32,040 nucleotides of DNA from Treponema sp. (lineage in GTDB: Bacteria; Spirochaetota; Spirochaetia; Treponematales; Breznakiellaceae), in contig JAITHW010000055.1 of assembly GCA_031279815.1 (NCBI GenBank), positions 1 to 32,040 on the forward strand. Reading direction: 5' to 3'. A model generated the notes under the pieces. It saw nothing but the letters and a program-made list of their open reading frames with translations. It made no database searches and was not told the origin of the DNA. Positions within the stretch are counted from its first letter, which is position 1, and each line of letters starts with the position of its first letter. Positions 1 to 32,040 of this stretch are shown piece by piece. The position numbers and the translations under genes were made by a program.

Positions 1-53
1 GGAAGCCTGAAACGGCGGGGAAAGAACCGGCCAAGTTGGCGTTAAGCGCGTAA
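1..53 (+). CDS. possible C-terminal tail of a gene entering from the left
   Basis: A reading frame open from the window edge ends at a TAA at 51-53 and encodes 16 residues rich in Ala, Lys and Pro. Such a tail is compatible with the end of a real protein, but it is too short to identify. Another frame also ends within 45 bases, so this is only a guess based on the window edge. Confidence 0.2.
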   Translation, partial: KPETAGKEPAKLALSA

Positions 54-343
54 CGGGCCGGGAGCTGCCGGGGAAAAGATTTTTGTGAAAAATTATCTTT
101 GCCCTTGACGAAAAACATAAGATTGCACGGAAGGGGGCGTCCGCGGGGTGTCCACGGATTACACGGATTTTCACGGATTAATAGAAGAAGCGAATCCGTG
201 GTAATCCGTGTAATCCGCGGACCGGAAAAAGCGTTTACTATTTACTATTTACCACGTACCATGTTCCGCGGATACTGTTTAAATGCCCCGGCAAAGGGTG
301 TTCCTCTCTTTACAAGCCGCCGAGATTTTATTATGGTCATACT
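54..343. other. gene-free stretch with a repeat hairpin
   Basis: About 290 bases with no convincing gene. It contains the long inverted repeat at 150-222 and, at about 233-252, a short tandem run of TTTACTA units. A reading frame crosses the repeat (from 99), but its translation is produced by the repeat itself and has no ribosome binding site. I could not pick out a convincing promoter for the gene at 344. Confidence 0.5.
150..222. repeat. long inverted repeat, copy 1 of a dispersed element
   Basis: The arms 150-179 and 193-222 are 30 bases each and are complementary at 27 of 30 positions, with a 13-base loop. The arms are built from iterated ACGGATT units. A 23-base stretch (156-178) recurs exactly on the opposite strand at 27720-27742, so the element is dispersed. 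Intergenic hairpin repeats made of ATCCGTG/CACGGAT units are known in many bacterial genomes. Whether this one is transcribed, binds a protein or is a passive mobile repeat cannot be told from sequence. Confidence 0.85.
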
Positions 344-1237
344 ATGGAGATGCGTGGAGGCAGAAAGCTCTTTATTTTGTGGGGTATGGCGGGTATCCTT
401 GGTATTGGGAGCGGGGTCTTTTTTTCCCGTGATCCCGTGCTGATTGTTACGGATGCATCCTTTACCGCCCTGTACGGAGCCCGGCGGGCCAGGTTAAAAA
501 CCGTCAAAGCTTCCATCCAACTCTTCAGACCGGTTAAGCCGGTGATGGTTGCCGATAATGCCGGACCGGATATGGTGGCCTTTGCGGTTGAGCAAGCCGG
601 AGGATCCCCCTATTGCATATTATTTCCATATAGGTATAATGAAGGGGCCGAACGGTATGTGGAACAATTTCCCCAGGTGCCGGTCTTCATTCTTGGGGGG
701 CGGAATCAAAACCCCCGGGTGAACGGGACGATCTTTATAGAGACCGATTCAGGGACGGATCTATACCGAGCGGGGTTATGCGCCGGGATCATGGCCCGGA
801 ATGACGGCAAGGAGGTTCTTTTTTTTCAGAATGAGGCGATGGCCGCAGAACAGCAGGATGCGTTTCAGGCAGGGCTTCGGGAACAGGGCTTTGAAAAAAC
901 GCCTAAATACCTCAGCGTAAGCCAAGATTATTCCGATAATCAAAATGTTTCTTGTGTGGTTATGAATGGTCAGGCCGCTCTGTTTCTTAATAAGGATCTC
1001 GATACACCGGTTATTCTGTTTTCCTGGATTGACCCGGATGTAACCGCCACACCGGTGAAGCTTGTGTTTGATGATTCCCCTTGGGCGTTGGTTACGAGGG
1101 TAGTACAAATGATACCTGGGAAAAATCCGGAGGGGGCGGTTCCCTCGGAAATAGTGTTCCCAGGGAGGAGGATACGGGACAAGGGGATTTTACATGATTT
1201 AAAAAATGTGATATACAATAATATACCTAATATATAA
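344..1237 (+). CDS. exported protein resembling a type 1 periplasmic-binding protein
   Basis: This 297-residue protein has a basic N-terminus followed by a hydrophobic segment (about residues 9-27), so it is exported or anchored in the inner membrane. The rest alternates strands and helices as in the type 1 periplasmic-binding fold: hydrophobic strands end in small loops (for example near residues 90-95 and 112-117), and a hinge-like segment follows at about 135-155. It is shorter than most sugar or BMP-type binding proteins. No transport permease or ATPase lies beside it; instead the flaA pair follows 121 bases downstream. I do not recognise a named family. The start is uncertain: ATG 344 and ATG 350 are two codons apart and neither has a good ribosome binding site. 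Possible roles are ligand sensing or a structural periplasmic protein; both are inference. Confidence 0.7.
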   Translation: MEMRGGRKLFILWGMAGILGIGSGVFFSRDPVLIVTDASFTALYGARRARLKTVKASIQLFRPVKPVMVADNAGPDMVAFAVEQAGGSPYCILFPYRYNEGAERYVEQFPQVPVFILGGRNQNPRVNGTIFIETDSGTDLYRAGLCAGIMARNDGKEVLFFQNEAMAAEQQDAFQAGLREQGFEKTPKYLSVSQDYSDNQNVSCVVMNGQAALFLNKDLDTPVILFSWIDPDVTATPVKLVFDDSPWALVTRVVQMIPGKNPEGAVPSEIVFPGRRIRDKGILHDLKNVIYNNIPNI

Positions 1238-1286
1238 AAAAATGTTGCAAACTGAAATAAAAATAATATATACTTAATATAGAGGT

Positions 1287-1315
1287 TTGACAAAGAACCG
1301 ATAAGTAAGTATACT
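1287..1315 (+). promoter_or_regulatory. sigma-70 promoter for the flaA pair
   Basis: TTGACA at 1287-1292 and TATACT at 1310-1315 are separated by exactly 17 bases, an almost perfect housekeeping promoter. The region just upstream (1241-1280) is very A/T-rich, like an UP element. Transcription would begin near 1322, giving a leader of about 37 bases that includes the AAAAGGAG at 1345-1352. Confidence 0.8.
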
Positions 1316-1323
1316 GTTACTTA
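1302..1323. promoter_or_regulatory. inverted repeat overlapping the flaA -10 box (possible operator)
   Basis: TAAGTAA at 1302-1308 and TTACTTA at 1317-1323 are perfect inverted 7-mers around an 8-base centre that contains the -10 box. A protein bound here would cover the -10 box and the start site. No regulator gene is nearby, so the role is inference only. Confidence 0.35.
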
Positions 1324-1358
1324 ATCTTAGTTCCCAACGTTTAGAAAAGGAGTATGGG

Positions 1359-2102
1359 ATGAAACAAGGTAGTTTCAGGGCTACTTGCCTTATTCTTATG
1401 GCATGTATAGCAGTATTATCAGCTTTTGGTGACGACCACACGGTTGTTCTTGAAACCAGGATTTTGGAGACTTTTGATAACAATGAGGAGTCTCCTTATG
1501 ATTGGCGGCTTGATGCAAGCAAATTTGCTACAAAAACCGATGAAGAGTCGTGGCCCAAAGTAACGTATGTTCCTGCATGGCCCGTGGCGATTTTCGGTAC
1601 TAACCCGGAAAATGAGGTAAAGAGCCTTGGTATCTGGGGCAAATTTGATCGCCGTGGGTTTAACTGGATTGATGTGTATCCAGTGGAAGCAGGCGCCGAT
1701 GAGGGTGCTCCGGCAACGGTGATCCCCATTCCGGGGCGGATTCAGTATCTGGATATGTGGGTATGGGGTTCAAATCTCAGGTATACTCTCGAAGCCTATT
1801 TCCGGGATTTTCGCGGAGTGATTCATGTGATCAATCTGGGAAGCATTAACCACAACGGATGGAAAAATCTGCGCGCTGCGGTACCCAGTAGTGTTCCCCA
1901 ATCCAAAATGGTTCTTCCCAAGCTTGCGGCTCTCGAGTTTGTCAAATTTCGGATCTGGACCGATCCGAGTGAACAGGTAGATAATTTCTATGTCTATTTT
2001 GATCACTTCAAAATACTGACAGACATATTTGAGACACCCTATGATGGAGATGTGCTCGAAAGAGGTGATAGGGTGCAGGAATTTTGGAATGGAGGCGAAT
2101 AA
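1359..2102 (+). CDS. flaA: flagellar filament outer layer protein, FlaA family (first copy)
   Basis: The 247-residue protein has a signal peptide (hydrophobic residues about 8-22, then AFG before an acidic mature start). The mature part has features of the spirochaete FlaA sheath family: an early LETFDN-type segment, a central strand-rich domain with many aromatic residues (WVWGSNLRYTLEAYFRDFRG), a GWKNLRAAVP motif and a C-terminal YVYFDHFKILTD motif. FlaA proteins coat the FlaB core of periplasmic flagella and affect filament stiffness and helical shape. Treponemes commonly carry paired FlaA paralogues in tandem besides a classical FlaA. The start ATG sits 6 bases after AAAAGGAG. The second copy begins at the base after its stop codon. 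The acidic C-terminus ends in EFWNGGE, echoed by ADFW in the neighbour. Confidence 0.88.
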   Translation: MKQGSFRATCLILMACIAVLSAFGDDHTVVLETRILETFDNNEESPYDWRLDASKFATKTDEESWPKVTYVPAWPVAIFGTNPENEVKSLGIWGKFDRRGFNWIDVYPVEAGADEGAPATVIPIPGRIQYLDMWVWGSNLRYTLEAYFRDFRGVIHVINLGSINHNGWKNLRAAVPSSVPQSKMVLPKLAALEFVKFRIWTDPSEQVDNFYVYFDHFKILTDIFETPYDGDVLERGDRVQEFWNGGE

Positions 2103-2816
2103 ATGAAACGATATATTGTTATAGCCTTATGTTTGTTGTCTGTAGGGGTATTGTTTGCCCAGCAGGAGGGATCGGATCCGAGCCGGATTGGTATTGATAC
2201 GGCTCAACAGAATCTGAAAGAGATTTCGATCGATAAATTTGAGCATGACAGTTATTGGCATGGGGTCATCTCCCCCGATGACGGGTTTATAAACGCCCGG
2301 CTTTTTGAGGGAAATCCCGCAGGGAAGGAGCCTATCCCGGAAGAAGAAGGTCTTAATATCTCGGATAGCCTTGTCTTGGGCGCCAGGGTTGATTTTCTCC
2401 ACAGAGGAAATATTAGTTTTTCCCTGTATCCCAGACGCCCGATTCCTATAGAAGGGATCACCAAGACCATTTCGGTATGGGCGGTGGGACGGAACTACAA
2501 TCACACCCTCAAAATTCTGATTCAGGATTTCTTTGGCCGCCAGTTTGAACTGGAGATGGGAAAGCTAAATTTTCAGGGATGGAAAAGGCTGACCGTTGCG
2601 ATCCCCAGCCAGCCGCTCATTGGCAAAGCAGGGATTGTTCAGCGGGATTACCACTACAACAACCAGTTAGGAATCAAGGTTCTCGGGTTTAAGGTTGAGT
2701 GCGATCCTGCGGAAACCAGCGGAACCTACTATCTGTATCTTGATGATCTGCGGGCCGTAACCGATCTTTTTGCGGAAAACAACCGGGATCCTGACGATAT
2801 GGCCGATTTTTGGTAA
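2103..2816 (+). CDS. flaA: flagellar filament outer layer protein, FlaA family (second copy)
   Basis: The 237-residue protein has a clear signal peptide (residues 1-19, cleavage after LFA). It shares its plan with the preceding gene: an N-terminal segment with DKFEHDSYW, a core with VWAVGRNYNHTLKILIQDFF, a GWKRLTVAIP motif matching GWKNLRAAVP upstream, and a C-terminal YYLYLDDLRAVTDLF. These motifs identify the spirochaete FlaA sheath family. The gene starts directly after the TAA of the first copy, with GGAGG at 2091-2095 seven bases upstream of the ATG, so the two are co-translated from one message. A strong terminator follows 46 bases downstream. The two proteins are divergent in sequence, so they are old paralogues and may be two distinct sheath subunits. 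Confidence 0.9.
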   Translation: MKRYIVIALCLLSVGVLFAQQEGSDPSRIGIDTAQQNLKEISIDKFEHDSYWHGVISPDDGFINARLFEGNPAGKEPIPEEEGLNISDSLVLGARVDFLHRGNISFSLYPRRPIPIEGITKTISVWAVGRNYNHTLKILIQDFFGRQFELEMGKLNFQGWKRLTVAIPSQPLIGKAGIVQRDYHYNNQLGIKVLGFKVECDPAETSGTYYLYLDDLRAVTDLFAENNRDPDDMADFW

Positions 2817-2862
2817 ACCCTCTGAGGTCTACTAAAAGACTTAATCCAGGGCTTTAAGCAGC

Positions 2863-2897
2863 AAAAAGGGAGAGGTAAAACCTCTCCCTTTTTGTTT
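2863..2897 (+). terminator. rho-independent terminator after the flaA pair
   Basis: A 13-bp perfect stem (2863-2875 with 2881-2893) and a 5-base TAAAA loop run into a T-rich tail. The A-run and T-run on the two flanks would also allow function on the other strand. It separates the flaA operon from the division cluster. Confidence 0.92.
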
Positions 2898-3028
2898 TAT
2901 CAGTTAAGAAAAAAATTCAAGGTACGATTCTTAAAAGCAGGCGCCGGCATAACTCCCTAGCAGCCGATTATGATCCGCCCCCCCTATAGCCCAGAGGATA
3001 TATTGAAAATGCAGGCTTAACATAATAC

Positions 3029-3034
3029 TATACT
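3029..3034 (+). promoter_or_regulatory. candidate -10 box (TATACT), upstream copy
   Basis: TATACT at 3029-3034 is a good -10 hexamer. The nearest -35 match, TTGAAA at 3003-3008, is 20 bases away, longer than ideal. The surrounding 12-base string is repeated about 174 bases downstream. If used, it would start an RNA near 3040. Confidence 0.35.
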
Positions 3035-3157
3035 TAAGTCCCTGATATGAAAAGTTTGCGTTCCGACTAATCTGCCTAAAAGTTATTCTAGTACGATTTA
3101 ACGAGAACCCGGAGGCTTGTATCCGAAAGACTTTTTGAGGTGAGCTTCGGTTAAAAA

Positions 3158-3189
3158 TATGTTTCTACCTGGTTAAAGCGTAGAACATA
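3158..3189 (+). other. hairpin in the rsmH leader
   Basis: Bases 3158-3168 and 3180-3189 form a 10-bp stem with one bulged T and an 11-base loop. It is not followed by a T-run, so it is not a classical terminator. It ends shortly before the second -10-like box at 3203. Confidence 0.5.
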
Positions 3190-3202
3190 AAAGAGAGGAT
3201 AC

Positions 3203-3223
3203 TATACTTATGCATGGCCATGC
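3203..3223 (+). promoter_or_regulatory. second -10-like box next to a 12-bp palindrome
   Basis: TATACT at 3203-3208 is followed at 3212-3223 by GCATGGCCATGC, a perfect palindrome centred about where transcription would begin. The -35 region is poor (TAGAAC at 3181-3186, 16 bases upstream), as expected of a regulated promoter. A symmetric site over the start point suggests an operator, but nothing shows which protein would bind. Confidence 0.4.
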
Positions 3224-3335
3224 GCACTGTTGCCTGCCGTTTTACATTTCCGTACTTCAAAGCGGTGATTTACAGGTCTACTTAATGATTTTTCTCATGC
3301 CGGTCTAGGTATTTATGAAAGCGCCTAAGGATACA

Positions 3336-4289
3336 ATGGAAATTGTTCATACTCCGGTTTTACTGGAAGAGGTAATTCGATTCCTTGGTCCCCGCCGGCA
3401 GGGAGAACTTATGATTGATGCTACCTTGGGAGAGGGAGGACATAGCCATGCGTTTTTATCTCGATTTCCAGACTTGCAGGTCATCGGTATTGACGCGGAT
3501 AGAGATATACAAGACGTAGCAAAAGAAAGGCTTAGAGAATTTGGAAGCAGGATTGTTTTTTATACCGGCTGGTCTCAGGATTTTTTTGCGTCTCCGCCTG
3601 TGGATAACCGGCGTCCGGATACGATACTCATAGATTTAGGGGTCAGTCTGTATCATTACCGGAAAGGAAATCGGGGTTTCAGCTTTATGAGAGATGAAGC
3701 CCTGGATATGCGGATTGATAGAACCGGAGGAGTGTCTGCGGCGGACCTGATAGCCGGTCTTTCCGAAAGAGAACTGGCGGATCTGCTCTATATTAATGGA
3801 GAGGAACGGTATTCCCGGCGTATTGCCCGGAGTATTAAAGAAGCGAAAACCCAGGGGAAGATAACCGGTTCTGGGGGTCTTGCGGAACTGGTAGTCCGGG
3901 CGGTTCCTGTTGCCTATCGGTATGGTCCCGTGCATCCGGCGACCAAGACCTTTCAGGCCCTGCGGATTGCGGTAAATCGGGAACTTGAGGGCCTTCCGGC
4001 GCTTTTAGAAGCGGCCCTAGAGGCGCTTAAACCTGGAGGGCGTATGGGAGTGATCAGTTTTCACTCTTTGGAGGACCGAATTGTTAAAAATTTTTTCCGA
4101 GAGAGAGGGAAAAATACCCTGGAAGAGCCGATACATAAAAAGGGAGGGCGCGGGATAATCAACCTTCTCAGCCGGAAGGGTATTTCCCCGGGAATGGATG
4201 AAATCCGGAATAATCCATCGTCCCGGAGTGCCAGGTTGCGGGTTGTGGAGAAAAATGTGCATGAGTATAGGCTTAAGGACGGGCAATGA
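3336..4289 (+). CDS. rsmH: 16S rRNA (cytosine-1402-N4)-methyltransferase RsmH
   Basis: RsmH (MraW) uses S-adenosylmethionine to methylate N4 of C1402 in the ribosomal P site. Diagnostic motifs are present: VHTPVLLEEV at the N-terminus, the SAM-binding DATLGEGGHS (about residues 28-37), GIDAD, LIDLGVS, GFSF, DMRID, VNRELEGL and the near-invariant GVISFHSLEDRIVK. At 317 residues the length is normal. I prefer ATG 3336, which has TAAGGA four bases upstream and gives MEIVHTPVLL as in homologues; an in-frame ATG at 3315 would add seven residues but has a poorer ribosome binding site. It heads the division cluster, as mraW does widely, but no mraZ precedes it. Its stop overlaps the next start as ATGA. 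Confidence 0.96.
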   Translation: MEIVHTPVLLEEVIRFLGPRRQGELMIDATLGEGGHSHAFLSRFPDLQVIGIDADRDIQDVAKERLREFGSRIVFYTGWSQDFFASPPVDNRRPDTILIDLGVSLYHYRKGNRGFSFMRDEALDMRIDRTGGVSAADLIAGLSERELADLLYINGEERYSRRIARSIKEAKTQGKITGSGGLAELVVRAVPVAYRYGPVHPATKTFQALRIAVNRELEGLPALLEAALEALKPGGRMGVISFHSLEDRIVKNFFRERGKNTLEEPIHKKGGRGIINLLSRKGISPGMDEIRNNPSSRSARLRVVEKNVHEYRLKDGQ

Positions 4290-4576
4290 AAAGGTGGCTC
4301 ATACTTTTATATTTTTTTGCCCTGACTATACCCCTTTTTTTAGGTATTACCGCATGGCAGTCCTCCCGGTATGCGGCGCTGGAACGGGAAGTGAAGCGGC
4401 TTGAAGTTGATCAGGAAGTATGGATAGAAAGCAACAAACGGCTTATTGCAGGCATTGCGGTCCTTTCATCCCCCGGGAGAATCGAAAAAATAGCTCGAGA
4501 TGAACTAGGATTAACCAAAATCCGCCCTGAAGATGTATTGCAAATTCGCATTGATAGTGAAAGGAGAAAACCTTAG
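4286..4576 (+). CDS. ftsL: cell division protein of the FtsL/DivIC type
   Basis: This is a 96-residue bitopic membrane protein: a short basic N-terminus, one transmembrane helix (about residues 4-24), a charged heptad-like coiled coil (about 28-58) and a short C-terminal part with LSSPGRIEKIARDELGL, the pattern typical of FtsL/DivIC proteins. FtsL forms a periplasmic complex with FtsQ/DivIB and FtsB/DivIC that activates the FtsW-FtsI septal synthase. Identification rests on architecture and on the place between rsmH and murF, because the family is poorly conserved. The start overlaps the rsmH stop (ATGA). An ftsI/pbp gene normally follows here in other bacteria, but murF comes next instead. 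Confidence 0.85.
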   Translation: MKRWLILLYFFALTIPLFLGITAWQSSRYAALEREVKRLEVDQEVWIESNKRLIAGIAVLSSPGRIEKIARDELGLTKIRPEDVLQIRIDSERRKP

Positions 4577-6052
4577 GTGGGTAAAGATACGGCACAGGAT
4601 AAGACGGTTATTATGCATTGTACCGGTTTATCCCGGGCTTTGAAAGCGCAGTTCATTTCCTTTCGGGAAGGTGTTGCAGATCATAAGGGAGCCGTCTCTT
4701 CGGTAAGTATTGATTCAAGAACCGTGCTGCCTGGGGCGCTTTTTGTGGCTCTGATTGGGGCTGTTCAAGACGGGCACCGGTATGTACAAGCCGCATTTGA
4801 GGCGGGAGCTGCGGCAGCCATGATCGCCCGGTCTCGTTGGGAAGATCCGCAGTCGGAGCTTGCGGAAACCGCCCGGAAATTTTATGGTATACTCCTTGTG
4901 GTGGAAGATACCCTTAAGGGGTTACAGGAAGCGGCGGCTTATTATCTTGAACGGTTTCCCCGGCTGCTTAAAATCGGCATCACCGGTTCATCCGGGAAAA
5001 CGACCACCAAGGAGATCCTTGGAGCCATGATACGCCGTGAAAAAACAGTGGTGATGAATCAGGGCAATTTAAATTCCGAGACCGGTCTCCCCCTGTCGGT
5101 TTTTATGGTCCGTTCTTCCCATGAAGTGGGGATATTTGAATTGGGGATGAACCGGCACGGCGAGATAGAGGAGATTACGGGGGTGCTTAAACCTCATATT
5201 GCCCTTATTACCAATATTGGATCCGCCCATATCGGATTTTTCGGCAGTAAACAGGCAATTGCTGAGGAAAAAAAGGCGATTTTTTCAAAATTTTCGGGAA
5301 ATGAATGCGCCCTTATCCCGGCGGATGATCCTTATCGGGATTTTCTTGCGGCTGGTGTCAGAGGCCGGGTCATTTTGTATGGGCCTCCGATGATGGAAAA
5401 ATTGGGGGAAGTACGGGATCGGGGAATTGGGGGGGTTGAATTGGTATGGGATGGCGTCCCGGTTTGTTGCGGTCTTCCCGGAGCGCATAATCTGCGGAAC
5501 ATCCTGGCGGCGGCGGCCATAGCCGGAGAAGTCCCGATAAGTTCCCGGTCAATTCGAGCGGGGCTGGAAGCGGTTAAAGGGATCTTTGGGCGGACTGAAA
5601 TTCTCCGGGGACCGGTAACGGTGATTCAAGATTGTTATAACGCCAACCCCGAATCAATGACGGCGGCGATAGGTATGTGCGATGATCTTGATGAAGCCGG
5701 ACGGAGGATCTATGTAATTGGCTCTATGCTGGAATTGGGGGGCCGTTCTCAAGAAGCTCACAGGATGATTGGCCTGCGTTTGGCATCCTCTAAAGCGGAT
5801 CTGGTTTGTCTTTATGGGGAGGAAACCAAGGCGGCCCTTGAAGCGTTGCAATCCCTTAAAGGGAGGGAGCAAAAAGCGCCTTTTTTTCATACTACCAGGA
5901 TGGACGAGTTATCGGCGTTTCTTTCGGGGTTTATACGATCCGGGGATGTGGTCCTGTTAAAAGGTTCCCGGACCTGCGCCCTGGAACAGCTTACCGAAGG
6001 GTTGATGGCGGCCGCCGGCAGTGAAACCCCGGCGGCAAAGGGAGTATGTTAG
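4577..6052 (+). CDS. murF: UDP-N-acetylmuramoyl-tripeptide--D-alanyl-D-alanine ligase MurF
   Basis: MurF adds the D-Ala-D-Ala dipeptide to the UDP-MurNAc-tripeptide in the cytoplasm with ATP. Visible motifs are the N-terminal substrate domain with VSIDSRTVLPGALFVAL (about 43-59), the ATP-binding GITGSSGKTTTKE (134-146), MNQGNLNSETGLPLS, FELGMNRHGEIEEI, NIGSAHIGFFGS and the C-terminal DCYNANPESM (352-361). The length of 491 residues is slightly above average. It begins with GTG directly after the ftsL stop, with AAGGAG at 4561-4566 ten bases upstream; a later ATG at 4613 is possible but leaves the GTG and its ribosome site unexplained. The murE, murD, murC and murG genes usually found nearby are absent here. 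Confidence 0.96.
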   Translation: MGKDTAQDKTVIMHCTGLSRALKAQFISFREGVADHKGAVSSVSIDSRTVLPGALFVALIGAVQDGHRYVQAAFEAGAAAAMIARSRWEDPQSELAETARKFYGILLVVEDTLKGLQEAAAYYLERFPRLLKIGITGSSGKTTTKEILGAMIRREKTVVMNQGNLNSETGLPLSVFMVRSSHEVGIFELGMNRHGEIEEITGVLKPHIALITNIGSAHIGFFGSKQAIAEEKKAIFSKFSGNECALIPADDPYRDFLAAGVRGRVILYGPPMMEKLGEVRDRGIGGVELVWDGVPVCCGLPGAHNLRNILAAAAIAGEVPISSRSIRAGLEAVKGIFGRTEILRGPVTVIQDCYNANPESMTAAIGMCDDLDEAGRRIYVIGSMLELGGRSQEAHRMIGLRLASSKADLVCLYGEETKAALEALQSLKGREQKAPFFHTTRMDELSAFLSGFIRSGDVVLLKGSRTCALEQLTEGLMAAAGSETPAAKGVC

Positions 6053-7132
6053 GTGTTTCTGGAATTTCTCTATCCTTTAGTAAAATATTTTACCCCTTTC
6101 AACGTATTCCAGTACCTTTCTTTCCGTGGGGCCTACGCGGCTTTAACAACCCTGCTTATATGCTATATACTAGGTCCCCTGATAATCGAAGCCCTCCGCA
6201 GGCTCAAGATAGGTCAATCCATCCGGGAAGAGGGACCCGAAACTCATTTGAAGAAAGGAGGCACCCCTACTATGGGGGGTACTCTGATTATTTTCTCCGT
6301 GGTCCTCTCTATGCTCTTATGGCAGGATTTAGGGAACGGCAAGGTGTGGCTTACCTTGGAAGCTTTTATCGCTTTGGGGGTAATCGGCTTTATAGATGAT
6401 TACCTCAAGGTAAGCCGCCGTAATTCCGATGGTCTGCCCGCTTGGGCAAAGCTGGCCGGCCAGTTCGCGGTTGCCATTGGGGTGGTGGTTTTCCTCTATT
6501 TTTCAGGAGAAGAAGGGATCACGTCTCTCTATATTCCTTTTTTCAAAAATCCGGTAGTGGATCTGGGGGTTCTATGGATTCCCTTTGGGGTACTTCTTAT
6601 CGTAGGGGAATCCAATGCGGTGAATTTTTCTGATGGCCTGGACGGGCTTGCTGCGGGATTGCTTTTGCTGGTATTTATTACTTTGGCGATCCTCACCTAT
6701 CTTTCAGGCCGGGCGGATTATTCCGCTTATCTGGGGATACCGTACATTACCGGCGCGGGGGAATTGACGGTTTTCTGCCTTGCCGCGGTAGGGGCCTGCA
6801 TCGGGTTTCTGTGGTTCAACGCCCACCCCGCGGAGGTTTTTATGGGGGATGTGGGAAGCCTGCCTCTGGGAGGGGTCATCGCGGTCATATCCCTGATCAT
6901 CAAAAAAGAAATTCTCATCCTCGTTATCGGCGGGGTTTTTGTATTGGAAATCGCCTCGGTAATTATTCAAGTGGCTTCCTATAAATTACGAAAAAAGCGG
7001 GTGTTTAAAATGGCCCCTCTTCATCATCATTTTGAATTATCCGGTTGGATGGAAACCAAGGTTGTAATCCGTTTTTGGATTCTTGGAGGGTTATTTGCTA
7101 TCATTGCCCTTTCAACATTGAAGATCCAATAA
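6053..7132 (+). CDS. mraY: phospho-N-acetylmuramoyl-pentapeptide-transferase MraY
   Basis: MraY transfers phospho-MurNAc-pentapeptide to undecaprenyl phosphate, making lipid I in the inner membrane. The 359 residues show about ten hydrophobic helices and the catalytic signatures: FIDDYLK with paired Asp at 115-116, NFSDGLDGLA with Asp194, FMGDVGSLPLGG with Asp266, and the HHH triplet in MAPLHHHFELSGW at 324-326. Small deviations from the common form (NFSDG for NLTDG, GDVGS for GDTGS) are conservative. It starts with GTG at the base after the murF stop, with AAAGGGAG ending eight bases upstream. A promoter for ftsW appears to lie over its last codons. Confidence 0.96.
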   Translation: MFLEFLYPLVKYFTPFNVFQYLSFRGAYAALTTLLICYILGPLIIEALRRLKIGQSIREEGPETHLKKGGTPTMGGTLIIFSVVLSMLLWQDLGNGKVWLTLEAFIALGVIGFIDDYLKVSRRNSDGLPAWAKLAGQFAVAIGVVVFLYFSGEEGITSLYIPFFKNPVVDLGVLWIPFGVLLIVGESNAVNFSDGLDGLAAGLLLLVFITLAILTYLSGRADYSAYLGIPYITGAGELTVFCLAAVGACIGFLWFNAHPAEVFMGDVGSLPLGGVIAVISLIIKKEILILVIGGVFVLEIASVIIQVASYKLRKKRVFKMAPLHHHFELSGWMETKVVIRFWILGGLFAIIALSTLKIQ

Positions 7133-7146
7133 AAATTTCGTATAAT
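7118..7146 (+). promoter_or_regulatory. internal promoter before ftsW
   Basis: TTGAAG at 7118-7123 and a perfect TATAAT at 7141-7146 are 17 bases apart. The -35 box lies inside the last codons of mraY. Transcription would begin near 7153, leaving a leader of about 47 bases before ftsW. It would let the later division genes be transcribed independently of murF and mraY. Confidence 0.6.
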
Positions 7147-7199
7147 TATAAATAAAATTTTGTTTGATTTAGTAATCGGGGGAGCATTGAACAGATAGC

Positions 7200-8402
7200 A
7201 TGTATCAATTTAATGTTGAAAAAGCAGGTCATAGACGCCATGTGGATCATATTCTGGTGGCGAGTATTTTCTTCCTTATCGGATTAGGGATCGTGACCCT
7301 CTATTCTTCATCCTATGTATATGCGGAACGTTTCTTTGAAGACGGGCTGTATTTAATATCCCGGCAGGTCATCTTTGTAGCGGTGGGAATGGCGCTTTTT
7401 TTTATCTTTTCCCGGATTAATCTGGATATAGCCCGGAAATGGTCCCTGCCCGGACTTTTTATTGTAGGAACCGCCATTCTCTGCATCCTTCCTCTGCTTC
7501 CCGAAGTGGGGGTAACGAAGAATGGCGCCGCCCGGTGGTTTCGCATTGGTTCCGAGACCTTTCAACCGTCGGAATTGATTAAACTGGTACTGCCCTTGTA
7601 TTTGGCCCATATTTTTGATAAAAAGCGGGATCAGCTCAATTCCCTGACCACAGGTATCTTGCCTCCTTTTTTTATTACGATTATATTCATTATTTTGATT
7701 TCTCTACAGAATAATTTTTCCACCGCCGCATTCATTGCGGTAAACGCAATTTTGATATTTTATCTTGCCGGGGTGAAACGCCGTTATTTTTTAAGCGGTT
7801 TGTTTATGTTCCTGCCCTTTGCGATCTTATTGGTTCTGACTAAGGAACATCGATTTAGAAGGCTCATCAGCTACCTTAACCCTAACTGGGATCCCCACGG
7901 GGCCGGGTATCAGGTCCGGGCATCGATTATGACCATTGCATCCGGCGGTTTCTGGGGCAGGGGTATCGGTCATGGGATCCGGAAAGTGTCGAGTGTACCG
8001 GAGATCCAGTCGGATTTTATCTTTTCCGCCTTTGCCGAAGAAACCGGATTTCTCGGAGTATGCCTGTTTTTTGTGCTTTTTGGAATCTTTGTGGCCCGGG
8101 GCTACCGGGCGGCTATGCGGGCGGAAGATATCTATCGCCGGCTTTTGGCTTTCGGGCTGGTTACGGAGATCATGTCCCAGACCCTCACCAATATTGCGGT
8201 GGTTTCCGGGTCGATCCCCGCGACCGGAATCCCCCTGCCTTTTTTTTCCGCAGGGGGGTCATCGTTGCTCACCACCCTGATTGCGGTGAGCGTTATCGTA
8301 AATATTTCTCGCTCCCAAGGGAAAACGGCGTCTTTCGGCCCTTCGGAAATGAAATTCACACAACGATCGGATTCCTGGTATTCCCATGATTCTGAGGTCT
8401 AA
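7200..8402 (+). CDS. ftsW: septal peptidoglycan glycosyltransferase FtsW (SEDS family)
   Basis: This 400-residue polytopic membrane protein of the SEDS family polymerises lipid II glycan strands at the septum with a class B penicillin-binding protein. Motifs include GAARWFRIGSETFQPSELIK (about 109-128), DPHGAGYQV, IQSDFIFSAFAEETGFLG and the signature GIPLPFFSAGGSSLL near the C-terminus. Position in the division cluster favours FtsW over the elongation paralogue RodA. The best ribosome binding site (GGGGGAG at 7178-7184) ends 15 bases before the ATG, unusually far, but an in-frame stop at 7188-7190 excludes an earlier start. No ftsI partner is in the window. Its C-terminal tail after the last helix is about 35 residues and hydrophilic. 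Confidence 0.94.
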   Translation: MYQFNVEKAGHRRHVDHILVASIFFLIGLGIVTLYSSSYVYAERFFEDGLYLISRQVIFVAVGMALFFIFSRINLDIARKWSLPGLFIVGTAILCILPLLPEVGVTKNGAARWFRIGSETFQPSELIKLVLPLYLAHIFDKKRDQLNSLTTGILPPFFITIIFIILISLQNNFSTAAFIAVNAILIFYLAGVKRRYFLSGLFMFLPFAILLVLTKEHRFRRLISYLNPNWDPHGAGYQVRASIMTIASGGFWGRGIGHGIRKVSSVPEIQSDFIFSAFAEETGFLGVCLFFVLFGIFVARGYRAAMRAEDIYRRLLAFGLVTEIMSQTLTNIAVVSGSIPATGIPLPFFSAGGSSLLTTLIAVSVIVNISRSQGKTASFGPSEMKFTQRSDSWYSHDSEV

Positions 8403-8403
8403 T

Positions 8404-9249
8404 ATGTCCGATGATATTTTTAAAGAGGATCTATTAGACGGCCAAAAAATGGAAACCTCGGCATCGGGGAATTCATCAAAAATAGAGAAAGTCTTGAGAT
8501 GGGTTATCATCGTAGCCCTGATCATCTTAGGGGGAGAATTGGTTGTGATTTTGGCGGTCAATCCCTGTCTGCCCCTCTCAAAGGTGGAAGTTATGGGAAT
8601 GCCGGAACTGGACAAAGAAGCGGTGCTTGAAAAGGCGGGAATTACGGGTAAGTCTTCCTATATATCGGTGAATCCCCGGACCACAGAGAGGAGGTTGAAA
8701 ACTTTCTTGGAAGTGGAGTCCGTCAAGGTAAGCAAGCGGTTCCCCGATTCGGTACGGATAACCCTCGAAGGCCGTAAGGCGATAGCCATGTCCTTCGGCA
8801 TGATTGACGGTAAGGTATACCCTGTTTTTTTTGATAAACAAGGATTGGTTTTTATGATTGGCACTGAGGATACTAAGGCGCCGCCGCCTTTCTCCATACC
8901 TATTATATCTGGACTCATGCCGGAACAACCTTTTCTGGGTATGCGGCTTCCGGCAATGTTCAATACCCTGTTGTCGGATCTTGAGATGATACGGATATCC
9001 GCTCCGGAGCTGTTGGCGGTTATTTCGGAGATCCGGGTAAACCGGAATGTTTTTGACGGGTATGATCTGATCCTCTATCCGGTGCATAATCGGGTGAGGA
9101 TCCGTCTTGGAACGGAACTAAATGAAAATATGCTTCGGTACGTAATGTTGGTGGTGGATGTATGTGTCGCAAGGGGCGCTAAGATTGAGGAAATCGATTT
9201 CAGGACCGGTACCGCGTCATATACTATAAAGGAGGCGTCTTCTGGCTAA
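8404..9249 (+). CDS. ftsQ: cell division protein FtsQ/DivIB
   Basis: The 281-residue protein has a cytoplasmic N-terminus of about 30 residues, one transmembrane helix (about 32-52), then a POTRA-like domain (LSKVEVMGMPELDKEAVLEKAGI... about 58-125) and a beta-rich FtsQ domain. FtsQ/DivIB scaffolds the FtsL-FtsB complex and recruits later division proteins. Sequence conservation is low in this family, so the call rests on the architecture and on the position between ftsW and ftsA. ATG 8404, two bases after the ftsW stop, has GAGG at 8394-8397 six bases upstream; an in-frame ATG at 8386 has no ribosome binding site and would overlap ftsW. The end of the gene carries the ribosome binding site of ftsA and overlaps ftsA by 8 bases. 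Confidence 0.9.
   Translation: MSDDIFKEDLLDGQKMETSASGNSSKIEKVLRWVIIVALIILGGELVVILAVNPCLPLSKVEVMGMPELDKEAVLEKAGITGKSSYISVNPRTTERRLKTFLEVESVKVSKRFPDSVRITLEGRKAIAMSFGMIDGKVYPVFFDKQGLVFMIGTEDTKAPPPFSIPIISGLMPEQPFLGMRLPAMFNTLLSDLEMIRISAPELLAVISEIRVNRNVFDGYDLILYPVHNRVRIRLGTELNENMLRYVMLVVDVCVARGAKIEEIDFRTGTASYTIKEASSG
9228..9235 (+). promoter_or_regulatory. ribosome binding site that fixes the ftsA start
   Basis: AAAGGAGG at 9228-9235, inside the end of ftsQ, is a full-strength Shine-Dalgarno sequence. It stands six bases before the CTG at 9242. This codon is the only NTG codon in the ftsA frame between the upstream in-frame stop (9227-9229) and the GTG at 9299. Confidence 0.8.
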
Positions 9250-10504
9250 TGAAGGATTAGTTGTCGGCCTCGATATAGGCACGACCAAGGTCTGCGCCGT
9301 GATCGGCGAGCGTAATGAAAATGGCCTCCTGGAGATTACCGGTGTCGGGGTCAGCCCTTCCACCGGATTGCGGAAAGGGGTGGTGGTCAATATTGAAGCT
9401 ACCCTCCGGTCAGTGGCCGCCGCAGTTGAGGCTGCGGAGCGGATGAGCGGACAAGAAGTCCATGCCTGCTGGACCGGCATTGGGGGAAATCACATTGACG
9501 GGATCAATTCTCGCGGGGTCGTGGCGGTTACGGGAAAGAACCGGGAGGATATCCGGGAGATTGGACCTGATGATATAATCCGGGTGCTGGAAGCCGCCCG
9601 GGCAGTGGTGATCCCCATGGATCGTCAGGTTTTGGAGGTTATCCCTCAAAGCTATATTGTGGATGATCAGCGAAGTATTCAAGACCCCCTCAATATGATT
9701 GGGGTCCGCCTTGAAGCGGAAGTACACATCATTACCTGTTCGGTTACCAGCGCCCAAAATCTGATAAAATGTGTGAACCGGGCAGGGTTCATGGTAAATG
9801 ATCTGATCCTTCAGTCCCTGGCGGCAAGCAGGTCGGTGCTGACCCTCGACGAGAAAGAAATAGGGGTGGCTTTGATCGATCTAGGGGGCGGGACCACTGA
9901 TGTGCTGGTCTATGCCGACGGCGCTCCCTATTCCAATATCACCGTCCCCGCAGGGGGAAGTATGATTACCAGTGACATATCGAAGGTTAAGAATATTTCC
10001 TTTGAGACTGCGGAGCGGATTAAACTGGATGCAGGATGCTGCTGGGAGGGACTTTTTCGGGTGGATGATGATATTATTGTTCCGGGCGTTGGAGGGCGGC
10101 CGCCCATGCCCATTCCCCGTTCCCAACTGATGGCGATCATCAGGCCCAGAATGGAGGAGATCTTCAAAATGGTACGGGAAAAGCTGGATAAGCTCTCTCT
10201 TTCCAGGCCTTTGGGAGGAGGCATTGTCTTAACCGGCGGAGGCGCCCAGCTTCTGGGGGTTGCGGAATTAGCTTCGTATATTTTCCGGTTGCCTGTGAGG
10301 GTCGGAATCCCTCTTTCAGTGGGCGGACTAGTTGAAGAATACCGTAATCCCATGTATGCTACAGCAGTGGGTCTTGTATTGGAGGGAAACGATAGGGAAC
10401 AGAAAAACGCTCCCGAGCGGGGCGCGGAGGCTCATGTTCGGGAAAAAGGGGAACCTACGATTTTTGGAAAGTTCGTGAACTGGATTCGGACGGAGTTTTT
10501 TTAA
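9242..10504 (+). CDS. ftsA: cell division protein FtsA (apparent CTG start)
   Basis: FtsA is the actin-like ATPase that tethers FtsZ filaments to the membrane. The sequence shows the first phosphate motif VVGLDIGTTK (about residues 7-16), the second phosphate motif ALIDLGGGTTDV (about 210-221), a GGIVLTGGGAQLLG adenosine motif and a C-terminal amphipathic membrane-binding helix FGKFVNWIRTEFF at the very end. Starting at GTG 9299 would delete the first phosphate motif. The frame is closed by TAA at 9227-9229, and the only possible initiator between is CTG 9242, six bases after AAAGGAGG. This gives 420 residues, the usual length. A one-base sequence error near the out-of-frame ATG at 9249 is the alternative. 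The gene overlaps the ftsQ stop by 8 bases. Confidence 0.92.
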   Translation: MANEGLVVGLDIGTTKVCAVIGERNENGLLEITGVGVSPSTGLRKGVVVNIEATLRSVAAAVEAAERMSGQEVHACWTGIGGNHIDGINSRGVVAVTGKNREDIREIGPDDIIRVLEAARAVVIPMDRQVLEVIPQSYIVDDQRSIQDPLNMIGVRLEAEVHIITCSVTSAQNLIKCVNRAGFMVNDLILQSLAASRSVLTLDEKEIGVALIDLGGGTTDVLVYADGAPYSNITVPAGGSMITSDISKVKNISFETAERIKLDAGCCWEGLFRVDDDIIVPGVGGRPPMPIPRSQLMAIIRPRMEEIFKMVREKLDKLSLSRPLGGGIVLTGGGAQLLGVAELASYIFRLPVRVGIPLSVGGLVEEYRNPMYATAVGLVLEGNDREQKNAPERGAEAHVREKGEPTIFGKFVNWIRTEFF

Positions 10505-10513
10505 GTTTTTTTA

Positions 10514-10537
10514 TAGACTTTTTGTATAGAAGGTCTA
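10514..10537. other. small hairpin between ftsA and ftsZ
   Basis: Bases 10514-10521 and 10530-10537 form an 8-bp stem (one G-T pair) with an 8-base loop. T-runs lie before rather than after it on the plus strand, so it is not a plus-strand terminator. It overlaps the -35 side of the ftsZ promoter candidate and could be an operator or an mRNA-processing site. Confidence 0.4.
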
Positions 10538-10552
10538 ACAATAGATTATAAT
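10522..10552 (+). promoter_or_regulatory. candidate promoter before ftsZ
   Basis: A perfect TATAAT lies at 10547-10552. The best upstream box, TTGTAT at 10522-10527, is 19 bases away and weak. Transcription would begin near 10559, only about nine bases before ATG 10568, cutting into the ribosome binding site. It may therefore serve a shorter FtsZ starting at ATG 10577, or may be fortuitous. Confidence 0.35.
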
Positions 10553-10567
10553 GATTTGGGAGGGAGT

Positions 10568-11773
10568 ATGACGTTAATGAATGTAGAAGTCCATGATGAT
10601 CAGCTTCTGGGACCCAGTCCGGCGGTAATCAAAGTTATCGGCACCGGCGGGGGAGGATGCAACGCGGTAAACCGGATGATCGCCTGCGGTCTGCAGGGGG
10701 TTGAGTTTATCGTGGTCAATACAGATGTGCAGGATCTGAACAAATGCAAAGCCAACAAAAAACTACAGATCGGCGCGAAAATTACCGGGGGCCGGGGGGC
10801 CGGGGGAAAGCCTGACATCGGAGAAAAGGCCGCTCAAGACGACCAGGAACTGATCATGGAAGTGCTCAAAGGAGCCAACATGGTCTTTGTTACCGCAGGC
10901 ATGGGCGGCGGAACCGGAACCGGTTCCGCGCCGATTATTGCCAAGGTTGCTAAAGAGTGCGGCGCGCTGACCGTGGGGGTGGTGACAAAGCCCTTTGAAT
11001 TTGAGGGCCGTTCTCGAATGCGTCAGGCTGAGGCGGGGATTGATAAACTGCGGGAAGCGGTAGACAGTCTGATCATCATCCCGAATCAGCATCTTTTCAA
11101 CATTGTAGAGCGGAAAACTCCCATGACCGAGGCCTTTCTCAAAGCGGACGACATACTCCGGCAGGGAGTACAGGGGATTTCGGATCTAGTTACTGAAACC
11201 GGGCTTATCAACATCGACTTTGCGGATGTGGAGACCATTATCAAAGGTCAAGGGGATGCTCTCATGGGTATCGGCTATGGTACCGGGGATAATCGGGCAA
11301 CCGAAGCCGCAAATAATGCGATAGATAACCCCCTCTTGGAGGGCACCGCCATTGAAGGGGCCACCCGGTTCTTGGTGAATGTGAGCGGATCCGAAGATCT
11401 GTCCTTGGTGGAATTTCAGGATGTGGTTAATATCATTACCGCAAAGGCCGATCCTGACGCGGAGATTATTTCGGGGACCAGCCTGGATCCGAGTTTGGGA
11501 GATAAACTCCGGGTAACTGTCATTGCTACAGGGTTTCAAGCGGAAGTGGTAAAAGCGGTTAAAAAAGACCCTCCCCAAGAGCTTCCCAAGAGTAATGAAA
11601 GTAATTTCATTAATTTCCGGGAATGGGATGAAATGCGGGGACAGACAAAACAGCAGACTTTTTCCCCTTCCCGAACCAGTTATCAAGATGATGATCTTGA
11701 TATTCCTACGGTAATCCGGGATCGGAAGTATAACCTCAATAAGGATATTCCTTTACAAGGAAAGGAAGCGTAA
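10568..11773 (+). CDS. ftsZ: cell division protein FtsZ
   Basis: FtsZ is the tubulin-like GTPase that forms the Z-ring. The sequence has the N-terminal [14 protein letters not shown] (about 25-38), VVNTDVQDL, the tubulin signature [12 protein letters not shown] (111-122) and the T7 region with [11 protein letters not shown]. The C-terminal peptide that binds FtsA is recognisable as [11 protein letters not shown] (about 377-387), followed by 14 further residues, so the binding peptide is not at the very end. The length is 401 residues. ATG 10568 follows GGGAGGGAG; another in-frame ATG lies at 10577 and a TTG at 10556. A TATAAT sits just upstream. The linker between the core and the C-terminal peptide is short (about 50 residues). 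Confidence 0.97.
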
Positions 11774-11794
11774 TACAGGGGAAGGAAGTATAGT

Positions 11795-12712
11795 GTGGTA
11801 AATCATCAGGCATTCTTGGAACAGTACTATTCCCGGCTCATCACGCTGGAGCGCCGTGCTCCTCTCACCGCGGAAACATATCGGTTTGAAATCCGCCGGT
11901 TTTTAGCATGGCTTGAACAAGAATCATATACCCTTGAAACCGCCGATACTCAGGCGCTTTTCCGGTATTTGGAAAAGCGCCGTACCTTGGACGGTATTGG
12001 TTCCCGGTCCGCTTCAAAAGCCATAGCTATCCTTCGCTCCTTCTTTCATTTTGCAATAGATGAAAATATCAGAACCGATAATCCCGCCGCGCTTTTGGAA
12101 GCCCCCCGGCGGGGCAGGCATTTACCTGCGGTGCTTACTCCGGAATCGGTGGATCAGCTTTTGAGCATGATCGATATAGAAACTCCCTGGGGATTGCGGG
12201 ATCGGGCCCTGTATGAACTGCTGTATTCCACGGGACTGCGGGTTTCAGAGGCGGCTGCCTTGGATATACGGGATATCATGTTTTCCGAAGGGCTTATCCG
12301 TGTTAAAGGCAAACGAAGCAAGGAACGGCTGGTGATCTTCGGGGTTCAAGCCGCATCCTGGCTCAAGCGTTACCTGGCTGAAGCCAGACCCTTGCTGGCA
12401 GGCTCAATCCCGAGTTTTGCCCTGTTTGTCGGCAGGACCGGGAAACGGCTTTCCCGAAAGGGGATGTGGAAAAACTACGCGGGCCTGGCGATTACGGCAG
12501 GAACGAGTTCCAAGCTGCATACGCTGCGACATACCTTTGCCACGGAATTATTGGCCCGCGGGGCGGATCTCAGATCCGTACAGGAACTGTTAGGTCATGC
12601 GGATTTGACCACCACTCAGATATATACCCATGTAGATGTTGCGCTGCTCAGAGAAAGCCACCGCCGTTATCTGCCTGTCATGCAGGAATATACGCAGGAT
12701 TGCCGAAATTAA
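11795..12712 (+). CDS. xerD: tyrosine recombinase, XerD-like
   Basis: This site-specific recombinase acts on chromosome dimers at the dif site, normally as a XerC-XerD pair. The 305 residues comprise an N-terminal SAM-like core-binding domain (about 1-105) and a catalytic domain with the full set of residues: Arg149 (TGLRVSE), Lys173 (KGKRSKE), His242 and Arg245 (HTLRH), His268 (LGHADLTTTQ) and Tyr277 (IYTHV). It starts with GTG 11795, after GGGGAAGGAAG, 22 bases after ftsZ. A second recombinase lies at 16696, so this cluster may supply both partners. Which copy is functionally XerC and which XerD is uncertain; I name this one XerD because the other holds the codV/xerC place before hslV. Confidence 0.88.
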   Translation: MVNHQAFLEQYYSRLITLERRAPLTAETYRFEIRRFLAWLEQESYTLETADTQALFRYLEKRRTLDGIGSRSASKAIAILRSFFHFAIDENIRTDNPAALLEAPRRGRHLPAVLTPESVDQLLSMIDIETPWGLRDRALYELLYSTGLRVSEAAALDIRDIMFSEGLIRVKGKRSKERLVIFGVQAASWLKRYLAEARPLLAGSIPSFALFVGRTGKRLSRKGMWKNYAGLAITAGTSSKLHTLRHTFATELLARGADLRSVQELLGHADLTTTQIYTHVDVALLRESHRRYLPVMQEYTQDCRN

Positions 12713-12727
12713 GTATGGGGTAGTACT

Positions 12728-13483
12728 ATGAAAATTAAAAAAGATATGGTTGCCGGATTGATGGTAATTACCGTAATAGCGGCCCTTGTAATTGGAATCA
12801 ATGTGTACCGGAAGTATAGTGTCCGATCAAGTCTTGCGGCCCGGATCGCCGAATTAGGACCTCATGGAGGACCTCCCGCAACTATCGAGGGCTTACGGGA
12901 AGCCATAACCCTCTATGAAGCGCAGATTGAACAGCATGTGAAAGACGCGGCCCAAACCGGAGTTTACTGGAAAATTTTGGCCACCCGTTTGCAGGACAGG
13001 GGTTTACATACCGAAGCCCTCAATGCTTTGGCACGGGCCATAGAATACACTCCCGAGGATCCGGCCCTTCTTTATCTCCAGGGAATTTCCGCGGCCGTTG
13101 TGGCAAAATCTTACTATAATAATGCGATGTCCGGAGGGGAGCTTACCCAGCAGAACTATTATTTTTCCTTGGCCGAACATTCCTATCTGCGAGCCATCCA
13201 ATTGGATAGTGACTATGGCCGGCCCCGGTATGGCCTTGGGATTTTGTATGTTTTTGAGTTGGACCGTCCCGAAGAGGCCATACCGCATTTGGAGCATTAC
13301 ACGGACATTTCAAAAAACAATGTGGACGGTATGTTTGTGCTGGCCAGGGCTTATTATATGGCGGGGCAAAATCAAAGGGCTTTAGCGGTGTACGACCGTA
13401 TTTCCAGCCTTACCAAGGATCCCAAAAAACAGGCTGAAGCGGAGCAGAACAAACGGGCCATATTAGGGTTACCCAATGGATGA
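12728..13483 (+). CDS. membrane-anchored tetratricopeptide-repeat protein
   Basis: The 251-residue protein has a basic N-terminus, one membrane helix (about residues 8-26) and a helical remainder with at least three TPR-like units: around 78-112 (WKILATRLQDRGLHTEALNA), around 148-182 (AEHSYLRAIQLDSDYGRPRY) and around 200-235 (FVLARAYYMAGQNQRALAVY). TPR domains mediate protein-protein contacts. The lack of a cleavage motif suggests an anchor with the repeats outside the cytoplasm, as in assembly or scaffolding factors of the division or envelope machinery; that role is inference from location only. The ATG follows GGGGTAG closely. It overlaps dprA by 8 bases, so the two are translationally coupled. 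Confidence 0.82.
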   Translation: MKIKKDMVAGLMVITVIAALVIGINVYRKYSVRSSLAARIAELGPHGGPPATIEGLREAITLYEAQIEQHVKDAAQTGVYWKILATRLQDRGLHTEALNALARAIEYTPEDPALLYLQGISAAVVAKSYYNNAMSGGELTQQNYYFSLAEHSYLRAIQLDSDYGRPRYGLGILYVFELDRPEEAIPHLEHYTDISKNNVDGMFVLARAYYMAGQNQRALAVYDRISSLTKDPKKQAEAEQNKRAILGLPNG

Positions 13484-14480
13484 GCGCGGTTTAGTCGATG
13501 TAATCATCGCCCGTATTCCCCGGATTTCTGCGGCTGAAAAGATACTGCTGTGTAAGCGCTGTAATCGGGAGAACGATATAGCCGCGTTGTCAAAAAAAGA
13601 CGCCGAGGCGCTTTTGGGACGGGCTTTGGGTAATCGGCCCTGGAATATGGATACTCTTCGCGCTCAGGCGGAGCGGGACGCGGCTATTGCCCGAATGCGC
13701 GGTATTGGGTATGTTTCATATATGAGTCCTCTATATCCGCCCCTGCTCCGGGAAATCTGGGACCCTCCGGTACTGCTCTTTTACCGGGGGAGACTCCCAA
13801 ATCCGGAGCGGCCTATGGTGGCGGTGGTGGGAACAAGAGAGCCGTCGCCGCCTGCGCTGCTTCAAGCTTATGATATTGCCAAAGGTCTGGCGTACCGGGG
13901 AATGCCGGTGGTTTCCGGCCTTGCACGGGGGATTGACGCTATGGCGCACCGGGGAAACAGTGACGGCGGGGCTCCCACCGTGGCGGTCCTCGGCTCCGGT
14001 TTAGATGAAATTTACCCGGTGATAAATCGAGCTTTGGCCCGGCGTGTTGTGGAATCGGGAGGATGCTTACTGAGTGAATATCCTCCGGAGATGCAGCCTC
14101 GAAAATGGCATTTTCCGGCCAGGAACCGGATCATCTCCGGCCTGGCAAGGGGAACCTTGATTGTGGAAGCTCCCGCGGCTTCCGGCGCGCTTATCACCGC
14201 CCGATTTGCCTTGGAACACGGGAGAGATATCTGGGTTGCGTCAACAGGAGTTACCGGGGGAGAATATACCCGTCTCAGAGGGGGAACCGCAAAACTTGCC
14301 GCAGAGGGAGCGCCGGTGATTGCTTCGGCGGCGGATATCCTCAAGGAATGGGGTCTGGCGCCGGCATCAAGGGGAGAAAAAGAAGCGGGACGAGTTCAAG
14401 ATTCTCAAGACAGGGCATTCAGCGCCGTTGCTTTAGCGGCCTCTCTTGCCCAATCTCTGGATATTGTGTATGAGGAATAG
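13476..14480 (+). CDS. dprA: DNA processing protein DprA (Smf)
   Basis: DprA binds incoming single-stranded DNA and loads RecA during natural transformation; many non-competent bacteria also keep it. The 334 residues include an N-terminal helical domain (about 1-90) and the Rossmann-like DprA core with VAVVGTREPSPPA, VVSGLARGIDAMAHRG, TVAVLGSGLDEIYP, LLSEYPPEMQPRKWHFPARNR and LIVEAPAASGALITARFALE. After DILKEWGL only about 40 residues remain and no winged-helix domain is obvious, although many DprA proteins carry one. It overlaps the TPR gene by 8 bases and is followed by topA six bases downstream, the same order as smf-topA in Bacillus. Confidence 0.93.
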   Translation: MDERGLVDVIIARIPRISAAEKILLCKRCNRENDIAALSKKDAEALLGRALGNRPWNMDTLRAQAERDAAIARMRGIGYVSYMSPLYPPLLREIWDPPVLLFYRGRLPNPERPMVAVVGTREPSPPALLQAYDIAKGLAYRGMPVVSGLARGIDAMAHRGNSDGGAPTVAVLGSGLDEIYPVINRALARRVVESGGCLLSEYPPEMQPRKWHFPARNRIISGLARGTLIVEAPAASGALITARFALEHGRDIWVASTGVTGGEYTRLRGGTAKLAAEGAPVIASAADILKEWGLAPASRGEKEAGRVQDSQDRAFSAVALAASLAQSLDIVYEE

Positions 14481-14486
14481 CATACC

Positions 14487-16715
14487 ATGACAAGAGAAAC
14501 CGGAACAGCAATGGAGAAGAAAAAGAATTCTAAAAAACCCGTAGGCCGGAAGAGCAAAGGAAAGGCTCTCAAGAAAAAGGCCCTACAGGATGACACCGCG
14601 CTCAAGTATAAAAAAGTCCTGGTGATTGTAGAATCTCCGGCTAAGGCAAAAACTATTGAAAAGTATCTGGGATCTTCATATACCGTGAAGGCTTCTATGG
14701 GGCATCTCATCGATCTCCCTAAATCCAGAATGGCTATCGATGTGGACCATGATTTTGAGCCTGAATATATCACGATTCGGGGGAGAGCGAAACTTTTAAA
14801 TGAGATCCAGGGAGATGCGAAAAAAGCCGATATGGTGCTGCTTGCCAGTGATAACGACCGGGAGGGGGAGGCCATAGCCTGGCATTTACAGAATGCCATC
14901 ACCGCCAAAGTCAATAAAGTACCTATCCGGCGTATCAGTTTCAACGAGATCACCCCGGCGGCGATTAAAGACGCGGTAGCGCGTCCCGGAATAATCGACG
15001 AGGCTAAGGTAAACGCTCAAAAAGCCCGGCGGGTACTGGATCGGCTGGTAGGATATAACCTGTCTCCTCTGCTTTGGGAAAAGGTGAAGAACGGTCTGTC
15101 TGCGGGGCGGGTTCAGTCGGTGGCGCTCAGGCTTATCTGTGAACGGGAAAAGGAGGTCGAATCCTTTATTCCTGAAGAGTATTGGACTTTGGAAGCGGAT
15201 TTTAAGGCCGGAAGAACGACTTTCACCGCCCAGCTTATAAGCTGGAAAGGTGCGAAACCGGACTTGAAAAAGGAGGCGGAAGTCAGGGCTATCATAGACC
15301 TGATCGCCGGTATTGAGTGCGTGGTCATTGATATTCGGGAGACCGATAAAACCGTAAGACCAAAACCCCCGTTTACCACCTCTCAGCTTCAGCAGACCGC
15401 CGCAAATCGTCTGGGGTTTACCAGCAAGAAAGCCATGCAGGTAGCCCAGCAGCTTTACGAAGGGGTCAATATGGGGAGTTCCCGGGTAGGGCTTATTACC
15501 TATATGCGCACCGACTCGGTGCGGATTTCTCAAGTTGCCCTCGATGAGGTCCGGGCCTGGATAGGAAAAAACTATCCTTCGGACCTGCCTGAAAAACCTA
15601 TGGTATACGCGGCGGGAAAGAAAGTCCAAGATGCCCATGAAGCCATACGTCCCACCTATATCAATTATACACCCGATAAGGTGAAGGATCACCTTACCAG
15701 GGATCAGCTCCGGCTCTATACGATTATCTGGGAACGGTTTGCGGCAAGTCAGATGAATCCGGCCAAGACCAAAACGGTCAGTACCGATATTCGGGCGGGA
15801 GAGGGTCTATTCAGAATATCGGGAACCAAGATCATTGAGAAGGGGTTTTATAAAGTGATGAAGCTCCTTGCTTCTAAGGAAGAAAAGGGAAACCCCTATC
15901 CGGTTCTCAAGATCGGCGATACGGTAATAATGGATAAATTCTACCCTGAACAGCATTTCACCCAGGGGCCTCCGCGGTATACCGATGCGTCTATTGTGAA
16001 GACCCTGGAGGAAAAAGGCATAGGCCGTCCTTCTACATACGCTCCTATCATCTCGGTACTGCTGGATCGGTACTATGTAACCCGGTCAAACAAACAGCTT
16101 GTCCCCACTGTTTTAGGGAGGCTAATCTGTGATATGCTGGTGGAGTATTTCCCCCAGGTGGTGAATTCGGCCTTCACCGCCGCTATGGAAAGCAAGCTTG
16201 ATGCGGTTGAGGAAAGCCTGCTCCGCTGGCCCGACATGATCCGGGAATTTTACAATCCTTTCAAAGACCGGGTAGATGAGATAGGAAAAACCCTAGAATC
16301 TTTTAAGGGTTCCCTGGATGAAGCCACCGATCTTACCTGCGAGAAATGCGGGAAACCGCTGGTGAAAAAGCTGGGGCGTTACGGGTTCTTTCTGGCCTGC
16401 TCCGGCTTTCCGGAATGCCGGAATACCAAGTCCGTACCTTTGGCCGCCTGTCCCCGCTGCGGCGGCGACATTATAGCCCGTAAAACCAGGGGACGGGGCA
16501 AGGAATTTTACGGCTGCGCCAATTACCCGGCGTGTGATTTTATCACCCGCTTCAAGCCCATTAATCAGAACTGTCCTAAGTGCGGGCATTTCATGGTAGA
16601 AAAATACGATAAGAAAAACGGTTCTCATAAGGGGTGTATCAATACGGAATGCGATTATCTGCATAGTTCCGGTGAGGAGGAGGCCGGAGTACCGGATGAG
16701 GGACATGAGGAATAA
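14487..16715 (+). CDS. topA: DNA topoisomerase I
   Basis: This type IA topoisomerase relaxes negative supercoils. A Lys-rich tail (about residues 1-42) precedes the Toprim domain with VLVIVESPAKAKTIEKYLG (about 44-62), MGHLIDLP and the acidic ASDNDREGEAIAWHL (120-134). The catalytic Tyr339 lies in GLITYMRTDSVRIS, followed by HEAIRPT and GIGRPSTYAPII. The C-terminus carries three four-cysteine zinc ribbons, starting at about 612, 650 and 690 (CEKCG...CSGFPEC, CPRCGG...CANYPAC, CPKCGH...CINTEC). The total of 742 residues is somewhat below the E. coli enzyme. ATG 14487 follows the dprA stop by six bases; a second in-frame ATG lies at 14511. The last 20 bases overlap the next gene. Confidence 0.97.
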   Translation: MTRETGTAMEKKKNSKKPVGRKSKGKALKKKALQDDTALKYKKVLVIVESPAKAKTIEKYLGSSYTVKASMGHLIDLPKSRMAIDVDHDFEPEYITIRGRAKLLNEIQGDAKKADMVLLASDNDREGEAIAWHLQNAITAKVNKVPIRRISFNEITPAAIKDAVARPGIIDEAKVNAQKARRVLDRLVGYNLSPLLWEKVKNGLSAGRVQSVALRLICEREKEVESFIPEEYWTLEADFKAGRTTFTAQLISWKGAKPDLKKEAEVRAIIDLIAGIECVVIDIRETDKTVRPKPPFTTSQLQQTAANRLGFTSKKAMQVAQQLYEGVNMGSSRVGLITYMRTDSVRISQVALDEVRAWIGKNYPSDLPEKPMVYAAGKKVQDAHEAIRPTYINYTPDKVKDHLTRDQLRLYTIIWERFAASQMNPAKTKTVSTDIRAGEGLFRISGTKIIEKGFYKVMKLLASKEEKGNPYPVLKIGDTVIMDKFYPEQHFTQGPPRYTDASIVKTLEEKGIGRPSTYAPIISVLLDRYYVTRSNKQLVPTVLGRLICDMLVEYFPQVVNSAFTAAMESKLDAVEESLLRWPDMIREFYNPFKDRVDEIGKTLESFKGSLDEATDLTCEKCGKPLVKKLGRYGFFLACSGFPECRNTKSVPLAACPRCGGDIIARKTRGRGKEFYGCANYPACDFITRFKPINQNCPKCGHFMVEKYDKKNGSHKGCINTECDYLHSSGEEEAGVPDEGHEE

Positions 16716-17667
16716 AAAAAGAGAAGATAAAACAATCCTGCCGGGTATGTTTCGGGAGTATCTTTCCTATCTTTCCGCGGTACGAGGGGTATCTGATAGA
16801 ACCATCGAGGCGTATGCGGGAGATTTAACCTATTTTATTACCTATTGTGAAAACCGGGGAATAGACCCCCGGACGGCGACTCCCTATGAAGTGCAGGGGT
16901 TTATCGGCGATCCTGGGGTTAAAGACCTTGCCGCGGCGAGTGTCAACCGGGCATTGTCCGCGCTTCGGGGGTTTTACCGGTGGTTTCTTCGTTTCGGATA
17001 TCGGACTGATGATCCTTCTTTAGCGCTCCGAAACCGTACCGCCCCCCGCAACCTGCCCGATTTTCTCTGGGAGCGGGAAATGGCGGTCTTTGCGGCGCTG
17101 CCGGAGCGGACGAAACTGCTCTGGGCGGTGCGGGATCGGGCTTTGATACTGGTTATGTATTCTGGAGGACTGCGGATTTCAGAAGCGGTTTCTCTTTCAA
17201 TACGGGATATGGAGGATGATCTTAAAGGAGCCAGAGTGCTTGGGAAAGGAGACAAGGAACGGTATGTATTCTTTTCCGATGAGACCCGGGAGGCCTTAAC
17301 GGATTACCTCCCCACTAGAGCCGCAAAGATGCCTGTAGACCGCTCTGCGGACCGGCTTTTTATCAGCCGGCGGGGAAACGGCCTTTCCATACCCGGGGTG
17401 CGGTGGATTATCGACCGGTACGCCGCGATATCGGGGCTGGAGAAACATATCCACCCGCACGCATTGCGGCACAGCTTTGCCACCCATCTTGTTAATGCCG
17501 GCTGCGATGTCCGGGTGGTTCAGGAGCTGCTAGGTCACGCGCGTATAGCTACAACTCAGCGGTATACCCACGTTAATATGGAGCGATTAAAACAAGTTTA
17601 TGCCAAGGCGCATCCCCATGGGACACTTCAAGGGCAAAGAGAACAAAGGAATATACATTATGAATAA
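16696..17667 (+). CDS. xerC: tyrosine recombinase, XerC/CodV-like
   Basis: This 323-residue recombinase has an N-terminal core-binding domain (about 15-105) and a catalytic domain with all the expected residues: Arg160 (GGLRISE), Lys184 (GKGDKER), His255 and Arg258 ([10 protein letters not shown]), His281 ([10 protein letters not shown]) and Tyr290 (RYTHV). It lies between topA and hslV, where Bacillus carries xerC (codV), which supports the XerC name. ATG 16696 has GGAG at 16686-16689, six bases upstream; an in-frame GTG at 16672 would lengthen the overlap with topA, and ATG 16705 is also possible. Its stop overlaps hslV by 8 bases. It shares only the family motifs with the recombinase at 11795, so the two are not a recent duplication. 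Confidence 0.9.
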
Positions 17668-18229
17668 ACAGGGCAGCAAAGTACGGCGTATTCAGCCACA
17701 GATACGAAGTACCACCGTTTTAGCGGTGCGCCGGGATGGAAAGGTCGCTATGGCCGGAGATGGACAGGTAACTGTAGGTGAGACCGTGATGAAAAATAAC
17801 GCCCGCAAGGTGCGGCGCCTCATGGACGGCAAGGTACTCTGCGGGTTTGCAGGAGCTACTGCGGATGCTTTCACCCTTTTTGATCGTTTCGAAGGCAAAC
17901 TCAAGGAATATTCCGGGGATCTTGCCCGGGCGGCAGTAGAGTTGGCCAAGGACTGGCGCACCGACCGGTCTCTCAGGCGGCTCGAAGCCATGTTGCTGGC
18001 GGCGGATCTAAGTAAGATCCTGCTTATTTCCGGTACCGGGGACGTGATAGAGCCTGCAGAGGATGCCCTTGCCATAGGATCCGGAGGCAACTATGCGTAT
18101 GCCGCGGCATTGGCGTATCTTGAGGGAAGCGGTTTTTCCGCCGCGGAGATCGCGGAAAAGAGTCTTAAAATTGCGGGCAATATCTGTATTTATACTAATG
18201 GGCACATCATCTTGGAGGAGCTAAAGTAA
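17660..18229 (+). CDS. hslV: ATP-dependent protease subunit HslV
   Basis: HslV (ClpQ) is the proteolytic double-ring core of the HslVU protease, an N-terminal threonine hydrolase in the cytoplasm. The mature start is visible as [20 protein letters not shown], so processing would expose Thr18 after a 17-residue propeptide, longer than the few residues usual in E. coli. Later motifs are [41 protein letters not shown] and [16 protein letters not shown]. The length is 189 residues. ATG 17660 has AAAGGA at 17645-17650; in-frame GTG/ATG codons further upstream lie inside xerC and lack a ribosome site. It overlaps xerC by 8 bases, and its stop overlaps the hslU start (TAATG). Confidence 0.95.
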
Positions 18230-19839
18230 TGGGTGATAAAAAAACGGGCGATAAAAAGCAAACTGAGAAAAATCTGGATCGGCTTACTCCGAGGGAGATT
18301 GTCGCCGAGTTGGACAAGTATATTGTGGGGCAAAAAAAGGCAAAGCGGGCGGTAGCGGTGGCTTTGCGGAACCGGATCCGCCGGCTCAAACTGGAAAGCG
18401 ATATGCGGGAAGATATTGCTCCTAAGAATATCCTTATGATCGGCCCTACGGGAGTTGGAAAGACCGAGATTGCCCGGCGGCTTGCCAAACTGGCGGGATC
18501 TCCGTTTATCAAAGTGGAAGCCACCAAGTATACCGAGGTCGGATATGTGGGCCGGGACGTGGAATCCATGATTCGGGATCTCATGGCTGCGGGGATTCAG
18601 ATGGTGAAGCAAGAGATGCAGGAATCGGTTACTGCTGAAGCCGAAAAGCGGGCTGAAGAAGCTCTCTTGGACCTTCTGTTGCCGGGAAATAAAAAACGCA
18701 AAGACTCCAAGCCTCCCGCGCCGGGACCGGTGGTCCGGCCCATGGGAACCTTTGCCATTAATCCCGATAATAACGGCGGACCCGGACCCGCTCTCATGGG
18801 TGCGGCTATTCAAGTGGGGATCCCCGCAGTCATAAGCCGGAGTGTTTCCCGCGATTCCGATGCTCCTGATGACAGGGAAGAACAAGAGGCCAAAGATACC
18901 GCTACAGCACAGGAGAAAGACGGCGTAGGATCCCAGGCTGGAGACGCCGCCGGCAGGGATACCTCCACTAGAGAAAAATTTAGGGCCATGCTTCGGGAGG
19001 GAAAGCTCGAAGATAAGATGGTGGAGATCACCGTAAATCAGAGCCCCCAGTTTCCGGCCATCGAAATGATGGGGGGAGGCATTGAGGAACTGGAGTCCAG
19101 TCTTTCGGGGATCGCGGGTCTCTTTGGGGGGGGCAAAAAGAAGAAACTCGTTACCGTCAGCCGGGCGCGGGAGATCCTCATCGCGGAAGAATCGGAAAAG
19201 CTCATCGATCGGGATCGGGTGAGTGACGAAGCCCGGCAGCGGGTGGAAGAGACCGGGATTGTTTTTATTGATGAGATTGATAAGATTGCGGTCAAGGGGG
19301 AGCGAGGCAACGGTCCTGATGTTTCCCGTGAGGGGGTACAGCGGGATATCCTGCCCATTGTGGAAGGGGCTACGGTGAATACCAAGTGGGGCCAGGTCAA
19401 TACCGATCATATCTTGTTTGTGGCCGCCGGAGCTTTTAATGTGAGTAAGCCTTCGGATCTTATTCCCGAACTACAGGGGCGTTTCCCTCTGCGGGTGGAA
19501 CTGGATTCTCTAGGCAAGGATGACTTCCTGCGGATTTTGACCGAACCTAAGAATGCTCTCACCAAACAGTACATCGAATTGTTAGCAACCGAAAGCGTGG
19601 AGATCGTCTTTACCTCCGATGCGGTTGAGCGGCTTGCGGTCCTGGCTGCGGATGTCAATGCCCGGCTGGAAAATATCGGCGCCCGAAGGCTTCACACCAT
19701 CATGGAAGCTCTTTTAGAGGAACTTTCCTTTGAAGCGCCGGACATCGCTCCCACAAAGGTATCTATAACCGAGGCGTATGTAAACGAGAAGCTCACCGAT
19801 TTGGTGATGGATAATGATTTGGGGCGGTATATTTTGTGA
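18229..19839 (+). CDS. hslU: HslU ATPase with an enlarged I-domain
   Basis: HslU (ClpY) is the AAA+ unfoldase that feeds substrates into HslV. Motifs include PREIVAELDKYIVGQ, Walker A GPTGVGKT (72-79), the GYVG pore loop (105-108), Walker B FIDEID (346-351), SREGVQRDILPIVEG, ELQGRFPLRVEL, ARLENIGARRLHTIMEALLE and a C-terminal tail DLGRYIL, which resembles the tail that docks into HslV. The length of 536 residues is some 75-95 above the usual 440-460. The extra sequence lies in the I-domain, at about residues 152-247, and is low in complexity: rich in Pro, Gly and Ala, then strongly charged (DDREEQEAKD...). The ATPase motifs are intact, so it is probably active. Confidence 0.96.
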   Translation: MGDKKTGDKKQTEKNLDRLTPREIVAELDKYIVGQKKAKRAVAVALRNRIRRLKLESDMREDIAPKNILMIGPTGVGKTEIARRLAKLAGSPFIKVEATKYTEVGYVGRDVESMIRDLMAAGIQMVKQEMQESVTAEAEKRAEEALLDLLLPGNKKRKDSKPPAPGPVVRPMGTFAINPDNNGGPGPALMGAAIQVGIPAVISRSVSRDSDAPDDREEQEAKDTATAQEKDGVGSQAGDAAGRDTSTREKFRAMLREGKLEDKMVEITVNQSPQFPAIEMMGGGIEELESSLSGIAGLFGGGKKKKLVTVSRAREILIAEESEKLIDRDRVSDEARQRVEETGIVFIDEIDKIAVKGERGNGPDVSREGVQRDILPIVEGATVNTKWGQVNTDHILFVAAGAFNVSKPSDLIPELQGRFPLRVELDSLGKDDFLRILTEPKNALTKQYIELLATESVEIVFTSDAVERLAVLAADVNARLENIGARRLHTIMEALLEELSFEAPDIAPTKVSITEAYVNEKLTDLVMDNDLGRYIL

Positions 19840-19856
19840 TTGCGGCGTAGGGTAGC

Positions 19857-19967
19857 ATGAAAAAATCCGGGAAGTACCGGGAATACATTCGCGGATCTTC
19901 CCGTTATATGCGCAGACGGCGGAGAAAAGAATTCTTAAAAAACTTCATAAGATTTTGTAGTAAATAA
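19857..19967 (+). CDS. possible small basic protein (36 aa)
   Basis: An ATG frame of 36 codons lies in the 139-base gap between hslU and flgB. The product would be very basic, with an RRRRK core (MRRRRKEFLKNFIRF). The upstream sequence (TAGGGTAG) is a weak ribosome site. It ends over the predicted sigma-28-like promoter of the flagellar operon. Composition alone cannot show that it is translated, and I recognise no family. Confidence 0.25.
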   Translation: MKKSGKYREYIRGSSRYMRRRRRKEFLKNFIRFCSK

Positions 19968-19988
19968 CATTTCATAATGTGCCGATGA
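19961..19988 (+). promoter_or_regulatory. sigma-28-like flagellar promoter before flgB
   Basis: TAAA at 19961-19964 and GCCGATGA at 19981-19988 are 16 bases apart. The FliA/sigma-28 consensus is TAAA-N15-GCCGATAA, so the -10 part matches at 7 of 8 positions and the spacing is one base over. Transcription would begin around 19995, just before GGGAG at 19997-20001 and the TTG at 20009. Because GCC GAT is a common codon pair here, a chance match is possible, but this one lies in a gap at the head of the flagellar genes. Confidence 0.5.
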
Positions 19989-20008
19989 TTAATACCGGGA
20001 GTGAGGAT

Positions 20009-20428
20009 TTGAATATCGATAATAATTTTTCTAAGACCGTTGATCTGATACACCGGGCTATGGATGTGAATCTTATCCGCCGGGATGTGATTGCGAATAA
20101 CTTAGCCAATGCGGAGGTGCCGAATTTTAAGCGATCCCAGGTCAACTTTGAAAGCGAATTGAAACGGGCGCTGGAAACGGAAAAGCAACGGCCTGCGGTG
20201 GAATTAACCCGTACCGGTCCGAAGCATATTTCTAATTGGCAGCCGCGGGATTATCGGGAGGTTCAGCCTCGACGGGTTGTTGATTTTACCAGCGTATCCA
20301 ATAATAACGGAAATAATGTAGATATGGATCAAGAACTTATGGGAGCATTGGAAAATCAGTTGTTGTATACGCTTTTGGCGCAGGCGGCGACGTTTGAGTT
20401 CAGCCAGATCAGTTTGGTACTGAAATAG
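20009..20428 (+). CDS. flgB: flagellar basal-body rod protein FlgB
   Basis: FlgB is a proximal rod subunit of the flagellar basal body. The product has the rod-family N-terminus FSKTVDLIHRAMDVNLIRRDVIANNLANAEVPNFKRS, with the ANNLAN motif shared by axial proteins, and a C-terminal helix ENQLLYTLLAQAATFEFSQISLVLK. I prefer the TTG start at 20009, with GGGAG at 19997-20001 seven bases upstream: it gives 139 residues, the normal size. Upstream in-frame GTG 19979 and ATG 19985 have no ribosome site and fall inside the predicted sigma-28-like promoter. It opens the flagellar block and is followed by flgC after seven bases. Confidence 0.93.
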   Translation: MNIDNNFSKTVDLIHRAMDVNLIRRDVIANNLANAEVPNFKRSQVNFESELKRALETEKQRPAVELTRTGPKHISNWQPRDYREVQPRRVVDFTSVSNNNGNNVDMDQELMGALENQLLYTLLAQAATFEFSQISLVLK

Positions 20429-20435
20429 GATAATT

Positions 20436-20894
20436 ATGGGTATTTTTAGTTCGATACATATAGCTTCCACAGGAATGAGCGCCCAGCGGCTCCGTTCCGA
20501 TGTGATTGCCGATAATATTGCCAATGCTTCCACTACTCGTACCGCGGAGGGCGGGCCTTATCGAAGGAGTCGAGTCATTATGAGGCCCAGAACCGAGGGG
20601 CCATACTGGCATTCTCCTTTTCTTCCTGATATGATGGATAATGGTCCGGGTCAGGGCGTCAGGGTTATGGAGATACAGAAGGATTTTGCCGCTAAGAATC
20701 GGCTGGTGTATGATCCGACCCACCCCGATGCCATTACATCGGGTCCGCAGGCGGGGTATGTGGAAATGCCCAATGTGGATATTGTTACCGAAATGGTGGA
20801 TATGATTGCCGCATCTCGGGCCTATGAGGCCAACGCGGCTATTATTGATGGTTCTAAGTCTATGTTCCAGAAAGCATTGGATATAGGGAGGTAA
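20436..20894 (+). CDS. flgC: flagellar basal-body rod protein FlgC
   Basis: FlgC is the second proximal rod subunit. The 152 residues begin with the axial-family motif SIHIASTGMSAQRLRSDVIADNIANASTTRTAEGGPYRR, continue with a PTHPDAITSGPQAGYVEMPNVDIVTEMVDMI segment and end in the typical helix ASRAYEANAAIIDGSKSMFQKALDIGR. These features identify FlgC clearly. The ribosome site is weak (AGGA at 20428-20431, four bases from the ATG), so translation is probably coupled to flgB, whose stop lies seven bases upstream. Confidence 0.96.
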   Translation: MGIFSSIHIASTGMSAQRLRSDVIADNIANASTTRTAEGGPYRRSRVIMRPRTEGPYWHSPFLPDMMDNGPGQGVRVMEIQKDFAAKNRLVYDPTHPDAITSGPQAGYVEMPNVDIVTEMVDMIAASRAYEANAAIIDGSKSMFQKALDIGR

Positions 20895-20897
20895 TAT

Positions 20898-21272
20898 ATG
20901 ACGTTGCACCCGCCTCGTTTGTTGGCTGCGGAACGGCTTTCTATGCAGGTAAGCCACCCAAAACATATATTGCCTTCTGAGAATAGCGTTCCTGCCGGAC
21001 AAGGGATGTCGGAATTGGGAAACAAGACCGGAGCGGAGGCGGTTCTCCGTACCGGCAGCTTTGAAGATGCCATGCTCCGTGCCCTGGATAAGGTTTCGGC
21101 GGATCAGCAGCAGGCAAGCACTATAGTACAGGCCGCTATTACCGATCCCGGATCGGTGGATGCTCATGATATCACTATTGCTCAGGCAAAGGCGGCGATG
21201 TCGTTGAATATTACCCGGACCGTGCTTAACCGCTTGGTTCAGGGCTGGAAAGATATTGTCAATACCAGATAG
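20898..21272 (+). CDS. fliE: flagellar hook-basal body protein FliE
   Basis: FliE joins the MS-ring to the rod. The 124-residue protein has a variable N-terminal half and the conserved C-terminal half: SFEDAMLRALDKVSADQQQAS, DPGSVDAHDITIAQAKAAMSLNITRTVLNRLVQGWKDI. The last helix is the characteristic FliE signature. GGGAGG at 20886-20891, overlapping the flgC end, lies six bases before the ATG. The N-terminal half is longer than in FliE of about 100 residues. A gap of 85 bases follows before fliF. Confidence 0.94.
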   Translation: MTLHPPRLLAAERLSMQVSHPKHILPSENSVPAGQGMSELGNKTGAEAVLRTGSFEDAMLRALDKVSADQQQASTIVQAAITDPGSVDAHDITIAQAKAAMSLNITRTVLNRLVQGWKDIVNTR

Positions 21273-21357
21273 AATATGCTAATAAATAAGAAGTTATCTA
21301 AAATCTTGGAAATTGCTTAGATGACAAAAAGACGTATTATTCTTCTGGGGAGGGTAT

Positions 21358-23061
21358 ATGGGTGATTGGATTAAAAAGGTTATAGATCAGGTAAAAAAAC
21401 TATGGGCTAAGTGGTCGGTAGTACAGAAGCTTATCTTGGCGGGGATCTGTATAGCGGCTGTTGCGGGAATTATCGCATTGTTTTCGGTGTCTTCTGCTCC
21501 TACATTAATTCCGGTTATTGATGCCCCTATCAAAAATGAGGATCTTCGGAACCGGATTGTAACTAGGATTAATGAGGAAGGGGTGCGGACTTCGGTCTCT
21601 TCCACCGGCGTTGTTATGGTCCATGACGAGGCCGTCGCCCGCCGGATGCGGGGTATTCTGATTCGGGAGGATTTGGTGCCTCCAGGCACGAATCCCTGGG
21701 AGATCTTCGATCGAGAGCGGTGGACCCTTACGGATCAAGAACGGAATGTGAACCTGCAACGGGCTATTACCGAATTGGTAACTAACCATATAAAAGCCTT
21801 AGACGAGATTGACAACGCCCATGTTACCATAGTATTTCCCAAAGACACCCTTTTTCTGGCCGATAGGGACCCGGTAACCGCCAGCGTTATTATTACTCCC
21901 AAGGTTGGAAGCGATATTGGCGCAAACCGTAAAAAAGTCGAAGGTATCCAGAAACTCCTCAAATTTGCCGTGGCCGGTCTTCAGGATGATAATATCGTAA
22001 TTGCGGATAACTATGGTCTTGTGCTGAATGATTTTGATGGAATGGCTGAGTTTGAGCGGCTTGATAATATTAAAAAAGGAGCCGCTTTGATTCGGGCTAT
22101 GGAAACCCAGTACCGCGCGGCTATTCTCAGAGCATTACAGGAGACCTATACCGCAGATCGGGTACGGGATCTTAATATCAAGATCGATATGGACCTTTCT
22201 AAAAAAGTGGTCAATGTGGAAGAACATTTCCCGGTCACCATTAAGGATCGGACTCCGGGACTTTCCTATGATGATTCCGAGATTGTTCCGTCTCTTACCA
22301 TATCTCAAAGCACCTCTACCACCACCTACAAGGGAACGGGAATAAATCCTGAGGGCCCTCCGGGGACAGAGGGTCAGACCCCTCCGGCTTTTCGGGATAT
22401 GACGAACATTTTTGGGGAAGTTACGCAAGAAACTAATCTGAATAATCAAGTGGTCAACAAAAAAAGCTCCCAGGAAGAACGGACTCCTACGATAGATCGG
22501 GTTACGGTGGCGGTAAATATTGACGGCGCGTGGACGATAAAGTATGACGAAAAGGGAAATCCGGTGATCCTTCCCAATGGTTCTCTTGAACGGGAATATA
22601 CCCCCCTAACGCCGGATCAAGTAAGAGCGGTTCAAGCTTTGATTCAGGGCGCCATCGGATATAACGCGGCCCGGGGGGATTCAGTAACGGTACAAAATCT
22701 CCAGTATGACCGGAGCAAAGAATTTGCCCAAGCAGATGCCTCGTATTTACAACAAAAGCAGTTACGGGCTACTATTTTAATAGGCATTGGAGTGATTGTT
22801 CTGGCGCTTATAGGTTTTATGGTGTTCCGGGCGGTCTCCAAAGAACTGGATCGACGGCGGCGTTTGGAGGAAGAAGAACGGGCTCGCCGGGAACAGGCCA
22901 TGCGGGATCAGATGCTTATGCAAGCCGAAGAAGGTTCGGAAGTACCTCTGTCCGCCGAAGAACAGGCCCGTATGAATTTGTACGAAAATATTGCTAATAT
23001 GGCCAAAGACCATCCCGACGGGGTGGCTCAACTCATTAGAACCTGGCTTTTGGAGGAATAG
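21358..23061 (+). CDS. fliF: flagellar MS-ring protein FliF
   Basis: FliF forms the membrane/supramembrane ring on which the motor and export gate assemble. The 567 residues have two transmembrane helices (about 24-44 and 470-492) flanking a large periplasmic region with ring-building motifs: NLQRAITELVTNHIKALDEIDNAHVTIVFP, DPVTASVIITPKVG and KKVEGIQKLLKFAVAGLQDDNIVIADNYG. A charged, Glu/Arg-rich segment after the second helix leads to a C-terminal peptide (NLYENIANMAKDHPDGVAQLIRTWL) that in the family binds FliG. A strong ribosome site (GGGGAGGG at 21347-21354) precedes the ATG. The 85-base gap upstream has a weak promoter-like pair (TTGCTT 21313-21318, TATTAT 21335-21340, 16-base spacing). 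Confidence 0.96.
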   Translation: MGDWIKKVIDQVKKLWAKWSVVQKLILAGICIAAVAGIIALFSVSSAPTLIPVIDAPIKNEDLRNRIVTRINEEGVRTSVSSTGVVMVHDEAVARRMRGILIREDLVPPGTNPWEIFDRERWTLTDQERNVNLQRAITELVTNHIKALDEIDNAHVTIVFPKDTLFLADRDPVTASVIITPKVGSDIGANRKKVEGIQKLLKFAVAGLQDDNIVIADNYGLVLNDFDGMAEFERLDNIKKGAALIRAMETQYRAAILRALQETYTADRVRDLNIKIDMDLSKKVVNVEEHFPVTIKDRTPGLSYDDSEIVPSLTISQSTSTTTYKGTGINPEGPPGTEGQTPPAFRDMTNIFGEVTQETNLNNQVVNKKSSQEERTPTIDRVTVAVNIDGAWTIKYDEKGNPVILPNGSLEREYTPLTPDQVRAVQALIQGAIGYNAARGDSVTVQNLQYDRSKEFAQADASYLQQKQLRATILIGIGVIVLALIGFMVFRAVSKELDRRRRLEEEERARREQAMRDQMLMQAEEGSEVPLSAEEQARMNLYENIANMAKDHPDGVAQLIRTWLLEE

Positions 23062-23064
23062 GGT

Positions 23065-24105
23065 ATGGCAAAAGCAGCGTCTTCTTCAGGAGCGAAAAAA
23101 AGTGCGAAAGAAACCAATGGAAGGCAGAAGGCCGCTATTTTTTTGGTATCTATAGGTTCTCAAGTTTCATCGGAAATATTTAAGTATCTGCGGGAAGATG
23201 AAATTGAAACCTTAACCTTTGAGATTGCCCGGCTTGAAACCGTAGAGACCGAACAGAAAGATGCCATTCTCCAAGAGTTCCAGGAACTTATGATGGCAAA
23301 TCAATTTATCAGTACCGGCGGTATTGATTATGCCCGTGAACTCTTGGAAAAAGCCCTGGGAAGTCAGAAAGCGGTGGATGTTATTAATCGTTTAACTTCC
23401 AGTCTTCAGGTTCGTCCTTTCGATTTTATCCGGCGGACCGATCCGGCTCATCTGCTTAACTTTATTCAGCAGGAACATCCCCAGACCATCGCCCTCATCT
23501 TGGCGTATTTAGAGCCGAATAAAGCCTCGGTAATAATCCAGAACCTCCCCAATGAGGTGCAGACCGATGTAGCCCGGCGGATCGCCACTATGGACCGTAC
23601 CAGTCCCGAGGTTCTGAGGGAAGTTGAGCGGGTTCTGGAAAAGAAGCTTTCCACCCTGTCCAGTGAAGACTATACTGCGGCGGGCGGTGTGGAAAGTATC
23701 GTTGAAATCCTCAACCTGGTGGATAGAACTTCTGAAAAGCAGATCATCGAAGCATTGGAAGGGGATGATCCTGAATTGGCCGAAGAGATCAAGAAACGGA
23801 TGTTTGTGTTCGAGGATATTGTTATGCTTGACGACAAGTCCATCCAGAAAGTTATGCGGGAGGTGGATTCCGGGGAACTGGCCAAAGCGCTCAAGTCGGT
23901 GGACGCAGAGGTGCAGGATAAGATATTCCGGAATATGAGTAAGCGCGCAGCGGGGATGCTCAAAGAAGATATGGAATTTATGGGGCCGGTCCGGCTGAAA
24001 GATGTAGAAGAGGCCCAACAGAAGATAGTGTCTATCATTCGGAAGCTTGAAGAAAGCGGTGAAATCATTGTCGCCCGGGCCGGAGAAGACGAATTGGTGG
24101 TGTAA
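23065..24105 (+). CDS. fliG: flagellar motor switch protein FliG
   Basis: FliG is the rotor protein that meets the stator and transmits the switch signal from FliM/CheY. The 346 residues show an N-terminal domain that binds FliF (about 1-110), the middle domain with QQEHPQTIALILAYLEP (about 135-151, holding the EHPQ motif) and a C-terminal domain with the charged torque helix around DDKSIQKVMREVDSGELAKALK (about 255-280). Spirochaetes often have two FliG paralogues; the copy linked to fliF and fliH, as here, is usually the functional switch protein, called FliG2. It follows fliF after three bases. The N-terminal Ala/Ser/Lys-rich tail of about 15 residues is unremarkable. Confidence 0.96.
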   Translation: MAKAASSSGAKKSAKETNGRQKAAIFLVSIGSQVSSEIFKYLREDEIETLTFEIARLETVETEQKDAILQEFQELMMANQFISTGGIDYARELLEKALGSQKAVDVINRLTSSLQVRPFDFIRRTDPAHLLNFIQQEHPQTIALILAYLEPNKASVIIQNLPNEVQTDVARRIATMDRTSPEVLREVERVLEKKLSTLSSEDYTAAGGVESIVEILNLVDRTSEKQIIEALEGDDPELAEEIKKRMFVFEDIVMLDDKSIQKVMREVDSGELAKALKSVDAEVQDKIFRNMSKRAAGMLKEDMEFMGPVRLKDVEEAQQKIVSIIRKLEESGEIIVARAGEDELVV

Positions 24106-24108
24106 CAA

Positions 24109-25059
24109 ATGACAAAAACTGTTTTTAGACCTGGCGAGATCGCTGTAAACGATACTAAAGTTTTGCTTTCACTTCCTGTGGCGGCTGTTGAATTGGTTGA
24201 TCTGGAAAGTGAATTGGAAGATGAAGCGGAAGAGGAATATCAAGGCCCCACGGTAGAGGAGCTTCGCCGGGAAGCGGAACTGTTTAAGAGCCAATGGGAA
24301 GCTGAACGGGAAACCATGATGCGCTCCGCTAAATTGGAAGTAGAGCGGATCATTAAGGAAGCGGAAGAAGAGGCGTTTCAAGAGGTAAGCCGGAAAACCG
24401 ATGAGGCCGAGATATTGAAACAGGAAGCTCAAGCCGAAGCCTCAAGGATTATCGCGGAAGCCCAGCAGAAAGCTCAGGATATAGCCGCCGCTTCCCAGGA
24501 CGCTATTGAGAGCCAGCGGAAAAAAGCAGAAGAGCAGGGGGAAATCACAGGACGGGAAGCGGGGTTTCAGCAGGGCAGGGTTGAGGTAGAGCGGCTTATT
24601 CAGAGAACCCAGTTGGTCCTTGAACGCGCCCAGGATAAACGCAATGAGATACTGGTTGAAACGGAGCAACGGATTATTGATTTGGTGATCCTTATTGCCC
24701 GAAAGGTAATCAAGGTTATTTCCGAGAATCAGCGGGAGGTAATCATCTCTAATGTACAAGAGGCGCTGCGGAAAGTAAAGGGCCGAGGGGATGTTATCAT
24801 CCGGGTACATACTGCGGATTTACAGCTTGCTACCGAACATCTCAAAGATTTTATTCAGATGCTTGAAGGGTCGAATAACATTCAGGTGCAGGAAGATTCA
24901 TCGGTTGATCAGGGAGGCTGTACCATCGAAACCGATTTCGGGGAAATCGATGCCCGGATTTCCAGTCAGCTTATGGAATTGGAAACAAAGATCATGGAAA
25001 TTGTTCCCATAAAAACAAAATTAAAAACCACATATAATTCCGAATACAAGAGGGTTTAG
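24109..25059 (+). CDS. fliH: flagellar assembly protein FliH
   Basis: FliH binds and restrains the export ATPase FliI and links it to the basal body. The 316 residues comprise an acidic N-terminal region (about 30-50, ESELEDEAEEEYQGP), a long Glu/Ala/Gln-rich coiled coil (about 50-170) and a C-terminal domain with RIIDLVILIARKVIKVI and VQEALRKVKGRGDVIIRVHTADLQ, which match the FliH/YscL fold. It is longer than FliH of enterobacteria (about 235 residues), mostly because of the coiled coil. It begins three bases after fliG with a weak ribosome site (GGTGG at 24097-24101), which suggests coupling. The position between fliG and fliI supports the call. Confidence 0.92.
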   Translation: MTKTVFRPGEIAVNDTKVLLSLPVAAVELVDLESELEDEAEEEYQGPTVEELRREAELFKSQWEAERETMMRSAKLEVERIIKEAEEEAFQEVSRKTDEAEILKQEAQAEASRIIAEAQQKAQDIAAASQDAIESQRKKAEEQGEITGREAGFQQGRVEVERLIQRTQLVLERAQDKRNEILVETEQRIIDLVILIARKVIKVISENQREVIISNVQEALRKVKGRGDVIIRVHTADLQLATEHLKDFIQMLEGSNNIQVQEDSSVDQGGCTIETDFGEIDARISSQLMELETKIMEIVPIKTKLKTTYNSEYKRV

Positions 25060-25065
25060 GGGGTC

Positions 25066-26448
25066 ATGGAAGCCCTGATTGAAAAGTATATTGAAACCGC
25101 CGAAAGGGTCGATCCCATCAAATGGGTAGGTCATATTTCTAAGGTTCAGGGATTGCTCATTGAAAGCCGCGGCCCGGTTGCCGTCATAGGAGAAATGTGC
25201 CGTATTGAGGCTCCCAGGGGGAAAGGCAGTATCCAGGCTGAAGTAGTGGGGCTTCGGGATGAAATAGTCCAGCTTATGGCCTATGAAGACATCGACGGGA
25301 TTGAAGTGGGAAACCGGGTGGTTGCCTCGGGCAGGTCTCTTGAAGTGGCGGTTTCCGAAAAATTATTAGGCCGGGTACTGGATTCCCGGGGAAAACCCGG
25401 TGACGGCAAGGGGGATATTGAATCCGTAATCCATTACCCTGCGGTCGCGAGCCCGCCGGATCCTTTGAAACGCAAACGGGTAACCGAGCGTATCTGTACC
25501 GGGGTACGGGCCATTGATGGATTACTGGCGGTAGGCAGAGGCCAACGGCTCGGGATATTTGCGGGAACTGGGGTGGGAAAGTCCACCCTTTTAGGGATGA
25601 TCGCCCGGAATACCAATGCGGATGTGAATGTGGTTGCCCTTATCGGCGAGCGGGGACGGGAAGTCAACGACTTCATTGAAAACGATCTTGGCCCTGAAGG
25701 TCTTGCCCGAAGCGTCATCATCGTTACTCCCTCTAATTCGCCTCCTTTATCCCGCCTTCGGGGCGCTTATGTGGCCACCGCAGTGGCCGAATACTTTCGA
25801 GATCAGGGACTTGACGTGATGCTCCTCTTTGATTCGGTAACTCGGTTTGCCCGGGCGCAGAGGGAAATAGGACTCGCTACCGGGGAACCTCCGGCTACCA
25901 GAGGATATACCCCCAGTATGTTTGACCAGATGCCGAAACTGCTTGAACGGTGCGGCACTTCCGAAAAGGGAACCATTACCGGTTTTTACACCGTGCTTGT
26001 GGACGGCGACGACCTTGACGAGCCGGTATCCGATACGGTCAGGGGCATCCTTGACGGCCACATCGTACTTTCCCGTTCCCTTGCCCAGCATTATCATTAT
26101 CCTGCTATCGACATACTCGCCAGCGTTTCCCGGTTAGCCCCGGCGGTTTCAGGCCCGGCCGCCACCAACGCGGCGGGAATTCTCAGGCGGCTCATGGCGG
26201 TATACGCTGAAAATGAAGACCTCATCAATGTAGGAGCCTATCATACCGGTTCTAACCCCGGTATTGATGAAGCAATCCAAAAACATGGGGCTATTGAGGA
26301 ATTTCTCATTCAGGAAATAACCGAAAAGTCGCCGATTAAAGATACCCTTTCAAGGATGGTTGAGATTTCCGGCAGTCCCATACCGGAGACGGAAATGACC
26401 GGCTTTCAGCAGAAGGCATCTTCCGGAAGTCATTTGCCCCGCGCCTAA
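25066..26448 (+). CDS. fliI: flagellum-specific export ATPase FliI
   Basis: FliI is the ATPase of the flagellar type III export apparatus, related to the F1 beta subunit. The 460 residues show the Walker A FAGTGVGKST (165-174), the catalytic region ALIGERGREVNDFIE (191-205), Walker B VMLLFDSVTRFARAQRE (251-267), PATRGYTPSMFDQMPKLLERCG and the substrate-release loop DDLDEPVSDTVRGILDGHIVLSR. All key residues are present. GGGGG before the ATG serves as ribosome site. The stop codon falls in the loop of a terminator-like hairpin, so some transcripts may end here before fliJ. Confidence 0.97.
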   Translation: MEALIEKYIETAERVDPIKWVGHISKVQGLLIESRGPVAVIGEMCRIEAPRGKGSIQAEVVGLRDEIVQLMAYEDIDGIEVGNRVVASGRSLEVAVSEKLLGRVLDSRGKPGDGKGDIESVIHYPAVASPPDPLKRKRVTERICTGVRAIDGLLAVGRGQRLGIFAGTGVGKSTLLGMIARNTNADVNVVALIGERGREVNDFIENDLGPEGLARSVIIVTPSNSPPLSRLRGAYVATAVAEYFRDQGLDVMLLFDSVTRFARAQREIGLATGEPPATRGYTPSMFDQMPKLLERCGTSEKGTITGFYTVLVDGDDLDEPVSDTVRGILDGHIVLSRSLAQHYHYPAIDILASVSRLAPAVSGPAATNAAGILRRLMAVYAENEDLINVGAYHTGSNPGIDEAIQKHGAIEEFLIQEITEKSPIKDTLSRMVEISGSPIPETEMTGFQQKASSGSHLPRA

Positions 26449-26462
26449 AGGCGGGGTGTTTT
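26437..26462 (+). terminator. terminator-like hairpin overlapping the fliI stop
   Basis: CCCCGCGCC (26437-26445) and GGCGGGG (26450-26456) pair as a 7-bp G/C stem with one bulged G, around a 4-base loop that includes the fliI stop codon TAA (26446-26448). TGTTTT follows. Ribosomes ending fliI would sit on the stem, so termination may depend on translation. It may act as an attenuator before fliJ. Confidence 0.6.
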
Positions 26463-26493
26463 GCGGCGGACCGGATAAGTTTGGTTTTAATAT

Positions 26494-26943
26494 ATGAAAC
26501 GTTTTAGGTTTGAACTTGAAAAAGTGCTGGAACTCCGGGAATACCGGGAGCGGGAAACTGAAATTGAGTTAGGTAAGGCTGTGGGCATTTTAACCCAAAT
26601 TGAGCATAACATCGCGGCATTAACAGGGGAACGTGCGAGGGCGGTTGAGAAACGGCTTGCTTCGAGCCGTACCACCACTGCGGATGTTCTGGCTTTTGAC
26701 CGGTACATACTGCGGCTTGACAACACTAAGGCGGCGCTTTTGGATGAGGCGGCCAAGGCGGAGCGTAAGGTTGAAGAAGCCCGTGAAGTATACATTGAAG
26801 CCTCACGGGATCGCAAAATCCTGGATAATATGAAAGAACGCCGGCAAAAGGAATATCGCAAACGTATGTTCGCGGAGGAAACTAAAATTCTGGACGACCT
26901 TGCAGGGGGCGTCAAGGCACGGAAACTGGCAATCGGGGAGTAA
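26494..26943 (+). CDS. fliJ: flagellar export chaperone FliJ
   Basis: FliJ is the stalk-like coiled-coil protein of the export ATPase complex. The 149 residues are almost wholly helical and charged, starting with MKRFRFELEKVLELREYRERE, the usual FliJ opening (F-x-F-x-L-x-x-V-L-x-x-R), and ending with a MKERRQKEYRKRMFAEETKILDDLA segment as in the family. No good ribosome site is visible before the ATG, which lies 45 bases after fliI and after the terminator-like hairpin, so expression may be low relative to fliI. The FMN-binding protein follows after two bases. Confidence 0.9.
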   Translation: MKRFRFELEKVLELREYRERETEIELGKAVGILTQIEHNIAALTGERARAVEKRLASSRTTTADVLAFDRYILRLDNTKAALLDEAAKAERKVEEAREVYIEASRDRKILDNMKERRQKEYRKRMFAEETKILDDLAGGVKARKLAIGE

Positions 26944-26945
26944 TT

Positions 26946-27320
26946 ATGAAAAAGCCGCATAGAAAATATTTGGGTCTTGTTATAGTGATCCTGTTGGGCA
27001 TACCCTTGTTTGCAGCCGGACAGAAAGATAAAACCTCCGAACCAATTGATTGGAGCTGTCTTCAAAACGGTATATACCTTGGGGAAGCGAAGAATTGGCC
27101 AGTGGCGGTGAATGTGGAAATTCATGTGGTTGAACAGAAAATTGCAAAGATTGTGATTACCCGCCATCGTGAAGGCCGAGGAGAAAGGGCGGAGACAATC
27201 GTTAATGATATTATTGCCGCCCAATCCCTGGATGTTGATGCGGTGAGTAAAGCAACATTGAGTAGCAAAACAATTCTACAAGCCGTCAAAAATGCCTTGA
27301 AAAAGGCTATTGAAGATTAG
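26946..27320 (+). CDS. small exported FMN-binding domain protein
   Basis: The 124-residue protein has a signal sequence (hydrophobic residues about 9-22, then LFAAG) with no lipobox cysteine. The remainder (NGIYLGEAKNWPVAVNVEIHVVEQKIAKIVITRHREG...) has the strand order of the FMN-binding domain found in the RnfG/NqrC family. The segment DVDAVSKATLSSKT (about 96-109) corresponds to the DAVSGATxSS motif, where ApbE attaches FMN covalently to the Thr, here Thr104; the usual Gly is replaced by Lys. If modified, it is a small extracytoplasmic flavin electron carrier. It follows fliJ after two bases and closes the flagellar operon, but no redox partner or apbE gene is in the window. The link to motility is inference from position. 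Confidence 0.75.
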   Translation: MKKPHRKYLGLVIVILLGIPLFAAGQKDKTSEPIDWSCLQNGIYLGEAKNWPVAVNVEIHVVEQKIAKIVITRHREGRGERAETIVNDIIAAQSLDVDAVSKATLSSKTILQAVKNALKKAIED

Positions 27321-27352
27321 AACGGCCTCTCTTTATTGTAATGAATTAATCA

Positions 27353-27424
27353 TCGGGCAAGTGGGATTTGAACCCACGGCCTCTTGGTCCCGAACCAAGC
27401 GCGCTACCCCTGCGCTACTGCCCG
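27353..27424 (-). tRNA. tRNA-Pro (anticodon CGG)
   Basis: Read on the minus strand from 27424, the sequence folds as a full cloverleaf: a 7-bp acceptor stem starting CGGGCAG with one G-T pair, a D-arm, an anticodon stem CTTGG/CCAAG with loop TTCGGGA (anticodon CGG, decoding CCG), a short variable loop and a T-arm GTGGG-TTCAAAT-CCCAC. The discriminator base is A at 27353. The 3' CCA is not encoded and must be added. It is convergent with the FMN-protein gene, which ends 32 bases away. Confidence 0.95.
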
Positions 27425-27459
27425 TTAAGAAAAATTAATCTGCTTACATCTTAATATAA

Positions 27460-27488
27460 ATTATAATATGTTGCTGTCTGCTTGTCAA
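27460..27488 (-). promoter_or_regulatory. consensus promoter for tRNA-Pro
   Basis: On the minus strand TTGACA (27488-27483) and TATAAT (27465-27460) are exactly 17 bases apart, a full consensus promoter. Transcription would begin near 27453, about 29 bases before the mature tRNA. No other gene lies downstream of it on this strand before the flagellar block. Confidence 0.88.
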
Positions 27489-27692
27489 GCCTTCGCATCG
27501 CCGGGTTCTAATTGTCTGTCCCACGGTGTAATTGTAGAGTAAACAGGTGGTTTAAAGCAAACCCTAGCCAAGCATGGCATATAGCGGAAACAGCGCCTGA
27601 AAATCCGTAGCAGATAAGCCTCCGGCAATCCGGAAAACAAGCCGGCAGCGGTCGGTTCCATCCATGAACCTTTAGCTTTTCAAAAAAGTCCA

Positions 27693-27743
27693 GGGATTAC
27701 TGTGGATTTCGGCGTCTATATCCGTGAAAATCCGTGTAATCCC
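27693..27743. repeat. inverted repeat, copy 2 of the dispersed element
   Basis: The arm at about 27693-27710 pairs imperfectly with about 27725-27743. Bases 27720-27742 are an exact 23-base match to the reverse complement of 156-178. A T-run (CTTTTTTT-like, 27747-27753) follows. The second copy is more decayed in its left arm than copy 1. Confidence 0.75.
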
Positions 27744-28011
27744 GGTCTTTTTTGTGATGCTTTGAATTGCTGTTCCCCTCGTGTGGCTATGAAGGCGGAT
27801 TTGGAACTCAATCAAAATCGCCTGAGTCTTTTGCCTTGTCGAATTGAATATTGATAGGTGGATAATGTTGCCTTGCAGCGAGATAAGGCTTTGCAGAGGC
27901 GATTTATGGGGAGTTTCAGTGGGTTCCCCGCCATCCGGCATCAAAAGCTGATATTCAGCAATACGGAGGGACAAAAAGTAAAAAAAGGATGAATTCAGGG
28001 TACTAGGTGCG

Positions 28012-28020
28012 TGATATAAT
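28012..28020 (+). promoter_or_regulatory. extended -10 promoter candidate
   Basis: TGATATAAT at 28012-28020 combines a perfect TATAAT with the TGn extension, which can work without a good -35 box; none is seen 17 bases upstream. If used, it would give the lipoprotein gene a leader of about 310 bases that includes the 28100-28128 hairpin. Confidence 0.35.
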
Positions 28021-28099
28021 TATTGCGTATTAGCTGAAGTCTGCGCTGGCGTGTAGTTCACCATAAAGACTTGATATATCCGTTTTGCCTATCTTTCAA

Positions 28100-28128
28100 C
28101 TATTGGTTTATAAAAATAAAACCAATAG
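28100..28128. other. 10-bp perfect inverted repeat in the leader region
   Basis: CTATTGGTTT (28100-28109) and AAACCAATAG (28119-28128) are perfect inverted repeats around a 9-base A/T spacer. There is no T-run after it, so it is not a terminator. As DNA it has the look of a regulator binding site; as RNA, of a leader hairpin. It is 210 bases before the lipoprotein gene. Confidence 0.5.
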
Positions 28129-28338
28129 ATTAGAATTCTGTCCCAATATTTCTCCCGGAGATGCCGGGCGGATGTTCCGCTTACCCTTTACCAAAAACCG
28201 GTTTTTCTCCGTCCGCACAACGGGCTTGGATTATTCATCTTGATATTATACCTACCCTCTATAGTTTAGCCATTGCGGGCAAAAATCCAAGGGTGCATCC
28301 TATTTCTATATAGATCTGCAAAATTTTTAGGAGGCACT

Positions 28339-29925
28339 ATGAAAAAAAACGCTTTTACCGGGCTGTCCGCGCTTCTTGCCGCGTCTATGCTGACGGCAGG
28401 CTGCACAAAAGGGGATGCCCCTCAGTCCGGTTCCGGCAAACCCGCAGCCATTAAGGTAGAGGTCTTTGACCGGGGCACCGACGGAGGCAAGTCGGATCCC
28501 GCGAACAACAACTGGACGGACTGGATCAAGAAAAAGGTCCTGGAAGACGAAAACATCGCGGTGACCTTTGTACCGGTGAACCGCTGGGACGAAACCAGCG
28601 CTATGAATAATCTGCTTGCCGCGGGAACCGCGCCGGATGTTTGTTTCAGTTACAACACGGATATGATCAACGGGTACGGATTACAGGGAGGCGTATACGA
28701 TGTGGCGCCTTATGTGGATACCCTCCTCAAAGACGTAAAGGCCCTGCTGGGTCCCGACCCGCAGGTCCAGGGGCAAGACCTTATCTGGCGCAACAAAAAC
28801 GCGGATAACGGCGCGCTCTACAGCATTTCCAACCGCTATATGTATACCGCAAATCAGAATCTGTTTATCCGCAAAGACTGGCTTGATAAACTGGGGCTGC
28901 CCCTGCCCGGCACAAGGGAAGAATACTTTAACGCCTTGGCTGCGTTTAAGGAACAAGACCCCGGCGGGGTGGGGAAAGACCGGGTTATTCCGTTTACTCT
29001 GACCACCGACGTGCGCTGGACCGCGGGGGTTATCATCAATTCGTTTATAGACCCCTATATCACCCCGAAAGAACGGTGGATCAACACCGTGGGAGACCGG
29101 TTTATCATGGTTCCCGGGTTCAAAGAGGGCATACGGTTCCTGAACCGGATGTACAACGCGGGGCTGGTTGACCGGGATTTCCCGCTCTATAAAGCCGACG
29201 ATACTATGCTCAATCTCATTAAAAGCGGCGTGGCCGGTTCCATTGCGGGAAACTGGGACACTGTGTACCGGGACAACAACCGGCTCATGCTGGATTTGCA
29301 GCAGAATGTCCCGGGAGCCCTGTTTGTGCCGGTGGACTGCTTCCTCAGCGCGGATGGAATCCCCCATAAACTCGCGGGCGCTTTGGCCGGAGGCATGAGT
29401 TTCTTTATTCCCAAAACCTCGAAAAACATTGAAGCCGCGCTCAGGTACGTCAACTGGCTCGCCAAAAAAGAGAACTGTTTCTTCCTCCAGTTCGGCGAAG
29501 AGGGGGTAAACCACCAGATGGCAGACGGTGTGCCTAAACCCATTCCCGCCACCGGCGGCTGGATACAGAACTCAGGAGGCAATATCGACTACACCATCAG
29601 CGTCAACGGCTGGGTTATGGACACCCCGGAACTTATCGCAAAGGTCTTGTCTTACAGTTACCAGTGGCCCCAGGAATACATCACCGAAGCGTACCGGATT
29701 GCCTCAAACGGCGCGGAACCTGGTCCTGTGGTGCCCGCAACACTTCTCAAGTGGGCTCCCCTGGCCCAGACCCTGAACGACAAGGCTGCGGTTGTCTATG
29801 TGAACGGCGTTACCGCGAAACCCGGGGATTTCGACAAAGTGTGGGACGACGGCGTAAGAGATTGGCTCGCCTCGGGCGCTCAAGAGGTTATTGATGAACG
29901 TCGAGAAAAATATAAAGAGCCCTAA
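28339..29925 (+). CDS. solute-binding lipoprotein of a carbohydrate ABC transporter (LplA-like)
   Basis: The 528-residue protein has a lipoprotein signal peptide: MKK start, hydrophobic stretch, then LTAGC with the lipidated Cys at position 22. The length and motifs (VEVFDRGTDGG, NNLLAAGTAPDVCFSYN, LFIRKDWLDKLGLPLPGTREEYFNALAAFKEQDP, GGMSFFIPKTSKNIEAALRYVNWL, GEEGVNHQM) match the large family 1 binding proteins of the LplA type, which capture oligosaccharides for ABC import. ATG 28339 follows AGGAGG at 28329-28334 by four bases; an in-frame ATG at 28273 has no ribosome site and would bury the signal peptide. No permease or ATPase gene is in the window. The next gene is a GH42 beta-galactosidase, so the ligand may be a beta-galactoside; that is inference. 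C-ending codons such as GAC and AAC seem more frequent than in the flagellar genes. Confidence 0.88.
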   Translation: MKKNAFTGLSALLAASMLTAGCTKGDAPQSGSGKPAAIKVEVFDRGTDGGKSDPANNNWTDWIKKKVLEDENIAVTFVPVNRWDETSAMNNLLAAGTAPDVCFSYNTDMINGYGLQGGVYDVAPYVDTLLKDVKALLGPDPQVQGQDLIWRNKNADNGALYSISNRYMYTANQNLFIRKDWLDKLGLPLPGTREEYFNALAAFKEQDPGGVGKDRVIPFTLTTDVRWTAGVIINSFIDPYITPKERWINTVGDRFIMVPGFKEGIRFLNRMYNAGLVDRDFPLYKADDTMLNLIKSGVAGSIAGNWDTVYRDNNRLMLDLQQNVPGALFVPVDCFLSADGIPHKLAGALAGGMSFFIPKTSKNIEAALRYVNWLAKKENCFFLQFGEEGVNHQMADGVPKPIPATGGWIQNSGGNIDYTISVNGWVMDTPELIAKVLSYSYQWPQEYITEAYRIASNGAEPGPVVPATLLKWAPLAQTLNDKAAVVYVNGVTAKPGDFDKVWDDGVRDWLASGAQEVIDERREKYKEP

Positions 29926-30014
29926 GCGTAAAAGGCCCGGAAAAATGAACCGGCGTTTTGGTATGCCTTCCGGCCTATAGCTCTCACCAAGGCCCGGGCA
30001 TTTTGCGTGCGGCG

Positions 30015-30043
30015 TTGTGAGAGGAACCTACATTTCATAGTAT
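30015..30043 (+). promoter_or_regulatory. weak promoter candidate before the GH42 gene
   Basis: TTGTGA (30015-30020) and TAGTAT (30038-30043) are 17 bases apart and each matches four of six consensus positions. The gap between the lipoprotein and GH42 genes is 133 bases, so separate transcription is possible, but read-through from the lipoprotein gene is as likely. Confidence 0.25.
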
Positions 30044-30058
30044 TAAAAAGGAGTTGTT

Positions 30059-32040
30059 ATGCGGTATCCGCCGATTGTTTCACGATTTCCCCGAATCCTC
30101 CACGGAGGGGATTATAACCCTGAGCAATGGATGGCTTGGAAGGACACGATTTGGAAAGAAGATATGCGCCTTGCCAAACTCGCGGGGGTCAATTCGTTAT
30201 CTGTGGGCATTTTTTCCTGGTCTGCCCTTGAACCTTCCGAAGGGGACTATTGTTTTGAATGGCTTGATGAAGTGATGGATATGCTGGCGGAAAACCGGAT
30301 GATTGCGGTGCTTGCCACGCCCTCCGGCGCGAAACCCGCCTGGATGAGCGCGAAATACCCTGAAATACTGCGGGTCAACCCTTTGCGGCAGCGCAGCCTT
30401 CACGGAGGACGGCATAATCACTGCCTCACCTCCCCGGTCTACCGGGAGAAAACCGCGCTCATCAACACGCTTCTGGCGGAACGGTACAAAAACCATCCCG
30501 CTTTGGGCGTGTGGCACATTTCCAACGAGTTCGGCGGCGAATGCCACTGCCCCCTTTGTCAGGAACGGTTCCGGGAGTATTTACGGCAAAAGTTCCAAAC
30601 CTTAGACGCTTTGAACCGGGCTTGGTGGACAGCCTTCTGGAGCCATACCTATACGGACTGGGACCAGCTTGAAAGCCCAAGCCCCATCGGTGAGGACAGC
30701 CTTCACGGGCTTAAACTGGAGTGGAAGCGTTTTACCACCGAGCAGTTTGCGGATTTTTATCTCCACGAAACCGGGGCCCTCCGCAAGATTACCCCGGAGG
30801 TGCCTTGCACCACAAACCTCATGGGGCTGTATCCGGGCATCGACTACCCCAGGCTTGCACAGGTAATGGACCTGGTTTCCTGGGATTCCTATCCCCGCTG
30901 GACCGGCACGGATAAAGACATTGAGCTTGGGGTGCGGACTTCGTTCACCCACGACGTAACCAGAGGGCTGAAAGGTAAGCCCTTTATGCTGATGGAATCC
31001 TGCCCTTCCGCAACGAACTGGCGGGCGGTGGCGAAACTGCACCGCCCGAATCTGCACCTGCTCCAATCCCTTCAAGCAATAGCCCACGGCGCGGATACGG
31101 TGCAGTATTTCCAATTCCGCAAAAGCCGGGGAGGTCCTGAAAAGTTTCACGGCGCCATAGTGGATCACGACGGCTCCGAACACACCCGGGTATTCCGGGA
31201 CGTGGCTCAAGTGGGGGAGCGCCTCAAAGACCTTGACGGACTTGTGGGCGCGGATACGCCGTCTCAGGTTGGGATTCTCTACGACTGGAACGTGCGGTGG
31301 TCCCTTGAAGACGCAAAGGGTTTTTTGCAGGATAAAACCGGCTATGAGCAGACCGTTATCGACCACTACCGGTCTTTCTGGAAGCTGGGGGTTCCGGTGG
31401 ATGTTATCGACTCCACCCGGAGTTTCGACAAGTACCGGGTCCTTGCAGCGCCGATGCTGTATATGCTCCGGGAGGGCGTTGCGGAACGGATCGACGCCTT
31501 TGTCCGGCAGGGCGGCGTGTTTGCGGCTACCTACATAACCGGTTATGTAGACGAAAACGATCTGGCCTTTTTGGGCGGTTTTCCGGGACCCCTTAAAGAG
31601 ACGCTGGGTATCTGGTGCGAGGAGATTGACGCGCTGTTTCCCGAAGACCGCAACGCGGTTGAGTGGGAAGGGAAAAGGTATCCCGCGTTTGATCTCTGCG
31701 AGCTGGTTCACTGCCGGGGCGCGGAAGTTCTCGGCACGTACTGCGGGGACTTCTACGCGGGAACTCCCGCGCTGACCTGTAAGCGGCACGGCAAGGGCAA
31801 AGCCTATTTTATCGCTGCCCGTACAGGCTCTGATTTGCTGGACCCTTTTTACGGGAAGATCGCCAAGGAAGCCGGGGTTGCGCGGGTTTTTGAGCCCCCC
31901 CTTCCCGAAGGAGTTACCGCTCAAATCCGCGGGGACGGCGAAACGCAATGGATATTTATCATGAATTTCGCAAACCGGAAGCAAACCGTGGATACCGGTT
32001 CGGAGCGCGTCGGGCTTGGGCCCTTTGAAGTGAAGATCAT
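30059..32040 (+). CDS. beta-galactosidase, glycoside hydrolase family 42 (3' end outside window)
   Basis: The frame is open from ATG 30059 (AAGGAG at 30048-30053, five bases upstream) to the window edge, giving 660 residues. Family 42 hallmarks are HGGDYNPEQW near the N-terminus (15-24), LATPSGAKPAWM, the acid/base Glu157 in HISNEFGG, the nucleophile Glu313 in FMLMESCPSATNW, and four zinc-site cysteines at 122, 162, 164 and 167 (HNHC and ECHCPLC). A trimerisation-like domain with SQVGILYDW and VFAATYITGYVDEND follows, and the C-terminal beta-sandwich is beginning at the edge (QWIFIMNFANRKQTV). These enzymes hydrolyse beta-galactosides, usually oligosaccharides taken up from plant or host polymers. 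No signal peptide is visible, so it acts in the cytoplasm on material imported perhaps with the neighbouring lipoprotein. Confidence 0.93.
   Translation, partial: MRYPPIVSRFPRILHGGDYNPEQWMAWKDTIWKEDMRLAKLAGVNSLSVGIFSWSALEPSEGDYCFEWLDEVMDMLAENRMIAVLATPSGAKPAWMSAKYPEILRVNPLRQRSLHGGRHNHCLTSPVYREKTALINTLLAERYKNHPALGVWHISNEFGGECHCPLCQERFREYLRQKFQTLDALNRAWWTAFWSHTYTDWDQLESPSPIGEDSLHGLKLEWKRFTTEQFADFYLHETGALRKITPEVPCTTNLMGLYPGIDYPRLAQVMDLVSWDSYPRWTGTDKDIELGVRTSFTHDVTRGLKGKPFMLMESCPSATNWRAVAKLHRPNLHLLQSLQAIAHGADTVQYFQFRKSRGGPEKFHGAIVDHDGSEHTRVFRDVAQVGERLKDLDGLVGADTPSQVGILYDWNVRWSLEDAKGFLQDKTGYEQTVIDHYRSFWKLGVPVDVIDSTRSFDKYRVLAAPMLYMLREGVAERIDAFVRQGGVFAATYITGYVDENDLAFLGGFPGPLKETLGIWCEEIDALFPEDRNAVEWEGKRYPAFDLCELVHCRGAEVLGTYCGDFYAGTPALTCKRHGKGKAYFIAARTGSDLLDPFYGKIAKEAGVARVFEPPLPEGVTAQIRGDGETQWIFIMNFANRKQTVDTGSERVGLGPFEVKI

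Follow-up and report, generated by a model that had tools for sequence, protein, structure and literature searches.

At which codon does translation of ftsA, an essential gene of cell division, begin in this stretch of Treponema sp. DNA (32,040 nucleotides, referred to here as the window), and, if that codon is as weak as it appears to be, why has it been kept? The ftsA frame, on the forward (+) strand like all features described here unless marked (−), is closed upstream by an in-frame TAA at 9227–9229 and then reads AGG AGG CGT CTT CTG GCT AAT GAA GGA TTA GTT GTC GGC, such that CTG 9242 (9242–9244) is the only NTG codon between this TAA and GLDIGTTK (9266–9289), the N-terminal nucleotide-binding motif, known in actin-like ATPases as the phosphate-1 motif. 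The CTG is preceded by a U at position −1 (9241) and lies six bases after a full Shine–Dalgarno (SD) sequence, AAAGGAGG (9228–9235), the first two A of which are shared with the TAA. The next ATG, GTG or TTG in the frame is GTG 9299, where the mechanical list of open reading frames opens ftsA, giving a protein of 401 instead of 420 aa that lacks 19 residues and, with them, the motif. The initial annotation had described this same arrangement and had expected a gene finder to miscall the gene, and both points hold in the window sequence.

Translated from the CTG, the 420 aa protein (9242–10504) matches TIGR01174 over residues 6–380 (5.6e-136; 453.5 bits against a cutoff of 175.85), aligns with the solved FtsA chains in the PDB from residue 3–5 onward, and carries GLDIGTTK at residues 9–16. 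Taken together with the alignment of relatives described below, this makes CTG 9242 the near-certain start of ftsA. The folding of the RNA around this start is ordinary (z −0.63). We note that an ATG at the ftsQ stop (TAATG; 9249–9260, ATG AAG GAT TAG), seven bases 3′ of the CTG, opens a frame of M K D and then a stop, and that this ATG, which is out of the ftsA frame and not conserved, could trap reinitiating ribosomes. Across the window's family its middle base varies, being T 39 times and C 25 times, and this ATG thus does not seem to be under selection.

The search for FtsA covered 59 relatives, some 300 genomes belonging to the class, and genome contigs, to which further stretches were added, and it left 127 dereplicated FtsA loci once near-copies had been removed. 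Among these loci, which are related by descent and in which only NTG codons were taken into account when calling starts, ftsA begins with CTG in 68, TTG in 27, ATG in 20 and GTG in 12 cases, and the raw codon listings agree with these calls, including in that the non-CTG loci have TTG, GTG or ATG, and nothing else, at this site. The 68 CTG codons stand at the same aligned place in 59 distinct 22-nt contexts. The window's own family (probably Breznakiellaceae) accounts for 52 of them, out of 66 rows, and the other 16 make up every row of three sister families within the order (f2, f4 and f5). Family f3 (probably Treponema proper) has none, and neither do the 27 rows from families outside the order, where the aligned codon is mostly TTG or GTG. 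Breznakiella homolactica (L046), a complete chromosome that is 79% identical, also has CTG, as do the single-contig genomes G032 and G033. Of the 68 CTG loci, 24 have no ATG, GTG or TTG at all before the motif, and 52 lack any from codon −5 on upstream. This comparison of the ftsQ–ftsA junction, which had been suggested as a check on the proposed CTG start, gives that proposal strong backing: the same arrangement recurs in more than half of the loci, and the relatives hold neither a conserved ATG at the same place nor an extra base that would join ATG 9249 to the ftsA frame. On the FtsA tree, nine changes between CTG and other starts are needed. In the window's family, TTG or GTG has taken the place of CTG about five times, so that this codon is not in itself indispensable.

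The nucleotides themselves show where the start lies, that it is conserved, and that it comes with an SD and an ftsQ overlap. Other placements of the start are very improbable. A start at GTG 9299, leading to a short FtsA, is extremely improbable, since GLDIGTTK, which would be removed, is conserved throughout the FtsA loci, and the aligned codon is free to vary both synonymously and nonsynonymously (GTG 27, GTT 26, GTC 24, GTA 21, and others), despite this GTG being the first canonical start codon in frame. The same negligible probability attaches to FtsA being a frameshift fusion with FtsQ that has no start of its own: an SD-like stretch does lie ahead of the ftsQ stop, but the C-terminus of FtsQ is periplasmic and FtsA is cytoplasmic, the spacing differs from that of the prfB frameshift site, and five loci have an intact CTG although their ftsQ stops in the SD region or ahead of it. 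We give only marginally more credence, and still very little, to an assembly or sequencing error in which an indel near 9251 hides a start at ATG 9249. The draft genome is fragmented (258 contigs, 80% complete) and has an out-of-frame ATG right at the ftsQ stop; however, the CTG and the same frame relation recur in dozens of independent assemblies, the ATG is missing in many relatives (AAC for AAT), and the presence of CTG in complete or single-contig genomes excludes sequencing error.

The gene upstream, ftsQ (divIB-like; 8386–9249, with a start at ATG 8386 or ATG 8404), was named from its operon position and from relatives, with no NCBIfam match found for it. Its TAA stop (9247–9249) produces an 8-nt overlap with ftsA, in line with the overlap claimed in the initial annotation, and the codons of its C-terminal tail, TIKEASSG, include both the SD and the start codon of ftsA. 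Among the CTG loci, 63 of 68 show an overlap of 8 or 11 nt. Distances between −8 and +10 nt, a range that includes the overlap in the window, are considered to predict translational coupling, and −8 nt is a common coupling overlap (PMC10666635); in reporter work elsewhere, termination–reinitiation was almost lost with a gap of about 20 nt (PMC10666635). Within the window's family, CTG occurs in none of the five genes with an ftsQ gap of >20 nt vs 52 of the 61 others (p = 0.0002), where the five far genes, all starting with ATG or GTG, represent about three independent events. A subclade inside this CTG family (L071, L072, L073, L076 and L083) has switched to ATG starts, with ftsQ–ftsA spacings of −4 or of +24 to +36 nt, and offers a natural contrast for FtsA dose. 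Neither the link between CTG and the ftsQ distance nor the spread of CTG over several families figures in the initial annotation.

Outside the order (for example L085–L108), ftsA seldom begins with ATG. As in the window, the aligned start in these other spirochaete families is mostly non-AUG (TTG or GTG), but, unlike in the window, ftsQ mostly stops 1–5 nt before this start, and the SD is mostly 7–10 nt away (vs 6 nt in the window). Weak ftsA starts may be a general habit of spirochaetes.

Returning to the CTG loci, the sequence AGG[A/G]GG is spaced exactly 6 nt from the start in 65 of the 68, vs 2 of the 59 others, and a U at −1 is present in 60 of the 68, vs 22 of the 59 others. Tree-aware pair tests of the SD, of U(−1) and of the ftsQ distance all point in the same direction, with too few independent pairs for significance. 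The genome's initiator-type tRNA (L253, 1501–1573 (−)) has the anticodon CAU followed by A37, as well as G–C pairs in the anticodon stem, and we therefore suggest that pairing of A37 with the U at −1 could add one base pair beside the mismatched C; extended pairing of this kind at −1 is an older proposal. A special initiator tRNA was considered and rejected in view of the usual CAU anticodon, and no initiator tRNA with a CAG anticodon was found among the 30 tRNA loci examined. This initiator-type tRNA has C1 opposite U72, where Escherichia coli has C–A, and the window itself contains a tRNA-Pro (CGG) gene at 27353–27424 (−).

The evidence that CTG is kept for its own sake comes from comparing the codon with its surroundings in ftsQ. 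Across the 57 rows of the window's family that have no ATG, the T of the CTG, which also occupies the wobble position in the next-to-last codon of ftsQ, shows no change, an invariance that arises partly by construction because rows were called as NTG, while most other upstream ftsQ wobble sites show 11–22 changes and the two inside the SD show 1–2. The C of the CTG has changed five times in these rows, to T or G and never to A. The most telling comparison is one that nature provides: in five lineages (L006, L058, L061, L062 and L111) ftsQ stops 1–18 nt before the CTG, and the CTG, the SD and T(−1) are all kept, so that ftsQ coding does not explain the CTG. We note that L006, a close relative of which has a full FtsQ tail, may owe its tail loss to a recent event or to faulty assembly, and that L111 and L062 sit on long branches. 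Part or all of KEASSG is gone in these five lineages with the ftsA start signals intact, which suggests that FtsQ can do without this end. The full KEASSG tail is also missing from the TTG and GTG families, where ftsQ finishes before the ftsA start, and because of both absences its conservation elsewhere would be better read as a byproduct of the ftsA start signals.

Taking these patterns into account, the CTG start has likely been kept by selection, and its conservation across several families of termite-gut and related spirochaetes looks like a deliberately weak start signal and not like an error. Two readings without selection for weakness have to be weighed against this, each of which we consider unlikely, to a similar degree. 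In one, CTG is the start, but its C is held only by the overlapping end of ftsQ (the KEASSG tail, with Ser codon TCT) and has no regulatory meaning. The C does fall on the second position of an ftsQ codon, the last but one, which mostly encodes Ser, and neighboring second positions in ftsQ also change rather slowly; the lineages in which ftsQ ends before a retained CTG, together with the families that lack the tail altogether, argue against this. In the other, the CTG was merely inherited from a common ancestor, with the SD and coupling compensating for it fully and no present selection for weakness. The strong clustering of CTG on the tree and the optimal SD speak in favor of inheritance, but unconstrained sites change many times at such divergence, published switch rates favor moves toward AUG (PMC5622118), and the family shows no point change from CTG to ATG in the context of the 8-nt overlap.

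We therefore favor, as the probable explanation, a selectively kept weak CUG start that is aided by an optimal SD and by coupling to ftsQ, and that would hold FtsA synthesis low. In this mechanism, FtsA would be initiated with fMet at CUG 9242, which would be weak as its C faces U36 of the initiator anticodon, in line with the lower stability of CUG complexes compared to AUG, GUG or UUG complexes (PMC11497404). The eight-base SD at six bases and the U at −1 would support this weak codon, and ribosomes would arrive from ftsQ, the stop of which overlaps the start, by termination–reinitiation. Within this section of the Treponematales the CUG would be of old standing and maintained by selection, and it would most likely cap independent initiation, such that FtsA is made in small amounts coupled to ftsQ while ftsZ, downstream, is initiated at AUG. 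The ftsZ gene (10568–11773; TIGR00065, 4e-126) has an ATG start at 10568 with GGGAGG upstream, and ATG is likewise the ftsZ start in 41 of the 53 CTG loci scored (of the others, nine lacked a clear SD and three were doubtful calls). The earlier suggestion that weak initiation could help set the FtsA:FtsZ ratio fits both the retention of CTG and this ATG start. We infer selection for weakness, coupling to ftsQ and a possible effect on FtsA dose; a strong SD and coupling might nevertheless make FtsA output ordinary, and residues of the FtsQ tail could further constrain the C. More tentatively, and with somewhat more doubt than belief, the CUG could be a dedicated gate against independent initiation, with nearly all FtsA being translated by ribosomes that had finished ftsQ immediately before, and selected through several Treponematales families to hold FtsA far below FtsZ.

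We see no sign of a general use of CTG starts in this lineage. In 1.6 Mb of two relatives of the CTG type there is no excess of CTG 5–8 nt after AGGAGG (59 seen, 60.7 expected), while ATG at the same distance occurs 102 times vs 42.7 expected. An ortholog scan of 102 gene pairs, weak in that a TTG or GTG near the start hides cases (ftsA included), produced three CTG candidates, none of them convincing: one was rejected for having an ATG at the second codon, and the other two for odd or nonprotein frames or for lying too far from the conserved start.

The initial annotation was right that CTG initiation is rare in bacteria (PMC5622118). In one survey, ancestral AUG starts had switched to CUG in 2 of 61,358 cases (PMC5622118), and a count quoted in PMC9845219 gives 20 annotated CUG-start genes in 69 genomes. 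Our literature search, which covered open-licence papers, found no report of a CTG/CUG start for spirochaete ftsA. A CUG start on an essential gene across several families, with natural variants in the SD, the spacing, the −1 base and the distance to the upstream stop, provides a ready system in which to ask what purpose such a start serves and what makes CUG work. FtsA is also open to misannotation in these genomes, as gene callers restricted to ATG, GTG and TTG drop 19 residues together with the ATP-binding motif.

Regulatory roles have already been described for rare start codons. A close likeness is infC of E. coli, which encodes IF3 and, like ftsA here, is an essential gene with a rare weak start codon; its AUU limits or regulates expression (Butler 1987, Brombach and Pon 1987, as cited in PMC9845219). 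The infC gene is autoregulated by IF3, whereas ftsA has CUG and overlaps an upstream gene. We know of no role of FtsA in start-codon checking. What the window adds is a conserved CUG start on an essential gene that is probably coupled. Among termination–reinitiation pairs, where overlaps of −8, −4 and −1 nt are the three commonest distances (PMC10666635), the 8-nt ftsQ–ftsA overlap is one of these three, and the dependence of CTG on a short ftsQ distance would fit coupling; such pairs normally have standard start codons, however, in contrast to the CTG of ftsA, and the coupling of ftsQ to ftsA is here a prediction. The gene order ftsQ–ftsA–ftsZ is common to E. coli and the window. In E. coli, ftsA is reportedly poorly translated and ftsZ well translated (as Mukherjee and Donachie are said to have found in 1990), and ftsA begins with ATG, whereas this spirochaete group would obtain low initiation of ftsA through the start codon itself.
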